From positions 16,329,501-16,393,500 of the forward strand of contig CM040094.1 of NCBI GenBank assembly GCA_022496805.1: DNA of 64,000 bases. The letters are read 5' to 3'. The stretch is from Pohlia nutans. Its lineage: Eukaryota > Streptophyta > Bryopsida > Bryales > Mniaceae. This document shows positions 1 through 64,000 of the stretch, one piece after another. Below the pieces are notes generated by a model that was given only the letters and a program-made list of their open reading frames with translations, had not been told where the DNA came from and ran no database searches. Made by a program: the position numbers and the translations under genes. Each line of letters starts with the position of its first letter. The stretch's first letter is position 1.

Positions 1-868
1 ACGGAATTGTCAAATGAAGGCTGTCAAATTCAAACTATGCTTCAGCAATTGATGTCTCAGAATGTTAGCTCAGAATTTCCTCAAGTGAAGCATTCTTCTT
101 CAGGAGTGAGATGACCACACGGTTTTTACTTATAGTCTTTGCAAACAACAAAACTAAAGGAGAAACAAGAAAAAAAACAGTTGTGAGAACTTACCCTTCT
201 CCATTGTAGATGGCGACCGAAGAAAGTCCAAAATTCGTTTAGGAGGTGTCACAGCACTTTCTTCCCATTCTCAATCTTCAGAGAATGGGTATGAGGCTCT
301 TTCTCATTGAATTGTGAAGGACCCATTCTTTGAAGATTGAGAAGCTTCATTTCTTCCCCTCTGCAGGTAAATTACCCCAGTTCGCTATTGTTCTCATTCT
401 GGTTTGTGAAGAATGGCCACAATTGGCTCCTGAATTCTCTCCCCAAGTTCTCAATCTTTAAAGAATCAACCTCTTGAAAGCGCCATGACACCCCGTATTG
501 TAGAGGTTATTTATTTGTGTCAATCTTCTTCTTGTGACTTTTGATACCTCCCACCTAAAATGAGCTCAGGACTGCGCACTAGAAGAATCTGAATTCCTTT
601 TCAAGGGCAGCTCCTCAATGTTACGAACCCATTTTAGGAACTTGAAACTAAGGCTCTTGAAAAAGGGTCAATTCAAAGCTTCCAAAGAAATATGTCAGTT
701 ATGAACCCACTTGCTTTTTATTGACTTGAAACTAAGGCTCTCAAAAAAGGGCTAATGCATAGCTTCCAAAGAATAGGTATTGGTACAAATCACTTTCAAG
801 TAGAAAGATAAGCCTATGAGACTACAACAATGAGGATAGTACTATTTTGGTTAAATTTTTCCTACATC
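1..868. other. Gene-free flank with a foldback element and a short tandem duplication
   Basis: I see no coding exon here; it lies downstream of the pectate lyase stop codon. Positions 245-261 and 476-492 form an imperfect inverted repeat (GGTGTCACAGC / GCGCCATGACACC). It encloses several copies of a TTCTCAATCTT(C/T)-type motif in both orientations, consistent with a roughly 248-bp foldback MITE. Positions about 621-715 and 700-790 are a diverged tandem duplication marked by GAACTTGAAACTAAGGCTCT-like copies. Confidence 0.5.
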
Positions 869-3800
869 TTAACTCACAGCATGGGACACTGCGAGTTCGC
901 AAGGCAAAGGGATATTCTGCCAACCCGCGATCCGAGGAATTTTCTTCATAAGCTCAGCATCAGCACGTTCAAGCGTGTACTTGGAATAGAACTCCTCAAT
1001 GGCGAAAACCTGGTTGGGACCTTGCATGTTGCCTTGGGCACCATTCAGAAACAGGTCGTCTTCAGAGCGAAGTGTGCCTGAGGCCTCATGACTGCAATCT
1101 CCTGCCTGCGCCACTCGAGAAATATGCTAAGGAAATATACCACCAACTTAAGAAATATGGCCTCATTTTAACAAAGTTATTTAGGAGAAATATTTTTCGG
1201 TCATTTGGAAGAAGATTTCTCATGGAATGCACAAATTTCGCAATTTAATTCTCAATATTCAACTTCGTGACCCAAATCAGACCTCTAGGTTTTCCCATGA
1301 CCACACCATGTGGTACTAATTTTCACTCATAATGATTCCCAAAACCACCAACTACTTCTTCACAATGCTTGGCATGCCATTGGTTTACTTCAATAGTGAA
1401 ATTGGTGGTTTTGAGTCCCAACTGTGGTGGCCTCAAGAAAACTCTTCATGTCATAGTTGGGGAAGGTGGTGGTTTTAGGACATCCAACCTTACTCTTTAT
1501 TAAATGATCTGTATTGCATCCTCACCCACAAGTTTTGACAAAAATGAGCTTCCAACAATATATTATATGCCTCCTATTTCCAAAAATTGTACCCGCAGTG
1601 AGCAAATGAAGATTTTGCACATGTTTTGGTTTTAAAAATATTGCACATGACAAACTTGTGCAGTTTTTTTTTACCAAGTTCTCTTATAGTGTGGAGTGCT
1701 AAAGTACGAGATGCTACTTGTGTCACTTTAAGAATTTTAGAAGTATGATTTTTGGGAGATGTAGAGAGACCACTTTGGGTACAAAAGCCAGGTAAAATTT
1801 TCATCACTATGTATGAATTTATGATGCTATGATTTGGAGTAGGAGGTTGTAGACCACATTACGTGGCCGTAGATGACCCCATTTTCGTTCAAAGATGGAC
1901 ATTTAGCCAAGTCATGCTTACATCCAACTTGCTAATTAAAGGTCAACCAAGTGTATAAATAGATGAGTTGGTAACAAAGGTCGAAAGGATCAGGTCCCTA
2001 ACAGTTTTAATATCCGCAATTTTAATATCCGCAATTCAGTATGGCAACAATTGATTTTGAGTTTACATACCTTTTCGGAGTAGTACTCAAAGCCTTTCTT
2101 TTTGTCCCCGGCTTCGTAAATGCAATGTTGTGAAAGGATCTGTTGAATCATCATTGTAAGAATTCAATAATCTAACACCAGACATTCTAAGAACTATCAA
2201 CACCTCATGCAAGGTAGAAATACAGAAACCGTGAGGACCCCACAACCAAACTATAGACTGGAGACATCCTTCACTTATTTTCGAGAATGTGACGATTCTA
2301 GGTGCAGGGTGTGATATTTTTGGAACTAAACTAATATGGGAATTGGTAGGGAATTGGATAGGCATGATTCATGGGTAGAATGACCTATCTGTTTTGGTTG
2401 ATTCCTTGCACAAAATTGTTTATCAAAACACTTGGTTATTGAAGACTCTAAGAAAACAGTATCAAGGTTTGACAAACTTTTCACTTAAAAAATTTGTATA
2501 AAATTATCGATTGGTAAAAAAAATATGGAATCGGATCATCTCTTCATGATTTTTCCTTCTCTATGAAAATTAAGCCCTTGTCATAACTCCCATTCCTAAT
2601 ATGCAAAACTTCTTATTCTATTTTCTCGGTTTATTGTATTTCTACCTTAAAACGTTGCTTGGAGACAACCATAAGGTTTCTGACAAACCATAGGAGGAGA
2701 GCCAGTCAAATTTGGAGGGACCATTTGAAAGTGAACATCTTGTTTACTGTGTTGCCAAATAAAATAGGGCTGCTATAATCCTCTGACTACAAAAGACATC
2801 CTGGTCTTGAACTAAGGTAAGGGGTACGATTGCCGTCAGTTTCAGCATTTCATCCTACATGGAGTGTTGATTTTCAATGATAAAAATTTGCAGCACATAA
2901 AACTTTGGGTTTGATAACCAAGCTCAATTTCTAATTAATTTTTTCACAATATATGATTTTGTTATAAACTTAATATGCATAGACCACTATTGATGTTAGT
3001 AGGTGTACCAATAACTGTCTTTCATTTCTAGTCCAATCGGATTGCTAACTTCGTAATCATAATTAATGCTTATGATAACTAAATTGGGAACTCCTGAAGT
3101 TGAAACAAGTGCTTTTATAGGTGACCGCAATTGGTACCTAACAGTTTCTATTAGGAGCAAGCAGTGATCTCAAAACCACTTTATGACATTTAGAACATTA
3201 TGCGACCTCCCACATAAATGGTATCTACTTTTGCTACCCACTGCATACAATACTCACGATATCTCTATAATATCCGGAAATACCCTTGATATATTAAGGT
3301 GATACCATGATGATATCCGCGGATATCACCTCATGAAGTTGCTACATATTTATATCATGATGAGCATTCTTGCTACATTACAATTTTTTTTCATTTTCTT
3401 TCTTTGTATGTTTAGCAGCCCCATTTTTTGGGTAGAAATCCAGCTAATTTTAGCTAGTTTTGGGATCACTGGTTGTAGCACCCTCAAAAGGAGATGAGCA
3501 AAAGAAGGAAGAAGATGCCATAGAATTCTTCATACCTGGGACTCCACACTTGCACAGACAGCATAAACAGTCCATCCTCGAGTGTAGTTATTGTACAGAT
3601 GCACTTTGCCGAAGCGCACTCGAGGATGGCGTTGTTTGGTCCCATCATAGAAGCAATGGTGAATTGTCACTCTAATACACCGATCCTCGTAGTGCTTTGG
3701 GTCCGCCCCAATCAACATGGTCTTGTTGTGGTTGAAAAAATGGCACCTGCAAACAAACACAACCCAATCTTAAAGATGACCAAAACCCTAAACCCTAACA

Positions 3801-6800
3801 GTACCATTATGTTTTCAAGTCAAATTACGCATCCATGACATGAATCACTTCAAACAATAGCTCTTGGATTGACACAAGCAGAAGTAGCATATTGTTGCAC
3901 ACCATATTCAATTGAATCCAAATCATATCCTGTTGTTTTTTTAATACGTTCTCTGATATGAGCATTGTGGTTGAAAGAATGACACCTGCAAACACAACCC
4001 AATCTTGAAGGTGACCAAAACCCTAAACCCTAAACCCTAACAGTACCATGAGACATCCTTTTGAGAAAGTCTATTTTCAAGTCAAATTACGCAACCATGA
4101 CATTAGAGTTATCCGTAAAGTCCCTCAAAAGTGAGTTGGACCATTGTTTAAGTGAATAGTGACATTAATCCTCAAATAGAACATGTGTCTGGCACTAAAA
4201 AAACGGTGGATGCAAACTTTGAAAGCACCAAAATCGGTGCTAAAAAACATCTCACCCAAGTTTCTATTATTCACCTTCACACATGAAGAAGGAGATTACT
4301 AACCCCTTTTCTGGCAATAGATTCTCGCTATATATACCTAGACCGTCCCCACTCACCCATTCTTTTGATTTCCTAGAACTTCTCTCAATAATTTTCATTT
4401 CTCCAAATTTTAGTCAAACTAAGGCCCACTCAACCCTTTAGTTTACAGATAACTCTAGTTGAGCTCATATTTTTTGGAGAACGTACGGTAGCCCCTGACA
4501 TGAATCACTTCAAACAATAGCTCTTGGAATGACACAACTAGAAGTAGCATGTTGTTGCACACCATTTTCAATTGAATCCAGATCATATCCTGTTGTTTTT
4601 TAATATGTTCTCTGATGAGCATTGTGGTTGAAAGAATGACACCTGCAAACACAACCCAATCTTGAAGGTGACCAAAACCCTAAACCCTAAGCACTAAACC
4701 CTAAAACCCTAAACCCTAGCAGTACCATGAGACATCCTTTTGAGACAGTCTGTTTTCAAGTCAAATTACGCAACTATGACATTGAGCTCATATGTTTTGG
4801 AGAAGGTACGGTAGCCCCTGACATGAATCACTTCAAACAATAGCTCTTGGATTGACACAAACAAAAGTAGCATGTTGTTGCACACCGTTTTCAATTGAAT
4901 CCAAATCATATCCTGTTGTTTTTTAATACGTTCTCTAATGAGCATTGTGATTGAAAGAATGGCACCCGCAAACACAACCCAATCTTGAAGGTGACCAAAA
5001 CCCTAAACACTAAACCCTAAACACTAAAACCCTAAACCCTAAACCCTAGCAGTACCATCAGACATCCTTTCGAGAAAGTCTGTTTTCAAGTCGAATTACG
5101 CAACCATGACATCGTGCTCATATTTTTGGAGAACGTACGGTAGCTCCTGACATGAATCACTTCAAACAATAGCTCTTGGATTGACACAACCAGAAGTAGC
5201 ATGTTTGTTGCACACCATTCTCAATTGAATCCAAATTATATCCTGTGGTTTTTTTAATACATTCTCTGATACGAGCATTGTGGTTGAAAGAATGACACCT
5301 GCAAACACAACTCAATCTTGAAGGTGACCAAAACCCTAAACACTAAACCCTAAACCCTAACAGTACCATCAGACATCCTTTTGAGAAAGTCTGTTTTCAA
5401 GTCAAATTAGGCAACCATGACATTAAGCTCAATTTTTTGGAGAACGTACGGTAGCCCCTGACATGAATCACTTCAAACAATAGCTCTTGGATTGACACAA
5501 TTAGAAGTAGCATATTGTTGCACACCATTTTTAATTCAATCCAGATCATATTCTGTTGTTTTTTAAAACATTCTCTGATGAGCATTGTCATTGAAAGAAC
5601 GGCACCTGCAAACACAACCCAATCTTGAAGGTGACCAAAACCCTAAACACTAAACCCTAAACCCTAAACCCTAAACCCTAAACCCTAAACCCTAAACCCT
5701 AAACCCTAAACCCTAGCAGTACCATCAGACATCCTTATGAGAAAGTCTGTTTTCAAGTCAAATTACGCAACCATGACATTGAGCTCATATTTTTGGAGAA
5801 CGTGCGGTAGCTCCTGACATAAGCTCTTGGATTGACACAAGCAGAAGTAGCATATTGTTGCACACCATTTTAAATTGAATCCAGATCATATCCTGTTATT
5901 TTTTAATACATTCTCTAATGAACAGGAAGTGCATTCATAGAGCAACTTATCAAGTATTCATTCTTTTCCGTTCTTTCTTCTTCTCAAGCAGAATAAGAAT
6001 AAGAATAAGAATAAGAATCCACGTACCTTGACACCGTAACAAAAGAGGATTGCCGTGTGACATCAATCAAGCCATCGTCGTAATCGGACAACGTACAGCG
6101 GTCAATCCACACATGCCTGGACTTCGGCTTCAACTGAATGGCGTCGGCGTCAGGGCCGACGCCTCGTTGAAACTCAAGGTTGCAGATGATCACGTGCTCA
6201 CAGTCTTTGAGCTGCAAGCCCTTGTTGGTGATCTTGACCTTCTGGCCGCGCCCGTCGATGGTCTTGTAGGATTGCACCCGAATGTTCTTGGCGATGTTTA
6301 TGGTTCCGGACACGTCGAACACTATCCATAGCGGCTCCGTCTTCTTGCATCCGTCACGTAGACTCCCATGGCCTTCATCTGTTACAATCATTCCAACATC
6401 CCTTGTAAGTAAGCCTGCACTCGTTACCTCCAAGAATCGGAACTAGCATCGCATTCTTACATGACTAGCGCAAGGTTGCATTCTTCTGTTTCCAGACAAC
6501 TCCTGTTGACTCTTTGTTATGTTATTAACCCCTAAATGTCCTCAACTAAGTCCAGTTTGGGCAGTTTTGCAAAGATGTATTATAAAATGCAACTAACATG
6601 AATATTTGAAACTTGATGTATGAATACATTATGAATTTTAAATTCTATTCATACGGTTAGATCTATGATTGCTATCACTTATATTTTTCTATAAATTTTG
6701 AAACATAAAATAAAAAATTATTTTGTAATTCGATTACGAATAAGATATAGATAATATGTGGATGAAATTTGTTGTGATAGGTTATAATGTAGTACTCTAG

Positions 6801-7924
6801 GTGTTGTGATTTTTGAAGCTTTTTTTGATGCTTGATTTTATGAGTTAATTTTTTCAAGAACAATTTTAGACTAAAATCTTCAAATTTTTGGGTGAAACAC
6901 TACAACACGAAATGAGGCATAATTTTTTCAAAAATTGTTTCCTTTTTGATCGAATCACACATACATGAAGATAACTTCCCATAAAAATTTCAATAAAAAA
7001 ATCACACTACAAAAAGTGCATGACGGATGAGAAACTACAGATGAAATCTGTATATCAAGCAAAATATGCATGGTTGGGCAATTAGGGGTTAATAGCAAGC
7101 TAAACATTTGATAGAATCAGAATGATGGATTTTGATGATTAGGTCCCATTTGTAACACATCAATTACAATTCAACGAAATCATGATATACCAACCTTCTG
7201 TAGCTCTTTAGCCCTTGTTCACTTGCACACTTTATTCTAAGAATCAAAATTAGCATCACATTCTCACATGATTAGCCCTAGCTTTCTAAACTTGAATTCT
7301 ATATAGCTCCTATTCACTTTTATCAATGGCAAGATTGCACAAAACTGTAGCCAAACATTTGATAAAATCAATATGATAAATTTATGATTCTTGAGCCTCT
7401 AAAGAACGTTATGTAGCCCTCGGAATTCAGTACTTTAAACGTGAATCCAGGGTTATAACAGGAAAACGAAACCCTATATTCTGCAATCGACTTAGACAAT
7501 TCAATTCTGTTTGTATACATACTAAAAAGATTTAAAAAAATGTTCACATTCTCACTGAACTAGAAACCGAAGAACAGAAAAGAAAATTGATCTAAATTGT
7601 TTTTTTTGAGTTCCTAGGGTTACAAGCTCCAATGAATGAGGTTTTTCTAGGGTTTTGTGAGAACACTGACGGACCTGCGAGGGAGGTGACATGGTAGACG
7701 TAGCCGTGGAGTCCGCCGATCGAAGCGCTCCCGAATCCCTCCGCCGCGCCCGCCAAGGCGCGCAGATGCGCATCCGCAGCAGCATACGGGCCCCCCGAAT
7801 TCATCGACGCTGACGAATCGTGTGCAGCAGCTCCGCCACCGTGATGAGTTAAGTGATCCAGCATCTTTCCCAGAAGCGTCTCGACGTGCTTGTGCTTGTG
7901 CTTGTGTGGCTCCTTTCCACTCAT
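869..7924 (-). CDS. Pectate lyase (polysaccharide lyase family 1), five exons
   Basis: Pectate lyases cleave de-esterified pectin by beta-elimination, dependent on calcium. Exons (minus): 7924-7675, 6378-6027, 3746-3536, 2139-2071, 1105-869, giving 372 residues; every junction is GT/AG and keeps frame. Seen in order: a His/Lys-rich N-terminus (HKHKHKH); LRALAGAAEGFG and YHVTSLAD (exon 1/2 junction); GSLRDGC; EPLWIVFDVSG; TIDGRGQ (about 122-128); WIDRCTLSDYDDGLID (174-189, calcium-site aspartates); KTMLIGADP; DRCIRVTIHHC; then RHPRVRFGKVHLYNNYTR (240-257), which contains the expected catalytic arginine region; and SEDDLFLNGAQ near the end. Length fits the family. No signal peptide is visible, as in the plant pectate-lyase-4-like branch. 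Introns are inflated to 4 kb in total by transposons and a tandem array. The exon 1 ATG at 7924 is chosen because the frame upstream lacks another ATG. Confidence 0.93.
3162..3471. repeat. hAT-type MITE, copy 1 (in pectate lyase intron 3)
   Basis: A 310-bp element begins CAGTGATCTCAAAAC and ends GTTTTGGGATCACTG. A reverse-complement relative lies at 38419-38729. The centre contains the palindrome GATATCCGCGGATATC. CAGTG...CACTG termini are typical of hAT elements. Unlike the other copy, this one shows no clear 8-bp target duplication, so the flanks may have decayed. Confidence 0.8.
4104..4455. repeat. MITE inserted in one unit of the tandem array
   Basis: The roughly 350-bp insertion starts AGAGTTATCCGTAAAG and ends TTTACAGATAACTCT, an inverted repeat with small mismatches. 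Other units of the array read straight through (CATGACATTGAGCTC, e.g. near 4775), giving an internal empty site that proves insertion. A related end (TAGAATTATCCGTAAAGTCC) is seen near 61040. Confidence 0.75.
5637..5716. repeat. Interstitial telomere-type repeat (CCCTAAA)n
   Basis: About nine consecutive CCCTAAA units of the plant telomere type. Shorter tracts sit at the matching place in the other array units (near 4020, 4680, 5000 and 5335). They are embedded in the tandem array, so they look amplified with it and not like a chromosome end. Confidence 0.9.
5988..6018. repeat. Hexanucleotide microsatellite (AATAAG)n next to an exon donor
   Basis: Five units of AATAAG lie within 10 bp of the exon 2 splice donor (6026/6025) of the pectate lyase, on the intron side. 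Confidence 0.85.
6529..7088. repeat. TTAA-flanked CCCCTAAA element (560 bp, family B)
   Basis: Flanked by TTAA at 6525-6528 and 7089-7092. Ends are CCCCTAAATGTCC and GGGCAATTAGGGG. A same-length relative is at 49442-49991. It lies in pectate lyase intron 1. There is no coding capacity, so it is a non-autonomous element. Confidence 0.8.
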
Positions 7925-8078
7925 GCTTGCTTGCAAATCAGTCCGTTCTTACCAAATCAAATTAAGTTTAAGTCCGAAAACAAAACGGAAAATTGAAGTT
8001 GTCACTGTTTGAGAGAAATTCTCGCAACGAGGTTTAAATTTCTAAACGGCTTGAAAGCAAAAGCTTGAATGTCAACGG

Positions 8079-8125
8079 AGGGGACGACACGTGGCGTTGG
8101 TTCGTAGCGCCACGTGGCTAGCGAT
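8079..8125 (-). promoter_or_regulatory. Paired G-box/ABRE-like motifs upstream of the pectate lyase
   Basis: CACGTGGC occurs at 8088-8095, and the palindrome GCCACGTGGC at 8109-8118, about 165-195 bp upstream of the ATG at 7924. In plants such paired CACGTGGC elements are bound by bZIP factors and often confer abscisic-acid or stress responsiveness. The motif match is direct; regulation of this gene by abscisic acid is inference. Confidence 0.6.
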
Positions 8126-9197
8126 TGACCGCCAAAGTCAAAAGTCGGTGGAATATTCTCATTGCATCAAATGAAAAGCAGGGCAGCTGTACAATTGAAA
8201 GATGTAAATTGCTTCAAAGGTATGAGGAGCTGAATCTGCAAAGTTTTTTTCTGGTTGGCTTGCTCTCCATTCCTCGGACCCTTCTGTGGATTGTCTATGT
8301 GGATTGTTTTTCAGGTTGTGTTTCTTATTATTGGGTTGAATTAAATCTTGACCTGTGCCTCCTGTTTGCAGAAAATTACGACATTTCAGAAGCAGTACAT
8401 TACCGGAAATGCTAAAGAAAGTTGTGGAATGACGATTCACGCATTCTCACAAGGAACCCTGACCGTATTACTAGGCAGTAAAGGGTTCAAGAATGATGGT
8501 GAATTCTTGGTAATCACTTGCTAAATTGAACAACCACTTGAAAAGCTTGCTAACTTATAACAGCAGTTTGGCAGTAACGTTTACTTCCTAGTGAACTGAA
8601 CAAAGTTCCCTGTGTCTGTAATGCTTCATACTTTACATGACCTGATTTATAATGGTGTAGTGCTGTGTTTAGATGTCTGTTGTTGGCTAATCTGTTCCAG
8701 GCTGCCTTTATATATTGACAGGTACTTCCGAAGATCGCCATTATATTGACAGGTACTTCCGAGGCTCTCAGTTATTGCAGCAATATATGCTGCTCTATGT
8801 CTGCGAGGCTGGTGTACAAAGGCTTATGCTTGAACTTTGCTAATGCAAGCTGCAACCCGTATTTCGTGTTTTGCAGGTCGTCTATGTGAATGCATTAGTA
8901 AGGTTATCTGAATCAAGCTTTAAGATAGGAGGACTTCAGCAAACTTTTTGGCAAACTGTTGCTTACGATGCAGATGCATGGCCATGATCTATGGGTTTGC
9001 AGTTTCGAGGATTCCTCTATCTGTGAATACACACATCTCCTTCTTGCTGTCATACAGTACTCAACTACTCATGAATTTTGAACATAGCAGCCTACCAAAA
9101 TTTGCATCTTGGACACTGGCGGCAGTGGTTCTTCTAATTCTTGTTGTGAAGCACTGCTTGAAGTTAATTCCTCAGCTGGGTAGAATCCTAGGGACAT
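8126..9197. other. No convincing gene; short tandem duplication
   Basis: This lies between the pectate lyase promoter and the U2 inverted repeat. Several weak open frames are present but none shows a recognisable domain or exon structure. A 30-bp-scale duplication containing TTATATTGACAGGTACTTCC occurs at about 8708-8762. Confidence 0.5.
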
Positions 9198-9532
9198 GCA
9201 CGGAGCTCAGTGTGTAGTATTCATTGCTTGGACCAAGAAACCATTGCATTGAGTGCTGTGCACTTCCATCAATGAATATCGTTATCAAATGCTATACACC
9301 AGCATTGCACGTATATCCCCATTCAATGCACTCATTCACATATTCCCCCATATTACCCACTCGCCCCGTCTCAATGCCAAGTGACACCTCAGTATGTGCA
9401 GAAGCACACAATGAACTCTTAATTTGACAACTGAAATGATCCAACTGAAACAGCACTACAGTAGTCCACAGGGCAACTGATTGGTGGGTGCCGTACGTAG
9501 ACAGAAGTAAAAGGGTCGGAGCTCCCGGTTGA

Positions 9533-9580
9533 TTGTCCCATAAGGTTTGCCATGGCCTCGGGCAAAAGAGGGATATATAA
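9533..9580 (+). promoter_or_regulatory. U2 snRNA promoter (USE and TATA box)
   Basis: TATATAA lies at 9574-9580, 25-31 bp before the U2 start. A GTCCCATAAGG upstream-sequence-element match (plant consensus RTCCCACATCG) lies at 9535-9545. The roughly four-helical-turn spacing is the arrangement known for Pol II-transcribed plant snRNA genes. Confidence 0.75.
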
Positions 9581-9604
9581 GTGCTGGAGTGAGGAAGAAT
9601 GAGC

Positions 9605-9800
9605 ATACCTTTCTCGGCCTTTTGGCTAAGATCAAGTGTAGTATCTGTTCTTATCAGTTTAATATCTGATACGGGGCTCATCGAGCCCCATGATATTAAT
9701 CTAATTTTTCAGCGGGTGCGGGTCCATCCGGCAGCTTGCTGCCCGGACTCGCGCGCGTCGCCTTGGTCTTGCACTACTTCCTTGGCTGGCGCAGCCCCAC
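9605..9800 (+). ncRNA. U2 spliceosomal snRNA, copy 1
   Basis: The RNA begins ATACCTTTCTCGGCCTTTTG, the canonical plant U2 5' end. It contains GTAGTA (9638-9643), which pairs with the intron branch site. Stem-loop IIa/b sequence follows (GATACGGGGCTCATCGAGCC), then an AATTTTT Sm-type site (9703-9709) and GC-rich 3' stem-loops. U2 snRNP recognises branch points in the major spliceosome. The 3' end is estimated from the usual length of about 196 nt; I could not place a clear 3'-end box. Confidence 0.93.
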
Positions 9801-10497
9801 CCCCCTCCCCCCAGAGGGACCCAATCTCAAACCCTAAACTGCAAACCGCTACTGAATTCTCAAGAACTCGGGGTCTGCCTGCCCTCTTCATATGAACTCT
9901 ATGCTCCTCAAATTGGCAGGATTCATGGCATCACATTGTTTCTAAATATATCTGATCTGTACAATGCCATGAAAGCGAGAACGACGTAACTGAATCATTT
10001 TGCCCTAGCCATGCCTCATCGGCAGTTTTGTAAATGAACAAATTCATACAATGCGCTCATAAATGGACACAAAACCCTAGTCCAATAGCGAAGAAAGCAT
10101 AAGACGCATCCGGTGCGCAACTACAAGAATAAATTAGGGTTTCGCAGCGGATAGCAGAGATGCTTGTGATGAAGTTGCTGCATTTACACTAGGAAGCCTA
10201 ACAGAAAGAAGTTGCACAAAAAAATGAAATTGCATACTGCATCACAAATTTGCAAAGAAAAATTTGCTCGCCAACAAACCTCTCACAAATCATTGCAACC
10301 AAACTCCAGAATTTAGGGCAACAGTTGACGCTTCAAAGAACCTACGTTCTTCCAAACTCCGTGAGGACCCGATCACGCACGTCTACATGTACGAAAATGG
10401 GTGTCACATCCCTGATCCAAATCAACTAAAATAAGCGAAATCTACCAATTGTGTGATTCTATCTACACAGCACTTGCTTGTTCTTAGGTCATACCTG

Positions 10498-10685
10498 CGT
10501 GACGAACTTGAGCTTATTGGTGTTCCCTGTTCCAAATTTAGTCTGACAGCCTTCTTGTTTTTTTCCGCTGCATCGACTGAGGCTGATAGAGGTGTATGAT
10601 GTGCCAACGCTTGCAAATGCGCTTTGCCACTTTGTCCATTGGGTGAGGAGAACAAACTGCTCAATCTTTTACGTCCCAAGCTCAT
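10498..10685 (-). CDS. Possible first exon of an unknown gene
   Basis: An ATG-started frame of about 62 residues (MSLGRKRLSSLFSSPNGQ...) runs to a good donor (CGCAG|GTATGA). It is polar and Ser/Lys-rich. No family is recognised and no following exon could be placed: continuation would run into the inverted repeat arm. It lies in the spacer between the U2 arms. It may be a fragment cut off by the duplication. Confidence 0.25.
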
Positions 10686-11103
10686 CTTTTTCTCGACAGT
10701 TTTGAGTAGGTTCTATTAGGACTAACTCTTGTTCGAATATATTTGTTTCTTGCCCAACATATGCAATGATCTTTACTAGTTTAAGGGCTAACTTAATCAT
10801 TAACTCCACTATTTGTTTTGTATTAATCCACTTCTTGTTTCGCTTTTGATTATGCAGGGGTCCAAATGTTGCAGGTACGTTTGTTGCGGTTTATGCACTT
10901 TTTGGCCCAACCTTTCCAGACACGTATAACCCGAAGTGGTCCATTTATACTTTATTTTACCTCGTAAGTGTTCTCAGGTCAAGTTTGCTTTCAAATTTTG
11001 CTCCACACTTGGTCTAAAAAGCTTGGAGGGGACTAGGCAAAGAGCTAGTCCTTGATTGTAATGTCAAGTCTGAATACTTTGGCGACTGGTGATTTTAGGT
11101 GAT

Positions 11104-11307
11104 TTAATGTTCCAGATATGAAAGTAGTGTGTGAATGTGAAAAACCATTGCTTTCAAATGAGAGGCATCCACGAATTGCTCTAGAAACACCGTGTTTGCA
11201 TTCCCGTTATCTAATAGAGAGTCGCCAAATGTATAGACAGTAGGAAATGAGCAATTCGGGAGGTCAGCAACCAACAACAATCCGTGAAAAGAGCACATCA
11301 ACATCAT
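11104..11307 (-). pseudogene. GDSL esterase/lipase N-terminal fragment
   Basis: The frame contains FPTVYTFGDSLLDNGNANT, matching block I of plant GDSL lipases, where the Ser in FGDSL is the nucleophile. A hydrophobic stretch (CSFHGLLLVA) before it could be a signal-peptide remnant. The family normally has 340-400 residues with blocks II, III and V; none of these is visible in the 2-kb spacer. This is either an isolated exon or, more likely, a truncated gene relic. Confidence 0.6.
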
Positions 11308-11786
11308 GCACAGAACTCCCCGTATCCAAGGCGCTGGAAATCGTGAAGTGCGAAAGGAAAAAACGACTCTGGTTTATGAGTTATATGTGCCAAGTGTTTT
11401 CTACTAATAGGATGATTAAGCAAATCTTGTCTCCATTTTCGAAACACACCATACTTTACGCAAAAGTTGCAAATTAAATAACCTTTGAGAACTAAAGGCT
11501 GCATGAGGTTATTGAACATAATTCTAAATTTTATTGAAACACAAACACTAATTGAGACCAAAGCTCCCCGTGAATAAGAAATAACCCTCTTTCGACCCAC
11601 CAACTACAACAATGCACATTATTTTGCATCAAGATCACATCTTGATATTATGAATTTCTGAAGTTTCACTCATAAAGTGAGTAAAAAACCAAGGATAGAC
11701 TTCATCATCTAATTTTTTTTGTAATCATTAGATGCTCATTGAATATGTAATCGTGACTTACCTTTACTCAACTTTAGGCCTATTAA

Positions 11787-12004
11787 TCCTTAAACGTCAA
11801 GGTAAACCCCATGGGCTTATTTATGAGAGAATAATGAAGAAAAAAGTGGATTTTCTCAACCAAAATCAAGCGAGGATTGGTGCGTTGGAAAGCTCTTGAA
11901 AAAGCAATCTAAATTCCAAATGTGAGCCTCGTTTGGGAGATTGTGGAAACATTAGCAAGCAATCAAAGTTATCAAAATGAGCAGGCCCTCTTGACGTTTA
12001 AGGG
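11787..12004. repeat. TTAA-flanked element (218 bp) with CCTTAAACGTCAAG ends
   Basis: TTAA at 11783-11786 and 12005-12008 flank matching termini (CCTTAAACGTCAAG / CTTGACGTTTAAGG). It has no coding capacity and sits in the U2 spacer. Confidence 0.75.
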
Positions 12005-12914
12005 TTAAGAACCCACCTATTACCCCATATAACATCACCAAAGGAGAAATCATCTCTAGCAAAGCCAAATGATCCTGTTACTACCAACCACACCTGATCA
12101 ATTTCTTTACAAGCCTTTTACCACTTCCCGGACCATCACACGAAAGAATCATCATCGTACAAAATTAACTTCTTAGTTTCATGCAACTTGATGAAGGAGT
12201 GAGAGGTCGTAGGAGTGAGTTACAGAGGTAACTTCCACCGACAGTGAAGAGTCGAGGCCAAGCAAACTTTATATTTATAATCCAGACTTTGCCGAAAGGA
12301 CTCAATCAGCCTGCCACCTAAAAACTTCAGCAACTCCTCGGCGCCTTAGTACACGGAGTTTGGAAGAACGTAGGTTCTTTGAAGCGTCAACTGTTGCCCT
12401 AAATTCTGGAGTTTGGTTGCAATGATTTGTGAGAGGTTTGTTGGCGAGCAAATTTTTCTTTGCAAATTTGTGATGCAGTATGCAATTTCATTTTTTTGTG
12501 CAACTTCTTTCTGTTAGGCTTCCTAGTGTAAATGCAGCAACTTCATCACAAGCATCTCTGCTATCCGCTGCGAAACCCTAATTTATTCTTGTAGTTGCGC
12601 ACCGGATGCGTCTTATGCTTTCTTCGCTATTGGACTAGGGTTTTGTGTCCATTTATGAGCGCATTGTATGAATTTGTTCATTTACAAAACTGCCGATGAG
12701 GCATGGCTAGGGCAAAATGATTCAGTTACGTCGTTCTCGCTTTCATGGCATTGTACAGATCAGATATATTTAGAAACAATGTGATGCCATGAATCCTGCC
12801 AATTTGAGGAGCATAGAGTTCATATGAAGAGGGCAGGCAGACCCCGAGTTCTTGAGAATTCAGTAGCGGTTTGCAGTTTAGGGTTTGAGATTGGGTCCCT
12901 CTGGGGGGAGGGGG

Positions 12915-13110
12915 GTGGGGCTGCGCCAGCCAAGGAAGTAGTGCAAGACCAAGGCGACGCGCGCGAGTCCGGGCAGCAAGCTGCCGGATGGACCCGCACC
13001 CGCTGAAAAATTAGATTAATATCATGGGGCTCGATGAGCCCCGTATCAGATATTAAACTGATAAGAACAGATACTACACTTGATCTTAGCCAAAAGGCCG
13101 AGAAAGGTAT
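12915..13110 (-). ncRNA. U2 spliceosomal snRNA, copy 2
   Basis: Mirror image of the copy at 9605-9800, with the same branch-site-pairing GTAGTA, Sm site and 3' stem-loops. Promoter and transcribed region appear identical, so by sequence both should be expressed. Confidence 0.93.
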
Positions 13111-13134
13111 GCTCATTCTTCCTCACTCCAGCAC

Positions 13135-13182
13135 TTATATATCCCTCTTTTGCCCGAGGCCATGGCAAACCTTATGGGACAA
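13135..13182 (-). promoter_or_regulatory. U2 snRNA promoter, second copy
   Basis: TATATAA (13135-13141) and GTCCCATAAGG (13170-13180) on the minus strand, with the same spacing as in the left arm. Confidence 0.75.
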
Positions 13183-13517
13183 TCAACCGGGAGCTCCGAC
13201 CCTTTTACTTCTGTCTACGTACGGCACCCACCAATCAGTTGCCCTGTGGACTACTGTAGTGCTGTTTCAGTTGGATCATTTCAGTTGTCAAATTAAGAGT
13301 TCATTGTGTGCTTCTGCACATACTGAGGTGTCACTTGGCATTGAGACGGGGCGAGTGGGTAATATGGGGGAATATGTGAATGAGTGCATTGAATGGGGAT
13401 ATACGTGCAATGCTGGTGTATAGCATTTGATAACGATATTCATTGATGGAAGTGCACAGCACTCAATGCAATGGTTTCTTGGTCCAAGCAATGAATACTA
13501 CACACTGAGCTCCGTGC

Positions 13518-14310
13518 TCCCTTGGAAATAAATGACTCAAATTGATCATAAGATAAGAAGTGGAAGTCAAGATACATGTAAACAAGGATTCCATGCAAAA
13601 CTGTTTTGGTTATTGCTTACATACATCTAACAAGTCACAATAAGAATAAATAAGAATCCCTGTGATAAGTGCACACATAATAAAATTAAAAATTAAAAGG
13701 CAACTTCCCCATGTATGAACGGATTGCATGTAATTAAGTTGTCATCCCAGAAAAACATGAAATTAGACGAGATGAACAACGATATACAAAAGGAATTGAC
13801 ATACTCATGTGACAGCAAAAGGGAGATTACACAATGAGTTTTTACACTCTACCTCTAATGTATTCCGTAAGAGGTTAGAATTTTAATAGTGGCTAATGCT
13901 TTCAAGATATAATAGGTTAAGGAGATTATAGGTGTAATCACAAAGTTAATGCATATCATAGTAGTGAGACTACCAGCGCAAGGAAAGAATCTTACTATCT
14001 ACATGCTTTACTGCTTGCAAAGAAACGACATGATTTCATGCCAAACTATACCTTGATCAACTTCTAATACATGAGAATGGGGCTTAAATGTCGTAGGCAG
14101 AAAAAGTTGGGCATTCCAGTAGAAAGCCAATTGAACATGACTGGAGTTTGCATTGACATCATGCTGAACTCTGGAGAAACACTACAGAGATGAATCTGTT
14201 CTAGCTCACAGAAAAATGTCTACAGGCAGAGCACTCAGCTTTAAATCAGAAGATTTATACATATTTGCATTACAGTACTCCCATCATGAAAGCGAGCATC
14301 ATGTCATGGG
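13518..14310. other. AT-rich intergenic stretch
   Basis: No coding, RNA or clear repeat feature is recognised between the U2 arm and the stop codon of the next gene; it probably contains the latter's 3' UTR. Confidence 0.4.
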
Positions 14311-15931
14311 TCATTTAGTAGGAAGTGGCCAGTGCTTAGCTATGCGCTCTATTGCATCCAAAGATAACGTGTTGTTCACCTGAATTCAACATGCTCACTC
14401 AGTCAACAAAGGTATTGTGCCAATTAAAAGAAAACCGATAGAAACTTAACTCCGGCTCAGTCATATTAATACAACTTCAGATACTGCGCTAAAAAAAAGT
14501 ACGTGTCTGGATGGATCAGAAAAAACTCACCAGTTCATTATGACGGGCCTTAAAAGCATCACAAAAACGTTGAGCATTTTCTGGCGATAACTGCTCCAAT
14601 TCACACCCCAACAAAGTATTATTCAATGGACACCCACGACCAATTAGGCATGTGTATAAAATCAGTAGGCCGACTTGGGTGAATAGCACTACATCTAAAA
14701 AAAAATCTCTATTAGAGACCTCCATCTTCTAGAAAGCCAAGCTCAGATCAGAACATGCCAGCCTATACAATAAGACAAATTGACAGGCTGACATGGTACA
14801 TAATGAAAGATGAAATCTGAAGCAAGGGTTTTAAGTATATGTTCATTAGAAACCCTGTGCATTGAACTAGAAACCTTTCCCAAAACTCTGAATCAACAAG
14901 AGAGCAGTCTTCTTTCCGGTAAAGAGTGCTATCAATGGGCTTACTACAGAAAGTAAATACCTGCTGCTCTGCTGCTGCCTTCAAGAGATCCCAGAAGTTT
15001 GCTGCACATCTCAGCAAAAACAAACACGTCAAGAGGAATACTCCACTTTAGAGGACCTTTCAATATTGAGATGCAGACCTTATTTCACCGAACAACATAT
15101 ATGCCAGCATCATAATAATGAATGTAGTATCGGGAACCTCCCGTGTATTATCCCTTGTAGAATGTAGACAGGGGGTACATTTGGCGAGGTGAGGTTCCCG
15201 ATACTACATGTGTCCCCATAATTTCATTCAGATGATTCAAGAGTAAACTGTTCATAGGATGCTTATTTCGGACAAAACGATCTCAACAGAAATGTCAACA
15301 TTCCTGCATTCCACGTGATAGCAAGAGCTGGCCAATGCTTTGTGGCGGTCAGTACCTTCATCACCCAAGGATGCAGGTGACGTTGGTGGAGATTGAGTAC
15401 CCTTCCCTGTATCAGTTTCATGACTGGGGCTCCCAGTGTCTACCTGTTCCGTCTCAAAAAATACCAGACATAAAATAAGTTAAAGTTGCAACTTAAAGAA
15501 TATTATTAGAGATGTACACCCTACCTTCCTAATCACAAAAGGGTTTTAAGGATCCCGTGGCTCCAATACATATGGTCTTGAAAAAAATTAACATAAGCAG
15601 GAAGAACACAGATTACTAGTATCATGAAGAAATGCTAAGACATATACCTGTTGCAACTGCACAGTTGACGAAGGAAGAGGAAACCCAGATGGAACCCGCC
15701 TGTTCATACCGTTGACTTCATCTGCCTGCCAATACAAACAATTCCAATCGTCAAAACAAGAATAGGGCATCTATGCAAAAAATTCTAAAAGGGTACAGCA
15801 ACGAGACGGGTCAAAAGTTGAATAACACAAATGGAAAATCATAGCAAACAGAGTGAGAAGCATACACAATAGGAGGGTGTTCTAACAACTGGAAACAGCT
15901 CCAGCAAACGTTGGAACTGCTCCTCCTCCAT
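14311..15931 (-). CDS. Small conserved-looking protein, 133 residues, function unknown
   Basis: Exons (minus): 15931-15866, 15725-15648, 15443-15356, 15001-14961, 14590-14531, 14379-14311. All six join in frame with GT/AG borders. The protein starts MEEEQFQRLLELFPVVRTPS, has a low-complexity Pro/Ser/Thr centre, then ANFWDLLKAAAEQQ and LSPENAQRFCDAFKARHNEL, and ends IERIAKHWPLPTK. The amphipathic helices at both ends and the flexible middle suggest a small helical adaptor. I do not recognise a named family. The consistent exon structure argues that it is a real gene. The leader includes a non-coding exon ending at 15932 (acceptor at about 16010) and probably another around 17041-17200 (donor CACAG|GTAAGT). 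Confidence 0.8.
15122..15209. repeat. Miniature inverted repeat, 88 bp
   Basis: A 19-bp perfect inverted repeat (ATGTAGTATCGGGAACCTC) lies at 15122-15140 and 15191-15209 around a 50-bp centre. It sits in intron 3 of the 133-residue-protein gene. It could be a very short MITE or a structured intronic hairpin. Confidence 0.75.
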
Positions 15932-17215
15932 AGCCACAAAGGAACCTCCTCAATTCCGTCCTCTGGTTCTTCCTTCCTACAGATATCTGGATGTTCCGAG
16001 TCCCTGAATGCCAAAGCTTATTGAACTGCTCACGGAACTGACATTGACGTAAAGAGTGTCACAGTTCTTGATACTCCAAACACTTGTTCTGAACAATCAC
16101 AAACACTAAAATGAAGTCAGTATCAAGGAATGTACACACTCAAAGGTCATTTACTCACAACCAGTGATTTTTTGTTGCCAAATTGCTACATAAAATTTAG
16201 GCTGGCTAATTGATACAAAGGATTTTTGATAAAATAAAAGAAGAAATAATGGCCAGATTTCCTACATGGAGTCAAGATGTGTAGCCTCTTTTAACCTAGG
16301 TATCACCCAGGTATTGCCTAAGTAGCACATGTGCATTACCCTGATATTACCTACATTTTAATATGAAAGAGCATCCAAGGAGAAGCATGGAAAAGTAGCA
16401 AAAATGCTAACAAAAAAAAACCACTGCTCACAACAACCAGAAAGAGGCATCGTACCCTATTTTGGGAGTTTTTACAAACTCTGTCAGGAATGATTCAAGA
16501 ATCCTTTATTAAGCCCTGCACACGCAAATGAGAATGAACTTCAGAGATGCCAAACGTGATGTCCCTTCACTGAATCAGAAATGCGGCATTCACCTTTCGC
16601 TAAAATACAATCATAGCGTCATCCTATTGTTACATAAAATCAAACCACGATCGAAAGGAAACCCTAATGTGGGACTCTAAATTGACTGCCGCTTAAACCA
16701 AAAGATTAGTACCATGCAAAACTCACGATCACCGAGAGGCTTAATACAGTACAACCTTTCATTCACTCGTCCATAAGCATTCAAACGAAACCTAAAATAG
16801 TCATGTAATCTACCCGACGATTTCAAGTGCACGAAAAATTTCCGTATTAACCAAGAGCTGTGAGCAAGGGCTATTCATAACCTAAAAAAATAAAATAAAA
16901 AACTCTATTCGTAATTCATAATGCAGAACTTGGAACAGCGAAAGAATTGGAGAATTTACGAATTCGACAGACGTAACAGAATTTGATGAGATTTTTTTCC
17001 TACGATCGGTACAATGCGTGAGTTGTGAAGAGACTTACCTGTGAGTGAGTTGCAGAAAGAAAAGCTTGCGAGAATGGTGCAATTCGTGTCGATGCGAAGA
17101 AAACAGAGCAACGGAAGGAGAGAGAGAACTGGCCAAAGGCAGTTGGTCGAACCATTGTAGGGTTTTCGTGTCGGGCAGGGTGAACGGGCAGCAGGGACTC
17201 TACTTGGGGCATTAA
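15932..17215 (-). promoter_or_regulatory. Leader and promoter region of the 133-residue-protein gene
   Basis: A splice donor CACAG|GTAAGTC at about 17040 and an acceptor before 16010 (CATTCAG|GGACTC) frame a probable 1-kb leader intron. The GC-richer stretch 17050-17210 fits a first exon and promoter edge. No clear TATA box is assigned. A transposon boundary (TTAA) lies at 17212. Confidence 0.4.
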
Positions 17216-17757
17216 CCCCTAAGCTCCCGAGCGACCATTTTCTGGTCGCTGCCCGGAAAAAACGGGCTGCCCGGAACAAAAAAATATTTTTTTGAAAAAA
17301 TAAAAAATATTTTAAAATACTACATCAAGTCTACTTTCCAACCCAATTTGAATTATGGCAATCCGAGTTAAACTCCACCCGGGAGAATTTTTCAAAGTAG
17401 ATCACCTCAACATTGTCTTAGTGTTACAAAATTTGCTATCTGGGGAAAGTAATGATGATTCCTCCATCGTTTCTCTTGCTTTTTTGAAGTTTACGATAGA
17501 TAGCCCAACTTTAACCAATCATACTAAATTTTGAACTCTAAAATTGAAAATTATAATTTATACAAATTTTCGAAGGTTAATGCTTTTAAATTCATTAAAA
17601 AATGATCTAAAGATTATTTAGGAAGTTTGACCGTACGGATAATTTGTAAAGATGATACTCTACATTTTGTCTATTGAACCAACCTTCATCAAACATATGG
17701 AAGGTACATATTTTAACACATCTATGTTTTGTCCAATACCCCTTGGGCTTTTAGGGG
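17216..17757. repeat. TTAA-flanked element (542 bp)
   Basis: TTAA at 17212-17215 and 17758-17761; ends CCCCTAAGCTCCC and GGGCTTTTAGGGG. It shares its right-hand TTAA with the next element. Non-coding. Confidence 0.65.
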
Positions 17758-17761
17758 TTAA

Positions 17762-18627
17762 CCCCTAAACGTGTCCCTGGAATTGACAGGTTGAGAAAAA
17801 TCATCATAAACTACTATTTAGAAGAATATTTTGGAATTGATTCCGGGTCGGCAGAAAATAACTCCCCAAAAAATGCCGAAAATAAAATAAATTTTATTAA
17901 GTATTTTGTGGAAATCAACAAAAATAAAGTGAACAAAAAGCCGAAAAAAATAGAATAAAAACATAACACTCAATGAAAATCGTAGACAGAAAATAAAATA
18001 AAACGTTTAGCTACCAGATTATTTTTAATGTTAGCTATTACTAGCCGATTTTTTAATAATTACTTTTGAAAGTGTCGACCTCCACTGTTTCAACTTTTAT
18101 TAATTAATCAATATGAAAGTGCCGACCCTGCCTTCCACATACGGTATACGAATGAAAGTTCTAGATTTTGAATTTTAGATTCCATCCGTACGGTTTGATC
18201 CACTAATACTATCACCAATATTTAATTATAAAATTTGAAAGTTCAAATTAAAAATTCCTTCTAATTTTCGATTACAAACAAAACTTTAATATTTTTTGAG
18301 TAAAATTTGTTGGAATGAATTTGATATGAGATACTCTTAAACGTGGTGATTCTTTGAAATTTTTGTGTTTCTTAAATCTATGACCTCATTCACATTTGAA
18401 CTACAGTCAATGCAATTTTGGCTTGGTCAACGACTTGACATACTTCTACATTTGTAATTTTAGAAAAATATGTAATTAAGTATGACTAAATCCAACCGTT
18501 AGATAGGACAACAACTTGGTGAAGAATCTTCAAAAAATGAATGATTTTCATTCAAGCATTGATGAGAACATGAGAAGGGTTTGAATCGTTTAGTCATTCA
18601 CTTTCTAAACGCTCTAACATTTAGGGG
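17762..18627. repeat. TTAA-flanked element (866 bp)
   Basis: TTAA at 17758-17761 and 18628-18631; ends CCCCTAAACGTGTCCC and ACATTTAGGGG. It abuts the previous element at a single TTAA. No transposase is visible. Confidence 0.6.
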
Positions 18628-21099
18628 TTAAATTTACTACCAAGTGGCCCATATTTGTGAAGAGAGAAAGAACTCCAGTCCTTTTGGAAGGCCGACTAGA
18701 ATAAAGTGTTTATTTGACTTACCTTTGGTACGCCCATATTTGTATATAAGGTGGACATATCGTAGTCGATTGTTAGGTTGGCAAAAAAAAATGAATCGTT
18801 TAGATCAACAAAAAGAAATTAGACGTCCAAATATTTAAGAAATTGTTTTTCAAGGGAAAAAAAATTGTATACGGTAAGGAAAAAGATAATCTTGAAGAAT
18901 ATTCACATATTTTTTGGTATTTGCTGAAGAGGAATTTTTCAAAATATTAATTACTTGGCATCAGATATCAACCTTGACTGCAAGGTGAATACACTAAAAC
19001 TACCCAAGATCCAATTTAGCACCCCATCATTGACTTCCAATTTCACCCAATCGGTCGCTATATTCTTTTGTAAAGCAATAGAAATATGATGTTTGAACAT
19101 AGTATACATCCAATTAGAGTTTTGAATAATATATTATTTATTTAAAAAATATAAAACATATAAATATATGAAGTACTTGATTTTCTAAAATTTAGCACAT
19201 CTTCAAAACGAGTCTTTCTAATTTTCTTCTACACTTGAAATTTGGGAATACAATTGTTTTAAAAGTTCATAATATAATTGATCATTATTTCAATTATAAG
19301 TATTGCAAAAAAATTGATCAAAATAATATAATAGTAAACAAAGAGTATAAATGTTGTTTGCAATTGCTTAAGAAAAACGAGCCAATGTAAATCAGTGTTT
19401 TTAAAAAATTCATGCGGCCAACCCACATAAATATTATGTCCGGCTGCACCTCTTAATCTTACAATGTCAAAATAAACCCCTCAGCTTCATAGTTCATATG
19501 TGGTTAGCCAAAGTTCAAAAAAAGGAAACCGAATGGGTCTGAACAGTAGATGAGCAATGATTCCTTCAAATTTTGTTGAAAACAACAACCATGCAACGCG
19601 ATGCGTCAGCAAGATGTGTTGGGGGAGGTTCGAGAAGAGCAGTCATGATTTTGGGTAGTGGAGAGCCTCATGAAAGCAACTTTTGTTATAACTTCGTGAT
19701 TAATTTCAAAATAGTACATAAATATTGTCTCTATATCATATTAAAAAATATAATAAAACATGTCATACTATTACAAACAAACCAACGAAAACTAAGATAA
19801 AAATTTATTCCAATAAGAAGGTTTTTTTTATTATCATTAATTTGAATGGAATTTTATATAAATCCATTCACTATAAAGTAAAATTTAAAATGTGAAGTTT
19901 GATTATATTTTGGAATGATTTGCTTAATAATTTGAATCAAATAGACTAAAGAATTTGCTTTTTTATGTGGTGATAAAAATGAATTATTAAAATAAAATAC
20001 CACCTAATAAATTATCTATAATTTGTATGCAGCTTGTAAATTCATTGATATGAAATTTGTATGTTATTGATTAATTGGTTTAGAAATTAATTTTGAGATG
20101 TAAACCTCAGGGAGTTCACTACACATGTATATATGTATACACTTGCGTGACAAAGGTATTTATTCAAGGGGTATTTAATTATCTATTCTTAATTTTTTGT
20201 ACCGTATTATTATATAATTTACTAATTTCTTGTTTTTTAAATGATCCTATAATTACTTTTAAATTTTATGAAGCTCTAATTTAAAGCTAGGTATGTTGAT
20301 TATAATTATTTGATTTTGCTCTATAGGGTTTAGGAGCATTCAAAGTACTAAGTCACCAAAATCCAAAGCATAGCAAGGTCTTACATTAAGAGTGTCCATA
20401 AATATTTTCAAACAATAAAAACAGCCGATGTTTCTCAACCAACTTACACGCACAATTAAACACAACGATACTCAGTGTCAAAAAACAAAAACAAAAAACA
20501 CACCAAAAACAGAGCAAGCAAAAAGAGGGTCCATGCAATAATGAAGAAGGGTATAGAGTTAATACTACAACATCTTGTTTGAAGCAAACAGACACAAGAC
20601 TAACCAAAACTCCTCTTATTTATCTTGATAAATTGTTTCTATCACTTAATAACACTAGCAAAACAGTTCATAGCAAATGAAAAATGTCATGTTCATCTTG
20701 CAAAACAGTTCCTAGCTTTTAAAAACACCTAGGATCCTTAACTCCTACGGTATATGTTTACAAATGTTTTAAAAAAATGTGTTGTTTATATCAAGCCTGT
20801 ATTATTTATAATACACATTTTATCATACATACTCATCTATGTTACTTCTAAGAAAATTCTAAGTTTTTCCTTTTGTGAATAAAAATTACCCCATATTTTC
20901 CCGCACGATATTTTCTAATATTATCGCAGTAAACTCCGCGAGATGTAAACACAACTGTTTACCAAGTATGTAGACGTGTTATCTATAGTTTTTTTGTAGT
21001 AATTTTTTTTGGCATCTTAAATTTTTATGTTTTCATTAATAATTTTTAGAATTTCAAGAATATAAATGACATATTTTAATACTGCTATTGTATAAAAAT

Positions 21100-21405
21100 A
21101 ACACTGAATAAGATACTATGTGTTTTGCTTTAATATACTTTTATGTGTTCACTTTAAATAGTTATAAGATGCGGAAGAGCTTAACCGCCTATCATTATTG
21201 GGTGTGTAAGAGTGCTTCAAACTTATGGAAAACTAATTTAGCTGTTTTTTTAACATCTAAACTAATTTTTCATGAATTTTAAGATCACCAAGCTTTTACA
21301 CACTTAATAATGAGAGACTACCAAGCTCTTCCATAACTTATAACTATTTATAGCAAGCAAATAAGAATATATTAAAGCAAAACACATGATATTTTATTCA
21401 AACAC
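21100..21405. repeat. Foldback (hairpin) MITE, copy 1
   Basis: Long imperfect arms: the left arm reads TTTTGCTTTAATATACTTTT..., then GTTATAAGATGCGGAAGAGCTT. The right arm carries the reverse complement (AAGCTCTTCCATAACTTATAAC, then AAAGCAAAACACATGATA). A related hairpin is at 61092-61346. Confidence 0.75.
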
Positions 21406-22186
21406 AACTTTTGTTTTAAGATAACTCTACAATGGTTTTGAGGATAACTCTACTATACTTAGCATTTTATTTTGTTTTTCTTGTAAGGAAAGTGTATTGC
21501 TTGAACAGAGAACCGTTTCTGAGCATGTATTAAGTAATACAAAGGTAAAATGTTATTCTTTTTAATTATTTTACAATAATTTATAATGTCGTTATCCATG
21601 AATGTAAGTTAAGTACTTGATGTGAGAGTTTCTTCTTGTGGAAAAAATAGCATGTCCTTGACGCTAGCGTTTCTGGTTTGTACTGCAATTGAGTAAGAAA
21701 TAAATTGTTGTCCAAAGCATGCTAAGGATGCTTGAGGTTCACATGTTCATATCTTGAAAAATACAACTGTTGGACAGTGCTTTCTTCAATAATACTTAAT
21801 ACTGACCCTTTCATGATCTCTGACCATGAAAATTGATGTAGTAAATCTCAAATCTTTTCCCGAACTCCGGGAATTAAAAATGAATAATGTTCACAAAAAA
21901 ATAAATTCTGAAAATTATACATATTTATATATAAATGTAATATTAAGTATACAACGCCACAAAATCCTTCACATTTCACATCCATGTCTTTCATTCAATT
22001 TTTCATCATGTTCTCAAATCGTTCTTCACAATTTCTATGATGTTCATCAAAGCTCGGCATCACATCCCTAGCATCCATTCATGTTCTTAAAGTTCCCATG
22101 TTCCTTTTGTGTTCCTAATTGATTCCCACGTTCCCAATGCATTGTTGGTGCATTGCAACAGGGTGTTTGCTAGTAGATGTATGTGG

Positions 22187-22231
<45 letters not shown>

Positions 22232-22280
22232 CTATTTCTATTTCTATTTCTATTTCTATTTCTATTTCTATTTCTATTTT
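22187..22280. repeat. Compound microsatellite (TA)n-(TTTCTA)n
   Basis: About 20 TA units run directly into about eight TTTCTA-type hexamers. Confidence 0.95.
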
Positions 22281-22486
22281 TTTTTTAAATCAAACAGTAA
22301 GCTGATTATTATAACCAACCTTTTCGTGGGGTTCTCAAACATGACCCAAAAACAAGAATCTTATTGAATAATTAATGTGTTTGGATTTGGAATTGAAAAG
22401 GGATAGTTTGAATGGAACATAATTGGGGTAGAGAATGGAATTAGATCCCTCTACCTTACTTGTTTCAAATTTTCTTCTTGAAAACT

Positions 22487-22616
22487 AATAGAAATCACAA
22501 CTGCATAGACCATTTGCAAAGAAAGGACTCACAAGAAGACAAACTAAAAACCAGTTGTAAGTCTTTTTGAGCACATTTCTCTTGTCTACGCACCCAATGT
22601 TATGAATACATGCAAA
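22487..22616. repeat. Short MITE of the CTACATAGACC family, copy 1
   Basis: The left part (AATCACAACTGCATAGACCA) and right part (CTTGTCTACGCACCCAATG) resemble the ends of the better copies at 24830-24958 and 30244-30362. All share a central AAGTC(T/C)TTTTG-like stretch. Confidence 0.5.
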
Positions 22617-22956
22617 AACTTTTGATGCTGACTAGAGTTTTGTATCCACTGCATCTGTCATCATTGGCTGTTCAACTTTGTCGTTTCTGAAACAATTGCA
22701 AATCACTCATACACTGACAAAGTGACAAACTCACACTATCAACAACCTGGTCCCAAACGTGAATGTGGTGAATGATTGATATCAACTTTGATTGATGTTT
22801 TCGTACGCCACGGAGCCATCTATTAAACCCATGACATTTGCATTCAATTTCATTCTTTCCAGTGTTTGCAGAGTCTCTCTTGTAATTTGTTTGTGTTTTT
22901 TAAATTTCTTGCAGTAAGTGAATTGAAGTTTGGCGATCATTGCTGCTGGCAGTGTG

Positions 22957-24401
22957 ATGGCGGATCAGGACTTTTCATCTAATTCGAGGCTCAAGGTAAT
23001 TTCTGTTTAATTGCTGGACAAGTTCTTTGTTTATTTTTTGGCTCTGGACTGACGGGGAGGAGGTTTTATTGACAAACGTTGCATCATTCTTCATCGATTG
23101 TAAGGAAGTTCGAGTATGTTGCTACTGAAAAATAGTTAGCTAGTGCTACACTCAATGTGAGGAAGTTTGAATAACTTGCTACTCAAAAATTTAGCTAGTG
23201 CTAGATATATAGCCTCTAGCAGGATTTGGTCCATTATAACTGGTCTTTTGGACTTAAATGATCCAAAACAACTTCTTTTCTAAAGAATTGAGTCACAAAG
23301 GACTAGTCACAAACTGATTGCATCTTCCATGAATGTGAGGAAGTTCGACCATGTAAGTCACAAAGGACTAGTTATAAAGGATCAAAATCCTATTAGTGCC
23401 GCAATTTTTTTGAGGTTGGCGTGAATAAAGTGTCCGTTTATAATGTCAATGACCCAGTGTTCACCAGATAAAGCCTGGCCATTGGAACAAAACCTAGCTA
23501 GTGCTACATTGAATGTGAGGATGTTTTAGTAGGTTGCCACACTTTCTTGTGCAGTTGTTGTGGGCCAAGATAATTGTAATAAGATTTTTTTACATTTTGC
23601 TATAAATTATAAGTTAGAATTGAAAGTGTAATTTTTAACCTTTTTGAAACATAATAGGTTAGTATAAAGTTGTGTTTGATTTGGCCCTCAATACATTAAA
23701 CTGAAAATGGTTACAAGTGTAAGTTACAACAAAATGTAAGAAATTATGTAAATTCTAGTATTGCCCATAGTAATTGAACTAAAAGGTCTATTTCAAGAGC
23801 TACAATATATGAGAAAATTTGAGTAGGTTGTTATTTGAAAAGCAAGTGAGTGTTAGAGGGAATGACCAAACCTTTTTGTGTTGTGTTGCAGGGTTAGTTT
23901 TATTAAATGTTAAAATGATTATTTAGTTTTATTTGTTTTTTGTATGATTTATTATGTAGGTGATAAATCTTGACAATGGATGGAAAGCAGCACGAGCTTC
24001 AGATGTTCTTCAAAGTGGAGAACAACTCACTACCAACAATGAACAAAACAATCTATGGATCAAGGCGATTGTTCCGGGCACGTATGTTATCAACTTTATT
24101 GAATGTTTTTTCAAAAATCATTAGTATTCCAAGATCATTTGTAAAATAATGTGTAATTTTTCTTATATTTTTTACGAAAGGGAATATGTGTCACGTACAG
24201 GATTTTGACAACTTTGATGAGCAATAACTTCATCTTTGATCCACTCTATGGTCTCAACAATGAAAGTATACCTGACATTGGAGACGTGGGTCGAGAATAC
24301 TATACATATTGGTTTCAAACTAGCTTCACGACACCTCTTTTGGTAAGTTGTTTATTAAAATCAATACTCGAATGTGTATAATGTCATTTGAAGGCACTAT
24401 C

Positions 24402-24491
<90 letters not shown>

Positions 24492-27400
24492 TGTATATAA
24501 TTATAACTCTTTCTAAAGTTTAAAAATTATTTAATTACTAAATTTATTATAACAGTGACTTGATGAAATCAAAAATGAAGATTTAAAAAAAAATCCTAAT
24601 GTCAATAGCAAACTAATATTTACATTGTCATCTTCTTCATTTTGAATTTAGTTTCTTTTGAATTTATTTTAATTACCAATAAATCGTAGGGATATGGCAA
24701 CTTTGTAGTTTGAACATATCAACTATGTAAAACAAACACGATAATAAATCTTTTTCAAAAACATTAAAGGAGATTTTTTATAAATTATTTACTAAATGGA
24801 TAATTTTGTTCAAGATTTTCTCTAATACTATAGTAGTAGAAATTATCACTACATAGACCACAGAAAAGATTCAGAAGAAGACTCCACATGACAATCTAGA
24901 CTACTTGTGGGTCTTTTTAGGCACACTTCTCTGATCTATGTAGCCACAAATTCTACTAATGCATTCATGTTCTAAAATGATTGTAATTGAATATTTATCA
25001 TATTTTGTTTGCAATAGTTGGTACCAAACAATGTATTAATGAAAAGTTGATGATGTTTTAGGCCAAAGGTGATAGACTTTGGCTACAATTTCGAGGAATC
25101 AACTATCAAGGCGAGGTTTACGTGAATGGTCACAAAAAATTATTGTCTAAGGGAATGTTCTTGCGACATACAATTGATATCACGGATTGGGTCATTTCCG
25201 AAGGTGTGAATTTATTGGTTGTGCTTGTTCATCCTCCGGACCATCCGGGTCACATTCCACTTGAAGGAGGTCAAGGAGGAGACCATGATGTAAGACTCAA
25301 TTTTTTTATTATATTTAAAGTTGATGCTTTTATATATAGAGAAAACAATGTAATGTAGCATTCTTTTGAAAATTGAATCAAAAGAGAGTTTTCACTTAGA
25401 TGAACTTTTTAAAGTAATAAAAGAATGCCATTAGTATTTTATGAATTTTGGAAATATCGTGTTATTGCCACATAAACTTAGTTTCTAATTGCAACTAAAT
25501 TGTGGTCCCATTGCAAAAGAATTTTGTCTCCCGTTGCTCTATTATGTTGTGTGTACTATTGTTATATAAATGTTTCAGCTTCAAGGAGATTATTCATAAT
25601 TGTGTGATTGTTCATTTAGATTGGAAAAGATTGTGCGGCTCAATATGTTGAAGGATGGGATTGGATTGTTGCAATCAGGTAAGTGTTGCGGATGACTTAG
25701 CACCTTGATTATTTGTTCATATCTCTTAACCCCTAAAGTGACCAAGAAGTGTAAATTGGGTCTTATGTTTTTTAGTAGTTTAAATTAAGTTCCATTCGAA
25801 TTTTTTATTTTAAAGTTTATTTGTTATTTGACCAACACATGCAATGTTCTTCATTGATTTTGGTGATATAAATTTGAATAGTGTTTTTCACAATATGATC
25901 AATTGAATCTATCATTTTAAAACCATAAATTCTTTGTTGTTTAGGGTTAATATAATTCATAGAAAAAGTAACAAAAATGGTACACTCTCAGATATTTCAT
26001 TCTAGTATCTACATATTATTTTGCTATTGTGTATTCATGTAATTGGACACTTTCCACATATATTGAACTCACATCCATCAGTTCCAAAGGGGTTGTAAAG
26101 AGTTATATTTGTCAATGTGTTAAAAAAAATGATTTTATTTCACAATAAATAAACGCATAATAAATAATAATAAAATTCCTTCTATTTCGTGTAATTTTAT
26201 AATAATTTGGTTATTTTTATTTATCTATTTTTTCATTTGTAAGTTTTTCATTTGTATTTTTATCAATTATCATCCTAAATACCTAGTAACATATATTGTT
26301 TTATTTTGGATTATTTTATAGAGATAGGAATACTGGCATTTGGGACAAGGTCACCATTTTTCAAACAGGGGTATACATTTTCTCAACCTATGTTCAAAAT
26401 CTTTTATTAAAATTTATGAATTAATTTTTGGAAAATTATGTAACATAAGGTCCTCAACAAGTTGGTGGAGTTCTTCCTTTTCAACAATAGCATTGTAGAT
26501 GGTCTGACATCAAATGCAATGTCTTATCACTCAATTCCCAACTAAATTTGACATGGACTTGTCATGATTTAAGTAATTGCTACAGTGATTCAGGAATAGT
26601 GGCACAAATTCTAAGATATTGCAGAGAAGGGCTAAAGAACCTTCTGCAGATGTGAGCTTTAAATTTTTGAAATCTTGTATTAGTTTTCACAATTGAATTC
26701 TAATTTACTTTTTTATTTTAAAAAAACAGTGCGTGCGGTTGTCGGATCCCCATCTCGTTGCAACATTTCCAACACCGACGTATACAACGGCACACTTGTG
26801 GCTTACTACGGAATTGATTAATACGGCTACCGTTCCTGCTAATGTAACAATAAGTGTGACCGCAACTTTGGACGAAAAACAATCGGGGTCCATCTTTGCA
26901 AGAGAAGTCGTTGTTGTTGATGCTAATAGCACTCTTGAATATTCCTTCCCTAAGGTATGTAATATTAAATTCTCTATGTATGTATGTATGTGTGTGTGTA
27001 TGTGTGTATGTGTATATATTTGTCTTGAAATTTGTACATGTATATGTTTTGTATACCGTAGTACCATAGCAGAGCCGCCATCCTGTAAACAAATATTTAG
27101 TATTTTTTGAAACTAAGATTTGTTCCTCAAAAAATAAATTTCTTGATTTTCGTTTTGAGCATAAAATGATTCAAAATGATTCAAAATGGCTCAAAATGGC
27201 CCAAAATTTCCCAAAATAGATTAGAAATAGAAAAATATAGCTAAAAATAATTTATTCTACTCACCTTTTTCTATTCTTATAATTTCCTATGTTTTACGTT
27301 ATTTTTTAAATTAATTTCATCGACCTTGCTATGGTACTACAGTATATGACTTAATGAATATGTGAAAATGTTGCATTCTATTACCGAAATCTATTTTGAT

Positions 27401-30400
27401 ATGTGAATCATTTCTTATTAATTTTCTTTCATTTGTATGCTAGATTTTGGTCGACAAACCAGCACTATGGTGGCCAAATGGTATGGGGGACCATCCATTA
27501 TATAAAGTTGATGTTACAATTGAAGTTGAGGGCCAAGGACTATCTGACGCATGGAGTCATATGTTTGGATTTCGTCATATAAACTCTTATATTGACACTA
27601 TCACGCAAGGACGGTATGCTTTTATAATATTATTAAAAAAATAGTTTAGTTTTGATCTTTTACAAATTGTTTGATTAGATCCATTTTAAATACCCTAGTT
27701 TACTAGCAAGTTTGGCAAAAAACAATTCTAAAAATAGATGCATAGTATTTCGGGAAATTATTTTTCAAAAAAATATTTTTTTTATGGGGAAAAAACAGAT
27801 TTTGAAGAATATTTGTTTTTGTCAAAATCTATTTTTAAAAATAATTAAATATTGGGTAGAAAGGTGCCTAACCTGCTAGTAAACTATGGTAGTAGTCATT
27901 GAATTTTGTGACTTGTTTGTACACGTAAAACTAACATTTTTAAAAACATGTTTTGGTATTTTTGAAGAAAATTTGAGGTGAATGGAGAACCCATCTTCAT
28001 AAGAGGAGGAAACTACATAGTTTCGGATGCTTTGTTGCGTCTTTCTGAAGAGCGTTACGAAACCGAAGTTGCCTTTCACGCAGCAATGAATATGAATATG
28101 ATTCGTATTTGGGCAGGAGCCTTAGCTGAACGTCCAGAGTTTTACAACTCATGTGACAAACATGGCATGCTGGTAAGAATAATGAATGATATTGAAATTT
28201 ACACATTTATAGATTTGTAAACTATTGTCAAAATCTACACAATAAAAGACCCATGTGCATTCATATAGTTTTATCTTCCTAAAACATGTTGAGCTGATAA
28301 TATTTGAAATCAAATATAACATACATTTTATTTTTTTTAAATTCCTCTTGAAATGTGCACAATGAATGGTATAGCTATTGGCTTGAATTAGTTTGAATAA
28401 AATAAAGCATTAATCCCTTAATCTAGCTTAAATATATAAAATAAAATTTAAAAATTCACACAAGTTGGAGCATAGCAATATGTATTACCAATAATTAAAT
28501 ACTTCATATCACCAATTTAATTATTTTTTTCAATAATTAATTTTGAAAATCTATTCATTGTTTCACTTTTATAAAAATAAAAAAATTCTTACTAAACATG
28601 CATCCTAAATGTACAAATCATGTGTAATTGTGTTTTATATTTGCAGGTTTGGCAAGAATTTTGTATCACGGGCGATTGTAATGGTCGAGGTCAGCCACCA
28701 TCAGATCCAAATTGGCCCCTTGACCATGAGCTTTGGCTTACGTGTACATACGACACCGTGAAGCTCCTCCGCAACCATGCAAGCCTAGCCCTATGGTGTG
28801 GAGGCAATGAACAACATCCTGCTGAAGATCTCAATGATGCTTTGACAAAAGAGCTTGTTATCATTTCACCCAATTCAGGAAACCCAAGCCGATCTTTAGA
28901 TGGAACACGTCTCTATATAGAAGGTAATATAATTTTCATCTATGTTATTTTTGCAAACTAATTAAATTTCATGGTTGTACTATTAATCCCTAAAGAACTA
29001 AGGATTCATGATTTTAAAATATTAGTCTGAACGTGGAAAAATATTTCAGATGGCACTAAATTTTATATCACTAGAATAAATGAAGAACATTGCATATGTT
29101 GGTCAAAAAACAAAGAAAAAGGAAGTCCACATAGGATCTACTAAAAAAATTGAGACTCAATTTGGACTTCTTGGTCCTTTAGGGGTTAACAATTATTCAT
29201 AGGCGCTATGTAAAGGTTATAAACAAGACCCCAGTGAATGTGCTCTTCAAGTACTGTAAATATGGGAGACAAATTGCAATTGAGCAGAAAATAGATATGC
29301 ATGGAGCTTGGAATTAAATGCCTCATTTTTAGCCCTTGTGTACATATGAAAAAATATTTTTAGGCTGTGAGATTTGTACATATATTGCTTGATTTTAGCC
29401 CAAAAAAATGTATACGTGGGTGTTTTAATAAGAGAAATGCACGCACGCAATTCCTGGCTTTATTGAATAGTGCACTCCCTGAGAACAAGACTCTATACAT
29501 TCAAAATTAACGTCTTATATTTCTATTGCACATTTGATATTTCAAATTAAATAAATATAATAATAACAACGATTATATAACAAAATTAAATCATGTGAGT
29601 GGTGAAGGTTCATTGTGGAGCGGCATTGCGGCGGGCAATGGATTGTTTCGAGATGGACCCTATACGATTCAGATACCGGAAAAATTCTTTATGGAATATT
29701 ATTATCCGTATGCATTCAATCCGGAGGTTGGAAACGTAGGGGTCCCTAATGCGGATACAATTCGAGCTACAATGCCTCCCGAAGCGTGGGATCCTCCACA
29801 AGCTTTAGCCGGAGAACATCCAAATGCGACATGGTGGTATCATAAGTACATTAATTACGCGGATGGACAAAACCTTATTCCCGGGCAAATTGAATCATAT
29901 GGCAAATATGATAGCCTTGATGATTTTTGTGAGAAGGTAATATTAATATAGCCATTCATAATAAAAAAATTCTTCTAATACTGTAGTACCATAGCTAGGT
30001 TGCCACCCCCCCCCCCCCCCCCAAACGAATATTTTTTATTTTTTGAAAAATAAGGTTTGTTTCTCAAAAAAAAAATCTTGATTTTTGTTTTGGAGCAAAA
30101 AATGATAAAAAAAAATGGTCCCAAATAGCTAAATATTTCTTAAAATGATATATTTTATTTCTTTTTGGTCCTCACATTTTTTATTTTTTACGTTTTTTCT
30201 TTTTTGAATAATTTTTTGGTGACCCAACTATGATATTACGATAGAAGAAACATCGAAATAGAAATGTGCCCAAAAAGACCCACAACTAATTTAATTCGTC
30301 ATATGGGGTCTTCTTATGGGTCTTTTGTGTGGTCTATGTGGTCAAGCTTTCTATTACTAAAATTGGTGCATTTTACAAAGGATTTGTTTGTTGGTTTGTA

Positions 30401-32426
30401 ATCACAGGCACAACTTGCAAATTATATTCAATATCGAGCTCTTATTGAAGGTTGGAATACATGGATGTGGACACACTACACGGGAGTGCTCATATGGAAA
30501 ACTCAAAATCCATGGCCAGGTTTACGTGGTCAAATGTATGACCACCTTCTAGACCAAACTGGAGCGTATTTTGGCATACGTTATGCAGCCGAGCCACTCC
30601 ATGTGCAACTGAATCTATACACGTACAACATAGAGGTGAATATTTTATCTTTTAATATAACTTTGATTTTTTATTTTAAATATTGATTTATATTACTAAT
30701 ATTTAAAAATCTATATATATGTAAAAATAACTCAAATCTTAAACTTTTGATTTTTTTTCCATACTTTGAACGAATGAATATACCAGAATTTTGGTTTCAA
30801 AACTTATGATTTTATGAATCAAATATTTAAATTTTCACATTGATCAATCAATTTTGTTTTATTTTGCAAGATTTTCATTTATGAATTTTTATATTTGCTT
30901 GATTTAGTTACAAAATTATTATAAACTCAATGAAAAGTATTGTTTACCTACTTAAAATTTGAAAAGTAAACCTTTTGGATGAATAAAATTTTGAAAATTG
31001 AAATCTTGATTAACATCATCCATACATCCATACATCTTTTATATTTGATTTGATGATAAATTTATTCTATTTAAAATAATTATTTACATATATTAGATTA
31101 TATATAATAAAAAATCAACCTATTGAACATTTATGGTTAGGACATTTGTTGTATATTACAGGTGGTAAATACGACAAAGGACACCTTGACAAATGCAACC
31201 GTGGAGGCCATTGCTTATGATGTAGATGCTCAAATTCCTTATTCAGATAAGTTCCATGGCATTACCATTAAACCGAAAGAAACCATGATCATTGGAGAAA
31301 TCCCCTTATTCAAATCCATCAACAAGCAACCAGTGTACTTTCTTCTTCTCAAGCTTTCAAATTCCTCTGAAGCTTTGGTATCTCGCAACTTCTATTGGTT
31401 GCATCCCACACCTGGAAACTACAAGCAGTTGGGACAATCGTTCCGGTCAAACAAGATAGATGTTGCAACAACAACCACGACGACCATAAGTGGAAACTCG
31501 TACCACATCCGGGTTGTTGTGAAGAATGGTGAACAACCCAAAGACACCAAGGTATTTGTGATTTTTTCATGTTCCTAGCTCTTTATTTAAACACATTATT
31601 TATAAAAACAAAAATAATAAAATTGACATCTATGATTAAAATAAAATAAAATCAACTATCTACTTTATCATTAGATAAAACTCTATACTAAATGAATATT
31701 ATATGAATATTATAAATCATAATATTCATATACAAAAAATTTAATATATATAGTATATATATAGTATATATACTATATATATAAGTATAAACATATCCAC
31801 TATTGTACCTATGTTTTCGCAATTGATATTTTAATATTTTAATATTAAAATATCTTTTCAAGGTTATATATTATAAAGTACAGACATGATAGCCAATACA
31901 ATTAAATACATACAAAAAAATGTGGCATTTTGATATGTTACCCTATGGCTTGAACAATAACTTAGTGATAACTTTAAATACAATTCTATGACCATGACTT
32001 TCACAATTATTTAGGTAAATTTGAGCCATAAATTCATGAATATTTGGTTTTTTTTTTTTTTTTTTTCCCCAATTTCCTTAGCATTGGAATTATCTACTCT
32101 ATTTTTACTGTATGTAGATGACTAAAAAATACCCAAAATTGATATGGTTGAATGACTAAAAAAACCCAAAAATGATACGGTTGAATGACAAGCAGGCAAC
32201 AGATGGGGTGGTGGTGGCCTTTGCATTGCGATTCAGTGTACGAGATGGAAATTCAACGAGCGTTGACAAACGCATTCTTCCTGTTTTTTACTCAGACAAC
32301 TGGTTTTCTCTCGTTCCTTATGAGAGTGCCACCATTGACATTAATTTCAAGGTCTCAAACACTCATATTCTTCCACAGCTTGTGTTGAGTGGATGGAATG
32401 TAGCCGAGCGAATAGTTCCATTTTGA
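22957..32426 (+). CDS. Mannosylglycoprotein endo-beta-mannosidase (GH2), 14 exons
   Basis: Plant endo-beta-mannosidase hydrolyses the Man-beta-1,4-GlcNAc bond of N-glycans during their breakdown. Exons: 22957-22995, 23960-24081, 24201-24342, 25062-25289, 25620-25678, 26322-26370, 26730-26954, 27444-27613, 27968-28172, 28647-28923, 29608-29936, 30408-30635, 31162-31551, 32196-32426, giving 897 residues with all phases compatible. The GH2 sugar-binding part spans about 1-215 ([27 protein letters not shown]). The beta-sandwich is near 215-345 and the TIM barrel follows. [11 protein letters not shown] places the acid/base Glu near residue 468, and [11 protein letters not shown] places the nucleophile Glu near 545; these are close to the lily enzyme's two catalytic glutamates. 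[10 protein letters not shown] and SDNWFSLVP follow. No signal peptide is visible. The last acceptor could be three bases earlier. Slightly shorter than the roughly 940-residue angiosperm proteins. Confidence 0.95.
24408..24500. repeat. (TA)n microsatellite
   Basis: Long AT dinucleotide tract with rare GTA interruptions, in mannosidase intron 3. Confidence 0.95.
24830..24958. repeat. Short MITE of the CTACATAGACC family, copy 2
   Basis: Ends AGTAGAAATTATCACTACAT and ATGTAGCCACAAATTCTACT are inverted repeats; the inner ATAGACCACAGA pairs with TCTGATCTAT. In mannosidase intron 3. Confidence 0.7.
25730..25946. repeat. TTAA-flanked CCCCTAAAG element, family A
   Basis: TTAA at 25726-25729 and 25947-25950; left end CCCCTAAAGTGACCAAGAAG, right end truncated to TTGTTTAGGG. 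The interior matches family A copies at 28987, 34911, 36038 and 37363 in reverse orientation. In mannosidase intron 5. Confidence 0.8.
27058..27340. repeat. MITE with GTAGTACCATAG ends, copy 1
   Basis: Termini GTAGTACCATAGCA and TTGCTATGGTACTAC around an AAAATG(A/G)-rich interior. In mannosidase intron 7. Relatives are at 27691, 29983 and 38862. Confidence 0.75.
27691..27892. repeat. MITE with GTAGTACCATAG-type ends, copy 2 (diverged)
   Basis: Ends TACCCTAGTTTACTAGCAAG and CTGCTAGTAAACTATGGTAG are an inverted repeat; the outer motif matches the family. It occupies most of mannosidase intron 8. Confidence 0.65.
28987..29185. repeat. TTAA-flanked CCCTAAAG element, family A
   Basis: TTAA at 28983-28986 and 29186-29189. 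Ends TCCCTAAAGAACTAAGGATT and GGACTTCTTGGTCCTTTAGG. In mannosidase intron 10. Confidence 0.85.
29983..30239. repeat. MITE with GTAGTACCATAG ends, copy 3, with poly-C tract
   Basis: Ends GTAGTACCATAGCTAGGTTG and CCCAACTATGATATTAC; a run of about 16 C lies just inside the left end. In mannosidase intron 11. Confidence 0.75.
30244..30362. repeat. Short MITE of the CTACATAGACC family, copy 3
   Basis: The inner inverted repeat AAAAAGACCCACAA / ATGGGTCTTTTGTG matches the copy at 24830-24958. It is directly adjacent to the previous MITE in mannosidase intron 11. Confidence 0.6.
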
Positions 32427-33823
32427 GTGTTGAAATTTAAATGATCATGCATGGCCATCCATGTTGAGTGGGTGGGATATATCGTTGAGAAAATAGTTTC
32501 TTTTTGGATTGAAGATTGTAATTGAATGTAAGATTTTGCTTTGTTTTATAATATAAAGTTATGTTTTGGCTTTACGTTTCCACACTTGCACATGAAGAAC
32601 TCCACCCTCAAAGCCAACGTGAAAGAAAGAGTGTCAAGGGGGTTGAGTAGAAAAATTTAGGTGCTTACGGATTGAAAATGGTTTCAACCCTAGACCGCAC
32701 AGGGAGAGGGATTTCATATTCTAATTATTTTTTAGAATTCTACACTGATTATTGCCATTACTATGAGTCACAGAATTAGTAGACTTTACACACAATCCTC
32801 ATTACTCATTGTGAGTCACACTTTGTTCAAATACCACAATTACTGTGAGAATATTGAATTTATTGTGACTCACAGTAATGGTGTGGTAATTCAAATGACA
32901 ATTTTTTGTAATTTAAGGAAAACTTCAAAGATAAATATCTTTATCCTTAAAACTCCAAAAACTTCAACTTCAAAATTGTGTGAAACTTTGTATGTGCATG
33001 AAAATTCGGGGCCATTGAAATTACAAGCCACCTACACAATATGAGGAGTCACAACTGGGACTAATTTTATGGACTCGTTGAAAGTTGAAAGTTGTGAGGT
33101 TGCACGTGAAGAATGAAAGTAGTAACACCGAGTTTCATTCTTCACATACCAATTCACAACTTCACTGAAAACAAACCCTCTTATGACTCCCATAATGTAA
33201 AAATCTACAAACCATCATCAGTACACAACACCAGATTCTGGTGCCTGCGAAGTTCAGATTAAAAAAACTCAATGTTTGTAATCCATGTGCTTCACCTAGG
33301 GATTTGAAGGCTAGCATCATAAGAACATTCCCACCCATGCACGCTAGGACTAACTCTCCAAAATTATTCATCTATATTTGAAGGGCCCTTGCACTCACAC
33401 TCCCCCACCCTTGCACGCTTCACGTATCAAAAGTGCGCATCAAACAGTCAATGGACCAATCACAAGTAGAATGGGAGGATTTAGTCAACTAAATAGTGAT
33501 TTGAAGGCCCAATTTCTAACACGCTCTAGGATCCAAGTCAAGAGGTATTTTGAAAGGGCACTTGGCACTTTTCATCTACTTCTGGAGTGTGAGAGACTCT
33601 CTGAGGGCATGGGTGGCCCTGCTCTAACATTTTTGAGCTGCCTTGGCTTGGCACCTTTTCTACAGTCACTTTTCTACAGGAAGAATTACAATGCAATGCT
33701 ACTGTAGAGGCATCATTTCTACTGATGCCTCTACAAGCCAAGGCAGCTCCAGAATGTTATACATTTTACACAAAATTCTCAGGCGGAGTAGAAAATGCAA
33801 TCCTGTCTACTTGACTGGAGCAA
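32427..33823. other. Intergenic, convergent 3' ends of two genes
   Basis: This contains the 3' UTR of the mannosidase (plus) and should contain that of the next gene (minus). No further exon is recognised. It includes the 134-bp hairpin at 33626-33759 and repeated CACAATTACTGTGAG-like stretches around 32760-32890. Confidence 0.5.
33626..33759. repeat. Hairpin, 25-bp arms
   Basis: AACATTTTTGAGCTGCCTTG...(33626-33650) pairs with CAAGCCAAGGCAGCTCCAGA...(33735-33759) with few mismatches. The inner part also pairs (CTACAG, GAGGCATCA). It could be a small MITE or a small-RNA-type fold. It lies 65 bp from the stop codon of the minus-strand gene. Confidence 0.6.
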
Positions 33824-36800
33824 TCAATCCTGAGTCGCCTCGTAGAACTCTCCGAAGCTATTATACATAATGGAGGAAAGCAAATGACAGAAACATCGGT
33901 CAGTAGCAGCTTGCAATTCCGAGAGACTGAACTCCGAGCCACCCTTGGCACAGCTCTGGATTTCGTCCAACAAGACATCTGCAAATTGAATCACCATCTC
34001 TACCAGCCTTGGACCATACAATTTTGACAGAGTGTGCAATAAATTGGTGTTTTTACTCACAAGTGAAATATCCTCCGCGTACATCGACGTAAGAGGCGCC
34101 TTCGTGTGCTCCTCCAGTCTCCTGCCTTCTTTCCATGTGTAATTGCCAGGGGTGGTTTGAAGCACAACAGCCCTCAGTAAATGCTCTTGGGAAATAAAAC
34201 CACCTGTGAGTGACATCCATTTCTCACACACAGCAGTCGGGTTTCCCAAAAACCCTGGTTCACTGTTTACGTCTTCAATTGAGTGTATCCATTGCGTGTA
34301 GATTTTCGCTTCAACTTCGGCTGCGAAAATGACGTGGAGCGGAAAGTTGCACTCTTTCAATGGGAAGGAGAAAAGGAACTGCTGTGAGTTACTACCTTGG
34401 GATGGGAGACAGGAAGCCATGCTTTTAACAGAGCCAAGCAAGCTTGTTGCAAAGAGAGTCGGTCGACGTAGGCGAAGGCTCTCGTTCACATGCACATTGA
34501 GGATCAGAAAGCATCTTCCCATGTAGATTTCCTGCAATTGTAAAGACTCCATGTGCACTGCATTCTCTGGAACATCCAAGTCGCGAATCGCGATACTTTG
34601 CATCAAGTTGCAGGCGGATGTCAGCATGTGCATCTTGTCCAGCCTTCGTTGCTCGGCGGCTTGCAGCTCCTTCACTCCCTCTTGCAACCGAATCTGCAGA
34701 GCTTCGTCGATGGACTTGAGGATCTTGCTCTTGTGGCTCTCGTTCGCGTTCTGAGAGCCAGGCTCAAGAATGGAGATCCGAAGGCAATGCTCGAACGAGA
34801 TTGCGGACATCGGCGGATGTGTGATGAGTAACATTTGCTCATGCCCCACCCTTGCAAGATCGTCCACAATCACCTGCATTCATAGGCACATTCATTAGCA
34901 AACTTCTTCAACCCCTAAAGGACCAAGAAGCCCAAATTAGACCTCATGTTTTTTAGGTCCTGTATAAACTTCCTTTCATTCAAATTTATTTGTCTCTTGA
35001 TCAACACATGAAATATTCTTCAGTGATTCTAGTGATATAAAACCTGGTCCTATCTAGATTATATTTCTCACAATACCATCAATTGAATTTGTCGTTTTAA
35101 AACTATGAAATATCATGGGTGTGCCCACTATGAGATATCATTTTGAAACTATGAAACTAAGAAATCATATCCTACATTTTTGGACAAGTTAACGTAACTA
35201 TACCTAAAAGCGACCATTTCCTTAAAGTGAGCATAGCTCAATCTTCCATAATAAGTAGATTCTGACACCCTACTGTTGATGAAAATGTGCACAGTCTGAA
35301 CATCAAAGTTTAGGGTCGCTTTAGGATCAACCTATAGTTAGCACTTTGGAAATTCATAACTTATTCATACGGTGTCCAAATACTGCATGCTAAAGTGCGT
35401 TGGAATCCTCTTGAACTTGCTGATAAGACCCACTGAAAATGTTTTGTGTGTTATGTGTGTAAATAGGCTCAGTTGGTAAGGGGAACGCTTTAAGGTATAG
35501 TTACCTTACTATAATTAACAATTCGCTTCCAAAGTGGACTGAATTTGAGGATATGAACAGCCTCACCTATTACCAGGCTCTCATGGAGTACAAAAAACAA
35601 TCAGCAAAAATATGAAGTCCCGAGGTGCATGATTTCAATAGCTACCTGATGAATTCCTGTCCATGAATTAATCTGATGAAGAGACTCTGCGAAAAAGGTG
35701 ACGACCTTGCGATCCATTCCACCGAGGCGAACGACCAACACTGGCACCCCAAGTGCAGACTCCGCAATAGTCACTGAAAGAGGGGATTCTTCCAGTGTGA
35801 CTTCCATGACCACTTTCTTGTGAGAGCAGCACTTTAACGTTCCATCACTTGTACCGAACACAACTTTATACGACAAGCCGAGTGTAGTACTCCGCACATA
35901 TGACACAGAAGTAATTAAGCATGGATCCAGTTCCAAAGGCAGCTCAACTCGTGCAAGGGCGCGGGGACCGGCTTGATTGAGTGAGAAATTTAGCAAATCC
36001 GCGCTCCTGCACAATCAGAGAACAAAGAAGCTGTTAACCCCTAAAGGACCAAGGATTCATGGTTTTAAAATGACAACTTTAAACTATCATATTGTGAAAC
36101 ATATGATTCAAAGGTGACCAAATTTTATATCACTGGAATCAGTGAAGAACATTGCATGTGTTGGTCAAAAAATAAACAAACTTGAAGAAAAGGAAGTTGA
36201 CATAGGACTTACTCAAAATTGCTAAAAAAAAAACATGAGGCCCCTTGGGGACCTTATGATCCTTTAGGGGTTGAATAAACGACATATTTCATCAATCAAA
36301 AGGGCCAGTGTTACAATTTCAACATAGCTACCAGATGGAATACACCAAACCTCCCTAATTGCACATATAGCGTATTCTATAATAGCATCCAAATCTTGAG
36401 AACGAACATTTATTTGCACTATCAGAACTTCTAACATCACACGAGGAAGTCACAATACAAACGTGATGATATGAGGGAATTTTAGGGTTTTAGAAGCAGA
36501 TGAAGGGCCAGTGTTACAATCTCACCAGATGAAATACACCCAAACCTCCCTACTTGCACACATAGCACATTCTATACTAGCATCCAAATCTTGAGAACGA
36601 ACATTTCAAGCTTTTATTTGCACTATCAGAACTTCTAACATCACACGAGGAAGTCGCACTACAAACGTAGGAATTTTTAGGGTTTTAGAAGCAGATGAAG
36701 GGCCATTGTTACAATTTCACCAGATGGAATACACCCAAACCTCCCTACTTGCACACATAGCACATTCTATAGTAGCATCCACATCTTGAGAACGAACGTT

Positions 36801-38154
36801 TCAAGCTTTTATTTGCACTATCACAACTTCTAACATCACACGAGGAGATTGCAATACTGAGGGAATTCAGTGTCAGGTTTAGGGTTTTTAGGGTTTAACA
36901 ATTTCCCTCTATCATGTCACATATCCATGCTATCACTGTAATTAGAGAGGTTTGATTATACCAGTATAATTTTCGTCAATATGCGAGGTCCATTGCCCAA
37001 ACTGATATAGCAAGAGTAATTACAGATTTCACTTCGTCTTCCAAGTTCTATGAGCTTCCACCACTTTTCAAGACACTTGAGCTTTTTTAATCCAAAAAAG
37101 GGATTCAATCCAAGACACTGGAAAGAATTTGGATTCCTTAACCCTTAAACGTCCCAGTATGCCGCTGCGGCCAGCAATACTGAGCTGTATTTGGTAGTAT
37201 TTGAATATTATAGGTTTCACATCTTGGAATTATATTGAATGAAAAATGTTAATTGATAGATTTTTGCACTAGTGGTGTATGTATTACTTTATATTACTAC
37301 ATTATTTGTATCGTAGGAATCAAATACAATGACGGTATACAATATCCCCATGGGACGTTTAACCTAAAGAACCAAGGATTCACAGTTTTAAAATGAAAAA
37401 TTCAATTGATCATATTGTGAAAAATATAATTCAGATGGGAGCAAATTTCATATCACCAGAACTAGAGAAGATCATTGCATGTGTTAGTCAGAAAAAAAAA
37501 AAGATTGAACAAAAGGATGTCCACACAGGACCTGCTCAATACTGCTAAAAAAAAATACATGAGGCCTGATTTGGCCTTCCTCGTCCTTTAGGGTTTAAAT
37601 CTTCGAAAAAAGACAACAACGGAGCTAGAGAAAGTGAGCAACCTGAGTAACTCAGAAGACGAAGAATCATCGTCGCCCGTAGTCGCAACGCACAAGACTT
37701 GATTTCCAGCAACGAAAACGCGCTGAAACAAGCCCTCCAGCATATGAGCTTTCCATTTCGGACATCCATCGGACGCGACCACCAGTTTGCTCGGATACCG
37801 CGCAACGACAGTCGGCCCATCCGCCAACCAACACTCAAGGCACTCACCGTCCACCGCGACCGCCCCCGTCGCTTCATACGACGACTGTCCGATGTCCAAA
37901 CGACCGATGGTCAACCTCTCTCGGGTCGCGATCACCAGAAACGTGCACATCAAGCCCGTCGTGCGGCACCCTACGTTCCCTACGGCCGCGACGTGCTCGT
38001 CCTCTGCGAGCTGGAGGCTCAAACTGCGATCGTCGACGTATGCGTCGAGGAGTTTGTCGTAGCGAGCTGTGTGGAGTGTGAGCGATGGCGGGGTGAGAGT
38101 TTCTGTTGGGAGTGTCACTAAGCCTCGGTCGTGTACGAAGGCTTGGATTCCCAT
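33824..38154 (-). CDS. 640-residue protein: beta-rich N-terminal half, helical C-terminal half; possibly FANCB/FAAP100-like
   Basis: Exons (minus): 38154-37643, 36006-35646, 34873-33824; junctions keep frame, giving 640 residues. The N-terminal half (about 1-290) is beta-strand-rich with propeller-like pieces (LVIATRERLTIGRLD, VVFGTSDGTLKCC, VLVVRLGG). Residues about 325-390 form a coiled coil (ILKSIDEALQIRLQEGVKEL). The C-terminus is helical and Cys-containing. Propeller plus coiled coil is the plan of the Fanconi anaemia core proteins FANCB and FAAP100, which support the FANCL ubiquitin ligase, but I see no signature motif. Treat the family as a guess; gene structure is firmer. Both introns are packed with TTAA-type transposons. 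Exon 1 is GC-rich relative to the rest. Confidence 0.7.
34911..35113. repeat. Family A TTAA-type element, one end intact
   Basis: Starts CCCCTAAAGGACCAAGAAGC after TCAA (a TTAA variant). The interior aligns with the copy at 25730; the right terminus is missing or decayed. In intron 2 of the 640-residue-protein gene. Confidence 0.7.
36038..36270. repeat. TTAA-flanked family A element (233 bp)
   Basis: Ends CCCCTAAAGGACCAAGGATT and TTATGATCCTTTAGGGG; TTAA at 36034-36037, TTGA on the other side. It begins only about 28 bp from the exon 2 acceptor (36007), so the branch point may lie at the element's edge. Confidence 0.9.
36301..36890. repeat. Intronic tandem repeat, three units of about 200 bp
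   Basis: Units begin with GGGCCA(G/T)TGTTACAAT near 36302, 36505 and 36700. Each contains CTCCCTA(A/C)TTGCACA, GAGAACGAAC(A/G)TT and TAGGGTTTT. The last unit is diverged at its end. Confidence 0.9.
37142..37358. repeat. TTAA-flanked element with CCCTTAAACGTCCC end
   Basis: TTAA at 37138-37141; left end CCCTTAAACGTCCCAG, right end ATGGGACG, followed by the TTAA at 37359-37362 which is also the edge of the next element. Confidence 0.7.
37363..37594. repeat. TTAA-flanked family A element, abutting the previous one
   Basis: Left CCTAAAGAACCAAGGATTCA, right TTCCTCGTCCTTTAGGG; TTAA at 37359-37362 and 37595-37598. It ends 44 bp from the exon 1 donor of the 640-residue-protein gene. Confidence 0.85.
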
Positions 38155-38309
38155 TGCTGGAACCCTAATTCATCAACCGGATTTGTGAAATGTGATTGTG
38201 CAAAAAACGAGCAGTGGGGATTCTGACGGGGAATGCATTGTGGAGGTTGGGTGAAATCAATGCCCGCTTGCGAGGCATGAACCCGAAGATGACGATTCCC
38301 GGGGAGAAA

Positions 38310-38356
38310 CCTTAAACCCTAAAAAACCTTAAACCCTAAAAAACCTTAAACCCTGA
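38310..38356. promoter_or_regulatory. Telo-box-like ACCTTAAACCCTAAA triplet upstream of a gene
   Basis: Three copies of CCTTAAACCCTAAA lie about 160-200 bp upstream of the ATG at 38154. AAACCCTAA telo-boxes are common in promoters of plant housekeeping and cell-cycle genes; function here is inferred. Confidence 0.45.
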
Positions 38357-38418
38357 ATCCGACAACCAAATGTCCATGTTACTCACACTCTCTAATATCA
38401 CATTCTGATGGTTCGGAG

Positions 38419-38729
38419 CAGTGATCTCCAAAACTGGCTAAAATTAGCTGGATTTCTACCCAAAAAATGGGGCTGCTAAACATACAAAGAAAGATAATGA
38501 AAAAAAAATTGAAATGTTGCGAGAATGCTCATCATGATATAAATAAGTAGCAACTTCATCAAGTGATATCCGCGGATATCATCATGGTATCACCTTAATA
38601 TACCAAGGTATTGCCGGATATTATAGACGTATCGTGAGTATTGTATGCACTGGGTAGCAAAAGTAGATACCATTTATGTGGAAGGTCGCATAATGTTCTA
38701 AATGTCATAAAGTCGTTTTGAGATCACTG
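38419..38729. repeat. hAT-type MITE, copy 2, with 8-bp target duplication
   Basis: A 311-bp element with ends CAGTGATCTCCAAAAC and CGTTTTGAGATCACTG. It is flanked on both sides by GTTCGGAG (38411-38418 and 38730-38737), an exact 8-bp duplication as hAT transposases make. It is the reverse complement of the copy at 3162-3471. Confidence 0.92.
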
Positions 38730-38861
38730 GTTCGGAGAAGGGTTGTTCTTTTTTGGTTTTCAGGTCATCTGACTTTAGGCTACAAAACTCGCATGCAAAT
38801 GAATGAGGTGGCTCTTTTTAATTTGAAAAACCTTGCCACGGATCTTTGTTTTTTCCTATCA

Positions 38862-39125
38862 TAGTACCATAACTGGGTCGTCAAAAAAATTTCAAAATAT
38901 AAAGAACGTAAGAAATCAAAAATTTCGAGGATTAAAACACAAAAATAGAATAAATTATTTTAGCTATATTTTCTATTTCTAAGCTATTTTGGATCATTTG
39001 GGCTATTTTTAATCATATTTTGCTAAAAAGAAAAACCAAGATATTCATCGGTTGAGGATCGAACCTTATTTTTCAAAATATATTACATATTCGTTTATGA
39101 GGTGGCGATCCAACTATGGTACTAC
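38862..39125. repeat. MITE with ATAGTACCATA ends, copy 4
   Basis: Ends ATAGTACCATAACTGGGTCG and ATCCAACTATGGTACTAC; the interior matches the copies in the mannosidase introns. Confidence 0.8.
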
Positions 39126-39352
39126 GGAACATCTTATCTTCTACATTCAACATATTGGCCTTTTGTGAAACCCTTCATACATAGCGTGGTTCACGAAGTC
39201 CCTGTCTCGCTTGCAACCAGCGCAATCTACTACCTTAGTGGCTACATGAGGTGGTGTTTCTCATATCTTCCCATATGGTGATTCTCTCAATGCTTTTTTG
39301 TAGCAAATTGACTATATTAGAAGCCAACAACAACAACAAAAAACAAAAAAAA

Positions 39353-39389
<37 letters not shown>

Positions 39390-41029
39390 ATTCGGAGTAG
39401 GAACCTTATGTGATAGGTGGGTACTGGTCTTAGGTCTGATTGTAAGCATGATCCAAACTTTACAAATTTCAACTAATAGAATCATTAGAATTTGACAAAT
39501 TCGTCTCAAAAATTTACATTAATCCTTTACAGCCCACTCAACCACATTGTGATTATAGAAGCATATTTTTGCAACCTACCATAAGATCTACTCCAAATCA
39601 AGTATCAATGTTTGGAGCTTTTTCTCACACATACACTTCAAAAATAAAATTCTAATTTGGAGTCGTGAAGCTATCAAAATACCTATTTACAAAACACCAA
39701 AAGATTGCAAATACCTCAAAATACAACAAATACGGACAAATACAAGACATGTTTTATGTTGTACTTCTTGTGTTTGGAAGTTTGTTATCTTCTTTAGTTT
39801 TTGAATCATGTTCTCTAGTTCATGTTCCATTAGTGTCAATATTTTGATCTATATTTTGATCTTGATCTATGTACCAACTCCTTTCTTATTTATACGTATA
39901 AATTTTGTCCTACACCGTATATGGATAAGCCACTCACTTATAAAATTCATGATAAATATGTGTGAATCAATTCTTGACAGGATAGATAGGTGTTGACATA
40001 GGTCATTCCTAAGTCGCTTGACTTTCATTTTCCAAAATTTAACCCAAATTCTATTTAACTTTGAAGTCACACACCCTCCAAAAACTCGTTTTTCAGTGTG
40101 CATTATATGGTTCAAAGACACGCTATAATCTTCCAATCCAACAGCCCGATCTTACCAAGGTTTAACCGACACTTGTTTGATTAAGTTGTTTGATTAAGTT
40201 ATGCTTCCATTTATAAGGTTGAATACTATTAATAATATCCCTAATTTCAATAGAGAAAAAAACGCCAAAAATCTGAAGTTTCTATAGTACAGGGTTGGGA
40301 AGTGAAGGGTTAAGACCCGTATCTCAGTCATTTGAATGCAAAAGATTCAAACGTATATCTCATTTTGAAAATCACTGTAAAACACAGTAAAACAAGCCCA
40401 TTACATCCATGTGTAACTACAGGGGATATTACTATCCGCCGTTGTGGTGAATTAGTCAAAACAGAAGTCAACGAAAAACTTATCGAGAAGAGTGACGAGC
40501 TGGCAAAGAAATCGCACGTCGATTTTGAGCTCTGCAAAATAGCAGCAAGAAGAATAGACCTGTGCGACAGGTTCTTGGCATTAAACGAATTTTAGCTATT
40601 TCCGAACCCTAACTATGTAGCCTATACAAGTCCGCAAAAAAGCAGGACTGAACTCCTAATTTGATGAGTGATTTAACCAACAGAAATCAGGCATCGCAAA
40701 AAAGAAGTTTCCCCTTCAACTCTCTCAACTACAACAACCCTCGAGGAAGGGAATATGAATCTCCAACTTTTGTAAACCTGATTATCCTGCCCAGCCCAAC
40801 ATACATCAAGTCCCTGGTCCCAACTCTTCCACCCTGGCCAATAAAATCACTTCTACATCTGTCCTCTCTAACTCGTGCATATGCACTTCTAGGCAAGTAA
40901 CTGACAAACATAATTCAATCGACCTGTACTAACCTATTGGGCTGAAAAACAGTAGGAGCACGACCTTCTTCAAGACTACTTCCAGCCTAGCTGCTATGAA
41001 TTCATACCATGTCAACATTGAAGAGAACG
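39126..41029. other. Intergenic region without a recognised gene
   Basis: It contains a poly-A tract (about 39340-39385). A frame at 40332-40595 (plus, 87 residues, ending IDLCDRFLALNEF) has no recognisable domain and no supporting splice structure. The 3' UTR of the delta-COP gene should lie just below 41030. Confidence 0.4.
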
Positions 41030-44000
41030 TTATACAACTTGATAGCTATCCACCACCAATTGTGTCCGTTTCCCAAACTTCACAGCATTACCATTCTGGG
41101 TCTGAACCACAGATCCAACCTGCCAGTAAAGCCAAAAACGCCAAAAATCATTTCATACACGAGAGAAGTTGGACTTAAAAGTTGATATCCTTGAAAACAC
41201 ACTTTCACTCTTTCAGTTGAAAAGTATTGCACAGAATAACGTACCTTTATATCGCAGAAGGTCTTGCTTGCTGAAAATTTGACATCGATAGGGAAGAACG
41301 AATTTACATCTGTTCCAGGCACTACAAACTCCATAGATCCACTGAAACAAGAGGAAAACCAGGTGAAATTAGTTGCCAAGGAATGAGAGAGGAGAAGTTA
41401 ACATTCTTATAAATCAGCGTCCCTCAGCAGGATACGATAGAAAGAACAAATGAGTTACCTTCTGTTTGTATTGTCAATCAGCGTGATAGACCACTCGAGC
41501 ACTGAATTCCTAGAATCGTACCTGGAGGAGCAGCGCAGCAGGAATTCAGAATCAGGACTTGCCTTGAGAGAACTAATAGATCACCTATAAGCGGAATAAG
41601 AGACGTGGTTTGCAAGGATGGCACTAACTAACCTCCATTCACCATCCACCTGGTTCACTGTTGGAATATCATGAAGTGCTGGCAATGGAATTTGGATGAG
41701 AACGTTCTGAAGCTCAAATGCTTTAGAGGCTTCATATTCGATGTTGACGTATGATTCTCCACCAGATACGGATGGCCAGCAATTGACTGAAACAAAGAAT
41801 TGCAAAGATAGTTTCCTTGATGATTTCAAAATAATAATAATCAAGCATACAGTTGCCACCGTAAACAAATATATGTAGCATATAACTCAAATGTCAGGAG
41901 AAGTTACAGGCTACTTCTATTGATGAACGATAAATTTAATATCACAGGCACTGCAAAACAAAGGCAGAATTGACAATCAGGTAATTACACTAGCACAAAC
42001 ATAATATTTTGTTGTTCACATAAATCATAGCTGAACTTGTGCTTACTGCTGAGGGGAACCAGTGACTCTTGCTTGTTCTGCATGCGCCACTTCAAGATAC
42101 CCAGAGGACTTCCGACTGGAAATGGCCGTTTTGAATCCTTAAGACCCAAAATGTTCTTGTCTGAGTAAAGAGTTTTGTCAATCTTTGGATGCGTCTTAAA
42201 GTCGAACAATTTGTTTGCACCTGATTCAACCTGTTGAGAGAAAAACCTGTTTAATATGAAGAAGATTGAAAATTGTAGAACTGAGAACTACTACCCTCAC
42301 ATTACAAAGACGTTCAATAGTAGTTTTCAAATCAAGAGAGGAGGAGTCAGACACGATGGAAGAATCAAGCACCTGGACCATAATGTATGCATCTTCTTCT
42401 TTCTGCACCACAAGAGACATACTACCCTGCACTTCCATATTTTCAAGACCCCCATCCTTCTTTAGAACAACCACGAGCTTCTCCTCCACACCCACCATAA
42501 TGGGATCTGAACTAATGGGTGCAGCAGATGCTGATCTCATAGGTCCAGGTGCAACATCTTCAACAATAACTTCACCCTCCGCTTTCAAAGACTCCAAAAA
42601 CTGATTTGTCTTAGTTGATTTTCCTAGTTGCATGCCACCCTTCGAAGGAGCTGAAGTAGCACGAGCTGAAAAGGAAAAAAGGACATCAGTTGTGCATCAA
42701 TATTTCAGATAGAAAAACAAACCGTGATCACAAACAACCGACTGGCGACAGGGGGTCAATGAAAAGTAAGTCGTGGAAGATTATAACACACCTGTAGGTT
42801 TGAAGACGTCAGTATCAAGACCTGATCCAAAGCCAGATGAATTGTTTCTTGCGCCAACACCCATTGAAGAGTTTGTGTCACCAAAGCCATTGTCAAACCT
42901 GGTAGAACCCATAGAGGGCATGGATGGAACGAAGTTTCCTTTGTCACCTCTGCCCTTCTCCATCTGCATCTCACACACATAATTATGACAATTAGCAATT
43001 TGAAACATGTTAACAGGATCGTCACCGGCTCGCTAACAGGCCTTCAAGTACGTTCGTGTACACTTCCAGTTTGGTTCAGATAAATTAACACTAAGTACAA
43101 ATCTCCTTATACGCAATGACTTTATGTTAACAACAAAAGGCTGACGAAGATAAGATTAGTGAACAACTACAGAAATATGTTCTGGACAATCATCACAATA
43201 CTGCATACCCGGTTCTTCTCAATCTCATTCGCCTTGCGCTTCATGATGTCCTTCGTCTCGTTGATTTTGCTCTCAATTATGCGCTTGTGCAGCCTTTCTT
43301 CGTGGCTCTCCATCTCCACGTACTGTTTAACTTGCGCGATAGTGACATTCTCCTTATGCCCAAGAGAAATCACTTCATCGAAAGCAAATATAAGCTCAAA
43401 GGCCATCCTGCAAATACCTTCCTCATCGAGGGATGGTACGTATTCAGGTACCTATGCGAGTCAAGGATTACACTCAGTGTCATCCCTAACATCCGAAATA
43501 TAAAACTCTGGCCAGGTAAGTGCCAAACTCTAGCAATTTCCAAAGCTATACGCGATGCGAGGAAGTTTGAAAGAAGACTTAGCTTTCCAAATGACTTGAT
43601 CCCAAAATCGCTCAAATACAGAATACGATCCATGAAAACCTGTTTGATAATTGCAAATCAATAGTAACTATCGAAAAAGACAAGTAGAGATCGCAGAACT
43701 GCAGTATAAAAAGGATACGAGCTTAGAGAGGAGTTGTAAGGTGTCCCGATCCTCTAGAATATTGCTCTGCTTATTGGTCACTAGGAGAAGGTACAACGAC
43801 TCCATTGGTTGATAGACATAACGGACATTGTCTGTCTCCACGTATGTATGTTGCTTGCCGATACCAACAAGCTTCGGAAAAGTAGCGAGTAATCCCTCAA
43901 TTCGTATCCTGGACATGTCCACATACTGCCGAGATACGAGAGCTGCAAAACAATGGAAGATATCATTCAAATCATAGCTGTGATACGAACTATACATCAA

Positions 44001-44530
44001 CCTCTTGATGCAAGTATCATTCACCACACATAACAAAAGAAAAGCTATTTTTTTTTGCTTATTCAGACAATCTGCGTGCAATTGTCAAATCCTGACTACG
44101 GATCAGGGCAAGACCTGCATTAAAAGACCTGATACCCCGTTCCAGCTAGGATGCAACTACATTTGACCAAGTCCAGTCTCTGAATCTACGATTATGAGAT
44201 TCTCTCAGATTATGCATTCATGATATTGACCTCCTCATTGGCATCCACAATGCAATCGGACAGTCTAACAGCAATGCTCACTCTTCAAACTTCAGTAAAC
44301 CCTAATACTTAACTATCGCAAACGCTGAGAACCTAACCATAAACTCCAATAATCATGGAGTACAGCATAGAAATTTCTGATAGAGAAAGTACAGTACCTT
44401 TCCCGGACTTGCTGATGATAGAAGCTGCCAGGACCACCTGCCGCGAGCACGAGAAGCTCACTTTAGCTCAAAACCCTTATTAACGCACAAATGATCAAAT
44501 CAAGAGCATTAAGCGACGAAAACCTACCAT
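41030..44530 (-). CDS. Coatomer subunit delta (delta-COP), 11 exons
   Basis: Delta-COP is part of the COPI coat for retrograde Golgi-to-ER vesicles. Exons (minus): 44530-44528, 44437-44398, 43942-43719, 43451-43209, 42963-42792, 42665-42301, 42230-42047, 41786-41633, 41521-41459, 41341-41245 (lower edge uncertain by one base) and 41119-41030; about 544 residues, close to plant orthologues of about 527. The protein opens [21 protein letters not shown] longin-like domain (about 1-140) includes [18 protein letters not shown] and [18 protein letters not shown] charged helix ([20 protein letters not shown]) and a Gly/Ser linker follow. The C-terminal mu-homology domain has [47 protein letters not shown] and GSMEFVVPG. 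The end is LVVDSYQVV. The first intron follows immediately after the start codon. Confidence 0.96.
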
Positions 44531-44900
44531 TGTGGCCGGGTTCAAACAAGCGCAGATTCAAGGACAGTCCCGATCGATAATGGTGATCCTCCAGCTATGT
44601 ACGCTCCCGCATTTCTCCGCAACAATGCCCCTGACCTGGAAACTGAACCGAAAAACTCCGTAACTGGCTTCAAAAGCGTCGCGTAAGGGAGAGTAATGCA
44701 GATCCGCAGGGTAATGCAGCCTGATCTGAGTGACGGCAATGGTGGTGAGGGGAAAGGAACACAATGAGGAGCCGGAGGAAGAAGACGGAAGGGCTCGTGA
44801 GATGCGAGAGCGAACGAGAGGGGCTCATGAGTGTCGGGCGCGGGTCGGGTCAATAGATACTGCCGGGCTGTCCCGGACCCGGTCCGTGACATCACCTGCA
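44531..44900 (-). promoter_or_regulatory. GC-rich leader and promoter of delta-COP
   Basis: GC content rises sharply between about 44570 and 44880 compared with the AT-rich DNA beyond, fitting a promoter/first-exon region. No TATA box is assigned. Frames in this stretch are judged non-coding. Confidence 0.45.
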
Positions 44901-44941
44901 ATAATCTTCCAATCAGTGCTTTAGGTGATGCCTTTAGGTGA

Positions 44942-45366
44942 AATAAGGTGGTTGCCCCATTCCCAACTGAATAAGAAATACGGGTATGAGGCATTGAAAT
45001 TATTTAGTGTTATTATTTTTCAGAGATAGGCAAGAAGAATTAGATTCCAACACAAGTTGAAACATAATTGTTGGATGAAGATTGAATTAGTTACAAATTT
45101 TCACAGTTGAAGTATGACGCATCCCATTCACGTCATATAGGTACACCTCTTTCTGTCTAAAGAAGAATTGTATTGCACACACTAAAGATGCTTGAACCAA
45201 CAACAACGAATCCATAACCACACTTACACATACTAAAACCAACAAGAGAGAACCCATTACCAATTGTAACTCATGCTACAACCAACACTGATGCAGCATT
45301 GATTGTGGATAATGCCCCTAGGTGTTGGTAAAAGGAGCCAGTTGGGAATGGGGTAACCACCTTATG
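44942..45366. repeat. Inverted-repeat element, 425 bp
   Basis: Ends (44942-44969 and 45339-45365) are 27-28 bp with a single mismatch: AATAAGGTGGTTGCCCCATT on the left pairs with AATGGGGTAACCACCTTAT on the right. Its interior AAATAC(G)GG/ACCAACA repeats carry no coding frame. Confidence 0.85.
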
Positions 45367-45846
45367 GAAACACTCAACCCCCTCTAAGGTTGAGGTACCT
45401 TATTCCGATAACTTAAGCTACCTACACTATTTCTGGACCAACCATTAATAGGGTGATATTTTTCCCGAGTTGGAAGTTAGTTTTCGCGGAGAATGCAAAT
45501 TTTTCCATGAATTATTTCCCAATATTGAAATTTGTACAATTTTTCAAAGTGAAAAAGTACTTCAGGACCCAAAACCGATCATATGCTCTAATGTACAAAT
45601 GAGGTACATCTGTTCTTTCACAATCAAGAAATTAGGCCTGATCGATTTTGTGTCCCTGGTCGGAAATGGGTGTCTTAACCTTAATTGCACGGCCTTGGAG
45701 AACATATGGGTTTAAATGTGTTCATGCCTTGACATATAAAAGTTGTCCTAATAGATGTACAAATACATATTCATTAACCTCTCACAAGTATATTCCAACT
45801 TATTAAAAGAAAGACTACCTAGAAGAAGAAACTATATACTATTTAA

Positions 45847-46158
45847 CTCCTAAACGTCCCAGCGTCCAGAAACTGGATCATGAATAGATTCAAAGCCATG
45901 TAACTTTTTCATACAATATTGGATGATTTTCATCCAAGTCGCCTTTGAAAGCATATTAAATTCTCTACCAATTACAATAAATCTCTTGTGATCGGGGAAC
46001 TACTGATAAAATTGAAGAGGCCTCCAACTACAAGTATGTCAAATTTTTTGGGTAGATTTTATGCTTGCATTGGTCTTCTCATGTACATCTAAGCCATTCT
46101 AATATCTACTTTTGACACTAGAATCTACTTATGTTCAAAGGGTTGGTACGTTTAGGGG
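45847..46158. repeat. TTAA-flanked element with CTCCTAAACGTCCC end, family C
   Basis: TTAA at 45843-45846 and 46159-46162; ends CTCCTAAACGTCCCAGCGTC and TACGTTTAGGGG. The first 150 bp match 63857-64000 closely. Confidence 0.85.
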
Positions 46159-47685
46159 TTAAAAAACACATAAATTAACAATAGTCACTTCCTCACCATC
46201 TACTAGTTACAATTTGTGATAATCATCCCAACTATAGAATAATCTACTTCTGAGGATAAACCTCGCTAAACATGTTCTTGACCCTTAAACGACAGTGCAA
46301 GTCCCACGGACTTGGTTATATTTTGGGAGAATCTTGCGCATAACTTCTACTCCGTTGTACCAAATGGAGTTTTTAAAATGCCAAACCGAGTACCTTGGAG
46401 AGATTTATACTTCTTTAGAATAGAGCCAAAAATGAATTAAAAACATAATTGCGTTTAAAATGGAATTTAAAAGATATTTTGGGTGTGGTATCAGGAAAGC
46501 ATATGTCGTTTAAAGCTAAACAAGAGCCATTCCCTTGTCAATGTAGTCAAACTTTGATATGTAATTCAATTTCTTGTTTTGAATTAAAGAAAAATATTTT
46601 ATAGATGAACCTATATGTTTACTATATATCTTGAATTTTTCATATTTTTTTCGTGAAAATTGAAATTACAATCATTTTCTAAAGCTCTATGTTTTCAAAA
46701 AATCATATCAATTTCAATAAGTATCCAAAATTTATAAGTTTTTAACTTGGATGTAAATCGCAATTAAAATCATTTTTTGATATTTAAAAGTTACATGAAG
46801 CTTTTAAATTTTAAAACTTGATATTAAAACTACATAGAACAAAAATTGACTCTTGCTTGTCAACTTGGAAATTGCTATAAAAGATTCAGTAATTAGAATT
46901 CAGATGTTTCCAAAGTGAAAACTAAGTTTGACGACAAAAGGATCACTTTTGGGCTTCTACTTCTTTCACGGGTTAAGGCATAGATAGACAAACTATGCCT
47001 ACAAAGTCTCTTTTGTATTGCCCTTTTACAATGTTGGATGAATGATGCTCTTGCATTATTTAACATCATCACCATTTTACATGTAAATATTCCTTGTTTG
47101 ACTCTTAAAATACGAACATTGCACATTATGTAACTCCATTCACAATGGTCTCTAAATACCATCGTTACTATTACGAGCACTATTATTATTATCTAATTAG
47201 ATGTATACACAATGTTCTGTACATAATTAATGTGAAAAAATTCATAGTACATTGATTATGATAGTTAGGTCATATGTGAATAGTGGTTCTGTAAAAAGAG
47301 AAATTTGAATTTTAAAAGTGTAATACAAATTGTAAAAGTGCATGTAGATATGTTTTCAAAAACAATCAAAAGACTGTTGTATATGCCTCGCATTGCTTTT
47401 TATCACAAAAATAAAAATGCATAATATTGTAATTTATCAATAAGGTCAAATTGTTGGCAACAATTGCAAAGATTTGACAATAACTGTATGTCAGAATTAT
47501 TCAAACATAGACAACAGTTCCATGATTTACAATCCTTGACATTTTTTTAGATGAGTTTGATCTAAAGGAGGAGAAAGAGCTAGTTTTGCAATCAAATACA
47601 ATCTAACTAATCTGCACATAATGTGGATTTAGAAGAACCCATCCAATCACGCTGAACTATATTGTTGATGGACTTTGGTGCTTAA

Positions 47686-48441
47686 CCCTAAATACTCAAG
47701 GGGGTCCGCTATTCAAAATTTCTACATTTTGGACATTTTTGTTAATGATCTCTTTTTCAAAGCTTGTTTCACATTTTAACCATTGGATCTTGTATTCCTA
47801 GGCTTTATATACCGTCCTTCAAAATTTCAAAACATTTGACTATACAGATGTTAAGATAATAGCAAATGAAGTTGAAATTTAAGACCCTCAAAAATCTGAA
47901 CAATCTTGCTTTGATGAGCTCTCAAACCCAAAAAATGTTGGAATGATGTGCCATTTTTTACCATTGTCAAGAGTAGGTAGTTAACAAGATGCATGACTCA
48001 ATTTGATACGAAATTCAATTCATTACCATCTATGGAGAGACCTTATAATGGGTGGGGGTATGAAGGAAAACAAGAGATTTCGGCTAAATTAGATTATCCC
48101 TTCAACTCTCTTTCAATTGAAAGAGACAACAACTCATGGCATGCAATTCTTGTGAGTTAAACAAAAGTTCCTTTGACGTGCCCGATGAATCCTATAGACT
48201 TAAATTTTTCGGTTAGCCTGCCCAAAGTATTGAGGTAGCCTTTCAACATTGAAGTGTTTTGCTTTGAAACGCACCTCTAAATATAGTTTTGATAGAATGG
48301 ACATAATTCCAATTTCATTGGAAAGAAGACTTGTTTACCTACGACATTATATTTTTATTTTGAAAAATGTATTTTTTTTGGGCATGGGCAGCCTGGGAAA
48401 ATGGGAAAAGACCAAAAAATGGTCTTTTCAGAGATTAGGGG
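47686..48441. repeat. Probable TTAA-flanked element (756 bp)
   Basis: TTAA at 47682-47685 and 48442-48445; ends CCCTAAATACTC and CAGAGATTAGGGG. The termini agree only over the first few bases, so the limits are less certain than for the others. Confidence 0.5.
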
Positions 48442-48773
48442 TTAATTGTAAATAGCACGTGATCTTAATATGAAAATTAAACCCAAATATCAACTATCTT
48501 TTTTCTTAAAAAGAATCTTGTAATTTAGAGCTTTATGCACCAAAAATATAATTTTTTTATTAAAAGATTGCAAAAGAGGTATAAGATGTTTGGAATGTCA
48601 CATCCATGTCACTTTCCTTTGTCATGGTGAAGCTTACTCGTATTCACTATAGCGAAACAGCGAGCGAAAGTGTAAGGTAACTATAGATATTTGATGGATG
48701 AATGAATCTTCTAATCACATGAGGCAGTGTGTAAATAGAAATAGAGGATGGGAGGAGATGAGGATGGATGGCT

Positions 48774-48990
48774 TGGAGTTAGACAACTCCAAGTCGACAA
48801 CATGTGCACTGGAGTTAGACAGCTCCATCTTTAGTGCATTGGAGTTAGAACACTCCAGATTGAGAACATGTGTACAAGAGTTAGACAACTCAAGATGAGG
48901 TGCACTGGAGCTAGACCACTCCAGATTGAGAACATGTGCAGAAGAGTTAGACAACTCAAGATGAGTTGCACTGGAGTTAGACTACTCTAT
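48774..48990. repeat. Minisatellite of small palindromes in a 66-bp higher-order unit
   Basis: Seven copies of (G/A)GAG(T/C)TAGA(C/A)NACTC start at 48775, 48811, 48841, 48877, 48907, 48943 and 48973. Spacing alternates 36, 30, 36, 30, 36, 30 bp, i.e. a 66-bp dimer repeated three times. Each copy is itself an interrupted palindrome (CTGGAGTTAGAC-ACTCCAG). Confidence 0.9.
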
Positions 48991-49441
48991 ACGAGGTGCA
49001 TTAGAATTGACGTATTTAGATGGTAAAGAGATAAGACTACTCTAGATCTGGAAGTAAAGGATAGAAAGATCTATGACTTAAATTTAAGATTGGGATAGAA
49101 AGTAAAAAGACTAAAAGTAGACTCTAGTTCTTTTGGGAAAGGAACTATTATGTAGAGGCTCGGGGGTGAGAAGGTAGAGTCATGATTTGGTGTGTGATCT
49201 CCTCTCTATGGTTGGGCGGTGAGCCTTAGATCATTTTTATATGGTATTTTTAATATTTTGTAAGAGTTGGTGGCAAACCGTGGGAGGTTTTGTTACAGAA
49301 AGTGTATAGAAAAGCTTGTCCCTAGCCATAAATTATAGTGTAGGCAAAGTATATAACTACTAACAATAATTTTATTTATTTTAATCCTACATAGTGCCCA
49401 AAGTGGATGATAGAGGTTGAGGATTCATTAACTCCTAAACA

Positions 49442-49991
49442 TCCTCACCCTTGTCCAAGTTGAGCAGTTTTGCAAAGATGCATTATAAAATGTAAGTAAG
49501 AGGGACTTTTTGATCTCGATGTATGAATAAAAGTTGTACATTATGAATTTTTTGATTCTATCCATACAATTAGATCTACAATTTCTATCACCAATATTTT
49601 TCTATGAAATTTGAAACTTAAAATTCAAAATTATTTTGTAATTTGATTAAAATTAAGATATTGACAATTTGTGTATGAAATTTGTTGTGATGGGTTGAAA
49701 TGAAATACTCTAAGTGTAGTGATTTTTGGAGATTTTTTGGTTGCTTACTCGGTTGCTTAATTTTATGAGTTGATTTTTTCAAGAGCACTTTTAGACTAAA
49801 ATCTCCAAATTTTTTGGTGAATCACTACAACATGAAATGAGACATAAAGGTTTCATAAATCTTCAACTTACTAATTGGATCACACATGCACAAAGCTAAC
49901 TTCCCAAAGAAAACTCAGTAAAAGTTTCTCACTGCAAAAAGAGTGTGTCTGATGAGAAAATAAAGTTTGCTTTTGGTTGGGCAATTAGGGG
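49442..49991. repeat. TTAA-flanked element (550 bp), family B copy 2
   Basis: TTAA at 49438-49441 and TTAT at 49992-49995. Ends CTCCTAAACATCC and GGGCAATTAGGGG. Similar along its length to 6529-7088. Confidence 0.8.
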
Positions 49992-51261
49992 TTATTAATA
50001 GCCAATTGATGTAAAGCGTATGTTGGTGACAAATCAATACACACTCAAAAAATATAATAATGATTTTTGTTACGATTTTCACTTCAAATTGTAATTTGTG
50101 TGATATTTAAATAGGATGGATTTTTCAAAACATATATACAATTTAAATTCCTAAAAAATAAAAATTTCTAATATGAAAGAAGATGACCGATTCTCGGAAA
50201 AGTCATTGTCAAGAATTCAAATAACTATAAGAGAACAAATATAGGGTGTTCTTTATTCATTTGAGATAAAAATTATAAATTTATAGAAGTAATACAAGAT
50301 GTTCTAAAACCAATTTGGGAATATTTTGGGAATATTACTATAATATATATGGAATATTGAGAAATAATTTCCTCAAGATTTGTGCTTCTCTTTTTAAAAT
50401 TGTCGATAAGGATGGTTGACTATGGTACATAACAAAGTTTCATCATGTGTGCAATCAAGTACAAAAATCTACTTAAATATAGTCATAGAGAATGGTTTGA
50501 GAGACACAACATACTCTCCAACAACTGTTTTTTTGTCTTTCTATTGGTAGAGCAGCAAACACCCTAGAATGTTGCTAAGTTGTGAATAAAGAGATAGAAA
50601 TATCCATATTTTTCTTTTTTCAATCATACCTTTAGTTATTATAAGACACTTTCATCCAAACACTAACGATTTTATAAAAAAAAATTAGGAGAGTTTGACA
50701 ATTTCATCCCCATTTTTTCTGCTACAAAATAGCCCATTTCATATTCTATCCATATGGTTAGATCAAAATTAGGTTAGATCAGAATCAGGTAAGAGTGACA
50801 AAAATTTGGCAATTTTTTTTAGTTGCTCTCCAAATGAGACGTGTCTACTTATCATCGACGCTATTCGAGGTTGTTTTTTCATCCAAAGTACTGGATGTCA
50901 GATGATTTGCAGGGATGTGAAATTTGGATGCAGTCCTTGATGCTCTCAGCTATAATGGTTCTCAAACTTTGCAGGTAAGTTATAAGTTGGTAGCCTGGCA
51001 GTAACAGTACTAATCCTTGTTTCTCATCAAGTGCAGTGCAGTGCATTGCACTGTAACTTACTCATCCTGATCTTGCTCTTTGCAGAAGATCAAATATCAC
51101 ATAAATTCGTTTAGGACTTGTGTACTTTCCCGAAGTTGCAAGCAATCCATGTCACTGCATTCAAATGATCAATTCCCTAAGGTGGTAAGGCTGTCAGGAA
51201 ACGCCCAGGCCCAAGGGGTATGGAGGTCAAGTATGGAAAACAGTTATCAGACAAGCGGCTA

Positions 51262-51546
51262 AGGTAGAGGGCTCTAAACCTGCCACGGTTCTAAACCCGC
51301 ACTCTACCAAAGACAAACATTTTGAAATTTTAAATGTACCCATGGTGAAAAGCACCACTTTAGAACCCATGTCATTTCAACTTCAGAAATTCATAACTAA
51401 TTTTAAGAACATTCAATTTTTTTTTGATTCAAAGTATGTTGGTCTTTGCTTGGATTTGTCTTCCAGTGAAAAATCATGCTCAATTCTCTTGTGTTCTCAA
51501 AAATTCACAACCCTTAAAGTGGCGGGTTTAGAGCCTCCTACCCTAG
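51262..51546. repeat. Inverted-repeat element, about 285 bp
   Basis: AGGTAGAGGGCTCTAAACCT...GCCAC on the left pairs with GTGGCGGGTTTAGAGCCTCC...TACC on the right; no coding frame. Confidence 0.75.
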
Positions 51547-52920
51547 TCTTTGTCTTAACTTTTATCCTAGATTTACTTTTATGTTTGGGGTGCACTTTAC
51601 ATTATGTTTGAGAATCACGTGCGTTCATGACCCCCTCTAAATACCCTCTGTATACGAGGGGTTATGTGTTCAAATCACCACGGATCATTGGATGGTAAAT
51701 GCCCCATTCACGGCACATCAAGAGCCAAACTATAGTGATGTGGCTCAAGCCGATTCGAGCCGCATCACCCGAGCTTAAGCATAAGAACGGTCAAAGCATT
51801 TGAAAAGACCGGTTTGGCAAGACGCACCGAAAGGTGAAATTTTGTAGTGCCACTGCACTCTTTTGGTGAGCCCTTCGAGCATGTGACCATTGGCTCATAG
51901 CTATTGGAGCATGCAAAAGAGCCATTGCATCTTAACCATTCGAGGATCGTTTCAAAAGCCCGGTTGGAGATGCTCTAAACGAGGCTCTTCAAATGGCATC
52001 TCCAAAGGATCCATTTTTCCCACTAGGCCCTTCCTTTGTCTCTTTGATGCACCACCTGGTTGGAGGCGAATTTCATCCGACCCACGACATGTAGGCCATG
52101 GTGATGTGGTTCAAGTCATTTCAGGACACGTCACTCAAGCAAGAGCAGTAGACAAATAAGGAACTTGAAAAGACTAGATGTAACTGCAAGAGGTCATTTA
52201 GAGCATTTTGCTCAAAAATACCTACTACATGGTAGCAATTTAGTGCCACAAAGTTGTTTACTTTAAAAACACAATTTATTCATTGAACACACAATCATTT
52301 TTTTATATTAAAATATCGAGAATCTAAAATTCTGTAAGAAACACGAAATGAATTAACTCCTAACGGACAATGGGTTTTTATTGGTTTTAAACATCATTTT
52401 CTCCTCTTTCTAATCATTTGTTGTGAGTTTTTTCTCTTGAAGCTAATACCAATTTGCACATCACAAAATATATTAAAGAAATTTTTAACCAATTTGACAA
52501 TTTTTCCCATGTTTGAAAAGACGGTTCAGAAATGTGAGAATATATTCTTGTTTTGTCTTTTCACTTCAAATGCTATAAACTTGCAATTTGTATAGTCAAA
52601 TTCTACAAAGATTTTATCATGTATTCTTTTGGTAGTCCAAAGCAAGATCTTACGATTAGAAATGCAAAAAATCATTTCTAAGGTTTCTCTTAAGCCCTAC
52701 CCAAACTGCCATTCTTCCAAAAAACCACTTTCTCTCCATCATTTCCACACACATAGTTGGTATAAAAAGATTTTGCATCTTCACTTTTGTATTGATATAC
52801 CAAATTCACATAATGGTTTTAAAAAAATTGACATAGTTAGAACCTACCCAAACATTGAAATGTCCTAACTAGGACACTTGATCTTTTAGAGTGAACGATG
52901 TTTGCGGATCTGTCTAAATC

Positions 52921-53168
52921 CCCCCATCGAGCGTGGCTCGGAGGCCAGGTTCGGTGGGGGGTGGCAGGGGTGGGGTAAAACCTGCCCCCTATTTTTAAGT
53001 TGGAGGGGCCCTTACTTGATCTCATAAGGGGCTTCCTAGGGTAATTTGGGACCGCAGGCCCCAAATTTAGAAAAAAAAAACCAAAAAAAGTCCCCAAGGG
53101 GCCAAAACGGGGAGGGCCACAAAATTGAACCCCACCGAGCCTGGCATCCGAGCCACGCTCGATGGGGA
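52921..53168. repeat. Inverted-repeat element with 38-bp GC-rich ends
   Basis: Positions 52922-52959 and 53130-53167 are reverse complements apart from two mismatches; they begin CCCCATCGAGCGTGGCTCGG. The 170-bp centre is GC-rich and non-coding. Its base composition differs strongly from the surroundings. Confidence 0.88.
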
Positions 53169-53699
53169 GAAATAAAGAGACCAGATGTTTGCAATGTAGA
53201 AGGGTGGGGCCGCTTTATTTTTGACGAAAGCCTAACACGATTTGTTATTTTGACTTTGACTTTTTGACTTTGACACTATAACCAGCCAAAGGCCATATTC
53301 CTTATAATTTGATGGACTTCTTGCATTGTCCTCTAAACTAATTTTAGTCCAAGATGTGCTTTAAAAAAAAGCCATAGTGTGAACCGGCCCTTGGTCATTC
53401 AAACCTGAACTGTTAGTTTGCTGTGGCACCCCATTTTATACTCATTTATTTTGAAACCCCAGACAGCCAGAGGTCAGGGCGTTAATTGTTTTCATTAAAT
53501 AATAACCACCGACCCGTGGACTGTAGCAAGCAACAACACGCTGAAGTTGACTCAGCGGGATCGCGGAGACCAGGGCAAACCGATCCACGGTCACGAGAGC
53601 CCGGGGATTCGGGCCCATCACCGCTCCCAAAATCTACGTCTAAATTCTTCCCAAAACCTAGATCCCTAACCGCACATCTAGGCTCTCGTTACACACGGG

Positions 53700-55195
53700 C
53701 CTCATATCTACCCCGGTGGAGGATTCCTCTACTCTAAGGCTCCCAGCACGCACTCCCACACTCCACGAGAGAGACGACGAGCGAGCGAGCGAGCGAGTGC
53801 CCCGCTTTAACTTTTGCATTGTAGATTCGTCGTTTGCACGTTGGCGCTATGAATTTGGCGGCCCTCCTTTCGGTCGGCTGTCAGAGCATTCCGAGGAATT
53901 CATAGAAATTACATTTGCTTGCGAATCGAGCCTTTCCGTGATCCCTGGGGTTGATACTTTGCGTTTTTACTCTGTTTTCGCAGACACGGCCACTTGACTT
54001 TCGTGCATAATCTGGTGCAGTAGGTTAGTTTTACGATGATTAGTTCATTGCATTGGACAGTGTGTCGGACAAATTGACAAAAGTTCTTCTCGAGAGGTTT
54101 TGGAGGTTTGACGGTTGAATCAGTCGGGAGCTCTTGTTCCGCATAATCTGGCGGAGTAGTTTAGTTTTTTTTAATGATGATTAGTTTAATGTATTTGACA
54201 GTGTGTCAGAAATTCGACAAAAGTTCTCCTGGACAGGTTTTGGAGGTTTGATTTGCGTAAAACCTTTGGAGGTGCTTGAGAGATTTCAAGGTACAAGTTC
54301 CTCACCGAACGCCGTAGTATGTAAGTATTATTGGAGTTTGAAAGGAAGTGTTGGTTATGTGTGTGTTTAGATTCTTACGGTTGGTAAAGTAGAGGAGTGC
54401 ACGTGGATATTCTTCAACCGGCTTGTATTTGCAGGCTGTGTAATGATTGCTCACTCAGGAGGTAACGCAATGCCTTTTTCGTATTCTGCGTCCTGTTGTA
54501 AACTGACGTTGAAAGTGTTCGGGCGTTTGAGGCACGAGAGTGGCCACCTCAGTTCTTTTGTCGGATTTTTGTACCTGGCTGGCAGTCGTGGTGTTTCGAT
54601 TGAACTAGATTCTTACGGTTGTTAGGTCGAGGGATGCACGAGGATTTGCATATATTAACATTGCTCGGTGAACAGGTCGTTTTGCAATGCGTTTTCGTGT
54701 CTGTCTGTATTCTGCTTCTGATTATAAGCTGACATTGAAAATGTTCGGTAGTTGAGCAGCCTTAGTAGAGCGTTTCGTGCTTGAAAGTGGCCATCGTCGC
54801 TCGTTTCCGGAACATCAGAAGTTATTCAAGGCGAAAATGAACGTGGCGATGGCCATCCTTGTAGAAGCTGCGGAGTGATGTACTGCTTGTGCTAATGCCT
54901 CTTAGTTGTGTTCCTATGATTCATAAGGACGGCGTTTAGACTATCCTTAGTCCTTGTACCAATGTATCGATAGTTTTTTAATCCCTCAGTTGCGGAAGAT
55001 GTCAAGTAGAGTTACTAATGTGAAGCATTGCGTGCAGACATGGAGGAGTAAATTGGAGTAGCTGGAGCATGCCAGTTACTGCCCTCAGAGTGGCGTTATG
55101 TGCACAATTTTTAGTGATGAATTCGTGGGGGTGATTGTGGATTTCAGGCCTCCGGCGGCTTGCCAGATGCTCTAGGAGCATTCCTTTCGTTGTTG
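53700..55195 (+). promoter_or_regulatory. Promoter and spliced leader of the coiled-coil gene
   Basis: GC content rises from about 53500. A (GAGC)5 microsatellite lies at 53779-53797. A probable leader intron runs from a donor at 54291 (TTTCAAG|GTACAAG) to the acceptor at 55148 (GGATTTCAG|GCCTCC), 47 bp before the ATG at 55196. Two GTGTGTC(A/G)GA(A/C)AAATT-like duplicated blocks lie around 54060 and 54200. Confidence 0.5.
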
Positions 55196-58100
55196 ATGGC
55201 GGAACAAGAGACCTCTCTCAAACGCTCTAAGGAGCCTGGGGAGGTGTTTAGCGTTTCCAAAATAGAAAAACCTGGAAACACTCCCTCCCAGAACTCGAGC
55301 TCTGCACTTGGAAGCTCAGAGGAGCTTGGGGAGTGTAGTAGTGGAAGTGACATAAGAAAGGGGGAACTGATAGCATCAAGTGAGAGTATTAATGTAGAGA
55401 TCCGTACTGATGAGTTACATTATCGCACGCAGTCCATCAAGGCCTCAGAGAATGTATCCTTCCCCGGAGATACGAAGAGTGGCTCAATGGAAGACGTCAC
55501 GATTGATGGTTGTGGTGATAGGGATAACCAAGAACAACATTCGAAAGTAAAAGAGAAAAATTTGCAGGTCCATCATGATGAACTAGCTCCATCTGCAAGC
55601 CTCGAAAAGCTTAATAATTTGGAGAATGTCTCAGTTTCACGGTCAGTTCCAAGGGCAGCATCCGGGGAGAGGGAGGATAGCAATACCAGTATGCTAGTGT
55701 CACGATTCCTCTTTAAGCAGTTGAGGAATTTAGCTGCAAAGGAAAGAGACTTAGGACTCAGGTTAGACCAGGAGAGAATTGAACATGTTGTGGAGAAGGT
55801 GGAAGGCGAGGTTGAATTTGAACAGGTAATCGATGAAATGTGGTTAAGTATGCGTGCTGACAACGAAGCACAGGAAATGGAACGAAAGGAGAGGGATTTT
55901 GAGATGGAAAGACGTGAGGTACAGCTCCAAGAAGAAATCAGAACATTGCAGGGGAAGGTTCTCCGGTTGGAAGATGAGCTACGTCTCAGTCATGCCGAGA
56001 AGGAGTTCGCTCTCCAAAAGAAACAGGATGAGATGGACGACACTATCCAGAGCATGCTTGGGGATATGCGGGACGGTGGAGAAGCAATGCCGGATGTTGT
56101 AGCTGACGGAGGTAGTTCAGTAACCAATGATTCAGAACTAGTACTTGCTGCTCCGAAACGACGAACCGCAGCTAGCCCACAGAAGGCTATCTTTCTTGCC
56201 TTCGAGGATATGTTGAAGGAGGCTGATGAACGATCGAAGCAAGACCGGCACATCATTGAGTCCACCTTACAGGCGAAAGAGAATCTGGAGAATGTGTTTC
56301 AGCAAGATCGACAAAAATGGCACGAGAAGGAACGCCATTTGGAGAGTGGATTACTTGCTATGGAGAAGGAGGTAAGTAGGTTCTCAAGTGTGCTGAGAGA
56401 GGTTGAGTTGGCCTTCTTAGTTGAGCAAGAGAGACGGAAAGAAGCATGTGCGGAAGTAGATCAAGTACTGGAAACTTGGAAGGAGGAAAAGATAATTCGA
56501 GGGGAATATGAAGATAAGGTGAAGCGGTTGCTTTCCTTTCTGACGAGTATCAAGGAGAAGTTAACCACTGGCGAGGATGGCGAGGAAGACGCCACGAACA
56601 GATTAGCATCTGTTTTGAAGGATTTGAACAAGGAACTGCAAAGAATGAGTTCCAAGAAATTTAGCACGAAAAGAGCTAGGCTATTGGAAAGCGAGCAGTC
56701 CTGTCGGTGGAAATTGCAGCGGGATGCAGCTCTAGTAGAGAGGGATAACCTGGAGGAGAAGCTCAATGTGCATGTGAGAAGGGCAAGGGATAGAGAAGCA
56801 GAGATAGAGTCAATGTGGATGGAGAGAGAGAGGGATTTAGTTACAAAATGTAGTCAGTTGGAGGCTACCATTGTTCAGTGGGAAACAAGGTTTAAGAAGA
56901 GGAACTCCGAAGTGATGCAAGAGAGGAAAGTCTTGGAGATGGAGCTGGAAGCACATCGCAAGCAATGGGCCGATGAGAAGAGTGGTTGGGAAGCGTTTGT
57001 TCTGCAGCGGGAGCAATGGCTTGCGGAGCAGGTTACAAAGTGGACATCCTTGCTTGATGCCAAGGATCTAGAATTGACTTCTCTCAAAAAAGAACTCGAA
57101 GAGTTGGATAGTTCATTCAAAGATGTCAAGCAAGCGTTAGAGAATCAGTCCCAACAGGTTCGTGATCAGCAGAAACAGATGCTAGAAAATTCTTCGCAAA
57201 CTAATACTTCATGCGAGAGCTACAAAGCAGGAAGGAATTCAGAAGAAGGTGAAGGAGAAACCTGCCAGAGTATTGAGGAATTTGTCCATGAGATTGACAC
57301 GGTAGAGGATGTGGACGATGCAAAACCAGACATAGGTACAGACAACGTAGAGAAACTTAGACTCGAAAAGGAGGAACTCGAGGAAAAGCTTTCTAGTGCA
57401 CTAAAGCTAATGGATGAGCTGCGAACTGAATTCCAGAATAAAATCGCCCAGTTTGATGCAGAGAAGAAAGATCTGGAAGCCGGAGTTTCATCTAAGACAG
57501 CTGAAGTAGAGGACCTTGCAGGACAACTCAACGCAAGAGAACGTCAAATGCAGAGTCTCATGCAGAAATTCAGGGATGAAGTATCGAACATAGATAGAGA
57601 AGTCGAAAAGGAACGGAAAGAAAGAGAGGAAGTGATGGAAATGCATTTTGTTGCGAAACGCCGCCTTCTTGAAGAGATTCGCGAGAAAGAAGAGAGCTGG
57701 CAAAATGATATGGAGGGAATGACGCAAGAGTTGCTCGAATCAAGAGAGTGGGCTAGGCAGAAAGATGAGGACATCGTTATTTTGAAGGAAGATTTGCAAG
57801 CACTTGACGAGCAAAAGAAAGCGGAGGAGCAGAGGTTATCCAAAAGGATCTACACTTTAATGAAAGAAAAGGATGTCTTAACCGCTGCACTTGCTCGAGA
57901 ACAGAAGGCTCGGGAAATAGCGGAGACCGAATATCAGAGGCTCGAGGGAGAGAATGCTATACTTCTTGAGGAGTTGAGTTCTGAACAGCACTGGAATTCG
58001 ACAGAGCTGCAAGCGGGGGATGATGATTGCAAGAGTGACGCTGTAGATCGGGTTTCCAATATGGAGAAACAACTTGCGGAAGCCATGACTGCGATGGAGC

Positions 58101-60551
58101 GCCTAAGAGAAGAGCTGGAGACTAAGGAAACACAACTTGTACAAGCCAAGATGGACAACGAGGCTGAATGGGAGAAACGTCAAGCTACTTTGGATCAAGA
58201 ACATAAAGAAATGTTAGAAATGCGAGAACAACAATGGCAGCAGAGGTGGATGCATAAGGAGCAAGAAATTATTTCTGCCAACGACAAGATATTGGCCGCC
58301 CAACGGGAAGAAACCGCTGTTGTGCAAGGAGCCCTTAAAGAACTAGAATGGTCGATCAAGCATGGGGACATGGATATCAAAGCTAGATTAGCAGAGTTAT
58401 CAAAGAAGGAAGGAATGGTGCAGGTACATACATCACACTTGGAGGAGGTGGATCAGTATGTACTGGATCTTCAAAAAAAGTTAGAGGAGTCGGAAAAGAA
58501 GCGAAAAAGTGCTGAGATTGCTGCGTCCGTACTAGAGTTAAAAAGAGTAGCTAGTCTTGATGTAGCTCTTGTCCAGGGGGACAGGGATGGGAGGCCGTTA
58601 TCAAACATGCTTAGGCATGATGGACATCTCACATCTCCTCTTTCTATAGAGAATGGAATGGAGAGCTTGCGAATACGCACGAGATCTTCTCCTGGGCATA
58701 GAAGTGGACGAAGTAGTTTCTCTAGTATTAGGGAGATCCAGCCCGACACGAATTGGGAGATTGAAAACTCCAGCAGGTATATCCCTCTCTGAGCCTACAC
58801 CTGCGTTTTACTTCCTTTATGTTTGTAATTTTATCAGAATTAGAGTGCAAGGATTTGAATCTGACTTTGCGGGGATAATTCATGTGTAGCGTACTTGTCT
58901 TTATACACCAGCAGTTATTCGTATAGATTCTTATTTAATTCTTGAAGATGAATCTTTTGGAACTTGGCAAGACAGACTGGAATGGACTACTATCAGTTCT
59001 GTGTGCAGCTCGTCTCGCCTCTATACTTTAGTGGTGCAACAAGAGGAGTTCCTGCCACCTCTTCCTGCATTTTGGTTTATTTTGTACCAAAAAGAGAGAG
59101 CGTGCGTATATTTATTTGTGTATATATTTCTATAGTTGTTGGTAATGATGGTATCTATTGAAGGGGTGCAGTGCGGGGCGTTTCAGTGGAAATACCAGTT
59201 CTAGCTGGCATGGTCAGCCTCGAGATGATTACTTCCCTTCGCCGCCCCCAGCATCGCCTGGACGACGGCAGCAAAAGTGGCTCGTGGATGCTGCTTGGTT
59301 GGAGAATGTCCGCAAGGTACTCGAGCTTCATGTGTCAGCACATAACCTCTTGTGGGAGGCTCCTGGTTGGGAGCAGATTCTTTCAACGTTCAAATCTTTT
59401 CTTTTGCTATGTTTTCTTTTTAAGCCAGTCTACGTATAGACTTGTTTGCATACAAAGGGCGTTATGATAATCTGAGAATCACTAGTTGGCCTAAATAATA
59501 GGAACGGACTGTAATTGGTCAAGTAGTGCTGGAGAAAGAAATCCCCTGAGTATCTCAACAGAGAGTGAGCAGCTTTGGCATGGTCAAAGTAACGTTTGAC
59601 GTGTGAGTTGTGAGACTCAGCATATTGATGAAAGTTGTTACCTTGCATCAGGAACAAAGTCTTTTACGGCAACAGCTTGAAATCGAGAGACAACGGGTTT
59701 TCTCACTTGGTCAGGTAGGCATGACACTGCTGCATGGTGGAACACTGCCTTTGCATCCCTTTCAGCTCGTGACATATATTTATCAGGAAATATGTAACTC
59801 GTTATTCTTGTTAGCCATGTTGAATATTTCAATTCACATTGGACTTCTGAGATTCAACCCTATCGATTCAAGCAACCCTTACAATTTCATGACACAAAAT
59901 CTTGAGGCTCATTTTGAGGATTTCCCCAATGAATTGGCAGGTTGAAACTGAGAACAGGTTCATAGAAGCAGCAGTTATACGGGCTATGGAGGAGAAGCAT
60001 GAGAGCGAATCGAAAGCCATGGATTTGCAACAGCAGGTGCGCTGGTCACAACTCTCTTCTTTAGCACTTTTGGTTTGCATGCCAGTTAATCACCCAGAGC
60101 CCCTCCGATAAGAATCTATCGAGCCAAAATTTAATGTTCCCGAAACTTTGAGGAATAGTGCCTTAAAATATGAGCTTCAGGGAAGCTACCTTACTAGCTG
60201 TTATCTGTGCATTTATGTAGATCTTCTTACGGTCCACTCTGGTCAAATATAAAGAACTTGGAACCGTAGTTGTTGAGCAAGAACGAATATTGTTGAAGAC
60301 TGGTATTGTAAAAAGTATAAAGGTCAAAGTAAAGAATTAAGAAAGAGCCATCATAAAAACAAGAAGCTTCTAGTGGTCGGTATATATTTTGCACAAATTA
60401 GCATATCAAGCCCATTCCTGCCATACAAGGGCTTTATGCTCTTGATCAGCCTTCATCTTCATCATTAAAAGCTGACCTAGTTGTTGGGTGGAGATAGGTG
60501 ATTTTGTTGCAGAAGATGCTGGCTGCTAGGTCCGAAACCTCCAAGGGTTGA
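55196..60551 (+). CDS. Large coiled-coil protein, about 1,307 residues
   Basis: Exons: 55196-58776 (one 3.6-kb exon), 59172-59316, 59652-59714, 59941-60036, 60513-60551; all junctions preserve frame and the last reads KMLAARSETSKG then stop. The first in-frame ATG (MAEQETSLKRSKEP) is chosen, 47 bp after the acceptor. Residues 1 to about 165 are Ser/Glu-rich and likely disordered. From about 170 to 1130 the sequence is almost continuous heptad-rich Glu/Lys/Leu coiled coil with many EELEEKL-type runs. A Ser/Pro/Arg-rich tail (SPGHRSGRSSFSS, SPPPASPGR) and a short final coil (LLRQQLEIERQRV, VETENRFIEAAVIRAMEEKH) follow. No motor, CRWN/NMCP or other signature was recognised. A structural or tethering protein is inferred. 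The 3' exons are less certain than exon 1. Confidence 0.85.
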
Positions 60552-61748
60552 AATGTACCATGAGTCAGCTTACCTGCAACTTTTGTACAACACTTTCACA
60601 GACCCAAGAACGAGTCAAATTCAACCTTTCAGAGCTCATGAAGGCGAAGATGAGGATGAACTTGTCACATTGAAATACCACTCTAGAGATTATATTGGTC
60701 ACCTCGAAGTGGTCACTTTATCGCCCACCAAACCAAACAGGTTTTTGGTAGGTTCTGTATCATATATGCATTACTACTTACAGAGTGTAGTTGTTATCCT
60801 CACAGGCGAAAGACGAAACTTTTTAATCCCAGGCGACCCGAAAATTGGGTCCCTCAAACGGTGATTGGCAAACGGCCAGTTCAAAACTGTTCTTTTTATT
60901 TAATTTGAAATGTGATCGTAGTATCTTAAGTCTTAAACGCCAACGGGTATGGAACAAAATGTTTCCTCAGCTTTTTGGAAGTTTGTAAAAAAAGAGGATG
61001 TCCGACGTGATTCTTAGAGAATTTTCAGTTTTGGAATGACAATAGAATTATCCGTAAAGTCCATCAAAGTTTGAAGAAGATACCACAAATTTTTCTTTAT
61101 TATAATCTTATTTGTTCACTCTAAATAGTTAAAAGATGTGAAAGATCTTGGTAGTTTATCATTATTAGGTGTGTAAGAGGTGTGTGAAAGCTTGTTGGTC
61201 TTCAAAAGTTTTTTAGCTCCTTTCTTGGTGCTAAAATACTTTTGAAGACCACCAAGCTCTTACACACCTAATAATGATAAACCACCAAGATCTTTCATAC
61301 CTTTTAACTATTTGGAGTGAACAAATAAGAGTATAATAAAGCAAAATGCTTTGTAGATTCGTCAAATTCAAGGTGACTTTATTGATAACTCAAATTTGTA
61401 TATGAAGCTTGAGAACTTGCTACTTCATTAGTGAAAGCTTGTATCTTCCTCAAGGTGCAAGAAATTAGGTTCTAACCACACAAGTAGTCATTGATTGGGT
61501 ACTTATGTGAAAGCAAAAGTACTCATTGGTTGTTGTAAAAGGAAATGAGTATTACTTGGTGGCCCATTCACATACACCAATGCTGTTGCATGCATGCGTG
61601 AGGTAACTTTGAGGGAATTTGTTGTCAACTAAGAAATATAAAATACGCAATTAGAAATTACTCTATTACATGACAAAGGAACGGAACCCAAAAAAGGAGC
61701 ATGCTGCATTGTAATGCATATGCAAAGTGTCTGAAAAAACAGTACATA
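60552..61748. other. Intergenic region with a foldback element
   Basis: No gene is recognised; it includes the 3' UTR of the coiled-coil gene, an element end at about 61040 (TAGAATTATCCGTAAAGTCC) resembling that of the MITE at 4104, and the hairpin at 61092-61346. Confidence 0.5.
61092..61346. repeat. Foldback (hairpin) MITE, copy 2
   Basis: The arms of about 115 bp are nearly perfect inverted repeats: TTTATTATAATCTTATTTGT on the left against ACAAATAAGAGTATAATAAA on the right. The inner part pairs through GGTGTGTAAGAG / CTCTTACACACC. The loop is only about 20 bp. Related to the hairpin at 21100-21405. Confidence 0.9.
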
Positions 61749-61943
61749 CAGTGACTTCAAGAAATGAGTCAATGCCCCTATCAAGGAGCATTGATGGGGG
61801 CTAGCTGGGAAACATTAAGGCAGATGAAGCCGAGCAAAAAAATCTATTGTGACTCATGAACTCTTAACACATGCCACATGGCGCTTTGCCTAAATAATAT
61901 CTACATTGTGAGTTAAGATCACAAATGTGCATGTACCCTTACA

Positions 61944-61959
61944 GACTCATTTTTTGAGG
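61944..61959. repeat. Internal subterminal repeat of the Tc1 element, left
   Basis: GACTCATTTTTTGAGG is the reverse complement of CCTCAAAAAATGAGTC at 63139-63154. It also matches, with one change over its GACTCATTT(C/T)TTGA core, the inverted copy in the outer terminal repeat of the same side. Confidence 0.9.
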
Positions 61960-62098
61960 TGGCTTGTGGAGCAACTTCACATGGCAACATTTGAGTGTAG
62001 AACATAGAGAAATTTGTGTTTTTTGATGAAATTTTTTGTGCTTTCTCTTCTCTTCCCTCTTGTGGAACATACTGTGGAGAATAGGAATTAGAATTGGC

Positions 62099-63121
62099 AT
62101 GATGAAGCCAATTTCAGGAGACAAAGTGAGAGATATTGTTGCTTTTTTGATGAAAGGCAAGAATACAAGAGTGGTTGCGAAGTCATTGGGTTTCTCACAG
62201 AGTACGGTGAATAGAGTGAGGAAGAAACATTGTAGTGACTTAGAATTGCCAAAACGAGGTGTTCCAAAGATTCTTAGCGCTTCAGAGATACGACGTGCAG
62301 TGCGTTTGGTCACGGTTGGAGGGCTAGAAACGGCAGTACATGCAGCAAAAGTGTTGAGAGAGGGTAGAGAAGTGGGTTTCTGTGATAACACTTTGCGGTC
62401 TGCTTTGAGAGATGCTGGATTGAGTGCCTGTGAGAAGATTCCTAAGCTTTGTTTGTCAAAGAAAAATGTACGAGAGAGGCTACGATTTGCAAGAATTCAT
62501 GAAGAGTGGACAGTAGAGGATTGGAAGAGAGTTGTATTTAGTGATGAAACGAAGATAAATCGTTTCAATGCGGATGGGAGGACTTGGTGCTGGGTCAATG
62601 ACCAAAAAATCTTCCCTGATCGTGTGGTGAAGCAAACAGTGAAGCATGGTGGAGGGTCTTTGATGCTATGGAGTTGTATGACAGCAAGAGGTGTAGGTGA
62701 TTTACAAAGGGTGGACGGGCGTATAAATGCGAAGGACTATATTACAATCTTGCATGGAGATTTGTACTTGAGTTTAAAGAGATTAGGATACTTGAACCTC
62801 GGTAACGTCATTTTCCAGCATGATAATGCTCCTATACACAAGGCAAAGATTGTTCAAAAATGGCTCTTAGAGCAACCATTCACTGTTTTAGAGTGGCCAG
62901 CTCAATCCCCAGACCTAAATCCCATAGAACATGTTTGGGCAATTCTCAAACATCGTTTGAATTCCTATCCAACTCCTCATGTAGGTCTTTTGCAATTATG
63001 GGAGCGTGTGGAGGAGACTTATAAGACGATCACTACAGAGCAGTGTGAGAGATTGTATGCTAGCATGCCAGATCGAATTGCAGCTGTTTTGGTTGCTCGT
63101 GGAAAGTGGACAAGATTTTGA
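62099..63121 (+). CDS. Tc1/mariner-superfamily transposase, DD34E
   Basis: The enzyme cuts and pastes the element into TA sites. The frame is open from 62036, but the start is placed at ATG 62099 (MMKPISGDKVRDIV), the usual helix-turn-helix start, giving 340 residues, a typical Tc1 length. The N-terminal DNA-binding region (about 1-115) contains AKSLGFSQSTVNRV. The catalytic triad is D149 (VVFSDETKI), D242 (IFQHDNAPIH) and E277 (SPDLNPIEHVW), with exactly 34 residues between the last two. The GGGSLMLWSCM motif is also present. The DD34E spacing and motifs are of Tc1 type, as in animals and fungi; plant mariner-like elements are usually DD39D. No stop or frameshift interrupts it. Confidence 0.96.
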   Translation: MMKPISGDKVRDIVAFLMKGKNTRVVAKSLGFSQSTVNRVRKKHCSDLELPKRGVPKILSASEIRRAVRLVTVGGLETAVHAAKVLREGREVGFCDNTLRSALRDAGLSACEKIPKLCLSKKNVRERLRFARIHEEWTVEDWKRVVFSDETKINRFNADGRTWCWVNDQKIFPDRVVKQTVKHGGGSLMLWSCMTARGVGDLQRVDGRINAKDYITILHGDLYLSLKRLGYLNLGNVIFQHDNAPIHKAKIVQKWLLEQPFTVLEWPAQSPDLNPIEHVWAILKHRLNSYPTPHVGLLQLWERVEETYKTITTEQCERLYASMPDRIAAVLVARGKWTRF

Positions 63122-63138
63122 CCACTCTTTCTATAACG

Positions 63139-63154
63139 CCTCAAAAAATGAGTC
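63139..63154. repeat. Internal subterminal repeat of the Tc1 element, right
   Basis: CCTCAAAAAATGAGTC, 17 bp after the transposase stop codon; mirror of 61944-61959 and inverted relative to the outer right terminal repeat. Confidence 0.9.
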
Positions 63155-63352
63155 TATGTACATAGTCAACTTTGGCACTATGTATTTTTTTAATCTAGTG
63201 GCAATTTCTTTTCAATTTTCTTGAGGTTGTCAATTACTTCATGCTCTCAAACTTTCATGTTCAAAATTTATTGCTTTGATTCTTCATACTCTCTACGTTG
63301 TTACTTTTCTAAATCAAATACCCTCAAAGACTCATTTCTTGAAGTCACTGTA

Positions 63353-63852
63353 TAGCAAGAAAAGACAAGTCTTTGAATATTTTCTTGTTTTTTGGTTTTA
63401 CCTTCCATCATTTCTGGAACGCAGATGCAAGTGCGGGTAGGGGCTTGGTGTGAATGGGTGGAAATAGAAGGGGGAAAGAATGATGAATCATTTGTACTTT
63501 AAAAGGTTTGGTATTCATCAGTGAAGTTGGGCCAGACTATTTTGGTGCCATTTTGACACTAAAGACTGCATACAAATCATTTTAGTGTCATTTTATCCAT
63601 GCTAAGTTGGTATGGAGGCTGGCATCAAATTATCTTAATTGCATTTCAATGCACCATCATGACACCATGTTCACATGCTTTGAAATTCTTGATGTTAGGT
63701 TTGGAAATCCAATGTGTTACAGAAAGTGATGCCGTGAAATTTTACAAAATATAAAAATAATAACAACTACAATAACAATAATAATAATTATTATTCTTAT
63801 TATTTTTATTAGAAGTTCATTGGAAGTTCTTGAAATCAAGAGAGATGTTCCT
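63353..63852. other. Intergenic, no gene seen
   Basis: Non-coding stretch ending in an (AAT)n-like microsatellite at about 63750-63810. Confidence 0.5.
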
Positions 63853-63856
63853 TTAA

Positions 63857-64000
63857 CCCCTAAATGTCCCAGCGTCCAGAAACTATCACGAATAGATTTG
63901 AAGCCTTGTAACTTTTTCATACAACCTTGGATGATTTTCGTCTAAGTCACCTTTGAAAGCCTATTAAATTCTCTACCGCTTACAATAAATCTCTTGTGAT
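63857..64000. repeat. TTAA-flanked family C element, cut by the window end
   Basis: TTAA at 63853-63856, then CCCCTAAATGTCCCAGCGTC; aligns with 45847-45990. The right end lies outside the window. Confidence 0.85.

What the first reader, a model, noticed from the sequence alone, without database searches (positions are those of the whole stretch)
61749..63350. Intact Tc1-type (DD34E) transposon in a plant genome, with fungal-like transposase
The element has perfect 22-bp terminal repeats, TA target duplication and an uninterrupted 340-residue transposase with D149, D242 and E277 (34 residues between the last two). Plant mariner-like elements normally carry DD39D. Motifs such as SDETKI, GGGS-MLW and WPAQSPDLNPIEH recall fungal Tc1 elements. 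Transfer from a fungus or animal associate is an inference. Intactness suggests it could still be active.
Basis: partly seen in the sequence, partly recalled or inferred. Interest (0 to 1): 0.75.

Follow-up and report, generated by a model that had tools for sequence, protein, structure and literature searches.

The report
Young Tc1-type jumping gene in moss
This is one recent copy of a multi-copy Tc1-type jumping gene in the Antarctic moss Pohlia nutans; such elements in mosses are already known, but its ends carry four transposase-type sites in an unusual mirror arrangement that three element families of this moss share.

Summary
At 61749-63350 lies a 1602-bp Tc1-like element with exact 22-bp terminal repeats, TA duplication and an open DD34E transposase. 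The host is the moss Pohlia nutans: assembly lengths match the published ones. The element is neither lone nor contaminant: its transposase has 119 scored matches in the genome, and the homeologous site on another chromosome is empty, so this copy most likely landed after the genome duplication. Its ORF is open, but it carries 8 private substitutions, 5 missense, two at nearly invariant positions, so 'intact, hence active' is weak for this copy. Younger sister families exist (0.20-0.24% divergence). Plant DD34E elements (2014) and the fungal-transfer idea for Physcomitrium (2020) are already in print; a fungal donor could not be tested here. Not met in my reading: each end holds an outer and an inner site in inverted orientation, cores 182-184 bp apart at 115 of 120 ends of families A, B and C, while the site sequence changes with the family. 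The multi-site Tc1 ends that I read about use direct repeats.

The parts
61749..63350 (+). complete Tc1-like element, 1602 bp, subfamily called A1 here
   Evidence: same unit with the same ends at other places of the genome
61747..61748 (.). left TA target-site duplication
   Evidence: empty homeologous site
63351..63352 (.). right TA target-site duplication
61749..61770 (+). left terminal inverted repeat, 22 bp
   Evidence: 100% complementary to the right one
63329..63350 (-). right terminal inverted repeat, 22 bp
61757..61771 (+). outer left site (TCAAGAAATGAGTCA), putative transposase binding site
   Evidence: binding is inferred
61943..61957 (-). inner left site, inverted relative to the outer one, no CAGT terminus
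   Evidence: (I2, I4)
63141..63155 (+). inner right site, inverted relative to the right outer one
   Evidence: (I2, I3)
63328..63342 (-). outer right site
62099..63121 (+). transposase ORF, 340 aa (second ATG at 62102 gives 339 aa)
62117..62230 (+). first helix-turn-helix (helices 6-17, 22-29, 33-43 in 339-aa numbering)
   Evidence: AlphaFold2, mean pLDDT 78.6; HTH_23 below its cut-off
62279..62413 (+). second helix-turn-helix (helices 60-71, 78-86, 95-104)
   Evidence: HTH_Tnp_Tc3_2
62528..62965 (+). DDE_3 catalytic domain with D148, D241, E276 (DD34E)
   Evidence: (D148, D241, E276 invariant in 17 sequences)

Best explanation
The finding is one copy of a DD34E Tc1-like cut-and-paste DNA transposon that lives in many copies in the moss Pohlia nutans. 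The transposase binds the ends through two helix-turn-helix domains, brings them together, cuts next to CAGT and inserts at TA. Shown by sequence: ends, TA duplication, ORF, triad, predicted fold, family copies, empty homeologous site. Inferred: binding and catalysis. The ends carry four sites, outer and inner at each end, facing each other about 183 bp apart; most likely the inner sites are extra transposase-binding sites that help assemble the synaptic complex, as the inner repeats of Sleeping Beauty do, but mounted in mirror orientation. This copy most likely inserted after the moss's recent whole-genome duplication and has since picked up missense changes.
For: Ends, ORF, triad. Domains and fold. 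Family: 119 scored matches of 3850 first-look candidates: 56 rows full or nearly full length (at least residues 10-339) at 94-100% identity (29 without stops), 15 near full-length at 88-92% (7 without stops), 11 partial or decayed, 37 at 59-62% (30 without stops). Young: mean pairwise divergence 1.31% in 30 A1 copies, 0.20% in 5 B1, 0.24% in 12 C. Empty homeologous site; left flank 93% identical to the homeologue. Purifying selection between families: dN/dS 0.20-0.23 in four comparisons (B1-B2, A1-B1, A1-B2, B1-C, the last with saturated dS). Four-site arrangement in A1, A2, A3, B1, B2 and C; core spacing 182-184 bp at 115 of 120 ends of 60 copies. Inverted matches are rare in dinucleotide shuffles (left/right, of 2000): A1 17/1, A2 1/0, A3 0/0, B1 0/1, B2 10/0, C 2/0; control family D 252/1998; best direct match 6-7 mismatches of 16. 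Left non-coding DNA of A1 against B1 and B2 is otherwise near chance (6.3 and 6.6 of 18 identical) with its highest windows at the inner site.
Against: No binding, expression or excision was measured. The inner sites could serve regulation and not synapsis. Family D of the same genome lacks inner sites by the same tests; F shows none, though its ends are less alike and the test is weaker; E has long terminal repeats instead: so inner sites are not needed by all its Tc1-like elements. On the right side A and B non-coding DNA is alike more widely (9.2-9.4 of 18), so the right inner site stands out less, and in the ungapped A1-C and B1-C comparisons the highest windows are the termini, not the inner sites. 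Left matches of A1 and B2 are the weakest (17 and 10 of 2000). This copy has 5 private missense changes.
Confidence: 0.85

Rival explanations
1. The inner inverted sites are operators or promoter parts: the transposase binds there to repress its own gene (left) and they have no part in synapsis.
For: The left inner site lies about 140 bp upstream of the start codon. Repression of a Tc1-like promoter by its transposase was tested for Bari3 (passage).
Against: The right end carries the same mirrored pair at the same spacing downstream of the stop codon, where an operator has no clear use.
Confidence: 0.15
2. Outer and inner inverted sites act as a hairpin in single-stranded DNA or in read-through RNA, which marks the element for silencing or helps cleavage; no protein reads the inner site.
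For: The pairs are complementary over about 15-19 bp and stay largely complementary while the sequence changes between families.
Against: Core spacing within 182-184 bp at 115 of 120 ends of A, B and C fits protein-DNA geometry better than a loop, whose length would be free to drift. Both explanations fit the co-change of sites.
Confidence: 0.1
3. The element is a recent arrival in the moss by horizontal transfer from a fungus.
For: Published trees place Physcomitrium PpTc1 and PpTc2 next to fungal elements (PMC7466625, passages). Families B1 and C are very young.
Against: A and B lines are diversified in this genome (dS about 1.3 between them), so they or their carriers are not new; repeated transfers are not excluded by this. 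No named fungal sequence could be compared. A scan of prokaryote genomes gave 54 loci, all distant (matches longer than 100 residues are 22-31% identical), and two scans of viral contigs gave none.
Confidence: 0.25

Closest known systems
PpTc1 and PpTc2, DD34E Tc1-like elements of the moss Physcomitrium patens (Liu and Yang 2014, PMC4054914, parts 1-3 of 5 read)
   Same: moss host, CAGT termini, TA duplication, 338-aa DD34E transposase, 1584 and 1709 bp, recent multi-copy families with some intact ORFs
   Different: their sequences are not in the tools held, so kinship was not measured; 33-bp terminal repeats against 22-28 bp here; no inner sites are described in the parts I read
Sleeping Beauty (IR/DR group of Tc1-like elements)
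   Same: DD34E; outer plus inner site at each end; catalytic domain is the closest solved relative and fold; two-part DNA-binding domain (passages)
   Different: its two sites per end are direct repeats in terminal repeats of about 220 bp (passages); here they are inverted and the exact terminal repeat is 22 bp
Bari1/Bari3 of Drosophila (IR-DR group)
   Same: several transposase sites per end
   Different: three direct repeats per end (passages)
DrTRT of zebrafish (DD37E)
   Same: a 23-bp subterminal inverted repeat pair besides the terminal repeats (passages)
   Different: DD37E; whether its inner pair is a turned copy of the terminal site is not stated in the passages I saw
PlantMar (DD39D plant mariner elements)
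   Same: Tc1/mariner superfamily in plants
   Different: DD39D and restricted to dicots, monocots and a few oomycetes (passages of PMC7325037)

Membership tests
DD34E Tc1-like elements | catalytic triad DD34E in a DDE_3 domain | tested here: met
DD34E Tc1-like elements | TA target-site duplication | tested here: met
   25 of 30 A1 copies with standard termini, all 25 TA...TA; empty homeologous site
DD34E Tc1-like elements | terminal inverted repeats beginning CAGT | tested here: met
   window copy and 25 of 30 A1 copies, the window's included; A2 copies read CAGC, CACC, CACT or similar
DD34E Tc1-like elements | single ORF of about 340 aa with two N-terminal helix-turn-helix domains | tested here: met
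DD34E Tc1-like elements | transposition by cut and paste | not testable with these tools
   needs an excision assay
IR/DR group of Tc1-like elements | two or three transposase sites per end as direct repeats | tested here: not met
   best direct match 6-7 of 16 mismatches at both ends in A1, A2, A3, B1, B2, C; inverted match 0-3
IR/DR group of Tc1-like elements | terminal repeats of 200-250 bp (as given) | tested here: not met
   22 bp here, plus an inner pair of 17 bp
PlantMar DD39D | DD39D triad | tested here: not met
   DD34E
PpTc1 lineage of mosses | sequence kinship to PpTc1 transposase | not testable with these tools
   no sequence of PpTc1 held; in size family B fits best (1585-1587 bp, 338 aa)
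element acquired from a fungus | position inside a clade of named fungal elements | not testable with these tools
   relatives listed are unnamed

The most novel reading that the evidence does not exclude
Mosses host a group of Tc1-like elements with a distinct end architecture: four sites facing each other in pairs at a fixed distance of about 183 bp, kept through more than 50% protein divergence (A against C) while the site sequence changes with its transposase. This would mean a synaptic complex built differently from that of the direct-repeat (Sleeping Beauty) type.
Probability: 0.5. Interest if true: 0.5.

Novelty: new variant of a known kind. Interest (0 to 1): 0.4.

Why it matters
As a plant DD34E element it extends to a second moss what was shown for Physcomitrium. 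The mirror-image four-site ends, if functional, offer a natural test of how much the orientation of inner sites matters for Tc1-type synapsis, which in the papers I read is described for direct-repeat elements. The near-identical families B1 and C in the same genome are good candidates for elements that moved very recently in a moss.

Tried and rejected
Contamination: rejected. Lone recent arrival: rejected as stated, since 82 of 119 rows belong to group A and 37 to group B. Viral carriers: two scans of viral contigs, with the transposase and with an alignment of 17 proteins, gave no relative. Prokaryote carriers: one scan gave 54 loci, all distant and IS630-like by my reading; matches longer than 100 residues are 22-31% identical. 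Naming the relatives: impossible, as the protein collection gives no organisms. Evidence of transcription: proteins 95% identical to the window's (P0001, 73 members, longest contig 1515 bases) and 99% identical to family C (P0067, 11 members, 1511 bases) come from short JGI contigs, which fit transcripts but equally collapsed repeats, so I do not count them. Counting all ends by an exact pattern: not completed. Papers on inverted inner sites: the listings, and the passages opened from them, showed none that describes them for a DD34E element; subscription papers are mostly not held. The orientation of Tc3's inner site I could not establish.

Full report
Observation. Its 22-bp terminal repeats are exact, TA flanks both ends, and the ORF at 62099-63121 is open for 340 codons with a DD34E triad. 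Pfam finds DDE_3 and, just over its cut-off, HTH_Tnp_Tc3_2. By sequence the nearest solved structure is the Sleeping Beauty catalytic domain, E 7e-46; an AlphaFold2 model from 17 aligned sequences (mean pLDDT 78.6, pTM 0.62) shows two three-helix units before a catalytic fold whose best matches are Sleeping Beauty (E 4.9e-18) and Mos1. The stretch 155-184 is not confidently modelled.

Host. The window lies at bases 16329501-16393500 of a 23.4-Mb contig, in an assembly of 697,796,988 bases and 332 contigs. [quoted passage not shown] The host is therefore, by inference that I hold for certain, the Antarctic moss Pohlia nutans. The search of that paper's main text found no 'Tc1' and no 'mariner'.

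Copies. The transposase finds 119 scored matches among 3850 first-look candidates, a lower bound. By my count of that table: 56 rows full or nearly full length at 94-100% identity (A1; 29 without stops), 15 near full-length rows at 88-92% (A2; 7 without stops), 11 partial or decayed rows (one of them, A3, at 72% with 5 stops), and 37 rows at 59-62% (B; 30 without stops, ten of them with one and the same score). A domain search (PF01498) scored 150 places of 2395 candidates; 0 of 14 control genomes ring. A long run of its rows shares one score; of 12 loci that I fetched from that run, 10 carry the start motif of a family that I call C. Reading of fetched loci gives four further families, C, D, E and F. 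Divergence, mean of pairs: A1, the 30 best of the 56 rows, a choice that favours intact copies, 1.31%; A2, 6 of 7 fetched (one lacks an end; a further locus with two A2 copies was not used), 3.2%; B1, 5 copies, 0.20%; B2, 6 copies, 1.8%; C, 12 of 15 loci (two lack the start motif, one gave no ends), 0.24%; D, 10 copies, 0.9%. Two A1 copies (L026, L029) share flanking sequence and may stem from one insertion that was duplicated.

Empty site and age. The left flank (60349-61748) matches C9:20496621-20498004 at 93% over 1369 of 1400 bases. A 151-base stretch there runs from the left into the right flank with no element in between. The target TA reads TG there, and 10-30 bases to the left there are small gaps in the alignment. 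So this insertion is most likely younger than the split of the two regions; a clean loss from the other chromosome is the alternative. Against 24 comparable A1 copies (of 29; the rest differ in length or alignment) the window's copy has 8 private substitutions, 7 of them transitions, 7 in the ORF, 5 missense; two of these fall at positions that are nearly invariant among 17 transposases (116 and 293). Between families dN/dS is 0.20-0.23 in four comparisons, one of them with saturated dS; A1 against A2 gives 0.45 and 0.51; A1 against C gave no value, and one A2 copy gave no reading frame and was dropped.

Ends. Inside the element lies a second exact inverted pair of 17 bp, 61943-61959 and 63139-63155. 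It is a turned, slightly altered copy of the outer site. The same plan occurs in A2, A3, B1, B2 and in C, whose site sequence is different (GTCAAAACTGATCA against TCAAGAAATGAGTC and CAAAAACYGAGTC). Measured core to core over 60 copies and both ends, spacing is 182-184 bp at 115 of 120 ends. The five others are one A1 left end, two A2 left ends and one A2 right end at 181, and one A1 right end at 171; the last may be L028, whose match to the element stops at base 1544. In shuffles that keep dinucleotides, an inverted match as good as the observed one appears in 17 (left) and 1 (right) of 2000 for A1, 1 and 0 for A2, 0 and 0 for A3, 0 and 1 for B1, 10 and 0 for B2, 2 and 0 for C; for the control family D in 252 and 1998. 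Direct matches have 6-7 mismatches of 16. Left of the ORF, A1 against B1 and B2 is otherwise close to unrelated DNA (6.3 and 6.6 of 18 letters), with the highest windows at the inner site. On the right the same pairs are more alike throughout (9.4 and 9.2 of 18), so the right inner site stands out less; and against C, where the site sequence differs, only the termini stand out. The inner sites lack the CAGT end. D has no inner site; F shows no inverted one in the two copies tested, whose ends are less alike, so that test is weak; E has long repeats, arms of 545 and 368 bp in the two loci read, and its ends were not settled.

Reading. Sleeping Beauty has an outer and an inner site per end as direct repeats; the transposase binds first at an inner one, which orders the synapsis (PMC7827188, passages). 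Bari elements have three direct repeats (passages). The simplest reading is that the moss elements use inner sites for the same purpose, in mirror orientation. Binding is inferred. A regulatory role or a hairpin role remain possible. That the site sequence changes together in all four places while spacing stays fixed argues for a protein that reads all four, but a hairpin would also keep the pairs alike.

Known or new. DD34E Tc1-like elements in Physcomitrium and, mostly as fragments, in angiosperms were reported in 2014 (PMC4054914; parts 1-3 of 5 read). Their likeness to fungal elements and possible transfer from fungi was put forward in 2020 for Physcomitrium (PMC7466625; passages and section 24). 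My tree of 70 rows (59 of the 120 proteins: the first 60 less four under 300 residues, plus three more; ten moss rows; Sleeping Beauty) puts A and B with nine unnamed proteins in one fully supported clade (P0001-P0008 and P0010, 100/100), and C with P0034 (100/92); deeper forks are weaker and long branches were flagged. Donor and direction of any transfer cannot be read from it. The mirrored four-site ends were not described in what I found (listings and passages opened from them), though zebrafish DrTRT has a subterminal inverted pair and I could not establish the orientation of Tc3's inner site.

Verdict. A real, recently inserted, multi-copy moss Tc1-like element; ordinary in kind, with an end architecture that deserves a test.

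Noticed in passing
window 9198-10363 and 12352-13517: A 1166-bp inverted duplication, 100% complementary, 1988 bp apart, each arm with a U2 spliceosomal RNA gene (9605-9799 and 12916-13110). Either a very recent duplication or an assembly artefact.
   Followed up: partly
   Followed up: partly
L061-L075 (family C, for example G000:C1:10394850): Another DD34E-type family, 1609 bp, mean divergence 0.24% among 12 copies, with a long run of genome rows of one identical domain score: a very recent burst in Pohlia nutans.
   Followed up: partly
L041-L043, L047, L049 (family B1): 1585-bp sister family with 0.20% divergence among 5 copies; ten genome rows share one score.
   Followed up: partly
L048 (G000:C14:14354031-14359772): Two A2 copies in inverted orientation about 1 kb apart with identical scores, again a possible inverted duplication.
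   Followed up: no
L076, L079 (family E): Tc1-like family with very long inverted repeats (545 bp at 100%, and 368 bp at 99%).
   Followed up: no
window 55121-58792: An uninterrupted frame of 1223 codons, rich in charged coiled-coil-like sequence by eye, without a Pfam match.
   Followed up: no
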